Source of the DNA: Blepharisma japonicum
Taxonomy: Eukaryota > Ciliophora > Heterotrichea > Heterotrichida > Blepharismidae
Assembly (NCBI GenBank): GCA_949751835.1
Contig: CATKHK010000047.1
Span: 248,001-312,000, forward strand
DNA length: 64,000 nt
Direction: 5' to 3'
A program made the translations under genes and the position numbers. This document shows, one piece after another, positions 1 to 64,000 of this stretch (position 1 is its first letter; each line of letters opens with the position of its first letter). Under the pieces are notes generated by a model. That model searched no databases. It worked only from the letters and a program-made list of their open reading frames with translations, and was not told where the DNA came from.

Positions 1-1373
1 TTTTTATCTCCTCAAGAAAATCCTGTTTTTTCTGTAGAATATTTTAATGCGTGACGCAATTTAAATTTAAGCTTTTTGTTGAGCTTGGTCTCTATAGCAA
101 ATTCATCAATAACTGCCAATTTATTTTTAAGCTGATTTTCTTTTGTGTTCAGTCCTTCAAGCATTGATGCTAAGCTTCCAGCAGTAAATGATACAAAATA
201 AAGCCCTGAAAACATCCAACAAATACAGAGAATCATTTCTAAATCAGTAACTGCTGTAATGTCTCCATATCCTATACTGCAAACTGTTGCTATTGCTCAA
301 TAGATTGATGTAATATAAAGTGTCGAAATGTCAGAATCTAGATAGCCTCCTCTACTCACCCATGTATCAGGGTCAAATCCTTGAATTTTTGCTGAATAAT
401 ATCATACGCAGGCCATAATATGTACACAAAGCATGATTGTAAAAAATGATTTAAATAAGCGCATTTCTGTATGCTTAATGCTTAAAAAGTCTTGAAACAT
501 TTCAAAAATATAATTATGCTTATAATGCTTCACCATTTTAGCTAATCGAGTAATTCTTGCTAGACGGTATAACTTTGGAAGCCGTAGCAGTTTTATCATA
601 CTGTTATGGTTTGAAGTTCCAGATTGATTACCAACTCCGAATAATCCAAATGGAATGCAAGAAATAGCGTCTATAGCAAACCAGCTCATTAAATATTTGA
701 GAATAATTTTAAATCTTGATGTCACAAGTGTCCCATCTTCATCATAGTATGCACTACAAAACTGTATTAGTATATCTATAAAAAACAGCCCATTCAACGT
801 CATATCAATACAAAACCACACATCATAGCCGCTTGTCTCATAAAATGCCATAGAAAACGGCATTATTGTGACACAATAAATTAAGCAAATCGCTATAATT
901 ATATTTCATATAATTTTTCCTTTGGTATTTGGATGAATAATCAAAAAGGGTAGTGATTCTTTTACTTGAACTTCCATACTAAAAGTCCCCTTACTTTCTG
1001 GCTCCATTGAGAATATTCTATCAGTTATTTTAGGAGAAGATAGATGACCATAAAGGTGCACATGCTTAGATAAAGCTCTCAAAATAAAAATTACTTGCAT
1101 TTTAAATCATGCACGCTTTCATACATCATTATAAGGAGAATCAGGAACGGGGACACTCCGAAATAAAACTCTATTTCTTTCAGTCGAATTAATATTGTCT
1201 GATTCAAGCATTGGCCTTTCTTCAGGATCCGCTACACTGACATTATGTCGATGTGAGGATTTATTTACAGTGTCATCATTACTACTCCGCTGAGAAAAAT
1301 CTTCAGAGCTGGTTTGCACAATATTTATTCTTGGAATGCTAATTTCGAAATCCTAATTGAATTTTACCGTCAT
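1..1373 (-). CDS. Voltage-gated/cyclic-nucleotide-type K+ channel (3' end outside window)
   Basis: Six-helix potassium channel of the EAG/HCN/CNG-like group, expected in the plasma or ciliary membrane. One frame reads from the ATG at 1373 to the window edge if TGA is Trp and a 15-nt intron (1353-1367, gtaaaattcaattag on the coding strand) is removed. Seen: a soluble N-terminus; transmembrane segments; a basic S4-like helix (KLYRLARITRLAKMVKHY, about 535-590); and the pore with selectivity filter CSIGYGD (about 262-284). The 'IYWAIA' pore-helix Trp is a TGA. The C-terminal linker and any cyclic-nucleotide domain lie beyond base 1. The initial ATG-ACG exon is only 6 nt. Channel identity is certain; ligand gating is unknown. 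Confidence 0.9.
1353..1367 (-). other. 15-nt intron in K+ channel gene
   Basis: GT...AG, gtaaaattcaattag. It carries an in-frame TAG; removing it joins ATG ACG to GAT TTC GAA and opens the frame to a real ATG. Confidence 0.75.
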
Positions 1374-1908
1374 GGTTATTAAATTTTATTTTAATAGAGA
1401 CCTTCAGAATTTTCGAGATTTTTCTTATAAGATGATAGAATTAAACACAAAGATTATTTTAGAAATGCAACCAAGTAAAGCAAATGTTTGATAGATTTCG
1501 ATTAAGCTGAATTTATATATAATATATAGTAGCTTTCTTGAAAGCACTACAATTATGATAATTTCCTATTAATTTGCAGATTGTAACTGTATAGTTATAA
1601 TTTATTTATTTAAATCAGAAGAATCATAACTCATTGCCACTTTTGTATATAATAAAGCAGAAAATGATCTATGGTTTTTCAATTTATGCATTTAAGATGA
1701 TAAATAATTTGATTAAATTGAAATAATTGAGATTGCAAAGCTCTATAAAATTAGAATAATTGCAATTATTTTTGTTTTTTATCACAGTAACCCTTTTGCA
1801 TATTCAGTCTATTTAATATTTCCTATAGTAAAAATGTTAATTAAAAATTAATTAAATATCGCTAAAATACATCTTATAAAATCATCAATTTTTATTAAAA
1901 AAATTAAT
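1374..1908. other. Intergenic region between divergent genes
   Basis: AT-rich spacer between the divergent channel and phosphodiesterase genes; presumably holds both promoters. I see no open frame, tRNA or clear motif. Confidence 0.5.
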
Positions 1909-3588
1909 ATGAAATCAGCTCGAATCATCAGATTAATCAGGACAATGCTTAAGCTTCTTTATCTAAGCTATGCAACGGTTGTGGTAATATGAGTATCTTT
2001 TGAGGAAGCCATCAATGATGAAGGAGTTTTAGCTTTAAACTGTATTGAATTATCATTATTGATAATTATTTGCCTTCTATTTTGTTATCATATCCAATCG
2101 AATTTCAAAGTATTTTATATTTAGTCAATTACTTTTACTACTCCAAAACTTCTCAATATCATTATTACAGTAGTTTGCCTGGTAATTAGTATATGCCAAT
2201 TATTAGGACCTAACATAAGGCATAAGTATGGAATTAAAGGAATTTTTTTTATTTTTAAGCTAACTTTGACAGATATAGCTTTATATGATATGCTAATACC
2301 AATAAAAATTAATCAAAGATCACATAGTTCGATAGAAGATTCAAGTCCTCTAAACCCAGAAAAAATTGTGGAAATAATGAACAAAGCAATGAAAATGGCA
2401 TCAAATGCCAACGATAAAGAGCTAATGAATGAAATAGACTTATATATGAGATCAGCATGCAGACATTCTTATGAAATAAATGATCAAGAAGAAAAAATTG
2501 ATGACAAAAAAGATGAAGCTATAAGCTTAATTGGCTGAAATTTCAGCTTGAAATTAGATGAGACTGCTCGCCCAATAGATCCTCAAGATATTATCCCTGA
2601 ACCATCTATCCATACTGGCAGTCAGGATTTTGAGAAACTTGAGAAAATTGAATTTGATATTTTTAAATTTTCTGAAGAAAATGGGCAAAACAGCCTTCAA
2701 ATTATTATGAATCATCTCTTTAATAAATTTGATTTTTTCAATACTTTAAACATTCCACAACCGCAATTTAAAAAATTTATTTTAAGAATACAATCTGGAT
2801 ATAAAGCTGAAAACCCTTATCATAACTCAACACATGCGGCAGATGTTGTGCAAGCTTATCATTATATGATAAATAGTTGTGGAGCCAAAGAGATCTGCAA
2901 CTTTTCACCTGCAGAAATTGCTATTTGCTATATAAGTGCTGCAATTCATGATTATCAGCACCCAGGATTAACGAATGCATTTTTAGTTAATACTCAGCAC
3001 AAGCTAGCCATGCTTTACAATGATAAAGCAGTTTTAGAAAATTTCCATATATCTTCTGCTTTTAATTTGACAATGAAACCTAGTATGAATATTTTTATTA
3101 ATATGGAAAATAATTTACAGAAACTATTTAGGAATAAAATAATTGATTTAGTCCTTGCCACGGATATGAGCAAGCATTTTGAGCATTTAAATAATTTTCA
3201 AGGCTTAATTGATTCAGGAAAATTATCTTCTGAAGAAGGTAAATATGCCTCCATGGAGCTTCTTATGCATTTTTGTGACCTAAGTAATGCTTTTCGACCT
3301 TTTGAAATAAGCAAGAAATGAACTGAATTAATTAACCAAGAATTTTTCATGCAGGGAGATCAAGAAAAAGAACTGGGAATCCCAATATCTCCTACATGCG
3401 ATAGAGATAATGTCATTATGGAAAAGGCACAATTGAATTTTGTAACGTACTTGATTGAGCCTTTTATAGCCCCAATGGAAGCACTCCTCCCAAAATTTAA
3501 AGATCTTGTAGAAATATTAAATGAGAATAAAGCCGAATTGGAAAGAATTCTCGTCGAAAGTAATGAAAATCTATCAGTCAAAGCTTAA
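1909..3588 (+). CDS. Membrane-bound 3',5'-cyclic nucleotide phosphodiesterase
   Basis: Hydrolyses cAMP and/or cGMP. About 554 residues after removing a 15-nt intron (2110-2124) and reading TGA as Trp. The N-terminus has three or four hydrophobic helices, so the enzyme is probably anchored in a membrane. The C-terminal half is a class I PDE catalytic domain: HNSTHAADVV with the metal-binding and catalytic His, HDYQHPG, TDMSKHFEH, FCDLSNAFRP, then QGDQEKELGIPISPTCDRD. A TGA in the block before 'TELINQEFF' sits where PDEs have an invariant Trp, which is strong support for UGA=Trp. Substrate preference cannot be read. The 'EKELGIPISP' block matches animal PDE1/4/8/9 types generally. Confidence 0.93.
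2110..2124 (+). other. 15-nt intron in phosphodiesterase gene
   Basis: gtattttatatttag. It contains an in-frame TAG; removal joins two hydrophobic exons without a frame change. Confidence 0.85.
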
Positions 3589-3632
3589 TTTAATTAAAAT
3601 GGTATCCGTTTATAAATATAAATAATAAGAAG

Positions 3633-4505
3633 ATGAACCGAGATCATTCTTATGTTAGAATTCGATCAGCTATAAGAAAGCTATCACAGCCAACTAAGAA
3701 TACTGCTGATGAATCTCAACGAATAAGAATATTATTAAATCAAGAAAAAATTGAAATTGAAAAAGTTAGCGAGCATACCACTGAGGGTGCATTAGCAGCT
3801 GTTAAATCCGAAAGAAATCTCGATGGACTTTTAAAAAAATCATATACTCCTAGTTTATCTCCAGATTACATAAGTAGTTTTGAGAAAACAAATTTTTCAG
3901 TTTCAAAATCAAAAACTTTTAAAACGCTTGCTTCAATAAAAGAGTCAAATTATAAAAACCAAGGAAGTTTAATGCTTATTAATCAAAACCCAATATCTGG
4001 GCAAGAAGATACTGATTTCCATCGCGATGATAAAGTTTTTGGAGATGGAAAGCGGCGAAGAGCTGCTAGAGTCAGTACTTTGAAGCTCAATGTAAGAATG
4101 CTGAAAAACCTAGATATTATTGAAGAAGACGAATTTAATGGGTCAGAAAACACATTTTTCAAAACTCCTCAAAATAAAATCGTAGAAGAAAGAACCTATT
4201 CAAAAAACTCAAAAGAAAAAAATTTGAAAAAGAAGGTTGTTAAAGCATTTCTAATAAACACAAATAATGAAGAAATCAAAATTCAGCCACAAGAAGAAAA
4301 GCCTGAAAAATTTAGCTGGATTAATGAAGTGAAAAACTCAACAGATCTTAGAATAAAAATAAGAGGAAATATTATTAATCGTTCTCAAGAAAGATCATCA
4401 GCTCATAAAAAACAAAAGAACCCTGAAGTTCGAGAAACTCAAAGTGAAAAGAAGCAAAATAGCAGATGGGTTTGGAAAGGAGCAAATGGTGTTTTCACAA
4501 AATAA
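3633..4505 (+). CDS. WKGA-motif family protein, copy 1 (unknown function)
   Basis: I do not recognise a known family. 290 residues, basic, Ser/Lys/Glu-rich and probably largely disordered. It shares an order of short blocks with the gene at 5020-5952: N-terminal RxxIRKLSQP, a 'FSVSxxKxFK' block, 'TLKLN', an acidic 'IxEDE' block with NxFF, 'TDLRIKIRG', and the final SRWVWKGANG. The same C-terminal motif ends the gene at 10994-11866. Starts 44 bp after the phosphodiesterase stop, same strand. Function unknown; basic-Ser patches suggest phosphorylation or cytoskeletal binding, but that is a guess. Confidence 0.75.
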   Translation: MNRDHSYVRIRSAIRKLSQPTKNTADESQRIRILLNQEKIEIEKVSEHTTEGALAAVKSERNLDGLLKKSYTPSLSPDYISSFEKTNFSVSKSKTFKTLASIKESNYKNQGSLMLINQNPISGQEDTDFHRDDKVFGDGKRRRAARVSTLKLNVRMLKNLDIIEEDEFNGSENTFFKTPQNKIVEERTYSKNSKEKNLKKKVVKAFLINTNNEEIKIQPQEEKPEKFSWINEVKNSTDLRIKIRGNIINRSQERSSAHKKQKNPEVRETQSEKKQNSRWVWKGANGVFTK

Positions 4506-5019
4506 TGCTACAATAATAATTTAATTAAAAGATTTTCCCAAAATTTAACCCCATTAATTTTCTTTATTTTTCATACATTATAATTTTTAATGATGTAATA
4601 TAATTATAGCAATTATCATTAAATTAATTTATTCATTTATTTAATAAATAAAATAAATTTTTTAATAATTATTAAGAAGAATATTACTTATAAGCTATTT
4701 GAGAAAAAATGCATTCATATTCTAATCTTAAATAATTTCTATTAAATTTTGATAATTATTGAAAAATAAGAATTAATGCATTTAAATTTTTAAAATATAT
4801 AATAAAATGGGTTTAAATTCTTCTAAGCATTTTATTTCTAAAAAAATATTTAATATTTATTAGATCCAAATACCACAAAAAAGGTTTTGAGGTCCAATTT
4901 AAATTTAAAATTTGCAGCGATATCTTATTTTTTAACTTATGTTATCATAATACAAAATAAAATAATTATGACTCATCTACTATCAGCAATGTCTAATAAA
5001 TAAAAAACCCTTAATTGCA
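4506..5019. other. Intergenic AT-rich spacer
   Basis: Very AT-rich, with runs of A/T and no coding pattern. Probable promoter of the downstream paralogue; nothing else seen. Confidence 0.5.
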
Positions 5020-5952
5020 ATGGATCAAGATCAGTTTCGAATAACAATAAGATCACCCAAAAGAAAGCTCTCTCAGCCATCTATAAGATCAACTTTATCT
5101 CATAATGGGACAAGAGTTTTTTCAATTGAGTCGAACAATGAATCTAACCTCAAAGATAATGAGCCAACTGACCATAACTTACCATCAAGGTTAAAAATTG
5201 ATAGAAATTTTTTTCGATTAAACTCTGCTCTAGAAAGGATAAACAAGCCTCAGTCTGCAAGTCCTGTAAAATCTAAAGAAGAGAAATCATTCTCTGTTTC
5301 GAATCCCAAAATCTTTAAAAGAATAGTGTCTCTTCGAGACGCAGAAAGCCCAAGAAATCAAATAAATATATCTCAAAGGCTAATTAGAGATTCTACTACA
5401 AGTGAAAGCACTCTTTCTTGCTATGAAGAAAATTCTTTAAATAATTCAGAATCAATACAATTTAGAGTGAGACCAAGAATGAAGACTTTAAAATTAAATT
5501 CAAAACCAAACAAATTGTATGATATTAAAGAAGATGAAAGCATTGAGCCTGAAGATAATTTCTTTTTGGTGAAAACTCAAGAAAAAAATGAAAACAACAA
5601 TGAACAAATAGAATCTAAAGTGCAAAAATATCAAAGGCGGCATGTAAAAAAATTTTCTACAAGCCCTGAGGATGAAACACGAGGTTATCAATATAAAAGT
5701 CCTGGAAAAGATTCTTGTATAAAGGAGATAGTCCGTGTTCAAAGCAATACAGATATAAAAATAAGAGTTAGAGGAAGAACTACATCATCCCATAAAAATA
5801 CTGGGAAAATGGATTCTGAAATTAAGACAGAGGAAATCGAAAAGAAAAATCCTCAAAGCTTGATTCCTAATGATAAAAAATTGAAAAAGAATAAGCAAGA
5901 ACGCTCAAGCAGATGAACCTGGAAAGGTGCACATGGAATCATTGTTTCTTAA
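5020..5952 (+). CDS. WKGA-motif family protein, copy 2 (unknown function)
   Basis: 310 residues. Paralogue of the upstream gene, sharing the N-terminal block (IRSPKRKLSQP versus IRSAIRKLSQP), 'FSVSNPKIFKR', 'KTLKLNSK', 'IKEDE..EDNFF', 'TDIKIRVRG' and the end SSRWTWKGAHG. The penultimate block starts with a TGA (5914-5916) that must be Trp: a standard code would cut off the best-conserved C-terminal motif. Head-to-tail arrangement with copy 1 points to tandem duplication. It converges on the minus-strand gene 20 bp downstream. Function unknown. Confidence 0.75.
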
Positions 5953-5971
5953 AAAAAATTAATTCGTAAAA

Positions 5972-6445
5972 TTAAGGTACACTTAATCTTAAGTGCTTTT
6001 TCAGATTTAAATTCATGATATCTATAGTCGAGCATCCAAATAGAGTAGTATCCTTTTTGATTCTTTTGGAAAATCTATCAAGTTCTTCTGAAATTTTTAA
6101 ATATTCAATGCTTGGTTGCTGCTTTGATTTTGAAATTTTAGGGAGAATAATTTTTTCTTTAGGTTTCAGATCAGCTGAAGAGCTGTATGTATTGCTTTTC
6201 TTAATTAAAAGGTCTCGAGGCTGGCTTAAACTTGTCAGTCTTTCTGAGCAAGCATAGGATTTTGAAATACCAAACACGGTCTCAATATTTTTTTGGCATG
6301 GAATAGCTTTATGTATTTTAAAAATGCCAGCCAGATTTTCAAGTCGAAGGGTATTTAAATGCTTATTAACCAATTTTTCTCTTTCGCTGGAGTAGTGTTG
6401 CTTTAGAGATTTTCTGCAGTTTTGGAGATCAATTTGATAAACCAT
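5972..6445 (-). CDS. Small basic protein, tandem paralogue 1 (unknown)
   Basis: 157 residues, no recognised domain. Shares most of its length with the gene at 7141-7605: EREKLxNKHLNT, LENLAGIxKxH, 'ETxFGISKSY.CSERL', a P-R-D block, and the C-terminal FGCSTIDIMNL. The N-terminal half is basic and likely helical; the middle is Ser/Lys-rich. The two lie head to tail on the minus strand 0.7 kb apart, so a tandem duplication is likely. Function unknown. Confidence 0.7.
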   Translation of the reverse strand: MVYQIDLQNCRKSLKQHYSSEREKLVNKHLNTLRLENLAGIFKIHKAIPCQKNIETVFGISKSYACSERLTSLSQPRDLLIKKSNTYSSSADLKPKEKIILPKISKSKQQPSIEYLKISEELDRFSKRIKKDTTLFGCSTIDIMNLNLKKHLRLSVP

Positions 6446-7140
6446 TTCTTATATACAGGAATATTAGTTAATAATAGTTTTGAGGTCTCACTAAAAGCAA
6501 AGCATAAGCAATATAATTAATTTTCAGATTATAATGACTATATATATTTACCAGGATAAGGTCAACTCAATAATATAAAAATATAATAATAAAGGCGATT
6601 ATTTATCTTCAAGAACGGGCTATTAATTGAGCTTTTTTTTAAAAATTTTAGGAATTTTTAATAAATCGATTTCTCATAAGTATGTAAAATATGCTTATTT
6701 GTAGATTTATCAGATACATTAATAAAAGCTAATATACCAGTAATTAATTTAAAATACATAACCTGTCATTATTCTAATGCCCATCAAGCGAGCTGCTATA
6801 TCGTTTCTAAAGCTTGGTTTATCTAGTTTTTCAATTTCTTTGAATTTCAATGGAGGAATATACTCCATAAGAAATTATAGTTACTTCTTCTTGAATAATC
6901 TAAAAGCTCAGAACTAAAACATTACATTACCATAATTCTTTTGCAGTTTTATCGCCTTCATGTATAAATGAGCATATCTTGCCGTTTATAAGAAAACTCT
7001 AAATTTTTCAACTATTCTTTTATATATGTCTAGCTAAAAAAATATATATAAATCATTTAAAAAATAAGAAATTTAATAACACTCAATTATTATAAATAAA
7101 TCCTCAATATTATAGTAAAATTCAGCGATCTCTCTTAAAA
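6446..7140. other. Spacer between tandem paralogues, possible decayed coding
   Basis: Mostly AT-rich. A less AT-rich patch at about 6745-7000 reads like broken coding sequence on the minus strand (see 6749-6868). Otherwise nothing seen. Confidence 0.4.
6749..6868 (-). pseudogene. Possible small ORF or gene remnant
   Basis: A 39-codon ATG-to-TAA frame (start MEYIPPLKFKEIEK, end MTGYVF) with codon-like composition, unlike the AT-rich flanks. Just upstream on the same strand (6880-7000) are further short coding-like bits in other frames that I could not join with 15-16-nt introns. It may be a small gene or the relic of a larger one. No family recognised. Confidence 0.25.
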
Positions 7141-7605
7141 TTAAGATACGCTTGATTTTCGATATTTTTTTGACTTTAAATTCATGATATCTATTGTCGA
7201 GCATCCAAAAACTGTTGAGTCATTTTTAATTCTTTCAGTAAACTTATCTAATTCTTGATATATTTTTAAAACTTCACTATTGTATTTTGGCTTCGAGATT
7301 TGAGGAAAAATGCTTTTTGTTGCTTGAAGACTGGTTTGTGAATAATAAGTTTTGCTTTTCTTCATTCTAGGGTCGCGAGGCTTACTTAGGTGAATTAGCC
7401 TTTCTGAACAACTATAAGATTTCGAAATACCAAATAATGTTTCGATACTTTTTTCGCGAGGAGTTGCTTCGTGAACTTTATAAATCCCTGCAAGGTTTTC
7501 AAGTTTCATTGTATTTAAGTGCTTATTCATTAGCTTTTCTCTTTGATTATTGATTCTTTGTTTAAGTGATATGCTTTTGTCGTGGATATTTAGGTTAGAA
7601 ATCAT
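7141..7605 (-). CDS. Small basic protein, tandem paralogue 2 (unknown)
   Basis: 154 residues; paralogue of the gene at 5972-6445. Conserved blocks are QREKLMNKHLNT, 'LENLAGIYKVHEA', 'FGISKSYSCSERL', 'RDPRMKKSKTY' and the end FGCSTIDIMNL followed by a basic tail. The conserved N- and C-terminal blocks around a variable middle suggest two binding surfaces joined by a linker (inference). No known domain, signal peptide or membrane helix. Confidence 0.7.
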   Translation of the reverse strand: MISNLNIHDKSISLKQRINNQREKLMNKHLNTMKLENLAGIYKVHEATPREKSIETLFGISKSYSCSERLIHLSKPRDPRMKKSKTYYSQTSLQATKSIFPQISKPKYNSEVLKIYQELDKFTERIKNDSTVFGCSTIDIMNLKSKKYRKSSVS

Positions 7606-7878
7606 ACTTAATTAATTATAGTAATGGAACAATGATAAATTCTTGCATAAAAAATCATATCTAATAAAGAATTTATTCATGATTTAAATCACACCACATA
7701 CTTTTCGAACAATCTGAGTATATAGCTTTTAATTTTATCTGTGCAATCAATTAAGCTGCTTTTTTATTTATTTTCTCAAGATTTATATAAATATATTAAT
7801 ACAAATGACCAATCAGATTATATTTCTATGCAGCTTAAATATAATTATAAAGTATCGTAATTCCATATTATATAAACT

Positions 7879-9600
7879 ATGAATTTTTCCTATGATTTAA
7901 AGTCCACTCTCGAGAAAAATCCTTGCTTAAATAGCTGATACGGCTTACAAAGAGGCTTTACAAGTGAATCATTACCTCACTACAATAGCTTTTCAATGGA
8001 AAAATTTACTATACAGAAAAAGAAACAACGGCTCCGTGAAGAAAAATTAGCTAAAGAAAAAATACATCTATCAGCAAGACAAGAAATACGAAGACTTGAA
8101 GAGCAGAAATTGCGTGCAACTATGGAATTAAAGAAAACATTAGTCAATGAATTAAACAAAAAATGCATTGAAGAAAATAATAAGCAATTGGCTGCAGTTA
8201 AAATCCAAAAAATCGCAAGAGGATGGCTAATTAGAAATAAATTTGATCATTTAATAATTCAGCATAGAAAAAGACTTGCCGATTTCAATATTTCAAGCAT
8301 GGACTCTGAAATTACTTATCAATTTTACCATAGTAAGCAGTGCAATGGTGCTGCAATAGTTATACAGGAACATTATAAGCGATATTTATTTAAATGCAAA
8401 TTGCAAAGACTTAAAAGGGGATATCTTCATTTTTGTTCAGATAAAAAAAATCAAGCAGAAAGGTTGCTTAAGAAAGCAATAAAAATTTTTATATCAAAAA
8501 TAAGAGTTAATGAAGCAAAAGAAGTTTATAAAAGAAATAAAAAATTAAGGGAAATAAGGGAAAGACTTGCAATTTTGACTATTAAAGATTATTGAATCAA
8601 AAATAATTTGCAAGCGAAATCAATAAAGCGAAGATTTCGTCACCATAAAAGAAGAAAAACTATTGAAAAGCATGATAAAGATATTATAGAAGACTCAGCC
8701 ACAAATCATGGATCAGCCGAGCTGATTTTTCCCCAGGATTTTCAAAATCTTTTATCAGAAGTACGAGAAATTGACCTTTGTTCAATTTTAGGGACCAGAG
8801 AAATCGAATTAGCAAAAATCTCTTACAATGTTAAAAGCCCAAAACCAAAAGAAGTAACTCCTATAATTCACCGTGACAGAAAAAGACTTTATTATCCAAC
8901 CTCTAGCAGTTATTCAAGAAGTCGTACAATTTCACGAGTGTCTACAAGGCCTGATTCAAGGACTTTTGACTTATGGACTCAGCCAAGTAGTGATAAATGA
9001 ACATATAGGTCAAGCAGAGACAGATTTAGCTCTAATTCTTATTACATTCCTAGGAATTCCACAAGTGAAACACCTGAAGAAAAGGGTAAATTCAAATTAA
9101 ACGAGAATCCATTTGGGCAAATATATACTTATTCTGATAAGAAAAAGAGGAATAGGTTTCATTCAAGGTCTTATCATATTACGAGAGCTGAAACTCCTGA
9201 TGAATATTATGGAGCCAAAGAAGAAACTGACCCTTATAAAAAAGCGTTTTTAAATCCTTATAAGGTCAAAAATTCTGGACCTTATCATAGGAAATCTGAA
9301 ACTGAAATAGAAAAAAGTAAATTTAAAATAAAAGAAGAAGTTTGCCCAATTAAAGTCCCTCCTGTAAACACCGAAAGACCTAAGAGAAGCAGGTTTAATT
9401 CTAATTCTTATCAAATTGTCAAAAAGCCTGTAAATGAGATTATTGAACCAAAATTAATTGAAGTAAAAGAAGAAAAGGATCCTTTTAGGGCATCTTTTAT
9501 GAACTCTAAAGTCGATTTTACGTATCACATTGGGAAGTTCGAAAGACCAAAAACTTCTCAAGTTAACAGATTTTTCAGTGATATTTTTAAATATAAATAA
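7879..9600 (+). CDS. IQ-motif, basic cytoskeletal-type protein
   Basis: 573 residues, read through three TGA (Trp) codons from the ATG at 7879 to TAA at 9598-9600; a standard-code reader would break it and miss the last 200 residues. Residues about 40-90 are a charged helix or coiled coil (QKKKQRLREEKLAKEK). Next come IQ-type calmodulin-binding helices, AAVKIQKIARGWLIRNKF and 'AAIVIQEHYKRYLFKCKL'. The C-terminal half is basic, Ser/Pro/Tyr-rich and disordered, with repeated 'DPxKxxFxNpyK'-like and 'RPKRSRFNSNSY' pieces. Likely a calmodulin- or centrin-binding structural protein of the cortex or cilia (inference). Confidence 0.8.
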
Positions 9601-9643
9601 AATTTAACCGAAGACTTATTTTTATAAAAAATAATTTAATTCC

Positions 9644-10591
9644 TTAGGTTTTCCTCCTCTCCTGAGTATAATTTGCGTTCTTCAATGACATGGCGTTTAT
9701 CAAGAAGCTTGGAGAGTTTCTAAATATTATTGCGATTATAATATGCTTCCAATTTCCATTTGTATAAGGAACTTTACCTAAAGCGCTTAATGCATTTTCA
9801 GCACATTGTTCAGGAGTGATAAATGAAAAGTTATGATCCTGCTCTTTTGTTAAATTACTGTAAACCCATGCCGGCTGGAGGCTCATCATATCAATTTCGT
9901 TTAGTTTTTCATGTCTCACTGTATATCTAACTTCTTCTCTAGTGCACAATGTAAAAGTATTGGTAAACCCTCTTGTAGCTCCATAAATAGCAAAACCAGG
10001 CAAAGGTGTTAGAGTAGCAGTGGAGCTTAAATTGATGATCCCACTAGGAAGATTTCTATTCATCATTCTCCTTAAGAACATTTTGGTTAAATATACACAA
10101 GGCCATAAATTGACTGAAAGCATCTGTAAAAGCTCATCATGCACATGATGAGTGTGAAATCTTCCTGTTCCAGCATATCCAACATTGTTGATCAGGATGC
10201 TTACATCTAAATCTCTTATTTCTTCATCAATTTTTTGGAAAAATTCCAGAGGCTCTTGAGTGCATTCTGAAAAATCACAACAAACGACTTTGGCATCAAC
10301 ACCATGCAAGCGTGTGATTTCTTCTCTCACTTTTTCTAATTTTTGAGGGTTTCGGGATATTAAAACTATGTTAAAGTTGTATTTTGCTAAAACCCGAGCA
10401 AAACCTAAACCAATTCCTTCAGTACACCCAGTTACGACAGCCCATGAACCTTTCCCATATTTCTTTAAGGAATTGGTAGAAAGGATAGTCCTAAGATAAT
10501 AATAGCCTGTGCACAGCCAGGTGAAGATTGTCCAGCCAGCCACTATCACACACAAAAGCTCTAAATACCATAACAAAGTCGAATATCACAT
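9644..10591 (-). CDS. Short-chain dehydrogenase/reductase, HSD17B12/3-ketoacyl-CoA reductase-like
   Basis: 315 residues from ATG-TGA (Met-Trp). N-terminal hydrophobic helix (about 6-30) as in ER-membrane very-long-chain 3-oxoacyl-CoA reductases, then a Rossmann fold: TGCTEGIG (54-61), NNVGYAG (135-141), Ser pair (189-190) and the active-site stretch IYGATRG. That stretch gives Tyr203-x-x-x-Arg207, where the family has Tyr-x-x-x-Lys. Lys-to-Arg at this position usually weakens SDR activity, so the enzyme may be altered or inactive. Expected role: NADPH-dependent reduction in fatty-acid elongation or steroid-like metabolism. Confidence 0.85.
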
Positions 10592-10993
10592 GATTAAATT
10601 TAATGATAAATTTATTCGCCATTCAATTTTGTTAACAATTCAAATGAATTATTTGTAATAAAAAAATGCAAAGTTCTCATGAATCTTATAAAATCAAAAA
10701 ATATAAGCTGATCCTATGAAATTTAATAATCAAATACCGTTTTTCATTTTTAATTCTTTGTATTTCTGAAACTCTTTATTTTATTCTGCTTCAGATAAAG
10801 CCAGAAAAAATATTAATGACAACTGATCTATAACTATTGGGTACCTAAAACATCTGAATTATGTACAAATTTTATTTTTCTTAAATCTGAACAGTAAATA
10901 AAAGCCAGTTATAATTATAAATACAAAGGCTGCCTATATAGGTCTATTCAAGAGTATATTAAATTACTCTTTATAAAAATAAGAAACTAATAT
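10592..10993. other. Divergent promoter region
   Basis: AT-rich spacer between the divergent SDR and WKGA-copy-3 genes. No open frame or RNA gene seen. Confidence 0.5.
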
Positions 10994-11866
10994 ATGGGAG
11001 TCAACAATTCCACCATGACAAACCACATCAAAACCCAAGCCAATATCCGTGAAAACCTTTCTGGTTTTACTCCTACAAAATTCCAGACAAAACGAAACGC
11101 CACCAGCTTTTCATCGACATCTGATATATTTTCAAGCCAAGAATCTACCAGATTATCAGAAAACACTACTCAATCCATTCACACAACTAGACAGTCATTT
11201 CAGAATTTAAAACTTCCTCCTCGCCCAGAAAGCAAATTATCTGATGTTAGAATAAGCATACATACACGCCCAACGTCATTACGTATATCAAAATCTAACC
11301 CTGGGTCGACTCATACCTCCCCATCAGCAACTTCAAGGATTGAGATGAGCGAAGATTCACCTATATCTTCTATTGAAAACTTTAAATTTCGAGCGAATAA
11401 TGAAAAAATCAAGAAAAGAATGAGCCCTGTGAATTTTACTTATAAATTGAATACTGGGCAAAAGAAAAGTCAAGACGAAGATTCAAGTGATGAGGAAATC
11501 CCTCAAGAATTGTTGAAAATTGAAATACCTGATCACCGAACGGCAGCACAAGATATTTTTCATGATGCAAATGAATTGCATAAGATTTCTAAAGAATTTA
11601 TAAAACCACCAAAAATGCTCAGCATTTCAAAAAGTGAATCAAAGCTGAAAGAAGAGCAAAAAGATCTAAATGCTGTATCTAAAGAGCAGAGAAATGTAAG
11701 GATTAGGGTTAGCAGAGGCGTTAGTTCTGATAGAAATCAAAAATCGCCTCGTCTCACAACTGAAAGTCCTCATCCTTTTACCCCAAGCACTGAAGAGCCT
11801 GCAAATGAACTAAGATCAAGCCAAAAGTGGATTTGGAAAGGGGCTCACGGAACTTTAGAGTCATAA
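10994..11866 (+). CDS. WKGA-motif family protein, copy 3, candidate N-myristoylated
   Basis: 290 residues, Ser/Thr/Lys-rich and largely disordered. The C-terminus (QKWIWKGAHGTLES) and the preceding 'NVRIRVSRG' block match the genes at 3633 and 5020. The N-terminus differs: it begins MGVNNST, which fits the Gly-x-x-x-Ser N-myristoylation pattern that the other two copies lack. This copy may therefore be membrane-targeted (inference). Contains an acidic 'DEDSSDEE' stretch. Function unknown. Confidence 0.75.
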   Translation: MGVNNSTMTNHIKTQANIRENLSGFTPTKFQTKRNATSFSSTSDIFSSQESTRLSENTTQSIHTTRQSFQNLKLPPRPESKLSDVRISIHTRPTSLRISKSNPGSTHTSPSATSRIEMSEDSPISSIENFKFRANNEKIKKRMSPVNFTYKLNTGQKKSQDEDSSDEEIPQELLKIEIPDHRTAAQDIFHDANELHKISKEFIKPPKMLSISKSESKLKEEQKDLNAVSKEQRNVRIRVSRGVSSDRNQKSPRLTTESPHPFTPSTEEPANELRSSQKWIWKGAHGTLES

Positions 11867-11936
11867 ATATTATTTCAAATCTATTATTTATATTTCAATT
11901 TAAATAATTGAAATTCATACTTTAACTATCAGTAAA

Positions 11937-12755
11937 TTAGGATAGACAAAGTGATATCGAAACGATCAGAAGGAAGATTGAGAACTCAAGCTTAATACTC
12001 ATGTCATCTCTTTCCCCATACTTTATCACAAGTCTGTCATTCCCTTCTTGTAAATTTCTATTATTTCCATTCTTATCTGCGAATGATGCATTTCCAGCCC
12101 AAAATTTGTGGAAAAACAGTCTCTGGTTTTCATCTAAATCTTGAATTTCGCTCCAAAGAAACCATTTAACTCCTTCTGTGCATGGTGGCACTGTTAAAGA
12201 TCCTTCAAATTCATAAAATTCCTCAATTTTATCAATTCCGTTAAAAACATCCCCTAAATTCACATCGGTGAAATTTTTTTCTGAGTCCATGACCTGGGAG
12301 ATGAATTTATTGGTTTTTCCATTCACGTCAAAAAAGATACCCAACACATAAATTGAGCCAGGAACATTAGGATTTTTCATCACAGTGTGCATTTCTAAGT
12401 CATAATATTTACCATTAAGTGTATACTCAGATGGTGAATGAAAATGGAATGCTGACGAATATACGTTAATAGGCTCTTGAGACGGAATGGCAATTGTAAG
12501 ATAGCCCCAGTCTGAGTAGAGAGCATAGGAGTAAGACGTCAGATGCCCCATAGTGAAATTCGATTCAAAATGAGGGTAGAGAACTATTGAACTAGTTGTG
12601 TTTGTCGGGATAATGTTAATTTTCGAATCTTTGATTGCAAATGGAGATTGTAGCATACCGTCTTGGCACGTCCCAGTCCAATCATCTCCGCTTTCATTAT
12701 ATGTGACGTGTAAACTCAATACAAAAGTAAGTGTGGTGAGGTATATAAGTTTCAT
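11937..12755 (-). CDS. Secreted alpha-type carbonic anhydrase
   Basis: Interconverts CO2 and bicarbonate. 272 residues with an N-terminal signal peptide (about 1-18). The zinc ligands are visible as FHFHSPSE (His104, His106) and DLEMHTV (His123), followed by the family block GSLTVPPCTEGV with Trp. Cys30 and the Cys of 'PPC' probably form the usual disulfide. The C-terminus is a short hydrophobic tail after a polar stretch, so a GPI anchor or membrane attachment is possible. Length fits the alpha family. It lies 84 bp from, and divergent to, saccharopine dehydrogenase. Confidence 0.93.
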   Translation of the reverse strand: MKLIYLTTLTFVLSLHVTYNESGDDWTGTCQDGMLQSPFAIKDSKINIIPTNTTSSIVLYPHFESNFTMGHLTSYSYALYSDWGYLTIAIPSQEPINVYSSAFHFHSPSEYTLNGKYYDLEMHTVMKNPNVPGSIYVLGIFFDVNGKTNKFISQVMDSEKNFTDVNLGDVFNGIDKIEEFYEFEGSLTVPPCTEGVKWFLWSEIQDLDENQRLFFHKFWAGNASFADKNGNNRNLQEGNDRLVIKYGERDDMSIKLEFSIFLLIVSISLCLS

Positions 12756-12839
12756 TTTATTTATATATTTCTATAAGAATTCATAAAATCAAACCATACA
12801 GATTAACTTATACTTAGTATTTGTATTAGATTTATAATA

Positions 12840-14207
12840 ATGGCAGGCACTCGTGCGCTAGTTTTTGGGTCAGGTTTAATGGTTCCTTGTTTGGTTCAAA
12901 ACTTGTTGAACAGAAATTTTACTGTTTCAGTAGGTGGAAACATTCAAGAAGAACTTGCCAGAATTGCCCAAAAATTCCAAATCACGACCCATACAGTTGA
13001 TGTTACAAATATTGAACAAGTCGCATCACTTCTTGATGAGGTTGATATGGTGATATCAATGGTTCCTGCCAAATTCCACCACTTTGTGGTGAAAGCCTGC
13101 ATCCAAAAGCGCAAAAACATGGTCACAGCTTCATATGTCAGCCCTGAAGTTAAAGCATTGGAACAGGAAATTATTGACGCAGGGATTGTTGTTCTCAATG
13201 AAATGGGACTTGACCCAGGCATTGACCATATGAGTGTTATGAGAAAAGTTAGGGAAATCAAGCATGCTGGTGGACAGATTGTATATTTCCAATCAAGCTG
13301 TGGTGGGTTACCTGCTCCTGAGGCTTGCAACAATATTTTACAGTACAAAATATCTTGGGCACCTTATGGAGCTTTAATGGCTGTACTAAGACCTGCTAAG
13401 TATTTAGAAAACAACCAAATTGTCGAGATTCAGCCACAAAATCTTATGTCGACAGCTCAACCATTAGATTTGGAGTATGATTTACCTTTGGTATATTACC
13501 CTAACGGTAACTCAGTTAACTATGTTGACTTATATGGATTACATGACGCTCACACTGTAAAAAGATGCACAATCAGATATAGGAATTATCCAACAATATG
13601 CAAAGGATTCGTAGTATTAGGAATTTATAATGAAGAAAGCTTTGATTTCGGGGAAAACTTTTCCTGGAGAGACTTAATTAGCCATATTGCAGGAGATGTT
13701 AATGGAGATGAAAGCTTATTAGGAGAAATCCCTGATGAAATGAAGCCGGTAGCTGGAAAAGTGGCAGGGAAATTAAACAACTTTGCAGCTGATGAAGTCA
13801 AATTAATCCTTGAAGCACTGGTAAAGCTTGATATGCTTAACACAACGCCAATTAGAAATGCGAAATCTATATTTGATGCTTTTGTGCAGCTAATGCAAGA
13901 AAAATGCAAGTATGAGCCTGGAGAAGAGGATTTAGTGATCATGGAGCATAGGTACATTGCTCAGTATAGTGATAGAAAAGTGCTTTACAAATCTAAACTT
14001 ATTGAGCGCGGAGTTGTAAGCGAGCTAAGTTGCATGTCAAGATTAGTCAGTCTGCCTGCCTCATTAGGTGCATATTGGTTAGCTACTCATCAGCATGCCC
14101 CAGGACTGATGTACCCTATGGAAGAAGGATTTTCAGAAGAAATTTTGTCTAGTTTAGAAAGAGACTTTAACGTCAAGTTTGAGGAAACTGAAGAGGTCCT
14201 TAACTAA
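12840..14207 (+). CDS. Saccharopine dehydrogenase (L-glutamate-forming type)
   Basis: 455 residues with no in-frame TGA. N-terminal Rossmann nucleotide-binding fold (ALVFGSGLMVPCLVQNLL), 'VDMVISMVPAKFHH' and 'NEMGLDPGIDHM', all characteristic of LYS9/AASS C-terminal-type saccharopine reductase; then 'SSCGGLPAPEACNN'. Acts in the aminoadipate-saccharopine route of lysine metabolism, probably degradation in a ciliate. It is a stand-alone enzyme, not the LKR-SDH fusion of animals. Length is normal. Confidence 0.93.
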   Translation: MAGTRALVFGSGLMVPCLVQNLLNRNFTVSVGGNIQEELARIAQKFQITTHTVDVTNIEQVASLLDEVDMVISMVPAKFHHFVVKACIQKRKNMVTASYVSPEVKALEQEIIDAGIVVLNEMGLDPGIDHMSVMRKVREIKHAGGQIVYFQSSCGGLPAPEACNNILQYKISWAPYGALMAVLRPAKYLENNQIVEIQPQNLMSTAQPLDLEYDLPLVYYPNGNSVNYVDLYGLHDAHTVKRCTIRYRNYPTICKGFVVLGIYNEESFDFGENFSWRDLISHIAGDVNGDESLLGEIPDEMKPVAGKVAGKLNNFAADEVKLILEALVKLDMLNTTPIRNAKSIFDAFVQLMQEKCKYEPGEEDLVIMEHRYIAQYSDRKVLYKSKLIERGVVSELSCMSRLVSLPASLGAYWLATHQHAPGLMYPMEEGFSEEILSSLERDFNVKFEETEEVLN

Positions 14208-14244
14208 TTTTAAGAAAATTCTAAAAACGAGTTTTAGCTAAAAT

Positions 14245-15723
14245 TTACTTAGAGGCGTGCTTTCCTATTATATAGGCAACACAACTAAGTGCTTTTTTGA
14301 GGTACTCAATGCTGAAATTTTCATTAATGCCATGAGGGTTGCTTTCAAGATGCAAAATTCCTGTTATCACAAACTGAGCACTCGGGAAGAGTTCACCAAG
14401 GTAGCCCATAAATGGAATGCTTCCTCCTTCCCACAAACTAAGCGCTGGGGCATGGAAAACATTATTGGATGCTTCTTGAACGGCTTCATTTAGCCAAGGC
14501 TCTAGATCATTTGATGCCCATCCATCACTTGGTAATTGTGGAATTACTTCAACCACAGCATTATATAAAGGATCTCTTGTAATTTCTCTAATTAATGCTT
14601 CTGTAGCCACTTTTCCATTAACTCCAGGTGGAAGTCTTATTGAAAGCCTTGTAGTAAAATGAGGCTGAATTACATTTCCCGCATCTGCCACAGGTGGTAG
14701 ACCTTCACATCCAATAACAGTTAAAGTAGGCTTCCAAGATCTATTAATCAATAGCTGTACCAAATCATCAGTCATCGGTTTAACACCATTTATAAGTGGA
14801 AAAGCGCCTACAATATAAGGCCCCATGAACTTTACAATCTGAGCAGCTCCTTCATAAATGCTTGGCTTTATTTCAGTATGCAGCTCAGGTAGCAAAATTT
14901 CGCCTGTCCTTTCATCTTCAATACGAGAAATAATATGCTGCATTATTCTATATGCAGATGGGAGAACTCCAGATGTCCCACCTGAGTGCATACCAGCTAG
15001 AATGGTTTTGACGGTAACATCAAGATTCACAACCCCTCTCAAAGATGTGGTAATAAAGAATTGCTGATAATTCATGATTCCTGAGTCCAAACAGATAATA
15101 AGTTCTGGATTACCAATTCTATCACGTAGTTTATTTATGTAATAGACCAAACTTTCACTATCACTTTCTTCTTCATTCTCAGCAACAATCACAATTCTGC
15201 CATGAGGAATCCCTAAGCTTTGTAAAGTTTTAATGCATAATGCAGCTCCAGGAAGGGCATAGCCATCATCTCCGCCACCTCTTCCATAAAGTTTTCCATC
15301 AACTATTACTGGATCTGTTGGTCCTCCTATGGTCCAACCACTTAAATGAGGCTGCTTGTCCATGTGACCATACATAAGGATTGTTCCTTTGTCTGGGGTA
15401 GTCGCTTGGACCTCTCCAAAAACAAGCCAAGGCTTTCCAGGTTCTTTGACAATTTCATAAGTAAAGCCTTCAATATTTAATGATCTGACGTAGCTTAGCA
15501 AGACTTCTTGGGCTTGCTCCATGTGTCCATTAGTTTCCCAGTTAGGGTCAAATGCAGTAGACAGGCTAGGAATTCTGATGTAATCCATTAGAGTTGGGAT
15601 GATTCCAGAATCGACCCCTTGGCTGATCACTTCTTGAATTCTTTGTGAGTCCATTTTTAGAGATTGTGGAAAATGGTGAAGATTGGGAATTTTAAAAAAT
15701 CTTTTCAAAAAGCCTTGAATCAT
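14245..15723 (-). CDS. M20 family metallopeptidase (dipeptidase-like)
   Basis: Zinc dipeptidase of the CNDP/M20 group. Visible: LMYGHMDKQP (metal His and Asp), GRGGGDDGYA (bridging Asp), AENEEESDSES (catalytic Glu pair region), 'CLDSG', the dimerisation-domain 'GMHSGGTSG' His, and a C-terminal 'HGINENFS' His. 492 residues from the ATG at 15723; a second ATG at 15654 would remove a short basic/aromatic leader that could be a targeting signal. An open frame further upstream lacks an ATG and overlaps the next gene, so I rejected it. Cytosolic peptide turnover is the usual role. Confidence 0.88.
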   Translation of the reverse strand: MIQGFLKRFFKIPNLHHFPQSLKMDSQRIQEVISQGVDSGIIPTLMDYIRIPSLSTAFDPNWETNGHMEQAQEVLLSYVRSLNIEGFTYEIVKEPGKPWLVFGEVQATTPDKGTILMYGHMDKQPHLSGWTIGGPTDPVIVDGKLYGRGGGDDGYALPGAALCIKTLQSLGIPHGRIVIVAENEEESDSESLVYYINKLRDRIGNPELIICLDSGIMNYQQFFITTSLRGVVNLDVTVKTILAGMHSGGTSGVLPSAYRIMQHIISRIEDERTGEILLPELHTEIKPSIYEGAAQIVKFMGPYIVGAFPLINGVKPMTDDLVQLLINRSWKPTLTVIGCEGLPPVADAGNVIQPHFTTRLSIRLPPGVNGKVATEALIREITRDPLYNAVVEVIPQLPSDGWASNDLEPWLNEAVQEASNNVFHAPALSLWEGGSIPFMGYLGELFPSAQFVITGILHLESNPHGINENFSIEYLKKALSCVAYIIGKHASK

Positions 15724-15833
15724 GAAAAATAAAATATAAATAATGAAAAAGTGTAAAATTATTGTTGAAATAAAAGATAATACTTCTAAAAAATAAATAT
15801 ATTTACTATTTATTTTTATAAATAATTGATTAA

Positions 15834-16580
15834 TTAACTTAAAGTACGCTTGCAATTATGACAAACCATTTTCATATCCTTGCATTTATGTGTCATATAC
15901 GGCAGTATAAAGCATCCAAACACGCCACCAGCTAAAAATATTCCAACAGCCGATCAAAATGTTTTTGCTGAATTCGTATAACAAATATCAGTCATAACTT
16001 CTGCTTTACAAAAAGCACACCATTTTAGAGTTGGGATATCAGAATTCTCATTTTCATCTTCCATTAATGAAGCAAATTTTGCTTCCCCGAAACTGCTATT
16101 CCAAGGCACAGGTACAGTAGTTTCAAGTGATTTAGCTTGAGGCACTTCTTCATGCTTTCCAATGAAGCTTTCTCCTACTCTTGAAATAGCTGATGTTTCT
16201 GATTTCCTTCCGCTTTGAAACTCTTCTTCGAGCTGCTTTAGTTTTTCTTGAAGCCTTTGTGTCAATACAGATTTTTCTGTTTGATTTATTTCATTTACTG
16301 CTGATCCAAGCAAAAATGGATTTTTAGGAAGAGTTCGTCGAGGGGAAATGGTTTTTCGAACGAAGGTTGACCTACGTGTGCTATAATTTGTATCTCGGGT
16401 GTCTTGTAAGTTAGTCCTCATTGATGGAGATTGAAGTGATTTGTCGACAGGAATAGTAGGAGACTCATAAAACCTTGATGAATTTTTGGTATAAGGGCCT
16501 TCGGGGGTTTCGGTGTTGCTGAATAAGGAGTTTAATGCATTATTTCCAGGAGAAGTTTCTATTTTTTCCCTTTTGTCCAT
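15834..16580 (-). CDS. LITAF-like zinc-domain membrane-associated protein
   Basis: 248 residues. The N-terminal 180 are Ser/Thr/Pro-rich and disordered, with a short coiled coil (QRLQEKLKQLEEEF). The C-terminus has the LITAF layout: CAFC, a hydrophobic patch (FLAGGVFGCFILPY), then KCKD...CHNC. A TGA (Trp) at 15952-15954 precedes the hydrophobic patch, so a standard-code reading would lose the second zinc half. LITAF proteins insert as monotopic membrane proteins on endosomes and lysosomes. Confidence 0.75.
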
Positions 16581-16910
16581 TTATTATTAGAAATCATTAT
16601 GACATCTTTAAGATATAGGCATTACGTATTAAGTGGTCAGTGAAGCTATTTCTGTAAATTTTAAATTTTGAGAAAATAAATAAATTTGCAAAAGCCGTTA
16701 TTTTTGTAACTGGAATATATATTAAATGTAACTAATTATAAAGTTAAGCCAATTTGTGCGGCACCTTATATGGATATAAATAATCTTTTATTTTTCAATT
16801 TATTGAAGTTTTTTAAGCTTAACAGAGCTTAAATCACTTGATATTAATAATATAGCTGTTTATAATCATTTTTTCAAAATATTATAAAGAATATTTATAA
16901 GATTTTGATA
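16581..16910. other. Intergenic AT-rich spacer
   Basis: Strongly AT-rich, between two minus-strand genes. Nothing recognised. Confidence 0.5.
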
Positions 16911-18278
16911 TTAAATATGATGTTTATTATTAAATTTTTCAATTGATTTTTCTCTAACTTGATGAGCTTTAGAAAATGATTTAGATTCTAGGCAGTTAGA
17001 TACTTTCTCTGATCCTTTTTTAAGCGACATATACTCTTCTAAGAGGCGAGTAATCCATTTTCATGCTTGATTAGGACTAGGGATTGAGTAAAATGATCCT
17101 TCAGGAGAGCATTGCACTATTAAATTTGCTATTTTTTTGAAGATTTTCTTCAAATATCTATACTTCTCATCAAGTTTTACATAGTTCATTATTTTATCTT
17201 TCGCATCCTTAAAATCAATTGCTCCCAGAATTCTAATTAAGTCATCATTATCTTTGTTTTTGTTTTTATTATTTATTTCTTCAAATTTTGAAGAAAGCTC
17301 ATTCATTTTTTCTTTGAGTTTTGATATTTCATCAGGTTCAGAGACTTGAATTTTGCATCTTGTTTCTAGTGTATTTTCTTTGTCTTCGTCTATATTTTCA
17401 GCTTTATTTGTTGAATTATAAGAATTTATATCAGGTTTTGTGCTTTCATTCATAAAGAGCTTTTCTTCTGAATTCTTTCACTTGAGTTGAGGGTCTAATT
17501 CGGTAAGAATGCTATCATGCTCTCTAGTCTTTGAGATATCATTGAGCGAAATGGTTATTGTTGAGATTTCATTTCTAAGCTCATTAGAAATCTCAATTTC
17601 GTTTAAATACCTTTTATTTGCATCTTCCAAATTTCCTTCTAATATTTTTATATCTGAAATTTTTGCATTTAAAATTTTTTCAAGCTCTTCATATTTTGTT
17701 TGATGATTCTTTATCTGAGCTTTTAATTCACTATTTTCTTTAAAGAATATATTGAGCTTAAAATTCAGTTCACTCTTGTCAGTTAAAATTTGTGTAATTT
17801 CATCATCTTTTCCTTTTAACTTCTCATCTCTTTCTTTTATATTTTCTTTAAATACCTCGATCTCTCTTTCAAGAATTTCAATTCTTTTATCACAATTATT
17901 CTTTTGAGGAACATTCCTTTGTTTCAACATTTCAATTGTTGCTTCAAGCTCGTGCTGCAAAATAATCATATCTTTCAACGACTCATCTTTGATTTTAACC
18001 TTTTCTTCAAGAAACTCTGATCTTTTCCTTTCAAAATCAAGCATTTTTTTCATCTCCCACATCTCATTCTCAGGATACTTCCCTGTTTTTTGATAAAATG
18101 ATTTGGCGTACAAGTCTTCTTCTTTAATTTGAACCTTTTTTTCTTCTTCAAAAACCCGGGAATTTTCTAAACCTTCAAAGTCCTATTTCTTTTTTACCTC
18201 TTCAATTAAAGACCCTCCTAATCTATTCAACGTTTTTCTTATCCTCTCAATATTTCTTTCAATATTACTTTCACACAT
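16911..18278 (-). CDS. Long coiled-coil protein
   Basis: 450 residues from the ATG at 18278, after removing a 15-nt intron (18183-18197) and reading three TGA as Trp. Almost wholly heptad-like, charged helix (for example ERKRSEFLEEKVKIKDES, 'FKENIKERDEKLKGKDDE'), with a Cys-rich start (MCESNIERNI). A Cys/Ser/Pro break precedes the C-terminal helix. No motor or enzyme domain. Likely a structural or tethering protein; no family assignment possible from sequence alone. Confidence 0.8.
18183..18197 (-). other. 15-nt intron in coiled-coil gene
   Basis: gtaaaaaagaaatag. It contains the only in-frame stop between the true ATG and the coiled coil. Confidence 0.85.
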
Positions 18279-18307
18279 AATTTATTTAAAATTTTTATTT
18301 CTTATAA

Positions 18308-20284
18308 TTAAAGATCATCATGTGAGCCCATATCTTCATGTCCAGCGGTGTCATATATTTTTGAAATGATTGGATTGCAGACTTTCTCTACCTCCTTAAG
18401 TTTGTCTTGGTATTCTTCTTTGCTTGCATCAGGATTAGACGAAAGCCAGCTCAATGCGTCTTCAACTGCATCTTTAATTGTTGATTTGTCTGATTCTGAT
18501 AATTTGTCTCCAACTTTTTCTGTGTCTTCTATTGAGTTTCTCATTGAATAAGCATAGCTTTCAAGAGCGTTCCTGGCATCAACTATAGCCTTGGCTTCTT
18601 TATCTTGGTCAGCGAACTGTTCAGCTTCTTTGACCATTCTTTCAATTTCGTCCTTAGAGAGTCTTCCTGTGTCGTTTGTAATGGTGATGTGATTTTTGTT
18701 GCCAGTTCCTTGATCGACTGCTGCGACGTTGAGAATACCGTTGGCGTCGATTTCGAAGGTGACTTCAATTTGTGGGACTCCTCTAGCCGCTGGTGGGATA
18801 TCTTTTAAGTCAAATTGGCCGAGTTTGTGGTTGTCTTTGGTCATGGCTCTTTCTCCTTCGTAAACTTGGATGGAGACCATAGTTTGTTGGTCTTGGTAAG
18901 TGGTGAAGGTTTGGGATTTCTTGGTTGGGATGACAGTTCCTCTTGGGATAAGAACGGTCATAACACCTCCAACAGTTTCAATTCCTAAGCTAAGAGGAGC
19001 GACATCAATAAGAACGATGTCAGCTGTCTCTTCGCCACCTTGGCCACTTAAAATGCCAGCTTGAACAGCAGCTCCGTAAGCAACTGCTTCATCAGGGTTA
19101 ATTCCCATATTTGGTTCTTTTCCATTGAAGAAATCTTTGATTAATCTTTGTACCTTTGGAATTCTAGTTGATCCCCCTACAAGTACAATTTCATCAATCT
19201 CACTCTTTTGCATGCTTGAGTCATCAAGTACTTGTTTAACAGGTCCCAAAGTCTTCTTAAACAAATCATTATTCAAATCTTCAAACTTAGCTCTTGTCAA
19301 GGTTTCGCTGAAATCAATGCCATCATGGAAAGCTTCAATTTCAATGGTAACCTGATGAGTACTTGACAAAGCTCTTTTAGCGTTTTCTACTTCTCTCTTA
19401 AGTTTTTGTATGGCGTGCTTATTTTTGCTAGCATCAACGTTGTTTTTCTTTTGGAAAAGCTTGATCAAGTAATCCATAACTCTTTGGTCAAAATCTTCAC
19501 CTCCCAAATGTGTGTCTCCAGAGGTTGCTACGACTTCGAAAACTCCATTATCAATTGTAAGTAAAGACACATCAAAAGTGCCTCCACCCAAATCGAAGAC
19601 CAAAATGTTCTTTTCGCCTTGTCCTTTTTTGTCAAGGCCGTAGGCAATAGCAGCGGCTGTTGGTTCGTTGATAATTCTTAGCACGTTGAGTCCTGAGATG
19701 GCGCCTGCATCTTTAGTGGCTTGTCTTTGTGAGTCATTGAAGTAAGCTGGGACGGTGACCACAGCATGCTTTACTTCTTGTCCTAAGAAAGCTTCAGCAA
19801 TATCTCTCATCTTAGCAAGGACCATAGAGCTGATTTCTTCAGGAGCGAACTCTTTGACTTCTTTTCCAGCTTTAAGAGAAATATAAGGCTTTCCTCCTTT
19901 GTTGGTAATATCATATGATAAAAGCTTTTTGTCGTTTTGTACTGTGTCGTCGTCATATTTTCTGCCAATAAGTCTTTTGACACTGTAAGCTGTGCCACTA
20001 GGGTTGATGGCAGCTTGGTTTTTGGCAGCTTCTCCGACTAGTCTTTCACCTTCTTCTGAGAGTGCGACGTATGAAGGAGTGATTCTGTTTCCTTGGTCGT
20101 TAGGGATGATCTCTACACGGCCATTTCTATAGATACCCACACAAGAATAAGTTGTACCCAAGTCAATTCCTACAGCAGGACCTTTAATGTCGCTGTCCTT
20201 TGAGCCAGCATTGGCTGAAAAGAATAAGCAAACAGCTATCAATCCAAAATATGCAAGACCTAATGTTTGCAGTTTTCGAGACAT
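18308..20284 (-). CDS. BiP: ER HSP70 chaperone (BiP/GRP78)
   Basis: 658 residues. Cleavable signal peptide (about 1-26, ...[11 protein letters not shown]), then a full HSP70: [55 protein letters not shown], then the substrate domain and lid. The C-terminus is GSHDDL, an HDEL-like ER-retrieval signal. Folds secretory proteins in the ER lumen. The only Trp (SWLSS) is TGG. Two broken copies of its 5' end lie at 26535-26883 and 29356-29699. The upstream region has an inverted TTCTGGAA (20346-20353), a heat-shock-element-like unit. Confidence 0.97.
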
Positions 20285-20583
20285 TTTTATTATACACGTG
20301 TTATTTATGTATTCAATTTAGCATGATGTAAAGGGTGGAAGACTTTTCTGGAATTGAGAGATAATAGAGGGGAATGATTGAGAGAAAGATGGGAAGGAAT
20401 GAAAAAGTTTTGGGAATAGAGGAAATGATTTGAGTGGATTATTTAAGAAATTGGAAAATTAAGATTTCTAGATTTTTCGTAAAAAGGAAAAAATTATTGA
20501 CTGAAGGAAATGAAGAGAGTTATAAGGATTTATTTGGAAAACAAAGAATTATAAATTACTTTTGTGATTAGTTTAATAGAAGA
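20285..20583. promoter_or_regulatory. BiP upstream region with candidate heat-shock element
   Basis: Holds TTCTGGAA at 20346-20353, with a further GAA five bases before it, about 65 bp upstream of the BiP ATG; this resembles a gapped heat-shock element. The palindrome ACACGTGT at 20294-20301 holds an ACGTG core like UPR elements, but lies only 10 bp from the ATG. The block is repeated (diverged) at 26884-27188 and, inverted, at about 24925-25110. Regulatory roles are inferred. Confidence 0.4.
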
Positions 20584-21327
20584 TTATGGGCTATTGAAGA
20601 TTCGAGCATAACAATAAGATAATCTTGCGCCATAAGATCCAGTCCAAAAATTAGTGTCTTTCCCAGAATAAGATATTTTAATTGTTCTATGATAAGGTTG
20701 AATTTCAAACTTAGTTTTCATCATATAAAGCACAGGCCCAGGCTCACGAATGTTTAATTCATCAAGTTTATAAGTGTCTGTTATTTCATGGTTTTCATCA
20801 TATATCACTACTTTAAGCTTTGCTAATGCTCCATCATCACTTCTTCTGCTTACATATGCTCCTATAATAAAAAATCTCTTTTGATCTGATAATGGAATAT
20901 AAATAACCTGCGTTAAGTCACACCATTCATATGAAGATGCAAAGACTGTCTTTTTATGTTTATAACCAGGCCAGCCTTCGATATTTCATCCATCACCTCC
21001 ATCACGTTTATCCCAAAATTTGAATCTGTTTTCTCCACATGGATTTTTAATCATGTTTTGTGATGACTTTATGCAGTTGAATAAATCTTCATAAGAAGTG
21101 AATGGATTGCACTCTAAGAATCTTGAAAAATATACAAGTATTTCAGGATCATTTTGATTTAGATTTGCAATCCAGCTTGCTATAGACTTTGAAACGTAGA
21201 AATAGTATTCGTGATTTGGTAAGTGTTGATGGAAATAATGATTTAAATAGAGCAACTTTAATGAATCGTTAGCGCTTAAGAAATCAGAAGCTCTCCTGAA
21301 GATAAAAATCAGTTCATTATCGTTCAT
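20584..21327 (-). CDS. F-box-like/FBA-domain protein, copy A
   Basis: 247 residues. N-terminal F-box-like segment (NELIFIFRRASDFLSANDSL), a helical linker, then an FBA (F-box-associated) domain: NPCGENRFKFWDKRDGGDGW, 'WPGYKHKKTVFASSYEWCDL', 'IPLSDQKRFFIIGAYVSRRS', 'EPGPVLYMMKTKFEIQ' and the end GKDTNFWTGSYGAR...CYARIF. This matches FBXO2/FBXO6-type sugar-recognising SCF adaptors. The Trp after DGGDG is TGA. The frame is intact across 744 nt. Its 3' end faces the BiP promoter. Start chosen at MNDN; the upstream MGN leader seen in copies B and C is frameshifted here. Confidence 0.85.
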
Positions 21328-22068
21328 TGTATTTTTTATATGACTTTTTGTCTGATTTCCATTTAAAATATAAATGTGTTTGGTTGATACTAGAAAATGA
21401 ATTTTTTATATAATTTTATGTGATGCATGTGTATACATAGAGATTTGTAAGATGAATGATTTCCAATTATTTTGCTTGCTAATTGCAAAAGGTGCGAGAA
21501 TTTTATCCTCTTCTAAAGTGTAATCTGCCAGCAAGACCATAGCCACATTGGAAATTTGTTGTATTGAGAATTTCAGGGGCATTGTTTAGGCAAGATTCTG
21601 ATGTAAAATTATAACAGGTCACATTTTTGGTTATTGCAAAGACAGCAAAAATTACTTGAATCCCTCAGCTGAGGGATAATTTAATGCTTGCAGATCTTTA
21701 AAATTTGAAGCTTAAAGAATTTTGCAAACAAATACTCATAGATAAACAGTGCAATTCTTAATTATCTAAGATAAGAAGTAGCGAGCTTAATTGAAACAAA
21801 TTTGTGACGCGTATATATAAACAGAAAGACAAACTGATTATTAAAATAGGCATATTTTTAGGTCTACAGCTAAGGCATCCACTGTTACAATTGTAGCATT
21901 TATTATATTGTGAACCATTTCAATATTGGCTAATCAGAATGCAAATTCCATTTGTAAGGCATGCTTTGCAATTTTCTCTGCACTATTCTGCAGGTGATAC
22001 AAGTGATAATATCATGACTTGTAATGATTTATTAGTAAAATAAAAAATTATAAATTAGTTTAAAGAAA
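21328..22068. other. Spacer between FBA copies A and B
   Basis: AT-rich, no coding pattern. I could not match it to the other inter-copy spacers, so it may be unique or older sequence. Confidence 0.4.
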
Positions 22069-22860
22069 TTAGGTTCTATTGAAGATCCGAGCAAAGCAAT
22101 AAGAGAATCTTGCACCATAATTTCCAGCCCACAATCTCGTGTCTTTCCCAGAATAAGTTATTTTAATTGTTCTATGATAAGATTGAATTTCAAACTTAGT
22201 TTTCAACATATAAAACACAGGCCCAGGCTCAGGTATACTTACTTCATCAATTTCATAAGTGTCTGTTTTTTCATGGTTTTCAGTATATACCTCTGCTTTA
22301 AGTTTTGCTAATGCTCCACAATCATCTCTTCTGCTCACATATGCCCCTATAATAATAAATCTCATTTTAGTTGATAATGGTATATTAATAACCTGCGTTA
22401 AGTCACACCATTCATAAGAAGATACAAAAACTGTCTTTTTATGTTTATAACCAGGCCAGTCTTCAATATTTCATCCGCCACCTCCATCTCGTTTATCCCA
22501 AAATTCATATTGCATTTCTCCACATGGATTTTTAATCAGGTTTTGAGCGGATTTTATGCATCTAATTCAATCATCATTCGAAGTAAACGGCTTGCGCTCT
22601 AAGAATCTTGCAAAATGGTCAAGTAACTCGGGATCATTTTGGTCAAGATTGGCAATCCAGGCAATCGTGCTTGGAATATACTTTGAAAGGTAGAAATAGT
22701 ACTCGTAATTTGGTAGCTGCTGATTGAAGTAACGATTTAAACAGAGAAGCTTTAATGAATCGTTGGCACTTAAGAAGTCAGAAGCTTTCCTGATGATACA
22801 AATCAGCTCATATTCATTTATTCTAGGCTTTTTATGTGGCTTTTTTGTTTGGTTTCCCAT
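22069..22860 (-). CDS. F-box-like/FBA-domain protein, copy B
   Basis: 263 residues, intact with TGA=Trp at two FBA positions. The only copy whose second potential start (MNEN in others) is Ile (ATA), so it must use the leader start MGNQTKKPHKK. The sugar-site loop reads DTRLWAGNYGAR. It has a two- or three-residue insertion in the linker (SKYIPSTIAWIANL) shared with copy F. 'Cys-Gly' in SRRDDCG matches D, F and G, and differs from the 'DDG' of A and C. Likely SCF-type substrate adaptor. Confidence 0.85.
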
Positions 22861-23174
22861 TTATTATATAAATATGCCTTAGAAAATCTAATTTTCATAT
22901 AAGTTAATGTTATATACGAAATTTCACTGTATTTTCAGAGATTTATAGAGTGAAAGATTATGGAGTAAGGGAAAATTTACAATTTTATAAAAGAATTTTA
23001 TTTATATCATCATAAAGATTAAAGAAATAATAACTGAATTTTTCGGGTTAAGATAATACAATACTTGTTTTTGTCCTGGACAATAATATAATTTACTAAA
23101 TTATCGCAAATCCAAGACTTTAACAATAAAAATTGATCTTTATGAATATTGTGCCTAAAATTGAAAAACTTTGT
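22861..23174. repeat. Duplicated upstream flank (partner at about 29045-29335)
   Basis: The stretch from about 22895 to 23174 aligns in order with about 29045-29335 (shared blocks such as tttatagag, tatcatcataaa, aataatataatttacta, gatctttatgaatattg). Both are upstream flanks of FBA genes (B and F). After the match, one copy runs into a TauE relic and the other into a BiP relic. Confidence 0.65.
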
Positions 23175-23661
23175 CTAGTATAAATTTTGACAATAGTAAT
23201 TACTTCTACAATTACCACTCTGGAAATATTAGGTGTAAGAAAACACAAATTTAGGTTGCATCAAGCAGCAGAACAATTAATTATGAGATCAATTCATAAT
23301 CTGTAAGAGGTCTTTGATTTTCGGTAGGATGGCGATCATTTAACTTATGGCTTACTGACATCAGAATTCCGTCAAATATAACAACTTGTGATAAAGGTAT
23401 TGTAGGGTTAAGTCATAGTTGAGCAAAAGCTAGCCGACATTTGTAGTGAGTGGGGCCACTATTAATTTCAGCTGAAGCGATAAAGCACTGATAACTATAT
23501 TAATAAAAGTCAATATAAATTCACTATTTGCTATAGGAAAGAGATCTTTATGCTTGCGTTCTCCATTGACATAGTTGTGAAGCTACTTGCATAATAATTG
23601 TGCTCACAAAATTTAGAGGCGGTGATTGAAAAAGGATGAGGAGAAATCGAACTTTTTTCAT
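23175..23661 (-). pseudogene. Relic 1 of TauE/SafE-like gene (5' third)
   Basis: Similar to the first 150-160 codons of the intact gene at 31357-32679, starting with the ATG-AAA-AAA signal-peptide codons at 23661. Shared text includes ttttgtgagcac, cataaagatctctttcctat, gtgctttatc and caacttgtgataaag (opposite strand). Frameshifts appear right after the signal peptide. It ends at the same internal point (codons for IVKIY) as relic 2 at 26160-26534, so both derive from one truncated copy. Confidence 0.8.
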
Positions 23662-24141
23662 ATTTATTTTTAAGAGATATTAGATATGCTTCACAACATA
23701 AAAATGAAATTATAAAACTAATAATTTTTAATAAATTGATATCAAAATTCAAAAGATTTGTGTTGAAAGTTACTCTATAAATTCTAGAAATGATTTTTAG
23801 GTAGATGTGATAGCAATCATAAATTTAAATCATGCTTTAATATAAGCACACATATACGCCACCATAATTTACCTTAAAAATATGGATTTAATATCTGGTT
23901 GTCATATTGATATTTATTGTTATGCTTTAGATTTAACTTCTATTCTTGCTAAATTGACCCTTAGTTAAAGCTATAAAGCAATTACTCTGGAGAAAATATT
24001 TTAAGCTTTTTTGAAAATTTCTTTTCTCCATAATCATTCATTTTATAAATTTCTGCAAATATATTTCAATTTTGTGTACCACTATAACTTATATAAATAA
24101 TTAGATTTTTTAAAATATACACAGACATATTTATATATTAA
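23662..24141. other. Spacer between TauE relic 1 and FBA copy C
   Basis: AT-rich and non-coding. The last 40 bases share the 'acatatttatata' block found just upstream of the MGN start in other FBA copies. Confidence 0.4.
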
Positions 24142-24924
24142 ATGGGAAACCAAACAAAAAGCCATATAAAAAAAACTACAATGAACGAAAATGAGCTGAT
24201 TTTTATCTTCAGGAGAGCTTCTGATTTCTTAAGTGCTAACGATTCATTAAAGCTTCTCTGTTTAAATCATTATTTCCACCAGCACTTACCAAATCACGAG
24301 TACTATTTCTATGTTTCAAAATCTATCGCAAGCTGGATTGCTAATTTAAACCAAAGTGATCCCGAAATACTTGACCATTTTGCAAGATTCTTAGAGTGTA
24401 ATCCATTTACTTCTTATGATGATTTATTCAACTGCATAAAATCATCACAAAACATAATTAAAAATCCATGCGGAGAAATGCAATTTACATTTTGGGATAA
24501 ACGTAATGGAGGTAATGGATGAAATGTTGAAGACTGGCCCGGTTATAAACATAAAAAGACAGTTTTTGCATCTTCTTATGAATGATCTGACTTAACGCAG
24601 ATTATTAATATTCCATTATCAGATCAAAAGAAATTTATTATTATAGGAGCGCATGTTAGCAGAAGATGGGATGATGGAGCATTAGCAAAATTTAAAGCAG
24701 AGGTATATGATGAAAACCATAAAATAAGGGACACTTATAGAATTGATGAAGTAAACATACCTGAGCCTGGACCTGTATTTTATATTATGAAAACTAAGTT
24801 TGAAATTCAACCTTATCATAAAACAATTAAAATAACTTATTCTGGTAAAGACACCAATTGATGGGCTGGATATTATGGAGCAAGATTCTCTTATTGCTAT
24901 GCTCGGATTTTCAATAGCCCATAA
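24142..24924 (+). CDS. F-box-like/FBA-domain protein, copy C (inverted)
   Basis: 260 residues; the only copy on the plus strand. Both starts (MGNQTKSH and MNENEL, 13 codons apart) are present and in frame. TGA encodes Trp at three FBA positions (GNGW, YEW and DTNWW). Sugar-site loop DTNWWAGYYGAR. 'HVSRRWDDG' has an extra Trp shared with copy E. Downstream (24925-25110) it carries the BiP promoter in inverted orientation, so the whole FBA-BiP-promoter piece was flipped. Confidence 0.87.
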
Positions 24925-25319
24925 TCTCCTATTAAAACTAATCGCAAAAGTTTTATAATTCTTTGTATTTTTAAATAAATTCTTATAGCCCTCTTCATTT
25001 CATTTAGTCAATAATTTTTTCCTTTTTACGAAAATCTAGAAATCTCAATTTTCCGATTTCTTTAAAAATTTATTCAAATGATTTCCTCTATTCCCAAAAT
25101 TTCTCATTCCTTAGCTCTTAATTTATAATTGCTTTGTTCCTCATTTGTGATTGCGGTCTACCTCAATTTCTGTAAACTAAATGCAAAGGTTGCTTATTTA
25201 TCTATCTCAATTCCTCTATTAAGAAATCTATTGAAAAGCTTAAGTTATAATAAAACTTACGAGTTTTTATTAGAATAACAAAAGAATTATAAATTACTTT
25301 TGAGATTAGTTAATAAGAG
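24925..25319. repeat. Inverted BiP-promoter copy joined to duplicated FBA 3' flank
   Basis: About 24960-25110 is the reverse complement of the BiP upstream region 20400-20560 (ataattttttccttttt, tctagaaatctcaattttcc). About 25116-25319 repeats directly at 28015-28218 (tgattgcggtctacctcaa, aatgcaaaggttgcttattt). The join is near 25112. Confidence 0.7.
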
Positions 25320-26072
25320 TTATGGGCTATTGAAGATCCGAGCAAAACAATAAGAGAATCTTGCACCATAATTTCCAGCCCAAAACCTCGTGTCTTTCCC
25401 AGAATAAATTATTTTAATTGCTCTATGATGAGGTTGAATTTCAAACTTAGTTTTCATCATATAAAACACAGGCCCAGGCTCAGGTATACATACTTTATCA
25501 ATTTCATAAGTGTCTGTTTTTTCATGGTCTTCAGTATATACCTTTGCTTTAAGTTTTGCTAATGCTCCACAATCATCTCTTCTGCTCACATATGCCCCTA
25601 TAATAATAAATCTCTTTTTATCTGATAATGGAATATTAATAACCTGCTCTAAATGACACCATTCATAAGAAGATACAAAAACTGTCTTTTTATGCTTATA
25701 ACCTGGCCAGTCTTCAATATTTCATCCGTGACCTCCATCGCGTCTCTCCCAAAAATTATATTGCATTTCTCCGCATGGATTTTTAATCATATTTTGTGAT
25801 GATTTTATGCAATTGAATAAATCATCATAAGAAGTAAATGGATTACACTCTAAGAATCTTGCAAAATTGTCAAGTATTTCGGGATCATTTTGGTTAAGAT
25901 TGGCACATCAGGCAATCCAGCTTGGTATAGACTTTGAAACATAGAAATGGTACTCGTGATTTGGTAAGTGCTGATTGAAATAATGATTTAAACAGAGCAG
26001 ATTTAATGAATCGTAAGTGCTTAAGAACTCGGAAGCTCTCCTGAAGATAAAAATCAGCTCATTTTCGCTCAT
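25320..26072 (-). CDS. F-box-like/FBA-domain protein, copy D
   Basis: 250 residues from MSENEL; broken only if TGA is read as stop. It has an odd insertion in the linker (SWIAWCANLNQND, where others have SWIANLNQND) including a TGA Trp. Sugar-site loop DTRFWAGNYGAR. 'EWCHLEQV' replaces 'EWCDLTQV', as in copy F. A one-base loss in the leader puts the MGN start out of frame. F-box-like segment and FBA domain are complete. Confidence 0.83.
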
Positions 26073-26159
26073 TTTGTTATTTTTTATATGGCTTTTGTTT
26101 GGTTTCCCATTTATTATATAAATATGCCTGGAAATTTTTTAAAAAAGCTAATATTTATA

Positions 26160-26534
26160 TATAAACTTTGACAATAATAATTACTTCTACTATTGCTACT
26201 CTGGAAATATTAGGTGTAAGAAAACAAAAATTTAGGTTGCATCAAGTAGCAGAATAATTAATTATGAGATCAATTCATAATCTGTAAGAGGTCTTTGATT
26301 TTCTGTAGGATTGTGATTATTTAATTTATGGCTTACTGATATCAGGGTTCCATCGAATATAACAACTTGTGATAAAGTTATTGCATGGATTAAGTCATAG
26401 TTGAGCAAAAGCTCACCGACATTTGTATTGAGTGAGCCCCACCAAGTCCAGCTGAAGTTGATAAAGCAATGATAACTTTATTTATAAAAGTCCATATAAA
26501 TTCACTATTTGCTACAGGAAAGAGATCTTTATGT
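26160..26534 (-). pseudogene. Relic 2 of TauE/SafE-like gene, fused to BiP relic
   Basis: Covers the region from CKHKDLFP through the first transmembrane repeat of the intact gene and ends at the same break as relic 1. Several frameshifts. Its 5' end is joined at about 26534-26538 to BiP-derived sequence, so the TauE signal-peptide region has been replaced by BiP codons. Confidence 0.8.
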
Positions 26535-26883
26535 TTGTAAAAGCTTCTTATCATTTTGTACCCTGCCTTAAACATATTTTCTGCCAATAAGTTTTTTGAC
26601 ACACTAAGTTGTACCGCTAGGATTGCTTGTAGCTAGGCTTTTAGCAGCTTTTCTGATTAGTCTTTTGCCTTCTTCTAAAAGTGAGAAGTATGAAGTAATG
26701 ATTCTGTTTCCTTAGCCGTAAGGGATTATCTCTATACCCACATAAGAGTGTTGTGCCCAAGTCAATTCCTACAACAGGACCTTTAATGTTGCTGTCCTTT
26801 GAGTCTGCATTGGGTGAAAAGAATAAGCAAGCAGTTATTAATCCAAAATATGCAATGCCTAATGTTCGCAGCTTTTGAGACAT
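26535..26883 (-). pseudogene. BiP relic 1 (first ~115 codons)
   Basis: Starts MSQKLRTLGIAYFGLIT, matching the BiP signal peptide and VGIDLGTT, then loses frame after 'GTTLLCGYRDN'. Nucleotide similarity continues to the codons for DKKLL, where TauE sequence takes over. The upstream 300 bp also match the BiP promoter. The ACGTG palindrome near the ATG is lost. Confidence 0.88.
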
Positions 26884-27188
26884 TTTTATTATAAAGTGTT
26901 ATTTATGTATCCAATTTAGATGATATAAAGAGTGGAAGAATTTTTCTGGAATTGAGAGGAAAAATAAAGACTAAAGACTAATTATTGAGGGAAAGAGGGG
27001 AAGGAATGAGAAGTTTTGGAATAGAGGAAATGATTTGAGCAGATTTTTAAAGAAATTAGAAAATTGAGATTTCTAGATTTTCATAAAAAGGAAAAAATTA
27101 TTGACTGAATGAAATGAAGAGGGTTATAAGGATTTATTTAGAAATTACAAAAGAATTATAAAACTTTTGCGATTAGTTTAATAGGAGA
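26884..27188. repeat. Copy of BiP upstream region
   Basis: Direct, diverged copy of 20285-20583, keeping ttttctggaattgagag and the ggaaaaaattattgactgaa block. It joins BiP relic 1 to the 3' end of FBA copy E in the same arrangement as BiP and copy A. Confidence 0.75.
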
Positions 27189-27932
27189 TTATGAGCTATT
27201 GAAAATCCGAGCATAACAATAAGAGAATCTTGCTCCATAATATCCACGCCATCAATTGGTGTCTTTCCCAGAATAAGTTATTTTAATTGCTCTATGATAA
27301 GGTTGAATTGCAAACTTAGTTTTCATCATATAAAATACAGGCCCAGGCTCAGGTATGTTTACTTCATCAATTCCATAAGTGTCTGTTATTTCATGGTTTT
27401 CACCATATACCTCTGCTTTAAATTTTGCTAATGCTCCATTGTCCCATCTTCTGCTAACATGCGCTCCTATAATAATAAATCTCTTTTGATCTGATAATGG
27501 AATATTAATAACTTGCGTTAAGTCAGACCATTCATAAGAAGATGCAAAAACTGTCTTTTTATGTTTATAGCCAGGCCAGTCTTCAACATTTCATCCGTTA
27601 CCTCCTTTACGTCTATCCCAAAATGTAAATTGCATTTCTCCACATGGATTTTTAACTATGTTTTGTGATGATTTTATGCAATTGAATAAATCATCATAAG
27701 AAGTAAATGGATTGCACTCTAAGAATCTTGCAAAATGGTCAAGTATTTCGGGATCATTTTGGTTTAAATTGGCAATCCAGCTTGCTATAGACTTTGAAAC
27801 GTAGAAATAGTACTCGTGATTTGGTAAGTGCTGATTGAAGTAATGATTTAAACAGAGTAGCTTTAATGAATCGTTAGCGCTTAAGAAATCAGAAGCTCTC
27901 CTGAAGATAAAAATCAGCTCATTTTCGTTCAT
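27189..27932 (-). CDS. F-box-like/FBA-domain protein, copy E
   Basis: 247 residues from MNENEL. The upstream leader is in frame, but its ATG has become TTG, so the start is the inner Met. TGA=Trp at GNGW and DTNWW. Sugar-site loop DTNWWRGYYGAR. 'HVSRRWDNG' links it to copy C, its closest relative by eye. Position relative to BiP relic 1 is the same as copy A to BiP. Confidence 0.85.
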
Positions 27933-28014
27933 TGTATTTTTTTTTATATGGCTTTTTGTTTGGTTTCCCAATTAATATATAAATATGTCTGGGTATATTT
28001 TAAAAAATCTAAGA

Positions 28015-28218
28015 TCTTAATTTATAATTGCTTTGCTCCTCATTTATGATTGCGGTCTACCTCAATTTCTGTAAACTAAATGCAAAGGTTGCTTATTTAT
28101 CTATCTCAATCCTTCTATAAAGAAATCTATTGAAGAGCTTAATTTATAATAAAATTTGCGAGCTTTTATTAGAATAACAAAAGAATTATAAATTACTTTT
28201 AAGGTTAGTTAATAAGAG
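28015..28218. repeat. Duplicated FBA 3' flank (partner 25116-25319)
   Basis: Near-identical to the 3' flank of copy D. A shortened version precedes copy G (about 29700-29765). It marks copies D and F as products of one recent duplication. Confidence 0.7.
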
Positions 28219-28971
28219 TTATGGGCTATTGAAGATCAGAGCATAACAATAAGAGAATCTTGCACCATAATGTCCAGCCCACCAATTCGTGTCTTTCCCA
28301 GAATAAGTTATTTTAATTGCTCTATCATAAGGTTGAATTTCAAACTTAGTTTTCATCATATAAAACACAGGTCCAGGCTCAGGTATGTTAATTTCATCAA
28401 TTTCATAAGTGTCTCTTTTTTCATAGTTTTCAGTATATACCTTTGCTTTAAGTTTTGCTAATGCTCCACAATCACTTCTTCTGCTCACATGTGCCCCTAT
28501 AATAATAAATCTCTTTTTATCTGATAATGGAATATTAATAACCTGCTCTAAATGACACCATTCATAAGAAGATACAAAAACTGTCTTTTTATGCTTATAA
28601 CCTGGCCAGTCTTCAATATTTCATCCGTGACCTCCATTGCGTCTCTCCCAAAAATTATATTGCATTTCTCCGCATGGATTTTTAATCATGTTTTGTGATG
28701 ATTTTATGCAATTGAATAAATCATCATAAGAAGTAAAAGGATTACACTCTAAGAATCTTGCAAAATGGTCAAGTATTTCGGGATCATTTTGGTCAAGATT
28801 GGCAATCCAGGCAATCGTGCTTAATATAGACTTTGAAACGTAGAAATAGTACTCGTGATTTGGTAAGTGCTGATTGAAGTAATGATTTAAACAGAGAAGC
28901 TTTAATGAATCGTTGGCACTTAAGAACTCAGAAGCTCTCCTGAACATAAAAATCAGCTCATTTTCGTTCAT
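28219..28971 (-). CDS. F-box-like/FBA-domain protein, copy F
   Basis: 250 residues from MNENEL; the MGN leader upstream runs into TAA. Linker 'SILSTIAWIANLDQND' resembles copy B, while 'EWCHLEQV' resembles copy D, a mosaic pattern suggesting gene conversion. Sugar-site loop DTNWWAGHYGAR. Frame intact with TGA=Trp. Confidence 0.85.
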
Positions 28972-29044
28972 TTTATTATTTTTTTGTATGGGTTTTTGTT
29001 TGGTTTCCCATTTATTATATAAATATGCCTGGAAATTTTTTAAA

Positions 29045-29335
29045 AAAGCTTATTTTTATATAAGTTAATGTGCACGAGATTGCATAATAATAGCAGAGAT
29101 TTATAGAAGATTGTGGAGAAAGGGGAAATTTACAATTTGATAAAGAGAATTTTATTTATGTCATCATAAAAATTCAACAAATATATGCTGAATTTTTTGG
29201 ATTAAAATAATAAAATGCAATTTATTGTGATGGTCAATAATATAATTTACTATAGCGCCGCAAATTCAAGAAATGTCGACAATAAAAATTTGATCTTTAT
29301 GAATATTGTACCTAAAATTAAAAACTTTTACATAA
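29045..29335. repeat. Duplicated upstream flank (partner 22895-23174)
   Basis: Matches the flank upstream of copy B, and ends where BiP promoter sequence (cataaataacacg) begins. Confidence 0.65.
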
Positions 29336-29355
29336 ATAACACGTTTATAATAAAA

Positions 29356-29699
29356 ATGTCTTAAAAACTGCAAACATTAGGCATTGAATATTTTGGATTG
29401 ATAGCTGCTTATTCTTTCCAGCCAATTTAGGCTCAAAGATAGTGACATTAAAGGTCCTACTGTAGGAAATGGCTTGGGCACAACATTCTTATGTGGGTAT
29501 AGAGATCATCCTTAACGACTAAGGAAACAGAATCATTCCTTCATACTTCTCAATTTCAGAAGAAGACAAAAGACTAGTCAGTAAGGTTGCTAAAAATCTA
29601 ACTACAAGCAATCCTAACGGCACAGCTTAGTATGCCAAAAGACTTATTTTCAGAAATATGTTTAAGGCTCAGTACAAAATGGCAAGAAGCTTTTATTAT
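29356..29699 (+). pseudogene. BiP relic 2 (inverted)
   Basis: Plus-strand copy of the first ~115 BiP codons: ATG TCT TAA where BiP has ATG TCT CGA, then 'GLGTT', 'CGYRD', and the codons for LIGRKY. Multiple stops and frameshifts. It shares the GTTFLCGYRD-type changes with relic 1, so the relics share an already broken ancestor. It ends at almost the same codon as relic 1. Confidence 0.8.
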
Positions 29700-29765
29700 A
29701 ACTTGCGAGAATTTATTAGAAAACAAAAGAATTATAAATTACTTTTGAGATTAGTTAATAGGAGA

Positions 29766-30509
29766 TTATGGGCTATTGAAGATCCGAGCATAGCAATAAG
29801 AGAATCTTGCTCCATAAGTTCCAGCCCATATATTGGTGTCTTTCCCGGAATAAGTTATTTTAACTGTTCTATGATTAGGTTTAATATCAAACTTAGTTTT
29901 CATCATATAAAGCACAGGTCCAGGCTCACGAATGTTTACTTCATCAAGTTTACGAATGCCTGCTACTTTCTTATCTTTATCATATATCACTACTCTAAGT
30001 TTTGCTAATGCTCCACAGTCACTTCTTCTGCTCACATGTGCCCCTATAATAATAAATCTCTTTTTAGCTGATAATGGAATATTAATAGTCTGCGTTAAAT
30101 CACACCATTCATAAGAAGTAGTAAAAACTGTTGTTTTATGTTTATAACCGGGCCAGTCTTCAATATTTCATCCATCACCTCCATCGCGTCTATCCCAAAA
30201 TTTAAATTGCATTTCTCCGCATGGGTTTTTAATTCTGTTTTGTGAAGACTTTATGGAGTTGAATAAATCATCATAAGAAGAAAATGGATTGCAATCTAAG
30301 AATCTTGTGAAATGGTCAAGTATTTCGGGATCATTTTGGTTTAAATTGGCAATCCAGCTTGCAATAGACTTTGAAACATAGAAATAGTACTCGTGATTTG
30401 GTAAGTTCTGGTGGAAATAATGATTTAAACAGAGTAGCTTTAATGAATCGTTAGCGCTTAAGAAATCGGAAGCTCTCCTGAAGATAAAAATCAGCTCATT
30501 TTCATTCAT
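29766..30509 (-). CDS. F-box-like/FBA-domain protein, copy G
   Basis: 247 residues from MNENEL, frame intact. Sugar-site loop DTNIWAGTYGAR. 'YKHKTTVFTTSYEW' and 'VVIYDKDKKVAGIRKLDEVNIREPGPVLY' show more changes than in other copies; 'REPGPVLYMMKTKF' is shared with copy A. The MGN leader is out of frame. Confidence 0.85.
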
Positions 30510-30718
30510 TTAATTTTTTTTATATGGCTTTTTGTTTGGTTTTCCATATGCTGCATAGACGTTATTGAAGTATTCTGAGCTCAGAAAATGGATCCTACAT
30601 TAGAAGCTTCATCTCTGGTATATCCATCCTATAGATGAAATAGATGAAATAATCATAACTTGATAAGATTTATTAAGAGCAAAAGAAGTATAAATTACTA
30701 TTGAGATAGCTTATTAGG

Positions 30719-31240
30719 AGATTAGGTGCTATTGAAGATCCGAGCATAGCAATAAAAGAATCTTGCGCTATAATTTCCAGCCAACCAATTGGTGTCTTTC
30801 CCAGAATAAGTTATTTCAATTGCTCTATAATTAGTCGAATCTCAAACATAGTTTTCATCATGTAAAGCACAAGTCCAGGCTCAGGAATGTGTATTTCATT
30901 AAAATTATAAGTATTTTCTATTTCATTGTTTTCATCATATATATCTGGGTCAAGTTTTGCTAATGCTCCACAGTCACCTCTTCTGCACATGCACGCCTAT
31001 AATAAATCTCTTAAGATCTGATAATGGAATATTAAAACTCTGCGTTAAATCACACCATTTATAAGAAGATACAAAAACGTTTTATTTATGTTTATAGCTA
31101 GGCGAGTCTTCAATATTTCATCCTCTACCTCAATATATTTATCCCAAAAATCAAATTGCATTTCTCCTCATGGATTTTTAATCATGTTTGTGTGACTTTA
31201 TGCAATTGAATAAATCATCATAAGAAGTAAATGGATTAGC
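30719..31240 (-). pseudogene. FBA gene relic H (FBA half only)
   Basis: Clear nucleotide match to the FBA half of the neighbours (agcaataaaagaatcttgc, tgtctttcccagaataag), but with several indels and stops and no F-box half. It breaks off at the codons for 'NPFTSYDD', 116 bp before the intact TauE gene. Confidence 0.88.
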
Positions 31241-31356
31241 TTTCCAAAAAAAATCAATATAAATTAATATTTTATTTATATTTACCAATAAAATGTTAAT
31301 TTTTCAATTTCCATTTACTTTGTTAATTGTATTCAATATTCACCTTAAAAATAAAG

Positions 31357-32679
31357 ATGAAAAAAGCCCTAATTCTTCTCATCCTTTCTCAAATAATCGC
31401 TTCCGAGTTTTGTGAGCATAATTATGAGTGCAAGTCACTTCACAACTGTGTTGACGGAGAATGCAAGCATAAAGATCTCTTTCCTATAGCAGGAAGTGAA
31501 ATAATAGGCACTTTTATTAATATAGTTATCAGTGCTTTATCAACTTCAGCTGGACTTGGCGGTGGCCCTCTAAATACGATTGTCGGTCAGCTTTTGTTCG
31601 GCTATGACTTAACTCACGCAATACCTTTATCACAAGTTGTAATATTTGGTGGAACACTGATGTCAGTAAGCCTCAAACTAAATGATCGCCACCCTACTAT
31701 TAAAACGAGACCGCTTACAGATTATGAATTGATCTCATATTTAATTGTTCCGTTGCTGGCTGGAACCTCAATTGGTGTTTTATTACACCTAATATTTCCA
31801 GAGTGGCTGATAGTTGTAGTAATTATTATCGTCAAAATTTATATATCAATATTGGCAACTCAAAAATGGTGACTTGCTTATAAGAAAGAAAATTTGGAAA
31901 AAAGTAAAAGTAAGACGTCAGCAGCGAATATGGTTTCAAAGCCGTTACTGGAAGAGGATACAATCCAAATAACAGAAATCAAAGAAAGAGAGACGAAAAT
32001 GAAAATTTCTTATTCAAGCATTGGTATAATTGGGATCGTATATATGATAGTTGTACTTGGGTCATTTATTAGGGGTGGAAAAGGTATGGATTCAATTGTA
32101 GGAATAACTCAATGCGATATATGATACTGAATTTTTACTGGACTTTATTTTCTTATCCTTGTTGCTATATCTTGGCTCTGTGGGAAACTTTTAGTTGATA
32201 GGACACAAAGAAGAATTGAAAATGGATATGACTTTGATTTAGGAGATCCTAAATGGGATAGCCAGCTAGCTATCAAAATTGGATTGATCACTGCATTTGC
32301 AGGACTTTTGGCAGGAAGTTTGGGAATTGGAGGAGGAATGATAATGAATCCTTTTATGATTTCGATTGGAATTCGGCCTGAGGTGTCTACATCTTGCTCA
32401 AATTTTATGATTTTATTTAGTGCTTCAATATCAGTTTTACAATACACAATTGGGGGAATGATCAAGATGGATTATGGACTTTGACTATTAGGAGCTTCTC
32501 TTATAGGAGCTGTTTTAGGATACTATGTTCTTAGGGCATTACTCAGAAAAGTCAAAAGGCCATCAATGATAGTCCTATTGATTGCCTTTTTAACCACAGC
32601 AAGTCTTATTGGCATAGCCTCTACAGGTATTTTCACAATACTCGAAGAACAGTATTTTGGGTTTTCTAGCTTATGTTAA
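31357..32679 (+). CDS. TauE/SafE-like membrane transporter
   Basis: 440 residues with a signal peptide (MKKALILLILSQIIA) and a short Cys-rich lumenal/extracellular stretch (FCEHNYECKSLHNCVDGECK), then two related bundles of three or four transmembrane helices separated by a charged cytosolic loop. Glycine-rich repeats SAGLGGGPLN and GSLGIGGGMIMNP mark the two halves, as in the TauE/SafE (sulfite exporter-like) family; plants and protists have versions with this signal-peptide layout. TGA=Trp at several places. Substrate unknown (organosulfonate/sulfite-like anions in bacteria). The two relics at 23175 and 26160 derive from it. Confidence 0.85.
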
Positions 32680-32757
32680 AAGATTTTCAATGCTAAATTG
32701 GAAATCATAACAAATTATTCCAAATTATTTGTTTAACTTGCATAAAAATTATTTATC

Positions 32758-33309
32758 TTAATAATCTGCCTGCTTTTCTTCCACAGTTCTTATATATGCC
32801 CCTAAATCTGAATGATTGAAAACGACAATATCGTGAGGCTGGAGTTTTAAGCTTTGTTCAGTCGATCTCGCAGCAACCCCAAAGCCTAATGGCACATCAT
32901 TCATAGAGAACACAACAACACCTTCATACTGCGGCACGCCTTCAGTCATTCTGGCTACATGTGTTTTCAATACATGGTTTCCATATAAAAATACTTGCTC
33001 GCCACCTGGCTTTACCCAGACCTTATATTTGGCGTATTTAGCCAGGTAAGGGAGAGCTGTAATGTGTATTTTGAATTTTCCTGATTTTGTAAAATTTCCA
33101 AAGCAAGTGCCTGCAGAGAATAGCTCTTCTCTGCCGACAACTTGGCAGAGATCTAAAACACCTTTGCTCATATAGTAAACTTTGTTTTCTTGAAGCCTAA
33201 AAACGTAGTCTTCGTCAGGCCTATCAATTAAATGTCGGATATTGTCGCCGAGGATCAGCTTAAGTTTGCTGAAGAGGGTTTTTGTTTCTTCTTCTGTCAG
33301 CTGCCTCAT
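32758..33309 (-). CDS. NIP7: 60S ribosome biogenesis factor NIP7
   Basis: 183 residues, full length. MRQLTEEETKTLFSKL, 'RPDEDYVFRL', 'GTCFGNFTKSGKFKIHITAL', 'AKYKVWVKPGGEQVFLYGNH' and the PUA domain end 'GVVVFSMNDVPLGFGVAARS' match NIP7 closely. Needed for 27S/60S pre-rRNA processing in the nucleolus. Confidence 0.97.
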   Translation of the reverse strand: MRQLTEEETKTLFSKLKLILGDNIRHLIDRPDEDYVFRLQENKVYYMSKGVLDLCQVVGREELFSAGTCFGNFTKSGKFKIHITALPYLAKYAKYKVWVKPGGEQVFLYGNHVLKTHVARMTEGVPQYEGVVVFSMNDVPLGFGVAARSTEQSLKLQPHDIVVFNHSDLGAYIRTVEEKQADY

Positions 33310-33498
33310 ATTTTTCTAATAAAATTACTTAAAAAGCCATAATTATTTTATCATTAATACGTGCATTTCTCTGTGGAAAAATTTTGCCTTAATATGTCAA
33401 ATTTATGATAAATTAAAAAGCTAATGTAATTTTTAATGACTAATCTCAGCAAAAAAATAACTGGGGAATTGTTTTTGTTATAATTATTGTTTTAAAAT

Positions 33499-34317
33499 AT
33501 GGTTGTTTGGTCAGCTTTAAAATTTTTAGGATCTGCTGGAAAGTTTGACCCAAAACACCAGTCATTTGCTCATCCCATCCTCGCTTACATTATTGCAGTG
33601 GCTAGCTGTTTTTTCGTTTTATACAAGGTAAGTCGTGAAAAAACCAAGAAACCCACAGGAAGACAACTGAAATATGGTATATTTTTGTTCGCGTATGCTT
33701 TAATTTTGTTTATCTCACGTGTTCGGCAAGATAGTAATAAATAATCAGAGCAGATAGCACTTTATGACATGTTTTGGCAATGTAACATGAGCTTAATATT
33801 GTCTGGATTAAGCGCTTTCCTAGGAAGAACTGATATGATGTGTGCTGGAGCTGCTTCAGTTGCCCTTGACCAAACATTATATTGGGTAGACGTGCTAAGC
33901 TTTTTGCTAACTGGAAAGTTTAAATTAGGAGTTGCAGGATATTTAGCATGGAAAGAAACATCATGAAATAAAATCTTTACTTCAACCCATCATTTATGGT
34001 TCATTCCATTAACCCTTTTTGCAGCTAAAAAAATGCCATGGAGGTCTTTTCCAATGTCTGTCTGGATTGTTATGTTGATCACAAATCTAAGCAGACTTTG
34101 CATTCCTTTTGAAATTCCATTTAGAGGACAAATGAGGTATATGAATGTAAATTGTGTGCATGAATGCTGGAAAGACATAAAAATACCTATTCTCCATATG
34201 TGTGATCATAAAGGGTGGCTTGGGGCATTTTTCTTGTTGAATTTTAATTGGAATGGAGGGAACTTCTTAGGGTTTTTGGTCTATAAGCTTATCTCGAAGA
34301 TCGCTTATGGAAATTAA
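33499..34317 (+). CDS. Multi-pass membrane protein, unknown
   Basis: 267 residues after removing a 15-nt intron (33734-33748) and reading TGA as Trp at 33964. Five or more hydrophobic segments: HPILAYIIAVASCFFVLY, 'YGIFLFAYALILFI', 'MSLILSGLSAFLG', 'HHLWFIPLTLFAA' and 'WIVMLITNLSRL'. His/Trp-rich loops and a Cys cluster (NVNCVHECWKD...HMC). No family recognised. Starts divergently from NIP7. Confidence 0.75.
33734..33748 (+). other. 15-nt intron in membrane protein gene
   Basis: gtaataaataatcag (phase 1). Removal joins two frames into 'RQDKQIALYDMFW'. Confidence 0.85.
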
Positions 34318-34460
34318 GTATCGTATCAAATAAGTTAATAGTCAGTCCTTAACTTTACTAATTAGCTACAATCCTGCCTTATCTTGAAATTTTGATTAAA
34401 GATAAATAAATGAAATTATGATTCTGGGTAACCTGCAGGATATAAAATTTCGCATATTTA

Positions 34461-35030
34461 ATGCCGAAGCGCCTTAGAAAAAATACTGGACCACGCTTAA
34501 ACAAATCTAAAGTTTGCGATAACAATGGGAATTTACTAAATAGGTGTCCTATCTGCCTTGAAAGCATTGAAAAACATTCTGTGCTCGGCATTCTCAATTG
34601 CGGGCATAATCAATTTTGCTTTTCCTGCCTTCACGATTGGAGCAAAGTATCAAACAAATGTCCGCTCTGCAATTTAAAATTCAACCAAATTGGCAATTCA
34701 AAGACATCTGAAGTTGCTTTGGTAGAAAATACAGACAAGCTTATTGAAGACTTATATGAAGAATATATTTCTAGCATATTCTGTGTACGATGCGGTTCTG
34801 ATCAGGAAGATGAGTGCCTTTTGCTTTGCGATGGATGCGATAAAGGCTTTCATACGTTTTGTATAGGAATTATGAGAGTCCCTGACCTTGAAGAATGGTT
34901 CTGTCATGATTGCATACTTGAACAGTCTACAGAGGTTAGGAAGAATCAATGGAGAGAAATGGAAAAGGCTGCTAATGAAATTGAAGATGGGAAGACGAGA
35001 AAGAGATTAAAAAAGTTAGCAGATATGTAA
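34461..35030 (+). CDS. RING-PHD protein (PHRF1-like)
   Basis: 189 residues, no introns. RING at about 29-71 (CPICLES...CGHNQFCFSCL...CPLC, C3HC4), then PHD at about 107-155 (CVRCGSDQEDECLLLCDGCD, FHTFC, 'EWFCHDC'). A basic N-terminus and a charged C-terminal helix. Combination as in PHRF1-type ubiquitin ligases that read chromatin, but far shorter, so it may be just the reader/ligase core. Probably nuclear. Confidence 0.9.
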   Translation: MPKRLRKNTGPRLNKSKVCDNNGNLLNRCPICLESIEKHSVLGILNCGHNQFCFSCLHDWSKVSNKCPLCNLKFNQIGNSKTSEVALVENTDKLIEDLYEEYISSIFCVRCGSDQEDECLLLCDGCDKGFHTFCIGIMRVPDLEEWFCHDCILEQSTEVRKNQWREMEKAANEIEDGKTRKRLKKLADM

Positions 35031-35609
35031 AAATTAATTTTAAACTTAATCTTAATCGCATGGGCTAAAACTTATTCGGTCGAATATTTGTGTGAGAAAT
35101 AAGAATTAAGCTACAAGCAAAGGAATTTTCAATAATTATACAAAAGAAATTTGGAGACTGGAAATGTGCATTGAACTGGTCATTTTGTTGATTGCTTTTT
35201 CAGTATTGGGAATTATTTGCAGTATAACATTCATTATACCGAAATAATTGTTATAATAAAATATTCCAAAATAATGCTTTTTAACCTGAATTTACTTAAT
35301 TTTGAAAAGATCATCTTTATGGAATTTTTACTAATATTTAATTGACAATTAATAAAATTTTCTGAAACAAAAAAGCATAAAATTCTTCTTCGATATTTGT
35401 AAACTCTTAATAAAAGCATTTTACTGGAGAAAAAATGGATTTTCAAACCTTAATAGAGTTCGAGAAGGATTCTCATTTTTAATTGGAACCTTAGCCATAA
35501 TAATTAAAATTAAAAATACTTATATTAATTCAGTAAAATATGTTCTTAGCATTATCATCACTTGCAAATTATATATGTATATCTTCGCAAATTTTGTAAC
35601 AATCTTGAA
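35031..35609. other. Intergenic spacer
   Basis: AT-rich region between convergent genes; no supported gene. A 70-codon minus-strand frame here is AT-driven. Confidence 0.45.
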
Positions 35610-36188
35610 CTAGATCATATTAAACGATGCTCCATAATATGAAGCACCAAAGATTACTTGTGATAATCTTTGTTCTCGTTCTCGAGCATTTAGGAGCTCC
35701 ACAACAAGAGTTTGGTTCATTTCACAGGTTTCCTTGTATTTTTTGTCAAGCGTGTCCAAAGCATTTTGCATTTCAACTTGCTTTGCTTCAAGCATTTGGC
35801 ACTTTTGGAGAAGTGGCTCAGAGGCCTGCTGAATTATTCTGGCCACTGGAGGTGGAAAGAATTCAGAAGTTTTGCGATGAATTTCAACCAAAAGACTTTT
35901 GTTGCCTTTTATGAAGCAAGGGTGGCTGAAAATTTGTTTATCACCTGAGTCCCTTACTTTGTGGAAATCGTACATATTCAGTTGCCTAATAAAACTTGCT
36001 AAATTCTTGTGTTTGAAATAAATAGGAAGGACTTGATTCATAAACTCGCCTTGATTTTTAATAGTAAATGATTTCCCATCCTCAGTCCAGCCGACAATGT
36101 CTTGGAATTCATCAAGGCTTAAAAGATCAAATGTTTTGGATAGAAAGGATGTCGGACGAGCCGACTTAGAACGTTTTCGATTCATCAT
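35610..36188 (-). CDS. Heat-shock-factor type DNA-binding protein (small HSF)
   Basis: 192 residues. HSF DNA-binding domain at about 13-106: FLSKTFDLLSLDEFQDIVGW, 'SFTIKNQGEFMNQVLPIYFKHKNLASFIRQLNMYDFHKV', 'FSHPCFIKG'. Then a leucine-zipper-like coiled coil (LLQKCQMLEAKQVEMQNALD) for trimerisation. It ends soon after, with no room for a classic activation domain, so it is small for the family. Could regulate heat-shock genes such as the BiP gene in this window (inference). Confidence 0.93.
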   Translation of the reverse strand: MMNRKRSKSARPTSFLSKTFDLLSLDEFQDIVGWTEDGKSFTIKNQGEFMNQVLPIYFKHKNLASFIRQLNMYDFHKVRDSGDKQIFSHPCFIKGNKSLLVEIHRKTSEFFPPPVARIIQQASEPLLQKCQMLEAKQVEMQNALDTLDKKYKETCEMNQTLVVELLNAREREQRLSQVIFGASYYGASFNMI

Positions 36189-37529
36189 ATAAATTACATT
36201 AAACCTTTTGAATTATCCATATTGTTCTAGAATACACTTTATTTTGTCCTAAAATTTAGATGACAATCTAGAAGTTTCTGGTCCTTTTCACTATGAATTA
36301 GTATTATGTAAGCACTCTCTTAGCATAATGAGAGGCTATTAAGTATTAAAAAATAATAAATATGAGTGATGATTTTTAATATAGTTGCAAATTAAGTTTG
36401 GCTTCATAGGTTGGCTTAAGAAAAAAGAATAGTGAGATCAAAATTGCTTGCAAATATATGCCACATATGACTTATAGAAATGTTTTAATTCTTCCAATTT
36501 ATTGTTCTCGTAAAATTCAGAAAGTCTCATATAATTACAGGCAATATTTCTAGTTTTAGTCATAATCTTTATGTGAAGAATTATTATGGACATAATAGTA
36601 GCTCTCTAATTTGGATTAATTTCAACATTTAAGATTTTTCTAGAAAATATCAAATTTAAAAAAATTATTGATAAAGGCTTGGATAGATCTTCCTAAGACT
36701 TAAAACTTGCCAATTTTATACTGTATTGAGGATTATATCTTTTTCAAAAATATTTATTTGAATATTAATGATCTATTTTATATTGAACCAGCTCCAAATT
36801 CACTATAAGAAATATTATTGCTTTGAATCCAATATAAATAGTATGCATACAATATTACTTTATAAGTTGTTTCTTGAGTTCCCAAAAGCACATCTAAAAT
36901 TTTTTAAGGCTTTTTTAGACCAATCTGCATGAGGAATAGAGAGCAAAACAATTTTTTTTTGAAAATATGCCCAAATTATGCTAATTTGTATAAATTTAGC
37001 ATCATAAATATTCGATGCAATTATTAATGCTTAGAGATATTAAATGAAAGATAAGAAAATGGCTTTGAAATGGATTTATACGCAATTTAAAACAAAAATT
37101 AGTTAATTTTGAAGATTAAAATTATTAGCATTAAATTAAGCATATGTATTGGTAATATTAAAGTAGTTTTAAATTAAAATTTCTATTTGCACAGCTTAGA
37201 TTGAATGCAAAATAAAATAATCAGTATTTATTATTATAAACTCAGCATGGTCTTCTTCTCTAAATTAGAAATAACTATCAAAAGAATTATAAATGAAATA
37301 ACAGATTTTATTGTAAAATAAATTGACAATTCTGAAGATAAAATCTATTTTTAAGAATTAATTTTTCAAATCATATTAATAGATTAGAATACTACTAAGT
37401 AGTAATAATATCTTTGGAGAGAGTAAATTACCTTAGAATTATTAAAATTGAGTTTGTTTAAATCAAGAATTGTGTTGAAAAAACTCTCATAATGATTTAA
37501 TTAAAAATTAATTAATATCTAACAATTAA
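36189..37529. other. Long AT-rich gene-free stretch
   Basis: 1.3 kb, the longest spacer without any supported feature. Short coding-like scraps (for example near 36900-37020) but no frame I could join. Could be a decayed gene or regulatory DNA. Confidence 0.4.
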
Positions 37530-38897
37530 TTAATGCAGGAAACGAAATAAAAGTGCTCTTGAATCAGAGCAAAAAATTGGGAAAAAAATAGCAAAATCGC
37601 CAATCACTGTAATATTGCCATTTTTCTGAGATTTAGCATATGCAATTTCTGCATAGCTTGCAAGCTTGACTAAATTTAATTGCTTCTAATTTTAAATTAC
37701 TGCTTTTCTCATATCACTCGAAAAATTTGATAAAGCATTTGTCATTGGTATTCGAGTTCCATCAAAAAAATGTCTTTTATCAAAAACAAGTGACTTAGCA
37801 TTTTCAAGCTCCTTATCTGGTAATTTCAGCCTGAATATAATTTACTTTAATAAAGCGATTTCAAGTGTCTTCTTTTCATTCTTCAAAAACAAATTAATTG
37901 GGTTCTTTCTTATCTTTTTGAAAAACATTTTCCATTCTTCTTCATCTTTCCTCCGCCTTTCTCTTTCCTCTACTTCACATATCGTTTTTTCATTTCATTT
38001 TTTCTTTTTTTGTTCGTTAAAAGTTTCAAGTAAAATGGCAGCTTCTTTATAAATGTAATTTAGCAAAAATTCACATACTGAAAGAAAATCTGGATGAGCT
38101 GAATATGTCAACTTAAGTGTTGTTTTTAATTCGAAAATAAGGTCCTCAAGAAAATATAATAATCTAATTGAAGGTGGGAATATTTTGTAATTTTTTTTAA
38201 TTGTGAAAGAAAAATCAGGGAAATCTGGACATCTTTTAGGGTGTCTAATGGAGGTATCTAAGCGAGATATGGGCTGCTCGAGCTTTTCTGTTGGTTTAAT
38301 TGGAAGGGAAATTTGCTTTTCAATTAAAACTGGCTGCTTGGAATCGCTTTCAAGCTTATCAACAGCTTTTCTTTTTCTTCTGAAAGGCAAGCCATTATCA
38401 ACTTCACACTGGCTCATAGCTTCAAATTTCTTTTCACATTCTTCAAGTTTTAAATCTATTAAACATTCCTCAACTGGCTCAATTTTTCTGAGCTTTTCTT
38501 CTCCTTTTTCTATTGCTTCATTAAAGTTTATTTTTCTGCATGATAGCAAGTTTGAGGTAATTTGAGCATTTTCTTTGGAATTTAAAGATTGCTCAATATT
38601 TCTTTTGCTAATTGAAAAGGTCACTTCATCTTCATTTTTAACACTTTGAACTTCAAGATCACCTATTTTTATTTTTCTTCTGAAAGTTAAACCATCTTTC
38701 GTTTCTTGATTGGTATAATCAAATCTATTAGCTTCTTTGATCTTTCTGCAAGAAGAAAACAGAAGATCGTTAATAGGTTGTGATGAAGTCTCCTTATTTT
38801 GATCCTTTTTGTCTGATGCCTTAACTCTTCTCCTATAGGAAAATCCATCCTCTGTTTTACAATACTCATACTCTGATTTCAAACACGTTTTTGACAT
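37530..38897 (-). CDS. Repeat protein with DGxxxRRK motifs (unknown)
   Basis: 445 residues after removing two 15-nt introns (37831-37845 and 37686-37700). The N-terminal half holds three degenerate copies of a motif (EDGFSYRRRVKASDK, KDGLTFRRKIKIGD, DNGLPFRRKRKAVDK) alternating with 'SCRKI' elements (SSCRKIKEANRFD, LLSCRKINFNEA). The C-terminal half is a more globular helical region (SVCEFLLNYIYKEAAILL, 'SLVFDKRHFFDGTRIPM', 'FAIFFPIFCSDSRALLFRF'). No known family. A standard-code, intron-blind reading ends at 37995 and loses about 145 residues. Confidence 0.8.
37686..37700 (-). other. 15-nt intron 2 of repeat-protein gene
   Basis: gtaatttaaaattag; contains an in-frame TAA. Confidence 0.8.
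37831..37845 (-). other. 15-nt intron 1 of repeat-protein gene
   Basis: gtaaattatattcag; phase 2, with an in-frame TAA spanning its 5' boundary. Confidence 0.8.
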
Positions 38898-39229
38898 ATT
38901 TATATGGCATTAACATTAGTAAATTTTAAAAGGCATATAAATTATATAATATTGTTTCTTTTTGTTTTTAGCGTATATTTAATTTTTCAGTGATTATTTA
39001 TGATTATCAGTCAAATGATAATATACATTTATTTAAAATATATATATTTTTTCTTACTGAATATTATCCATTTACCATATCCAAATTTACCCTCTATTTT
39101 TACAGCGATCTTATATATTCCCTTTCTTTTCTTTATTTCATTTTTTCAATATCTTTATCCTCTCTCGTTTAACCTAATAAATCACTGTCAGTTTTCATCT
39201 CTTAAATTCTTTATTATTAGAACAATAAA
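38898..39229. other. Divergent promoter region
   Basis: T-rich/A-rich spacer between divergent genes. The overlapping hydrophobic frames here (Ile/Tyr/Phe/Leu only) are AT artefacts. Confidence 0.5.
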
Positions 39230-39613
39230 ATGGAACAAACAATTAATCCTAGGCGGAAACCAATGACTAGATTAAACCTCCAAGATACCCAGCAGGTCCC
39301 ACAGTTATCTTTCTGTGAGTCTCCCAAGCACATCCCAAAACTACGAATTCCTTCGTCAAATGTGAACAAAAGTGATTATTTATCCCCTCGCTTGAGGAAA
39401 CGAGCGGAAACTCAAAGTTTGGCTGATGTTTCCTTCAGTTTTGATCATGGAGATCTCAGAACACCAAGGTGCATCAAGGCTAACCATGGAATTGACATTT
39501 TACCCAGTCCACGAATTAATTATACCTCGAGACAACATCGAAGTTCAGTAACTTTTATTAACAAGAGAGCAATTGCTACCAATTTGTTATTAGACACTTT
39601 TCCACATATGTAA
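39230..39613 (+). CDS. Small basic Ser/Pro protein, unknown
   Basis: 127 residues, balanced codon use unlike the flanking AT-rich DNA. Basic, with S-P and T-P sites (SYLSPRLRKR, 'DLRTPRCI', 'LPSPRIN') that look like proline-directed kinase targets. No domain recognised. Probably disordered. Confidence 0.6.
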   Translation: MEQTINPRRKPMTRLNLQDTQQVPQLSFCESPKHIPKLRIPSSNVNKSDYLSPRLRKRAETQSLADVSFSFDHGDLRTPRCIKANHGIDILPSPRINYTSRQHRSSVTFINKRAIATNLLLDTFPHM

Positions 39614-40041
39614 TCTTGCAAAGAAGGTTGAGATTTATAAATTCAGTAGATATCTAAGTAAAACAGATATAAATAAAATCGAATAATTCAAATTTATGGA
39701 TTTCCTAATTTTGAGGTGGGTAAAGTATTGTTTTGAGTTTAATAAAAAATCAAGCTAATTTAAAAATAAAATAAAATTATTATTAATAGAACTTAAATTA
39801 GCAATCTAATTCAAATATATCGTTGATTCTTAATTTTAAAAAAATTGGATAATTTTCTCATTTTCTCATATTCATAATTTTATCAAAAATGTTTTCACGA
39901 TTTTAGGGCCTTGGAAGGTTTAATGATAATCTAATAATAATGGTAAATTTTGGTGCTTTCATAACCGAATAAGTAAAAAATGAGCACAGTAATTAGATCA
40001 CATTCCATTTATCGAAATATTTGATGATGTAGATTATAATA
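39614..40041. other. Intergenic AT-rich spacer
   Basis: Nothing recognised. Confidence 0.45.
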
Positions 40042-41001
40042 ATGGAGACTTGCTGGAGTCAATTCGGAGCGAGCTGGTGCGTATGTTTATATTTATTTGC
40101 AGCAGTTTCATTCTCTATTTTCACTTTTACAGTACCCTTAATTTAGATTTTCCAAATTGTCTATTATATTCGACACACCGAAAAAACAATTAAGCGTCAT
40201 CTATTAGTTCTTTGTGTCACTTCTGCTCAGTGTCTAGTAATGACAACTCATTATTTAATAGTGGGAGATGATTATAATATCTTGTACATGCTAATGGAAT
40301 ATATGCAATTCGTTTTCTATACCAGCATTTGCTACTATTTCTCTTTTCAAGTGTATTCACTCGTCGGGCATTTAAGTCGAATTGATAGACTAGGATCCTG
40401 CTTGCTTGGGTGCAATTTTTTATATTTATCAGGCTGCGCTCTTTATTTCGTAATTGAACAGTTTAATGATAAAGACATATATAGCTGCAGGACAGGGCTT
40501 TGGCTTTTTATGAGATCCAATAGCTTTGTCTTAACTTCTGTTTTTATTATGATTGGGCTCAGAACAAGAAAGCAGCTTAGAGTTGTCAGCACTTCTACGA
40601 TTTTTATTACAAATCTAGACAAAGAGAAACAATTATGGTGAAATCTAATCAGGTATTTACTAATGATTATCTTTACTTCAAGCACAGCTAGTTTTTTCAA
40701 CAATATTTATTACTTTATAAATACAAAGCCTAATTGTAATGAATATTTTGACGGAAACCAGAGCTTAAACATTTTTTTGTTTGCAATGACAAGGGTCGTA
40801 TCTCATTATTTACCAATCACAGCGTGCCTCTATGTCTTTTGGAATAGCATGAAACCAACACCTATAGATAAACGTGTAAATATTAAGTAGGATAATCTGT
40901 TGGAGAGCTTCGAAACCTCGCCAAGGGATTTATATGAAAGCCTTGCACAGTCGCGATTACGATTCAGCTCAGTTATAAGCAAAGAATCATTTTATAATTA
41001 G
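40042..41001 (+). CDS. Seven-transmembrane receptor-like protein
   Basis: 309 residues with two 15-nt introns (40132-40146, 40876-40890). About seven hydrophobic helices: VCLYLFAAVSFSIF, 'HLLVLCVTSAQCLVMTT', 'YTSICYYFSFQVYSL', 'LLGCNFLYLSGCALYF', 'SNSFVLTSVFIMIGL', 'LLMIIFTSSTASFFN' and 'LPITACLYVFW'. A Ser-rich cytosolic tail (SFETSPRDLYESLAQSRLRF) lies wholly in the last exon. Layout suggests a GPCR-like or cAMP-receptor-like protein, but I see no diagnostic motif. Ends with TAG, so UAG is a stop here. Confidence 0.75.
40132..40146 (+). other. 15-nt intron 1 of 7TM gene
   Basis: gtacccttaatttag; holds an in-frame TAG. Confidence 0.85.
40876..40890 (+). other. 15-nt intron 2 of 7TM gene
   Basis: gtaaatattaagtag; removal adds a 37-residue polar tail. 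Read through, the gene would end at its internal TAG. Confidence 0.75.
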
Positions 41002-41030
41002 TTTAAATTGTATTTTTATGAATAACAAAT

Positions 41031-42092
41031 ATGCGACCTAGCAAATCTAAAGAGCCTTCTAATAGTGCAATAAATGCAGCAGCTCTGCAAGACCATTTAT
41101 TAAGATCGCTGGGGTTTAATAATGTTGAACTTCAGCCTTCAACTGTGAAACCAAAATCAAAACCTCTTGCATCATTTGGAAGAAAAATCGTAAATGATAG
41201 GAAAAATCATTTAAAAATCAAGCCTCATGATAGTGATATAGAAGAAATAAGGCAAAGAGCCCAAAATTTCCAAAATAAACTAACACTTGCACAGAGACTA
41301 GGATTAATTGAAAAACCAGCACCTCCTTTAAATGAAGATCAATGACTTAGGGTGGAGCAAAAAGCACAGTCAAGAGGAGAACACAAAGGATGCTGCCCAA
41401 TTTGCCAAGAAGTGTTTGGGAGGGCTCCTAGTGTCATTTTAAGCTGCACTCACGTTTTTCATAAACAATGCTTGCAAAGTTTTGAAAAATACGCAAAAAT
41501 CAAAGTATGCCCTATCTGCAGAAGAAATTCTTATGAAAAGAAGAATTATCATAAAACTGAAGAGTTTTATAGAGAACAGTGTGCTATAAAGATACAAGCT
41601 TATTATAGAGGTTACAGAGCTCGAAAAGCTTATATGGAGCATCTCAGATTAAACCCTCCTCAGCATCCTTTGGTTAGGAGAAAATACTTTGGGCAGCAGC
41701 TGCATGGATTGACTGATAAATTGACAGAGGACATGGATAGAAGAGAAAGATCTATTGAATTTTTATTCAGGCAGCTTGATGAGCAGCAGGAGGCTTCTCG
41801 ACAAGTTTTTCAAGCTTTTCAACGGCAGCAAGCAAGAACTGGATCTCAAGCTCAGCAAAATAGAGAAAATTTGGAACAATGGGAGCATATTAAGCATCAA
41901 GCTTTAATAAGAAACGATAAAGAGTGTTCAATCTGTTTGCAATCTTTTCAAGACAGAAGAGAAAAATGTGTACTGTCTTGCTCTCATGTATTTCATTCAA
42001 AATGTATAGAAGGCTTTGAGTATTTTGATATCCACAGAGAGCATCATTGTCCAGTATGCAGACAACAATACTTAAGAACAATATTTCCTTAA
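41031..42092 (+). CDS. RNF32: RNF32-like protein: two RING-H2 fingers flanking an IQ motif
   Basis: 353 residues, with Trp (TGA) at 41343. First RING (about 120-162): CCPICQEVF...CTHVFHKQCL...CPICRR. IQ motif: CAIKIQAYYRGYRARKAY. A charged helix follows, then a second RING (about 300-346): CSICLQSF...CSHVFHSKCI...CPVCRQQ. The order RING-IQ-RING and the conserved 'LTLAQRLGLIEKP' N-terminal block match animal RNF32, a testis/ciliary-lineage protein. Probable E3 ligase with calmodulin binding. Confidence 0.93.
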
Positions 42093-42196
42093 TTTATTAT
42101 TGTAAAATGAATTTACATCAATTTGTATATAAACCTATAAGGATTTTTATATATGAATATTAATTAGGATTTGCAGACATTTTTAAGAGTATTAAA

Positions 42197-43489
42197 ATGA
42201 TATCTCAACTTTTTGTTCTTTCCGCGCGCGGAGATAATATCATAACAAGAGATTTCCGAGGCGACCTTATTAAAGGCACAAATGAAATATTTTTCAGAAG
42301 AGCCAAATTTTGGAAAGGAGACCCTCCTCCTGTATTCAATATTGAAGGAATAAATTTCTTACACATAAAAAGAAGCGGATTATATTTGGTAGCTACCTCC
42401 CTTCACAATATTTCTCCCTCATTTGTATTTGAGATGCTTTATAGGCTGGTTACAGTGATAAAAGATTTCTGTGGAGTTCTGACAGAAGAAGCCATTAGGA
42501 AAAATTTTGTGCTTGTATATGAGATCATTGATGAAATGATAGATTATGGTTACCCTCAAAGCACATCTACTGAACAAGTAAGACCTTTTATTGTAAATGA
42601 TGCTATTCCTGTAGAGCAGACTGCTACAAGATTTGCACCTGGATTTCTAACTCCAAATACAGTCTCTTATACAGAACGTCAAAGACCGATGCCCACAAAT
42701 AGCTCAAAGAAGCAGAAAAATGAGATTTTCGTAGATATTTTAGAAAAAGTGTCAGTATTATTCAACTCAAATGGATATATACTAAACTCAGCCATTGATG
42801 GCTGCATTCAAATGAAATCATACTTAAAAAACAACCCACAGTTAAGGCTTGCATTGAATGATGATTTAGTAATAGGGAGAAATAATGGAAATTATGGAAG
42901 CACTGTCCTTGATGACTGTAATTTTCATGAATGTGTGAATTCGAATGAGTTCAATGAGTTTAAAATTTTAACAATAAATCCTCCAGATGGAGAATTTGTA
43001 GTCATGAATTATAGGATTAGAGGAGATTATCAGACACCGTTTAGGATTTTCCCATTTGTTGAAGTGTTGACTCCATATAAGCTGGAACTGCTGGTGAAGG
43101 TTAAATCGTGCTTTCCTGAAGCACAGTATGGGTCTAATGTAGCTGTAAGAGTGAATTTGCCGAAAAGCTCGTCATCTGTGGCATTTGAAATGCCAAAAGG
43201 GCTAAGTGCGCAGCAATCTGAGTATAGAGACCAAGATAAAATTGCTGAGTGGACTATTAAGAAGTTTCCAGGTGGGGCGGAATATGCAGTAAAAATAAAA
43301 GTAAGCTTAACTTCTCCTTCAGGATCTAAAGAAATTGGCCCAATTTCGATGAATTTTGAGATACCAATGTACAATGTATCGAATTTGCAAGTTAAATATC
43401 TGAGAATTGCTGATCAAGGAAAGGTCTCATCTCCGTGCAGATGGGTGAGATATGTGACTCAGTCAAGCTCTTATGTTTGTAGAGTTTAA
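42197..43489 (+). CDS. AP4M1: AP-4 complex mu subunit
   Basis: 430 residues. Begins MISQLFVLSARGDNIITRDFRGD, then a longin-like domain (HIKRSGLYLVATSLHNISPS, 'YEIIDEMIDYGYPQSTSTEQ') and a mu homology domain (KKQKNEIFVDILEKVSVLFN, 'ECVNSNEFNEFKILTINPPDGEFVVMNYRI', ending 'PCRWVRYVTQSSSYVCRV'). The start and the STSTE block fit AP-4 better than AP-1/2/3. Selects cargo with tyrosine signals at the trans-Golgi. Confidence 0.92.
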   Translation: MISQLFVLSARGDNIITRDFRGDLIKGTNEIFFRRAKFWKGDPPPVFNIEGINFLHIKRSGLYLVATSLHNISPSFVFEMLYRLVTVIKDFCGVLTEEAIRKNFVLVYEIIDEMIDYGYPQSTSTEQVRPFIVNDAIPVEQTATRFAPGFLTPNTVSYTERQRPMPTNSSKKQKNEIFVDILEKVSVLFNSNGYILNSAIDGCIQMKSYLKNNPQLRLALNDDLVIGRNNGNYGSTVLDDCNFHECVNSNEFNEFKILTINPPDGEFVVMNYRIRGDYQTPFRIFPFVEVLTPYKLELLVKVKSCFPEAQYGSNVAVRVNLPKSSSSVAFEMPKGLSAQQSEYRDQDKIAEWTIKKFPGGAEYAVKIKVSLTSPSGSKEIGPISMNFEIPMYNVSNLQVKYLRIADQGKVSSPCRWVRYVTQSSSYVCRV

Positions 43490-43565
43490 GAAGATATTTT
43501 AATCATTTAATTGAAACTAAGCTTATTCTATACAAATAAAGTTAAATTATTTTTATTTACAGAGA

Positions 43566-44078
43566 TTAGTTGGCAAAGTCTTCGCTATTAGAAGACCCAG
43601 GAAGCTTCTTTCTATATTTAGTCCTAATAACCGCACCTTTGGGAATGTCATTATTATTTTCAAAGTTGTTTTTAACCAAATTATTGTATTCAGGATCATT
43701 TGAAGAGCTTGGAAAGTCATTATTAACGACGTCGCCTCATAAAGGATCCCATCCTAGTCTTCCAGCCTCTTCCATAACATCGCTTGGGACTATATTAATG
43801 ATATATTGCTTTGGAGAATGGTCAGGAAATAGCTTTTTATGAAGCTGTGAAGGGAAGTTATCGTTTGAGTCTGGTAGAAACTCGATGGAGAGTCTTCTTA
43901 TAGCAAGATGACTTGTTATCTGAAGCAATGGGGATTCTTCCAAGCTGTGAGGACTCATATATCCATTCAATTCAACGCAAGCGTTTAATGATCCTCTACG
44001 CTGTCGATTCATAAACTCTTCAATTGTGGAATACGCTCGAACCTGGGGAGTCGAATAGCCCTGAAAATCTGAAATCAT
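43566..44078 (-). CDS. Unknown protein, 170 residues
   Basis: Read through one TGA (Trp at 43737). Contains an N-terminal Ser/Tyr-rich segment (MISDFQGYSTPQVRAYSTIE), a hydrophobic block (ITSHLAIRRLSIEFLPDSND), 'KQYIINIVPSDVMEEAGRLGWDPLWGD' and an Asn-rich acidic tail ending in a basic stretch. No family recognised. Overlaps nothing; convergent with AP-4 mu. Confidence 0.6.
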
Positions 44079-44938
44079 TTTTTATATATGGCATTTATTT
44101 AATGAAATTACTGAACAGAATCCCAAGTTTTTTAAAATCTAAGTGAAGAATATTTAGAAACTATTTAAGAAATTATTAAGTCACTCTAAGCCCACTGATT
44201 GATATAATGCATTGGCTTAATAAATTAAGCAAAATAATATTAAATTTTTTTGCTAATAAATTGTGATTTGCAATTTAATTTTTTTTTAGTCAGCCAAAAA
44301 ATTCAATGTTTTTTAAAATTAGCATTGATGTTTTGATAATAGTCATAGATTACTCAAAATATATAAAGAAGTTGAGGTTAGCTTTATGATTTGTATTAGA
44401 TTAATTATGTTTAATTATTTCTTTTAAATAAAGACTCATTACTAAAATATATATCTTTGACTTTTCCCGTATAGGCCAGATTTTTATATATATTATTCAT
44501 ATTCATTATATAAATGGACAAAACCATTTAAAAAAGATCCAATTTTGGGAAAACCCATCTCCATAATCAAGAAGCAAAAATTTTTAAAAAATATTCTCAA
44601 TTATCATAGCAAAATCTCTAACTATTATATTAAATTTTTCACTTTGTATCAGAAGACATAAATTATAAATTTCATGACTTTAATTTAGCTAATACAAAGA
44701 ATTTCAAATAATTCCTAACAAAGTATTCCTGATATATATAGTTGAATTTTCATCAACTGAATTTAAATTGAGAGATATTAGTACAAGCTAGAAGTTCAAT
44801 TACTTATAGTGTCTAGTTTCACTCTTAGTAAAAGGCTTGACCGGAAATAGTGATATCACGGGTCATCTTGCCACTTTAATATGATAAATTATGAGCTACA
44901 TTCCAAATCAATTAAAAAAATTAAGAAAATAAACCACT
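44079..44938. other. Intergenic AT-rich spacer
   Basis: 860 bp between minus-strand genes, no coding pattern and no tRNA-like structure seen. Confidence 0.45.
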
Positions 44939-45700
44939 TTAAATTACTTTGGCTTCATTGCGGAGTTTATCAAGAAGCTGGTCAACACTTTCCACCTTTA
45001 TTCCTGCTTTTCGCTTATCTGGAGGCTCAACAGACAGTGTTTGGTAGCCAGGAGTCAAGTCAACGCCAAGCCTGTCAGGGGTTAATGTTTCCAATGGCTT
45101 TTTCTTAGCTTTCATTATTGCAGGGATTGCAGTAAATCTAGGGGTATTTAGTCTTAAATCGCACGTTAAAACAGCAGGAGGAGGAAACTCTATGGTCTGC
45201 AAGCCGCCGTCTATTTCTCTTGTTGCCCTTACCGTTTGATTTATTTCTAATTTATTCAAAAAAGTTGCCTGAGGCCATGCAAGTAGCCCAGCTAGCAGCT
45301 GTCCTACCTGGTTGCTATCTGAGTCAATTGACTGTTTTCCAAGGAGCACTAAATTATAATTATCTCTTGCTATAAGAGCTCTGAAAATTTGTGCAATGCT
45401 TAATGGGAGAATATCTCTATCAATTCTTTCTTCAACGTGAACATGTACAGCTTTATCTGCTCCCATTGCAAGTGCAGCTCTAAGGACATCAGAAGCTTGT
45501 TTAGGACCAATAGTTAATACAGTAACCTCTGATGCTTTTCCTGATTCTTTCAATCTGACTGCCTCTTCAACAGCAATTTCACAAAAAGGATTCATAGCCA
45601 TCTTCACAGTACTGAGATCTACACCTGAGTTATCAGGGAGTAAGCGAACTTTAGCATAAGCATCAATAACTCTTTTAGCACCTACAAGAACTTTGAGCAT
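44939..45700 (-). CDS. ETFB: Electron transfer flavoprotein beta subunit
   Basis: 253 residues. MLKVLVGAKRVIDAYAKVRL, 'MNPFCEIAVEEAVRLKE', 'VTVLTIGPKQASDVLRAALAMGADKAVHV', 'LVLLGKQSIDSDSNQVGQ' (AMP/FAD region) and the recognition-loop/ETF signature 'AIMKAKKKPLETL'. Shuttles electrons from mitochondrial acyl-CoA dehydrogenases to ETF-QO. Starts at the normal N-terminus with no long presequence, as for animal ETFB. Confidence 0.96.
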   Translation of the reverse strand: MLKVLVGAKRVIDAYAKVRLLPDNSGVDLSTVKMAMNPFCEIAVEEAVRLKESGKASEVTVLTIGPKQASDVLRAALAMGADKAVHVHVEERIDRDILPLSIAQIFRALIARDNYNLVLLGKQSIDSDSNQVGQLLAGLLAWPQATFLNKLEINQTVRATREIDGGLQTIEFPPPAVLTCDLRLNTPRFTAIPAIMKAKKKPLETLTPDRLGVDLTPGYQTLSVEPPDKRKAGIKVESVDQLLDKLRNEAKVI

Positions 45701-45786
45701 ATTTATAATTTAATTGCATTTAATTTGATATTCTGCTAAACTTTATATATTTATTTTCAGCATTATATCTTAAATAAGTCAAAAAC

Positions 45787-46527
45787 ATGGAGAAGTCTCC
45801 GGATTTCCGAATTCGAAATAAATCAACTAATTCGCGATTTACAGCGCAAGTAGGAAAAAATAGACAGCGTGTCAGGAAATCGCAGTCAATAGTTTCAAAT
45901 TGACAATCACAAATGAGTTCTATTGAGAGCGAAAGGCAAAGTGACGTGATGATGGATTCGACAGAAAATAAAGATTTTAAAATATTGCTGAAAGAGATAA
46001 GGGAATTAGATAGTAAACAAAGAAATGTAAAATATATGTAGCATATAGCCCAAGTCAGAGTTCAAATTGGTAAGCAAAAAGAACTTATAAAAAATCTCAA
46101 AAATGAAAACGAAGAATTGAAACAGCGGATTAAACGAAGGAGAAGGATTAATCCAAGGCAGCTATTAAGGATACTGCAAAACAACTTATCGCAGGAACAA
46201 TATAGATTCGAAGAATTCGAACAATGACAACTAGAAATGATAATAAATCAATCATATGCTGCTGAACAAGAGATCTACAGTAATCGGCATCATGATGAAC
46301 TTCAAAATAACCTCCCTTCAGAAGAAATCGTAACTTTTATTCAGAATATTCCAATCCCCAATACTAGCTCCGACCACCTCTGCTCAATTTGTATCAGTCT
46401 AATAAAATCCAATACAAATTCAAAAACTCTTGAAAAGTGCGGGCACAAGTTTCATCCCGAATGCATTGACAATTGATTAATCTCCAACCCCAATTGTCCA
46501 ATTTGCCACACATCAATTAATTCATAA
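45787..46527 (+). CDS. RING-H2 protein with coiled coil
   Basis: 241 residues after removing a 15-nt intron (46027-46041); three TGA=Trp. Basic N-terminus, acidic/Ser middle, a coiled coil (KQKELIKNLKNENEELKQRI) and a C-terminal RING-H2: CSICISLI...CGHKFHPECIDNW...CPIC. The last Trp before NCPIC is TGA, and without it the RING would lose its final ligand pair. Likely an E3 ubiquitin ligase. Confidence 0.85.
46027..46041 (+). other. 15-nt intron in RING-H2 gene
   Basis: gtaaaatatatgtag; contains an in-frame TAG. Confidence 0.85.
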
Positions 46528-46557
46528 TTACTGCATAATAAAATTTATTTTAAAAAA

Positions 46558-48681
46558 TTAACTGTATATCCAATTTTCAAATAAAAGAGTTGGAGGCCAT
46601 AATGACTTAGGATTGATGTCTTGATATTTGTGATTTATTGACTCAAGCCTTGTATATTGAGGATTGCTTCTAGCCTCAAGCCAGATCTCTTTTATATGCT
46701 GAACTGCATGCTCAAATTCTTCATTTGAGTATTTTGGGAAAAATAATATTTTATCTTTGAATTCTGCAAATCTTTGAGTAAAAGCACAGCTTATATATAA
46801 GATTGCAGAAGCTAAGAGTGAAGGGGCATAAAAAATGCTATCATAAGATAGGAGCATTAAGTCTGATAAATATACGGCAATTCTATAGGTCTCTTGGTCG
46901 AGATTCAGCAATGATTGATATGCTTTCATGAAAAATAAAATAGTAGGAGACAATAATCTGAACTTCAGAAGATTTAAAATATCTTTTTCCATTGTAACTA
47001 CTTGAGATGGAGAATATTCATCTGCTGTAATATAAGCGTATTCGATTGAATTTTCTTGCCGATAATATTCTTTAGATCTTTCATGAAACACATCAGCAAT
47101 TTTCATGCATGTTACTCCGACAAGCTGAAGCTTAGACCTATCAATAACCAGCTTGCCTAGGACTCTATCTATATAACTAACTGCAAGATGAAGGGTTTCA
47201 TCGCTAACTTCAAAATGGACACTTACATCAATAAGCCAATCAATTAGTATGCTTCTCATAGAGTGGCTTATATTTGATTGAGAGTTCAAATAATTCGAAG
47301 GAAGTAGCTCAGATTCTAAAGCATGGAGCTGGGCTATATAATTAGGAATTTCAAAGTCAAAAGAAGGACGCAAGATCTGGGGCGTTTGAGACACTAAAAA
47401 TGGGTGGCTTAAAGCCATAGCAGCTGTTATTCGTGTTGCAGGGTTTGGATCTAAACATTTCTGCAATAAATCGAGCCCATCTTCTCCAATGATTTTTCCA
47501 ATCTCCCTTAGCGTTGTAAAAATTTGCTCTCTTGCAGGCACAAGCTTGGCAAAAACAGTTTTAAAAGTTTTGGAGTTTTTCTGAGATATAACATCAGGGA
47601 AGTTAAAAGGAGTTCAGCTTGGAAACGATTTTGCTTGAATTGGGTAGATATCTGAAGGAACCCCAGTCGCTTTAAAAATTTTAAACAATTGTTCAATTTC
47701 GCTTTCACCATTGAATAATGCTTGGCCAGTTATTAATTCTGCCATTAGGCATCCTACAGTTCATACATCCACCTCAAAACCATATATATCTTTGCGGAAT
47801 AACAGTTCAGGAGCTCTATATCATAATCTCCTTGCTTCTCTACCTGACCTATCTCTTTCTTTTGGATCTTCTGGGGTGTATTGGCCATGAGGAATTGATG
47901 TTAGCCTTGACAACGTAAAATCAGCAATTTTTACTGTTCCTGAGCCTGATATAAGAATATTGTCAGGCTTTAAGTTTCTATGAACAATTCCTTTGTTGTG
48001 TATATATTGAACTCCTTCGAACAATTGCCTGATTAAATTTTGGACGTTTTCTTTTGAAATTTTGTTCTTATCAGATACATTAGTTTTAATGTATTCTTTC
48101 AGATTGTATTCTTCGTAGTCTGTGCAAATGTAGACTACTTTGCCTGAGACTTCTCCGCCAATGAGTTTAACAACATTTGGGTGTGAGAGTTCTGATAGGT
48201 AACTGATTTCTCTCAATAAGGAAGTGGGTACTCCGTCATCATAGCCAGCATTTGTTACATCTAAATACACTTTTCTAAGCATCACAGGGGCATCTAAACT
48301 TCTTAGAATCCCTCTGAAGAGCTTTCCTTTGGATCTTCGCTCGACTAAGCATTTTATGCATCTTACCATTCATTTCATTTCTATTTGTTTTGACTCCAAA
48401 TTCTTCCATAGCATTGGAGTATTGGCCAGCTGCCTTCACAATTTGGAGACTAACTGAATTTTCATCACTAAGTCTTTTGCTGGGAAAAAATCAAAAATAT
48501 AAATCAGAATTTCTGTTGGAAGAGCATCAAAAGGCCTGAAGCATTTCTTTTTAGCGATTTCTTTTCCTTTCTGCTGATTTCGATTTTCAATATTATTTAG
48601 AGACAGCTCAGACAGGCATTCCCTTTGTTTTGGTTTTCGTTTTAATAATCGATAGTTTCCTCTGAGTCCCTCTTTCTTCAT
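46558..48681 (-). CDS. F-box / CDK-like pseudokinase / cyclin triple fusion
   Basis: One uninterrupted 707-residue frame (ATG 48681 to stop 46558) if TGA is Trp; no intron needed. Domains in order: F-box (about 51-97: FDALPTEILIYIFDFFP...VSKLWRQLANTPMLWKNL); CDK-type kinase (about 108-430) with 'LRKVYLD' Lys137, a PSTAIRE-like GVPTSLLREISYL, HPNVVKL, 'LWYRAPELLF', 'VDVWTVGCLMAEL' and 'SEIEQLFKIF'; then an A/B-type cyclin (about 438-690) with MRSILIDWLIDV, 'ETLHLAVSYIDRVL', 'KLQLVG' and 'MEKDILNLLKFRL'. Key kinase residues are changed: HRNLKPDN (Asn236 for catalytic Asp) and DFT for DFG, and the glycine loop is degenerate. So probably a pseudokinase scaffold coupling SCF to a cyclin. Confidence 0.92.
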
Positions 48682-49354
48682 ATTTTAAATTTAAAAATTA
48701 AATTTGATGAAAACTGATTATTGAAAATAGATATGGATTTATTTATATTAAAGATGAAGAAAATTCTGCTTTTGAAAAAAGTGTGGATTTTGATTGTTCA
48801 CTTTTACTTCAGAATTTTTAACTCTGATAAAAGGTTTTTTTAGTTATTTTTAACTCAATTTTTGTTCACTTTCGCAGATAATTGCTGAGTATTTAAATTT
48901 GCTTTACTCATATAAACTAGTAACTTCTTTGCTGTCTTAGAAGATTTCAAATATAATTTCTTCTTATTTGGGGCAAACGCGATATTTTATTGTTCCTTCT
49001 CACTTTTTAATCTCACAATAAATTGTAGATAGTCTATTTCATTATTTCACCTAACTTATGTAAACTTATATTTTCAAACTATTTTACATTTATCAATGAT
49101 TAAAAGCATCATATTTTCAGCTACTTTTCACCAAATTTGTTTCTTGTAAATAATTTTACCTTAAAATAACTCCAGCTTTGCACTTGACATTTTTGGTTAT
49201 TAGCATTTTTGGATTATTTTTTAATCGAATCAGTGATTTAAATACCCAATAAAATCGTTTAATCAGCTTTAATTTCGCATGAACTTTTGGGCTAATTTTA
49301 ACTGAGTAATTCGGATGTATTTATGCTCCTTTGCTTATCAGGTCCGGGATATCC
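48682..49354. other. Intergenic AT-rich spacer
   Basis: Upstream of the triple-fusion gene; nothing recognised. Confidence 0.4.
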
Positions 49355-49850
49355 GATGAATAATGAAGACTCCTTCTACCTCTTCTTTAGTCTCACTAAT
49401 TATTCTTTAGAATACCTCATTTATTCTGAAATTCAGTTTTTTGACTCTATCAACCAAGAAGCTTTATCTTCATCAAGTTTGAGTCATTAAGATTTAAATC
49501 AATTTCTATGTAGAATCCCTTAAAGTCAAAAAAATATTTGGAGACTTGTGATATTTGAGGAAATTTTAATAAAAAATCATGATGATCACAATTAGAGTTA
49601 GCACCTTCAAGCTATTAAGCAGCTATTTTTTGGCAATTAGAGGATGATGAAGAGAATAGTTTTGAGTTTGATTATTTTATAGATGAAAATGACTCTTGAA
49701 ATTTGTCAAAAATTCATTAGAAGATCTTTCTTCTTGAAATTAATCACTTGAATAATCCATTATGAAATCTTAATTTCCCAAGAATTTCGTGGAGTTACAC
49801 AGCAAAATTCCAAGGCAAAAAGACTCTTGGATTTATAGAATAAAATAGCA
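49355..49850 (+). pseudogene. Unresolved coding-like stretch (gene with introns or relic)
   Basis: Starts with ATG AAT AAT GAA GAC and 43 codons of plausible protein (SFYLFFSLTNYSLEYLIY). Possible 15-nt (gtttgagtcattaag) and 16-nt (gtagaatcccttaaag) introns follow, but the frame then closes. Further downstream a second coding-like run reads 'EDDEENSFEFDYFIDENDSW'. I could not join the pieces into one frame, so it is either a gene with introns I misplace or a decaying gene. No family. Confidence 0.3.
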
Positions 49851-49908
49851 TATAAAGTTTTAATCTTGAATTTTTGCTAAAAATGTGAAACCTCATTTAA
49901 ATAAAGTA

Positions 49909-50778
49909 ATGATATCAGACATATGAGCCTTATCTGAACAAAGTGCATCTCAAGACCCCAATACTAGTGAAAGAACGATATTTGTCCTTGGAGAAAGGAA
50001 GTCAGGGAAATCATCTTTGATTAATAACTTAATATCACAAAGCACAAATAATGAAGAACCAAGACCTACTGTCGCTTTAGAATATTATTATGCTCGAGCA
50101 CCTCTTGGGATAAACTCTACCCGTGATTTAGGCTATATATATGAATTAGGCGGTGGCCGTCTCCTTGCAAATTTAGTGTCAGTTCCAATGACTGCAGAAA
50201 CGCTTTCTGAGCTGATGATTGTGATTGTTATTGATCTTTCTCATCCATATAAGGTTATAGATTCTCTTTTATACTGACTACAAATTATTAGAAATCGAAT
50301 TAGTGAAATTTTATCACATCTCCCTCCAAAAGAAGCTCAAAAATATCAAAAACGCATTACAAAAAAATGAAGCAAGCATGAAGATTCTGCAAGACTTGAG
50401 CCTATTCCTGTTCCAGTTTATGTTGCTGCAACAAAATATGATGCATTTTGTGATCAGGAAAGCGAAAATAGGAAATGAATGGCAAGAGCTCTACGATATT
50501 TTTGCCATAAGAATGGGATTAGCCTTTTTTATTGGTCTAGTAGAGATCAAAAGTTGCTTGGAGCTTTGAGAATGGTATTGTCATATCATTTGTTTGGATC
50601 TCCTATTAGGAAATTAAGCCAAAAAGATCATGCGCAAGCAATTCTTGTATCTTCTGGAGAAGACTCTTTTCAATCGATTGGACCGCCTCCGAATGCTGCT
50701 AAAGGGTCAAAGGGTAATACAGATGATGAGTGGATTAAAGCAATTCAGCAAGGTTTTCCAAAACCTAATAGGAAGTAA
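49909..50778 (+). CDS. DYNC2LI1: Cytoplasmic dynein-2 light intermediate chain
   Basis: 289 residues with five TGA=Trp or so. P-loop GERKSGKSSL near residue 30, then 'PTVALEYYYARA', 'LGYIYELGGG', 'LVSVPMTAETLSELMIVIVIDLSHP', 'PVPVYVAATKYDAF', 'ALRYFCHKNGISLFYWSSRD' and the C-terminal 'DSFQSIGPPP' block. These match DYNC2LI1 (D1bLIC) rather than dynein-1 LICs. Works in retrograde intraflagellar transport in cilia. Confidence 0.93.
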
Positions 50779-51012
50779 TAATTTATTTTTAAGTAAGCTG
50801 TAGTATAAATCTTTAATTAGCACAAGGCAATGCATTTACAAGCTTTTTTTAAAATCTTTTTTAAATTTGGAGAACTTAGATAAAATTCTTTTTAATTTAG
50901 GCCATTATTATAAATTCAGATAAAGAGAATAGGCACTTTGATTATAACAAATTTTTTTAAAAATATTGAAAAAGTAAGCAATTTAATAAATTTACCATGC
51001 ATATAAAATAAA

Positions 51013-51852
51013 ATGATAAATAGATCATCCTCGAGTTTGGATTTATTCAAGCAAATAAGAAATACAAACAGGCAAGTGACACAAATTAATAAATTGCAAG
51101 CTGAAAATCAATCTGATAACAGTGCCTCAGATGACGATTCTGATGAATGGAAAAAACTCAAAAAAAGTTCGAAATTGAAGTTACTCACTGCTGGTTTTTT
51201 AAAATGCGCTTTTGCAACTCAGAACTTAAAATCAGTTGAATCTCTCAAAGTGAATCCCAATAAATTTAGGAATTCATTGCAGCATCCAGAAAGCTATCAT
51301 ATCATGAAAGGCCTCTGCAGACTCAGCAGCATTAAGTCTAAACCAGACTTAGAGCAAGATCACCATTTAAGCCCAGGCTTTATTGATATGATTTCTAAAA
51401 CCATGATAAAATCTCGAAATAAAGGCATTCTCGTAAGAAAATCCCAAGCAGATGAAGACAAAGAGCTTGAACTTGAAAAGTTAAAAATCATGCAAATTAT
51501 CAGAGAAGGCAATAACACCCCTCCGAACAAGGAAATATCCTGAGAAGTTAAACGAAACGAAGAAAAAAAAAAGTCAGTTCTGTCAAAGAAAAGAAAAAAT
51601 ATCAATAAACCCCCACAAAATCGTTTATTGAGTCCCAAAATTCCTAAGCTTTTGCTACCTTTAGAGCCTATCGATCTCAAATCACTCAGTGAGATTTCTC
51701 CTCGATATTTTGTTAAAAGTACTTCCCCTCGAAGTATAGGAATTTCAGAAAGGCTCTACCCAAAAGAGAAACGGATAAAAAAAGAGATAAAAGAAAATTA
51801 TACAGAAAGAATTCGGCAATACCAGTCTCCTTATTTAGCAAGAGTAAGCTAA
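51013..51852 (+). CDS. Basic disordered protein, unknown
   Basis: 279 residues, one TGA=Trp at 51541. Lys/Ser/Leu-rich with an acidic 'SASDDDSDEW' patch, a hydrophobic helix (LKLLTAGFLKCAFATQNL) and a C-terminal 'SPRYFVKSTSPRS' region. No family recognised. Confidence 0.65.
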
Positions 51853-51881
51853 GTATAAAATGAAAATTTATATTAATGATA

Positions 51882-53021
51882 TTAATAGCTTTCAATCCCC
51901 CGAATCCTCTTTAAAACCCCACTATCAAACCAAATATCTTCAATTTTAAAAATCTTTGCGACAATCCCATGGCCTAAGTTGACAGTTGAATTAGGTTTAA
52001 TGAGTGGGAAGTCTTGGAAATCAATGATTTCGCCATTACTTTCATTTGCTTCAAATCATGAATCCTCATGCAATATAGACTGTTCAATTATAGAAAGTGT
52101 AGGCGTGTAGTTATTCAGATTTTCGCCACAAATAGTGTAATGGGCAATATATTTGTCTTGGGGATATTCTTTGATACAATCGTTGACAGCTTCACGTATG
52201 ACCTTATTTTTTTTATTTTTTCCTGTTTTGTCTCTGCATATCCTTTCAATTTTGTTCATTAAATGATTGATCAAGTTTTCAGCTTTTATGAGTAAAAAAA
52301 GAGATATTTTGCTCATCACTTTTAAGTTGTCGCCAAATATAGTAGATAATGGGCGTTTATAGACTTCTCTTCAAGAAATAGCGCTGTTTAGATAATTCAG
52401 ATATTCTGCGTTTGCTACTTTTATAGATTCTGCTTGATTTCTTAAAGTATCGAGCTCATTGGCTTTTTCGTATAATTCTTTGGCTGCCTTTGGGAGATAA
52501 TCATACTCTTTTTTAGCCTCATAATAATAATCGCGGTATGGGAAAAAAGTATTGTGGATGCACATATTGTATTTGTCAGCTATGTAGTATACTATTGGAG
52601 ATCTTGGTGGAGTAGGATTGAAATAGCTTATATTTCCAGTAGTTTTAACTACAGCAGCTTTTAGTATGCTAGCTAGAGTGGCTGGGTTATCGATAATGAT
52701 TTCTGGAAGGTAATTTTTCAGCCATTTTCTCTCTTCATTAGACTTGAAACTATTTTCGCCCCATGCTCTGTCTTTTAATCTTTGAAACTGGGCTGCTAAT
52801 GATTGTGCTTTATTAAATCACTTAGTCTGATCATTTTCTTTATTTTCCCATTTTTTCCATAAGCCTAAAGATTCGTGATTTGCATCGCCTATGAGTTTGA
52901 GCTTTTCATTTACATAGCAATATTTTGCATTGATTCTGAGCACAAAAGGTTTTTTCATTCCTGCATTTTTCTTGACAGCTTTATTCCATAGATGCTTAAG
53001 CTGGGATTCTGAAGTTCACAT
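51882..53021 (-). CDS. Helical protein, unknown
   Basis: 379 residues from ATG-TGA (Met-Trp) at 53021, reading TGA as Trp at several points; broken into sub-threshold frames under the standard code. Helical, Trp/Tyr-rich N-terminal half (LKHLWNKAVKKNAG, 'ALSLGLWKKWENKEN'-like), a conserved-looking 'NPTPPRSPIVYYIADKYNM' loop, a coiled coil (ELYEKANELDTLRNQAES), and a C-terminal beta-rich piece (STVNLGHGIVAKIFKIEDIW). No known family. Divergent from actin with 84 bp between. Confidence 0.7.
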
Positions 53022-53105
53022 CTCTTCGAAGTTTATCACTAAGGAAAATTTAAGAAATTAGGCCAAGTTTGTAATAATCCATAATTAACTCGCTGATAAT
53101 AAAAA

Positions 53106-54224
53106 ATGGAGGGAGAAGATGTGCATGGACTAGTTATTGACAATGGCTCTGGATTCATTAAAGCTGGATTTGCAGGTGACGACGCCCCTCGCTCAATATT
53201 TCCTTGTGTAACTGGCAGACCCCGCAGCAATCAAATAGGAAATGACCAAAAGGATTTATACGTAGGAGATGAAGCAAGGTCAAAATATGATATGCTGAAT
53301 TTGAAGCATCCAATTGAACGAGGAATTATCGTAGATTGGGACGAAATGGAAAAGATTTGGAATCATACATTTTTCAGTGGGCTAGGGGTTGCTCCAGATA
53401 ATCATCCTCTTCTCCTTACAGAAACACCGCTGAATCCTAAGTACAGCAAAGAAAAAATGACTCAAGTTATGTTTGAAGCTTTTAATATCCCAGCTTTTTA
53501 CATTGCATCTCAGCCAGTACTTTCCTTATATTCCAGTGGGAAAACAATAGGCCTAGTTATTGATTCAGGAGATGGAATTACCACCACAGTGCCCATTTAT
53601 GAAGGGTATGCTTTGCCTTATTCAATCAAAAGTTTACCATTAGGAGGTAAAGATATGACTGAATATTTCATTTCTTTGCTAAGTGCCAAGGGATACAAAT
53701 TTAATACCTGTGCAGAAAGAGAAATTGCAAGAGATATTAAAGAGCAAATCTGCTATGCCGCAATGAGATATAAAGATGAGCTAAATGCAGCTGGAGCAAG
53801 TATAGAAAAAAATTATGATTTGCCTGACGGAAGATCTTTAATAATCAGGGAAGAACGATTTAAATGCCCAGAAGCAATGTTTGACCCTTCACTAATGAAT
53901 ATTGACGAAGACGGAATTCACTTGATTGCTAACAGATCAATAATGAAGAGTGATGTCGAAATCAGAAAAGAACTTTACTCAAATATTTTGCTGAGTGGAG
54001 GAAATACGCTGTTTTCAGGAATGGCAGAACGCTTAATTGTTGAAATGACATGCCTTGCTGGAATATCGTCTAAAGTTAGAGTTACAGCACCTGCTGAAAG
54101 ATCTACTTCAGTATGGATTGGTGGCTCAATTTTGGCTTCTTTGTCAACATTCCAACAAATGTGGATCACTAAAGCTGAATACGAAGAAGCAGGCCCTACA
54201 ATTGTACACAGAAAATGCTTTTAA
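53106..54224 (+). CDS. Divergent actin
   Basis: 372 residues, full length with the canonical end IVHRKCF. Nucleotide-site blocks are present: [19 protein letters not shown], '[24 protein letters not shown]', '[19 protein letters not shown]'. More changed than usual elsewhere: 'LKHPIERG' has Arg where conventional actin has the methylated His73, and '[12 protein letters not shown]' changes the DNase-I-loop region. Could be a fast-evolving conventional actin, as in other ciliates, or an actin-like protein. Confidence 0.92.
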
Positions 54225-54666
54225 CTAATAATCGTAAGATAGAGTTCATATTGGATAATCTTAAAAGGGATTTTTTAAATCAGGGAGAGATGAGATATCA
54301 AATGAATTGAATGTATTGTAGTTTCAATAAAGATGATTATGCTATTATAATTTATGTATAATAAACTGATATTTTTATATATAATTAAATTACCTCTCAT
54401 AGCCTTATTATTCACTGCTGCTTTATTTGTGGAACAAACAAAGATTCTTATACTTATAGTGTTAAAACTAAGAAGAGAAAGTTCTTGCTATGCAACTCGC
54501 ATTATTATTAGCTTAAAGTCTTACCAAAGCTATACTCTTAAATCTAATATCTTGCTCAGTGCGTTTCAATTTACTAAGTATTCAAAAGTGGCGCAAACAA
54601 GCATATTTAATTTTTCTGTCCTTAGATTCTTATTATCTAATAAAAATTCTCTGAAATGATCTTAAA
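54225..54666. other. Intergenic spacer
   Basis: Contains a 101-codon hydrophobic plus-strand frame without homology or coding composition; I do not support it as a gene. Confidence 0.4.
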
Positions 54667-55652
54667 TTATAATGAATTGATTTGATTAAGCCAGAGATTG
54701 AAGCTGATAGGGTTAATATTTCTCTGAATAAAAGGATGGCTCAGCAGTTCTCCAACAGTAGATCGGCTGTCTCTTTCCTTACCCAGACAAATCCTTATAA
54801 AATCTCTAAACTCTTCACTGCTTCCTGGAGGCGGCTCAGGTGCTTTTCTCGCCGAAATATAGTTCATAAGCTCCCAAAAAGTCAAAACAGGGACGTTACC
54901 ATTTTCATCTGGTTCCGGATAAGGAAAGCGTCCAGTTGCGCATTCTAGCAATGACAAACCTAGGCTTCAAATGTCAGTATCAGCGTGGTATCCATCTTCT
55001 GTAAAGCGTTCTGGCTAACTAAATTAGATCTTACAGACATATAAGTGACTGTCCCTACAAAGGTCCTTTTTGTTGCATTTGTGTGACTCATAATTCCTGA
55101 GACTCCGAAATCAGAGATTTTGACCAGTCCTTCAGATGTGAGTAGTAGGTTGGAAGGTTTTATATCTCTGTGGACTATTTTCTTCTTCCTATGAAGATAC
55201 TCAAGCCCTGATAATACTTGAAATGCAATATGGCCAATCACGTCTTCTGAAATCCGGCCACAGCGTAGCAAAGCATCCTTAAGTGAACCTTTGTCCATAT
55301 ATTCCATAATGATGTTCATTATGCCTTGATGGACAACTGCGCCATAAGAATATACAATATGTTGGTTCTTGCATGAATTCAAAGCGTTTACCTCTGTGAT
55401 GATCTGCTTTTTTATTTCTTCGTTGGAGGTTAGAGGAACTCTTTTGACTGCTACAATCTTATTAGAGGGAAGATGCCTGCACTTATCAACAATTCCTGCA
55501 CTTCCTTGGCCTAATCGTTCAATGAACTCGATATCAGATAAACTATCAATTCTAAGTTTGCCAGAATTCGTCCTGTGCATCGATGGAATTTCTGTAAATT
55601 GTTGTTGAGCTGGAACATGTATTCTTGGTGGTGGCCTCTTTTTGCCTTCCAT
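54667..55652 (-). CDS. MAP kinase kinase (MEK/MKK)
   Basis: 321 residues once a 20-nt intron (55015-55034) is removed. GQGSAGIV, 'VAVKRV' (Lys), HRDIKPSNLLL, '[32 protein letters not shown]' activation loop, '[22 protein letters not shown]' and a final 'RSTVGELLSHPFI'. The exon junction lies exactly at MS/PERF of the kinase signature, which proves the intron length. Phosphorylates a MAP kinase; S/T sites in the loop are present. The Trp of DIWSLG is TGA. Confidence 0.93.
55015..55034 (-). other. 20-nt intron in MAPKK gene, with nested 16-nt acceptor
   Basis: gtaagatctaatttagttag. The homology-supported acceptor is the second TAG (20 nt). The first TAG would give a 16-nt intron but a frameshift and an early stop. 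Confidence 0.8.
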
Positions 55653-56001
55653 TTTAATTATATATCGTGATGCATTTTATGCTGAAGTGATTCAAATTTT
55701 AATTTTAAAAATGAGCTCAAAAATCAATTATTAAACAGAAAATTATTAGAAGATTCTTAAAGCTTCCAAATTTAATTTTTAGGGAATGTTTAAAAGATGC
55801 CGATAAAGCAAAAAAATTGTAAATTTATTATTTAAATGATGTAATGATACAGAAAATGCTGATTTGCATCTGCATTGGCTATAAATAATAGAAAAGTATT
55901 TGCTTATTATTAATATTTTTATAATTATTATTAAATTTAAAATAACAATTTTATCATTTCTATAGCAGATTTAAATAAAACGAATATACTGATATAAAAA
56001 A
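55653..56001. other. Divergent promoter region
   Basis: AT-rich spacer between MAPKK and PLAC8 genes; nothing recognised. Confidence 0.45.
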
Positions 56002-56325
56002 ATGTCTCAGTGGAAAAGGGGAATGTGTGATTGCTGTCAAGCAATACCAGCGTGCTATTTGTCTACCTTTTGTGGTATCCCATTTTTGCAGGGAATTACT
56101 CACTTTGAAATGAATGGAGGTCAAGGAGGTGGAACAGCTTGTTTGCTAGCTACTCTTTTAGGTCCTTGTGGGGCTGCAATAAACCGACAAGCGGTCAGAA
56201 ATAAATATGGAATATCTGGGAATTGCTGCTTGGAGTGCCTCTTATATACTTGTGGAATGGGAGTGTGTATGGCTACACAGGAATATCAGGAAGTGTATTT
56301 AAACACATCAAACATAGCAAAATAA
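56002..56325 (+). CDS. PLAC8-family Cys-rich protein
   Basis: 107 residues. MCDCCQAIPACYLSTFCGIPFLQG, two hydrophobic patches with Cys clusters (TACLLATLLGPCGAAINRQAVRNKYGI, 'NCCLECLLYTCGMGVCMATQEYQEV'). This CCxxxxxPxxC and CCxxxxC...CxxxQxxxE layout is the PLAC8 domain found in fruit-weight/PCR and DUF614 proteins. Probably membrane-associated; ion (for example cadmium or calcium) handling in plants. Confidence 0.88.
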   Translation: MSQWKRGMCDCCQAIPACYLSTFCGIPFLQGITHFEMNGGQGGGTACLLATLLGPCGAAINRQAVRNKYGISGNCCLECLLYTCGMGVCMATQEYQEVYLNTSNIAK

Positions 56326-56457
56326 TATTTGATAAAAACTTTGAAATTAAACAAATCTTTACTTTTTTAATGAAAATCTCTTATTTATGGCTATATAAAA
56401 ACCAATAGATTCTTAAATTATCTACACAAGTTTTTTGCATCAGAATTTTTATTGATA

Positions 56458-57255
56458 TTACTCATTATTTTCCTTAATCCCACCAAAGCTAAAATCTCTC
56501 TTGGATTCCATCTTTTTTCCTATTTCATTTTGAAGCTCATTTTTAAGATCATCTGCAAAATCTGTCCTTTTGCTAAGCACAGAAATCATCTCATTTAGTT
56601 CGTAAACTGAAGAATATTTTTTCTTTTCCTTGATTTCAGGATAAATATGCTTTGTAAAGAGTTCATCAGCTTGAATATTTGCTTTTAGGATTCCTTTTAT
56701 CATTGACAATATATCCTTCATTTCCATAAATCTAATATTCTCAGGCACAGCTTTTACTAAGACTTCAAATAGCTCTGGAGTTCCTTTGCCAGCAAAAGCA
56801 TTAAAACACAATGCAAGCCCAATAGGTTCTATTGCGGTAATGATTCTTTTTACGTGCTTTTCAAGAATATATCATAGCGTCGGATCTTTAATGTTTAACC
56901 TTGTGTATGAATGAGCGAGGGAAGTAATATTCTTGCAAGGCCATTTATGAGCTTGACTTTTTGTACGCTCGATGGCAGCCTTTATAGCTGGATGTGTATT
57001 TCAATCAAAATTTTCAGGAGCTCCTTTTCGTTTTCCCAGTTCTGATAAAGCGTAGCTTATTTCTCCTGGTTTAAGTTTCTTGCAATCTGCTAAAGCATAT
57101 AAAATTTCGTTCCCTGTAAAAACCTTGAAATCAATATATGTCTGCTTAGTAGTTGGTAGATCTTTTTTAGAAATGCTATTTAGTACTGAGCTTGACCTTG
57201 CAAATCACCTCTTAGAGTTCCCTGCACAAAAATAAATTCCTAATCTTCTAAACAT
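56458..57255 (-). CDS. Helical-repeat protein, probably mitochondrial
   Basis: 265 residues; TGA=Trp at three positions. Arg/Ser/Phe-rich N-terminus (MFRRLGIYFCAGNSKRWFARSSS) resembles a mitochondrial presequence. The rest is alpha-helical with repeats of about 35-40 residues (TGNEILYALADCKKL, 'NITSLAHSYTRLNIKD', 'ALCFNAFAGKGTPELFEVL', 'ELNEMISVLSKRTDF') reminiscent of FASTK/RAP or OPR RNA-binding proteins, but no RAP domain is visible. Confidence 0.6.
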
Positions 57256-57336
57256 TAATAAAAATTATTATTTCCATCCCATAAATCCAGCATAAGATTT
57301 TTGTAAATGACTATGATATAAAGATGAAAAATATAA

Positions 57337-58731
57337 ATGAATAATCACATTGTGATTAAAAAGCAGTGGTTTGTGTCCTCAAAAACTGAAGACATTCTTA
57401 ACCATTACTCATTTGATAAAGAAATCGGAAGCGGCGCATATGGAAAGGTTTTTGTAGCTACTGAACTCACTACAGGAATCACAAGGGCCGTAAAGGCTGT
57501 CCAGAAAAACAGAGTCAGCGATTATACAAGCTTCCAAAACGAATTGGAAATTCTTTCACATCTGGACCACCCAAATATCGTAAATATCATCGAAACATTT
57601 GAAACTGATCGGCTTTGCTTTTTGGTATTAGAATATTGTTCTGGAGGAGAATTATTTGACAGGATAGCCACAAAAAGATACCTGACTGAGTATGAAGCAG
57701 CCGCAATTATGAAAGTTTTGTTCTCAGCTGTGGCTTATTGTCATGACCATGGTGTTTGTCATAGAGATATCAAGCCTGAAAACTGTCTTTTTGCGAATGA
57801 ATCGCCTGAAAGTGATATTAAATTAATTGATTTTGGCCTTTCTAAGGTATTTGATGAAAATGAAATGATGCATACACTGAATGGGACACCATATTATATA
57901 GCTCCTGAAGTTTTAGAAGGAAATTACACTTATCAAGTGGACTGTTGGTCTTTGGGTGTTATTCTCTATATTATGCTGAGTGGCTCTCCTCCATTTAATG
58001 GTAGAAATAACCAAGAAATTTTGATGAATGTTTTCAATGGATATTATAATTTCAGAAATCGAGCATTTGATAATGTGTCAGAAGCAGCCAAAGATTTGAT
58101 CTCTAAGTTGTTAGTAAAAGACGCAAATTTCAGACTTACAGCAAAAGAAGCTTTAAAGCATCCTTGAATTACAGGTCTCGCGCCTTCACAACAAATATCA
58201 TTACCTGCATCCGTTTTTGATGGTTTAAGGTCCTTCGCCCAAGCTAGGAATCTTAAAAGAGCATCTCTAATTTACATTGCCAGTAAACTCTCAGAAAAAG
58301 ACTTACAAAACTTAAGAGAAATGTTTAACTCATTAGATAGTGATGGAGATGGGTCAATTACTATAGAAGAGCTCCATAGCGCATTATCATCTTCAGGCAG
58401 ATCTTTTGATATTTCAGCAATTGCAAGCTTATGTGAAATGCTTGACTCTAATAATAACGGGAAAATCGACTACACTGAATGAATAGCTGCATGTATGCAA
58501 AACCAAAAATATTTAAACACAGGACTGCTTAAATCTGCATTCCAACACTTTGATGTGGATGGAAACGGGAAAATTACAAAAGAAGAGCTAAGAACTGTAT
58601 TAACTGGAGGAGACCTAGGCTTGAATTTGCCTCAACAAGATGTAGAAGCAATGATTTCGGAAGCAGATAGGGACAGAGATGGAGCAATTGACTATATGGA
58701 ATTCATTAATATGATGGCACACCGAAGCTAA
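57337..58731 (+). CDS. Calcium-dependent protein kinase (CDPK)
   Basis: 464 residues, TGA=Trp at HPW and elsewhere. Kinase at about 24-285: IGSGAYGKV, 'VKAVQK', CHRDIKPENCLF, 'IDFGLSK', 'GTPYYIAPEVLEGNY'. A junction region follows, then four EF-hands with complete loops: DSDGDGSITIEE, DSNNNGKIDYTE, DVDGNGKITKEE, DRDRDGAIDYME. All active-site residues are present. No N-terminal myristoylation glycine. Typical alveolate calcium effector. Confidence 0.96.
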
Positions 58732-58816
58732 TAATGAATATATTTAATCAATGTTTTGGCACAATTTTGCTGAAATTACAATTAATATTTAAAATAAAAT
58801 TTATAAATTTGAAGAA

Positions 58817-59407
58817 TTAAATGTCCATTTCAAAGGCTTGGACAGCTTCTCTATATTTCTTCCACTTCTGCAAGTTAAAGTTTCCTGCAACGATATGCAT
58901 TGGGTCTTTGAATATATAAAAGTCAGCTATCAGCAGGGCTCCTTTATAAGTTATATGGTTCAAGCAGACAATTAGTGTTTCTAACCTAGCTAAGCAGTCC
59001 CCATTTTCTTTCAGCAAGTTCATTCCTCTGTCTTCTATAGAATTCCCTGATAGATCTAGATATTTCAAGCTTATCAGATCGTTTAAGACAAGAGAAAGAT
59101 CTCTTACTATTTTATGCCCAAGGAATGAATTGACAATGGACAAATTTATAATATTCTGAGGAATTGATGAAGTCATAATAACAAAGGATTTTATACTCTG
59201 GGGATTCATTACTATTGATAAGGTTCTATTGTCATAGTTGAACTCGTTTTTGGCTGTATTATAGCTTGTTACGGTATTGCTTTCAATCTCATTAGAATTC
59301 TGGTGTTCTAGGTCATAAATATTTGTATCGGAGCTGCCAAACGAGTTTTTAAAATAAAAATTCTCATCAATATATTCGCAAGACAAGAATTTGTTCCTGG
59401 GATTCAT
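58817..59407 (-). CDS. Leucine-rich repeat protein, small
   Basis: 196 residues. Asn/Ser-rich N-terminus, then about four LRR-like turns (IINLSIVNSFLGHKIVRDL, 'LKYLDLSGNSIEDRGMNLLKE', 'RLETLIVCLNHITYKGALLIADF'). The 'LDLSGNSIEDRG' unit is RNI/ribonuclease-inhibitor-like. Probably a protein-interaction adaptor. Confidence 0.7.
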   Translation of the reverse strand: MNPRNKFLSCEYIDENFYFKNSFGSSDTNIYDLEHQNSNEIESNTVTSYNTAKNEFNYDNRTLSIVMNPQSIKSFVIMTSSIPQNIINLSIVNSFLGHKIVRDLSLVLNDLISLKYLDLSGNSIEDRGMNLLKENGDCLARLETLIVCLNHITYKGALLIADFYIFKDPMHIVAGNFNLQKWKKYREAVQAFEMDI

Positions 59408-59873
59408 ATTTTATTATATACAAAGAAATAAAGCTACTGATCAATAAATTACCTTTCACTGTATATTGATATTTAAAAAAATTTGTGGTTTTATAATGAA
59501 AGTGATTTCTTTCAACCCCAGAAATTAGACATTTGTATACTTGTTAATGAAATTAGATAATTATATAACTTTCTTGGTTTTTTTAGTCGAATTTTGTTCT
59601 AAGAAGGATTAATTTGAGGAAGAAAAAAAATAATTATAATAATTAACCGTCTTTAAGAATAATAATAGTCTTGAAAAACAACTTTTAATACTGAAATGAA
59701 AATTAATTACCAAAATTTCTAATAGGCTAAAAAATTTTCAAGAAATTAAGTTTCTAATAATCTAGCCACATAAAGGTAAAAAAATGAATATTGTCAGTGT
59801 TTTGATTTCCATTTTTCATATTTTAGATTAGTTTAGATAAAGAAAAGTTCGAAAATGTAAGCTAAGGAATAAA
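59408..59873. other. Intergenic AT-rich spacer
   Basis: Between two minus-strand genes; nothing recognised. Confidence 0.45.
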
Positions 59874-62723
59874 TTATAGTTGTGCAAATGGACTTTTTTG
59901 GATGAATGGCTGAGATATGACTTTTGATCTTGTCTCCGGCAATTTTTGGGGCTTTTTTTCTGGCTCTACTTTTGCTACTTTTGAAATCTTTGCAACCGGC
60001 TTGAAGCCTGGAGGTGCGAATATGGGGATTTTAGGCTTTGGAGGGTTTAAAAAGGGTTTTTCCGCTCCAGTTGTACCTTGAAGCTGAGATAATTTGTTTT
60101 CTATCTGCTCTTCTTTTTCTTCAAGATTATTTATCTTGGTTTCTAATTCCTCTTGTGCAAGGCCAAGATTTGTTTCTTTCTTTTGGGTTAATTTTTGCTC
60201 TTCAGATTCTGTTATTTCTGTTGGAAACTTTAAGTAATCCATTTGTATATGCTCTTCTTTAAGCTCCATTGGCTCCTCTTTATAATGTTGAATTGGAGGA
60301 CTTATCGGAGTTTTATGATTTTTTTGTTCAATAAATTGAGCTTCTGGGTTACTATTTTGAATTTCTATTGAATCTTTTGTTTTATTCTCAATATCCCATT
60401 TAAATTCAGTTTCTATATTCTGGCTGATCTCAGCAATTTCTTCATTCTTTTTATCTGTGCCTTCATTCAGCTCTCTTGGCTTATCTGGAATATGCATTGA
60501 TACAGCGACCTGAGTGATCGAAACATATGGAATTTCTTCAGGACCCTCTTTGAGTGAATCTATTTTCATCCAAATGTCTTGGTGTGAGGACAAAATTTGT
60601 GACTGAAATTCGTTTTGTTTTTCATGGATAATTGAGATTTCCTTCTTGATATCTGAGAATTTATCTTTGAGATCTGCATTCAGTTTATTCTTTATTTTGT
60701 CAATTTGGCTATTATCTAAATCAGTTTTAGTTAGTTCTTTAAGCGATACAATCATTTTTTCTAGTTCTTTATTTTTGGCATCTATGATTTGAGTAATTGT
60801 ACTTTGCTGCTTTTCTTCGACTATTTTGTAAGAAAATGAATGATTTACTCCTCTTCGATCAAAAATTTTGTAAATTATGTAAGAAAAGCAGAAATAAAAA
60901 ATAATGATATTGTAGGGTTGCTTGTTTCTTATGTAAAGATATACCGAAGATATCATATTTTCAGTTCTCAATGCAAATTTTATAAATAGGACTTTAAAAT
61001 CTACCTGGTCTATATCCAAAAATGGTGTTTCATCATTATGAATTTTCTCTGCATTATTGGCTGTATCTGTTTGGTCATCAGAAATTATAGTAGGTTCAGA
61101 TATTATATCAGACTGTTTATCAGTAGAAATAATTTCAGGGTTAGCTTCTACATCACTGTTTTGGTTTTCTAATTGATTTTCTTCAGATATTGTGTCCGAG
61201 ACTTGCTCAATAGAATCAGATTTTTCAGCAGCTTCTGAGCCGAAATCCATTTCTTTGATATTTGTTAATTGCTCATCCTTATTTATGGTTAATTGATTGT
61301 CGATGTGCGCTTCACCATGAGAATCAATGCAAGATTTTCCATTCTTTTCTTCTACTCCTTCACAGCTTAAATTTTCAGCAGATTTATCTACCTCTAAAGC
61401 ATTCGAATCTTGTAAACTCCCTGAATTGTCTTTGTTCGATTCCTCTTCAGCTTTTATGCTTTCTTCTCTTTTGTATTGTTCATTAGCTTTTGGCTCTTCC
61501 TGGTTACTATTGGAACTGTCTGTATTTGGTACTACCTCAATATTTATGCTTTTCTTGCTTTCATTATACTCATTTACATTTGGCTCTTCTTGGTTTATTC
61601 CAGAATCGGCTTCATTTCTTTCTTCTTCGATTTTGCTTCTTTCGTTATTTTCATCCTGCTCACTAGTATTTAATCCATCATATTTCGTTTCAGAATCATT
61701 CTCATTTTGATCTATCTCCTTGCTAATGCTTGTTTTTAGCTCTTCTCTATTTATTTCATCAGGACTACTTTCAGAATTATTTTCATCTTGCAATGTCTCA
61801 ATATTTGTGTTTTCCTTGCTTTGCTCAAGTGCTTCTATAGTAAATTCCTCATTATATTTGTTTTGATCTATTATTTCTTCTACAAGATTATCTTTTTTAC
61901 CTTCTTCTTCAGCTCCATGCTCGGATGATGCATTTTCTTGATCTAATGGGGACTCTCTCACTAATTCTGTATTGGTATTAGAATTCAGTTTACAAGATTC
62001 ATCAGAACATTCAGCATTATCTGAGCTAGATGGTATAAGCTGACTGTCAATTTCCTTCTCGCTAACACTTTGACTGCTATTTTCTTCATTAAGTATTTCA
62101 GCAGCATTTTCATTTATCTCTAAATTTTTTTCAACATTTGTATTTTCTTGCTGCTCTAATACCTTATTTTCTTGAATAGAATCAACTTCATTACTTACTT
62201 GCTCAACTTCTATACTGCTATCTTTTTCAGAATTGAAAATACAAGCGCCATTGGCACAGTTTGGATTTTCTTGTTCATCAGACTGTAAATCTTCCTTGTC
62301 ATCACTTGCTGCATCAATTCTGTCTTTACTTTCAAGAATTTCATCTGTTTTTAATTGATTATTTTCATTAATGTTGCCTTCTTCTAACAATTGTTCTGAA
62401 AAATCATCGGAATTTTCTTCGCTAGGATTGTCCTCGTTTGTGTTAACTTCTTGTTCAATTGAATTGATCTCATGCTGGATGCTATTAGTAGGCTCATCAT
62501 TATTAGTTTTCTGAGTATTTTCTTCATTTATTGGATTTGCGATTTGTTTAGATTCATCATTTGGATTGGGATTCAAATTTTGATTCTCAGATAACTCATG
62601 TGTCAGGCTTTCCTCATTTTTTTCTGTTTCTACCTCCAAAACTGCTGTATCCTCAGCGTATGTGTTTTGATCTTGATTTTCAAAAGCAAATACACCTAAA
62701 AGGATGACAAGGAAAATCCTCAT
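59874..62723 (-). CDS. Large acidic single-pass membrane protein
   Basis: 949 residues with an N-terminal signal peptide (MRIFLVILLGVFAFENQ), about 560 very acidic Glu/Asn/Ser/Asp-rich lumenal or extracellular residues holding short repeats (NQEEPNVNEYN, NQEEPKANEQYK) and two Cys pairs (ECSDESCK, CANGACIF), one transmembrane helix near 600 (IIIFYFCFSYIIYKIF), and a cytosolic coiled coil (LEKMIVSLKELTKTDLDNSQ, 'KINNLEEKEEQIENKLSQL') with a Pro-rich basic end. Could be an ER calcium-buffering or tethering protein. Low-complexity sequence hides homology. Confidence 0.75.
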   Translation of the reverse strand: MRIFLVILLGVFAFENQDQNTYAEDTAVLEVETEKNEESLTHELSENQNLNPNPNDESKQIANPINEENTQKTNNDEPTNSIQHEINSIEQEVNTNEDNPSEENSDDFSEQLLEEGNINENNQLKTDEILESKDRIDAASDDKEDLQSDEQENPNCANGACIFNSEKDSSIEVEQVSNEVDSIQENKVLEQQENTNVEKNLEINENAAEILNEENSSQSVSEKEIDSQLIPSSSDNAECSDESCKLNSNTNTELVRESPLDQENASSEHGAEEEGKKDNLVEEIIDQNKYNEEFTIEALEQSKENTNIETLQDENNSESSPDEINREELKTSISKEIDQNENDSETKYDGLNTSEQDENNERSKIEEERNEADSGINQEEPNVNEYNESKKSINIEVVPNTDSSNSNQEEPKANEQYKREESIKAEEESNKDNSGSLQDSNALEVDKSAENLSCEGVEEKNGKSCIDSHGEAHIDNQLTINKDEQLTNIKEMDFGSEAAEKSDSIEQVSDTISEENQLENQNSDVEANPEIISTDKQSDIISEPTIISDDQTDTANNAEKIHNDETPFLDIDQVDFKVLFIKFALRTENMISSVYLYIRNKQPYNIIIFYFCFSYIIYKIFDRRGVNHSFSYKIVEEKQQSTITQIIDAKNKELEKMIVSLKELTKTDLDNSQIDKIKNKLNADLKDKFSDIKKEISIIHEKQNEFQSQILSSHQDIWMKIDSLKEGPEEIPYVSITQVAVSMHIPDKPRELNEGTDKKNEEIAEISQNIETEFKWDIENKTKDSIEIQNSNPEAQFIEQKNHKTPISPPIQHYKEEPMELKEEHIQMDYLKFPTEITESEEQKLTQKKETNLGLAQEELETKINNLEEKEEQIENKLSQLQGTTGAEKPFLNPPKPKIPIFAPPGFKPVAKISKVAKVEPEKKPQKLPETRSKVISQPFIQKSPFAQL

Positions 62724-62992
62724 TTATTATTTAATTCATTTTTTCTGATTTGCTCAATATAAGACTGATTAAAACGAACTTTGGTAGGTCTTACATTATT
62801 GAATGAAAATCCATATTCTACAAAATAATTAATTGAATAGGATTCTAAATATAAAATTATTAAAGTATTAACTGATTTATAAGTGGTAAGCTTGCACTAT
62901 TATTATGCGAGTTTGAATTATAACAATTTTAACTAATTTTCGCTTGTTTCAATGAAATATACTGATAAATAAAATTTATAAATAAATTATCA

Positions 62993-64000
62993 TTAGCGAC
63001 TATCGTGCCCATCAGGAGAGTTTTCTCTAACGATATGGATCTCTGAAGGAGATATAGTTCCTGCCGCTTTTTCTTCGTTATTATGAGCTCCAGCTGCCAT
63101 TGCTAACTTGCTGTGAGACAGTTCAATATGATCTTCTCTTTTTGCAGCAGGCGCCCGCAAATTAAAGTGCTGAGGAGGAGTTGGGCCATAAATCACCTTC
63201 ATACAATTGTTTATATAATTTCCTCTATGGTATGGATTTTCTCCCATTATCTTAAAATTTCCTTTGATTTTTTCATGTGTGCTTTGTCCTGTGAACAATA
63301 AATACATGTGAAACATAGTTAGCCCGACTACAAATCAAAATGCCTAAATAACTCATACCAAAAATCCATATAATAGTAACGCCACTGAAGGGCCTGTTTG
63401 CTGCATGGCACTTGCAAAAGCAGATGCTCCTGATCCTTCCCCTGTTCATACATCAGCAATATGGTATAAGCAGAATCCCATTGTCGAAATATCTAGCAAA
63501 GAAGTTGATATCAAAAATGCTATAAATTCTCTATAATTTCTTTTAGCCACACAATTTCCTAACCATGGGCAATGATGGTCGAATTTTTCCACACAAACTC
63601 CACAGTCAGAGCAATGGGAAGCCCTAGGAGGCCTAATAATGTTACAAGTAACACAGTACTTTAACCTTACCAGGTTTCCTTCGCATGGGACTTCTTTAGG
63701 TTTGAATGAATCTTCCATTAATTCTTGGATCGTCAAAGCGCCTGATGGTCCCCAGGCAAAGGGCGGCTTTTGTTTTGGAATAAATCCTGGGTTCTTTGTG
63801 GCACATCTGTAAAGGAAAAATAGTGATAGAATGCTGAAAAATAGGTTTACAAGAAAAGGTCCGGGATTGTCATGCTCTTTTATAAAATAAACTGAAGGGG
63901 ATGCAATATAGACTATTTCTGGGCATAGGATTAGGAAAAAAGTAATGAAAGCTCGGTGATTATCAGGACTAATTAGAATTTACCCCATCATGATTCTTCC
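62993..64000 (-). CDS. DHHC palmitoyltransferase (5' end outside window)
   Basis: Four transmembrane helices and the zinc/catalytic core LKYCVTCNIIRPPRASHCSDC, 'VEKFDHHCPWLGNCVAKRNYREF' with the DHHC motif. Two 15-nt introns (63344-63358, 63969-63983). Upstream, 'GRIMMGPDNHRAFITFFLILCP' fits the N-terminal TM region of DHHC proteins of plants and protists. The tail after NNCMKVI is polar. Adds palmitate to membrane proteins at Golgi or plasma membrane. Confidence 0.93.
63344..63358 (-). other. 15-nt intron in DHHC gene (3')
   Basis: gtatgagttatttag; in-frame TAG. Removal gives a continuous transmembrane helix. Confidence 0.8.
63969..63983 (-). other. 15-nt intron in DHHC gene (5')
   Basis: gtaaattctaattag; an in-frame TAA spans its 5' boundary. 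Removal joins 'GRIMMG' to 'PDNHRAF'. Confidence 0.8.

Follow-up and report, generated by a model that had tools for sequence, protein, structure and literature searches.

What kind of protein carries an F-box, a CDK-like kinase domain and a cyclin in one chain, and what could such a chain do? The question is raised by a frame of Blepharisma japonicum, located at 46558..48681 (-) of a window of 64,000 nucleotides (contig CATKHK010000047.1, positions 248,001 to 312,000 of the forward strand); the window is the whole stretch of DNA that was analysed, and the genome behind it (45.2 Mb, 224 contigs) was searched as well. The frame is open over 707 codons and ends with a TAA stop, given that TGA is read as Trp. 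With the standard code it breaks up, and the sole frame of at least 200 aa in this place is 46558-47541. The gene contains five TGA codons, two of which fall on W287 (in WYRAPE) and W307 (in VDxW), residues that do not vary when the protein is aligned with seven CDK-type kinases from this genome. A second copy of the gene, described below, likewise has TGA at the W287 and W307 positions, and this use of TGA on invariant residues, at the same two places in both copies, supports its reading as Trp. For B. stoltei, a genome of 41 Mbp, UGA coding for Trp and introns of 15-16 bp are reported (PMC9942806). Hidden tiny introns were considered for the fusion gene and rejected. GTA...AG stretches of 15 or 17 nt are absent from both copies, and the single 16-nt stretch of this type, which has an identical location in both copies, lies within a conserved motif and would break the frame on excision. 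Hence, there is no need to postulate a tiny intron.

A domain search of the 707-residue product, named as a check in the original prediction, returns F-box-like, Pkinase, Cyclin_N and Cyclin_C matches, all above the Pfam cut-offs, and the predicted unbroken frame with three domains is thus borne out. The arrangement is conserved in a second full-length copy, which was identified on another contig by a protein search of the same genome (C45:251222-253318). This paralogue is a 701-codon frame with six TGA codons; it shares the domain order, with the same four Pfam domains above cut-off, and also the HRN motif, the DFT motif and the loss of the ATP lysine that are described below for the window copy. 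The two proteins are 61% identical from end to end, across both domain junctions. Identity amounts to 49% in the F-box, 56% in the F-box-kinase linker, 66% in the kinase, 23% in the kinase-cyclin linker, 72% in Cyclin_N and 54% in Cyclin_C. At the codon level, pS between the copies is 0.74 overall and thus saturated, and pN is 0.26. With synonymous sites saturated and the protein constrained, the two copies are, judged by their codons, old and maintained by purifying selection; a chance frame or an assembly join is thereby excluded. An assembly join, the alternative that accompanied the original prediction, is excluded by the independent full-length paralogue on contig C45, and the related idea of neighbouring genes run together was rejected on the same grounds and because neither copy has a stop or a frame break.

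The surroundings of the two genes differ: no local synteny was seen among the neighbours scanned. The nearest scanned neighbours of the window gene code for a dynein light intermediate chain and an electron transfer flavoprotein. Beside the paralogue lie a protein that by eye resembles LRR proteins and a kinase frame recognised by phmmer (L010:3841-5022 and L010:346-1353). On the other strand of the window, the end of the frame 46042-46527 (+), in which a RING-like Cys/His pattern is seen by eye, lies some 30 bases from the stop codon of the fusion, the two genes being convergent. The window also contains a 353-aa protein in which an IQ motif separates two RING-finger stretches (41031-42092 (+)) and a 949-aa frame that has no Pfam match at E 0.001 (59874-62723 (-)).

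The possibility that such fusions are common in the genome was rejected. Among 78 Cyclin_N matches, the window gene and its paralogue are the only ones that have, on their own strand and no more than 6 kb away, an F-box match or a scored kinase match; the matches were compared with 103 F-box places (E up to 1) and 177 kinase places (eight duplicates entered once), proximity was judged from start positions, and 12 cyclin matches from the fusion-protein search were left out. One further F-box (on C5) and two further kinases (on C60 and C7) lie within this distance of a Cyclin_N match on the opposite strand. The kinase searches scored their best candidates only (the best 63 of 1136 and the best 134 of 1185), and a divergent kinase fused to a cyclin could therefore have escaped them. 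For 23 of the other 76 cyclin matches, the flanking DNA was scanned by phmmer with the kinase and the F-box of the window copy (E up to 0.01), and neither a fused kinase nor an F-box came to light; near one of these 23 lies a kinase, the frame of which is a separate one on the other strand. Relatives of the fusion were found neither in viral_contigs nor in genome_contigs. A CDK-profile scan of viral_contigs returned 119 kinase relatives, of which 80 loci at 23-36% identity were retained and then left out of the comparisons below, and a cyclin-profile scan returned no match.

What has become of the kinase in this chain? The CDK-like domain (residues 116-432; 47386..48336 (-)) is matched by Pfam Pkinase over residues 141-429 (E 1.8e-47), and the start of its N-lobe with the glycine loop is not recognisable. 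According to the alignment, the ATP-binding lysine (K33 of CDK2) is replaced by Arg in the motif VMLRK (48271..48285 (-)), HRD is replaced by HRN, with loss of the catalytic base (47974..47982 (-)), and DFG by DFT (47914..47922 (-)). Among the related kinases of the genome (n=25), HRD occurs in 24 and HRN in none, the remaining one giving no pattern match. The glycine loop, the ATP lysine, HRD and DFG are thus all altered in both copies, as the original prediction of degenerate kinase motifs had it, and the features of an active CDK are not found; the fusion CDK is apparently catalytically dead. The PSTAIRE-like helix VPTSLLREIS, with the equivalent of Glu51, is retained (48202..48231 (-)). 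The activation segment (47836..47877 (-)) has 11 extra residues, which are almost identical in both copies, and its T269 is aligned with T160 of CDK2, a placing that depends on the gap. Invariant columns (n=66) were defined on CDK2, from residue 28 onward, and ten CDK-type kinases of the genome; 49 are kept in the window copy, 50 in the second copy and 47 in both, a count that does not cover the glycine loop. The 19 not kept in both include K33R, D127N, G147T, T165 to Arg, R122 to Gly and E42 to Asp (CDK2 numbering), each changed identically in the two copies.

The residues kept in both copies include D145, N132, K129, E51, R50, R126, R150 and, with the same dependence on the gap, T160, and these would fit a kinase that is still active through an unusual active site and is self-activated by its own cyclin. 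With the ATP lysine, the catalytic Asp and the Gly of DFG lost alike in both copies, the glycine loop unrecognisable and T165 changed, however, we regard this as hardly credible. The simplest reading of the motifs is that a dead kinase has been retained as a scaffold. In a kinase tree, the two copies group together (100/100) on a stem of 2.03 within an open fork of 15 rows that includes PSTAIRE-type kinases; because of this long stem within the open fork, the exact origin of the fusion kinases is not placed. One candidate scaffold surface is GESEIEQ (47689..47709 (-)), which is identical in both copies and corresponds to the GDSEIDQ segment of CDK2, a segment that lies at the Cks site in CDK1/2. 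DSEIDQ is missing at this segment in five of the ten CDK-type kinases compared. Among the matches in the genome, which are not verified genes, seven are to CKS, 12 to the Skp1 domain and 14 to cullins. Humans have two CKS proteins, a number that the seven CKS-family matches exceed, and these are possible partners of a CDK-like scaffold.

The cyclin part consists of a Cyclin_N box (residues 452-576; 46954..47328 (-); Pfam E 9.5e-31) and a Cyclin_C box (residues 579-688; 46618..46947 (-); Pfam E 2.3e-10). The closest solved structures are those of cyclin A2 (121 bits) and B1 (101 bits), followed by cyclin F (70 bits), E1 (52 bits) and D1 (45 bits). The A/B-type assignment made at the outset is thereby upheld, and cyclin F is not the closest relative of this domain. 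The hydrophobic (RxL/Cy) patch reads MRSILIDW in the window copy (47236..47259 (-), by alignment; compare MRYIL of cyclin F) and MRSILVDW in the second copy, and at this position the seven separate genome cyclins aligned carry MRAIL in three cases and close variants of it in four. All 31 residues of block 525-555 (47017..47109 (-)) are identical in the alignment of the two copies, and this block contains a 5-residue insert that is absent from the seven separate genome cyclins aligned. The position of cyclin A K266 is occupied by Val in both copies. K266 of cyclin A and R122 and E42 of CDK2 are among the canonical CDK:cyclin contacts and, as all three are changed, a CDK2-like packing of the pair is not a given.

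Could the cyclin instead serve a separate CDK? The near-canonical cyclin boxes, with their score against cyclin A2, and the PSTAIRE-type CDKs of the genome (L011-L015) would suit a cyclin part that binds an active CDK in trans, giving an SCF-tethered kinase with phosphorylation and ubiquitylation in one place. Yet the fused kinase still has a PSTAIRE-like helix of its own and would be expected to compete in cis, and the Val at the K266 position also speaks against such an arrangement, which we consider decidedly unlikely.

F-box proteins bring substrates to Skp1-cullin ligases. The F-box of the window copy (residues 51-95; 48397..48531 (-)) is matched by Pfam F-box-like with E 1.5e-11 and 44.3 bits, and that of the paralogue with E 1.2e-9 and 38.2 bits (cut-off 24.3). 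The window copy also matches F-box proteins in the PDB at E 2.2e-5 and weaker. With a second F-box model, PF00646, the paralogue gives a marginal 20.7 bits (cut-off 20.5), and it is absent from the whole-genome PF00646 search at E 0.001. These weaker values, and an F-box that is less conserved between the copies than the kinase or Cyclin_N, count against an SCF role and would suit an F-box that is vestigial or acts outside SCF, the function of the protein then being that of an older kinase-cyclin fusion family. The kinase-cyclin fusions of oomycetes, in the parts of the literature consulted, are described without mention of an F-box, and hence the function of the family may predate any SCF role. 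Both copies nevertheless score well above the F-box-like cut-off in spite of their 49% identity and the saturation of synonymous sites, and we see only a small chance that the F-box is vestigial or acts outside SCF. Elsewhere in the window, 20584-30509 (-) contains six frames of similar size (247-263 aa), and the two of these six that were scanned have an FBA (F-box associated) domain and match no F-box model at E 0.001. In another contig of the genome, twelve F-box-like matches lie on one strand within 22 kb (C87:7566-29151), which looks like a tandem expansion.

The N-terminus ahead of the F-box contains a match to the destruction-box consensus, RxxLx(4,5)N, at residues 20-29 (48595..48624 (-)). 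This is the one match in the window copy; the paralogue has a match at residue 20 too and a second at residue 34. In shuffled 50-aa N-termini the motif is expected by chance in both copies with a frequency of about 0.008. Turnover by APC/C through this D-box-like motif is a lead only.

Taken together, we hypothesize that the fusion may function as an SCF substrate receptor that is cyclin F-like in its RxL docking and has a dead CDK as a built-in scaffold, a reading to which we give an even chance. It is favoured by recognisable F-boxes in both copies, by Skp1 and cullin matches in the genome, by constraint on all three domains, by the kept patch residues and by the identical loss of catalytic residues. 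The changed contacts K266, R122 and E42 count against it, in that the pair may pack differently. In the proposed mechanism, the F-box would bind Skp1, and a docking body would arise as the A/B-type cyclin packs in cis against the dead CDK. The cyclin patch would then catch RxL-bearing cell-cycle proteins for ubiquitylation, and the C-lobe of the kinase could catch Cks-bound phosphoproteins as a second docking face. Substrates caught in this way would be degraded, and the receptor itself might be removed via its D-box-like motif. That a CDK-cyclin pair has become a natural, self-assembled SCF receptor, in which the CDK is turned into a scaffold and RxL-docked substrates are destroyed and not phosphorylated, is the broader proposal, which we put forward tentatively and with some doubt.

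The same loss of catalysis and retention of scaffold residues, together with the D-box-like N-terminus, would also be consistent with a decoy, in which active CDKs are deprived of Cks, CDK inhibitors or RxL substrates by the dead CDK-cyclin pair and the F-box serves self-turnover alone. The suggestion by the authors of the Phytophthora study that the cyclin domain may regulate protein stability points in a similar direction (PMC3019232). On the other side, the F-box-kinase linker (residues 98-115; 48337..48390 (-)) is fairly conserved, with 10 of 18 residues identical between the copies, which suggests a defined geometry. An F-box that serves solely for self-degradation would, moreover, be unusual. 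A decoy is thus an unlikely explanation, though one to be kept in mind beside the substrate receptor.

How does the fusion compare with what has been described? In P. infestans, four CDKs with C-terminal cyclin domains have been confirmed by RT-PCR, in all of which the catalytic Asp is replaced by Asn; other oomycetes, Paramecium, Tetrahymena and Theileria annulata are reported to have related genes in which this residue is changed likewise (PMC3019232). CYC13 is a CDK-cyclin fusion of Tetrahymena, and such a fusion was first observed in Eufolliculina uhligi, in work of 1999 (PMC3143110). Eufolliculina uhligi is a heterotrich, like Blepharisma japonicum. PITG_21617 and the three other oomycete fusions, CYC13 and the Eufolliculina protein resemble the protein described here in having a kinase followed by C-terminal Cyclin_N and Cyclin_C domains in one chain, and the oomycete fusions and their relatives share with it the Asp-to-Asn change in subdomain VIb. 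An F-box, in contrast, is present here and is unmentioned for the oomycete fusions and CYC13, all of which are compared here by their published descriptions; the word F-box is absent from the main texts of PMC3019232 and PMC3143110. Since the N-terminal 35% of CYC13 is described just as without BLAST similarity to known sequences (PMC3143110), an F-box may have been overlooked there. The original prediction that the order of domains is undescribed therefore stands in part: the CDK-cyclin part with its Asp-to-Asn change had already been published, whereas an F-box is unreported on this fusion family among the listed matches from open-licence PubMed Central, none of which names an F-box-kinase-cyclin protein in its title or the start of its abstract. 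Any novelty is limited to the F-box. The portions of PMC9371601, PMC2705460, PMC6881465 and PMC3274533 that were covered contain nothing on the fusion, and the triple fusion may already appear in a Stentor kinome preprint, the title of which refers to novel domain architectures.

CDK-cyclin fusions have been noted since 1999 and 2010, and in the literature covered no function has been tested; the N-terminal F-box provides a concrete hypothesis, namely that the dead CDK-cyclin pair is a degradation receptor. If CYC13 and the Phytophthora fusions also hide F-boxes, the triple fusion would represent an old branch of SCF cell-cycle control within the SAR clade, one that runs alongside the cyclin F of animals. 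Fission yeast fusions of this kind are reportedly artificial and catalytically active, with the cyclin first and without an F-box. In these engineered proteins, cyclin and CDK are joined in one polypeptide (PMC4319789). Closer in layout is cyclin F (FBXO1), in which an F-box also lies N-terminal to a cyclin domain with an M-R-x-I-L patch (PMC6792013). Through its MRYIL patch, cyclin F recognises RxL/I motifs, and it causes p130 to be degraded; the patch changes M309A/L313A served as the control for its peptide binding (PMC8670743). Cyclin F differs in that no kinase domain is attributed to it in these accounts and in that the cyclin described here is nearer to A2 and B1. The substrate-receptor reading, if true, would make the fusion an independent invention of the role of animal cyclin F, with kinase docking turned into a degradation system. 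The assembly of SCF-Skp2 with Cks1 and CDK2-cyclin A brings together the same kinds of module, that is, an F-box, a CDK and a cyclin A, and CKS matches are present in the genome. Cks1 is a partner of Skp2 in SCF, and a model has been built in which CDK2-cyclin A, p27, Cks1, Skp1 and Skp2 form one complex (PMC6170502). In contrast to the fusion, which has no leucine-rich repeats detectable with Pfam and an apparently dead CDK in a single chain, that assembly is built from separate proteins around an active CDK. In effect, the fusion might thus be viewed either as a cyclin F with a built-in pseudo-CDK or as the Skp2-CDK2-cyclin A assembly condensed into a single chain.
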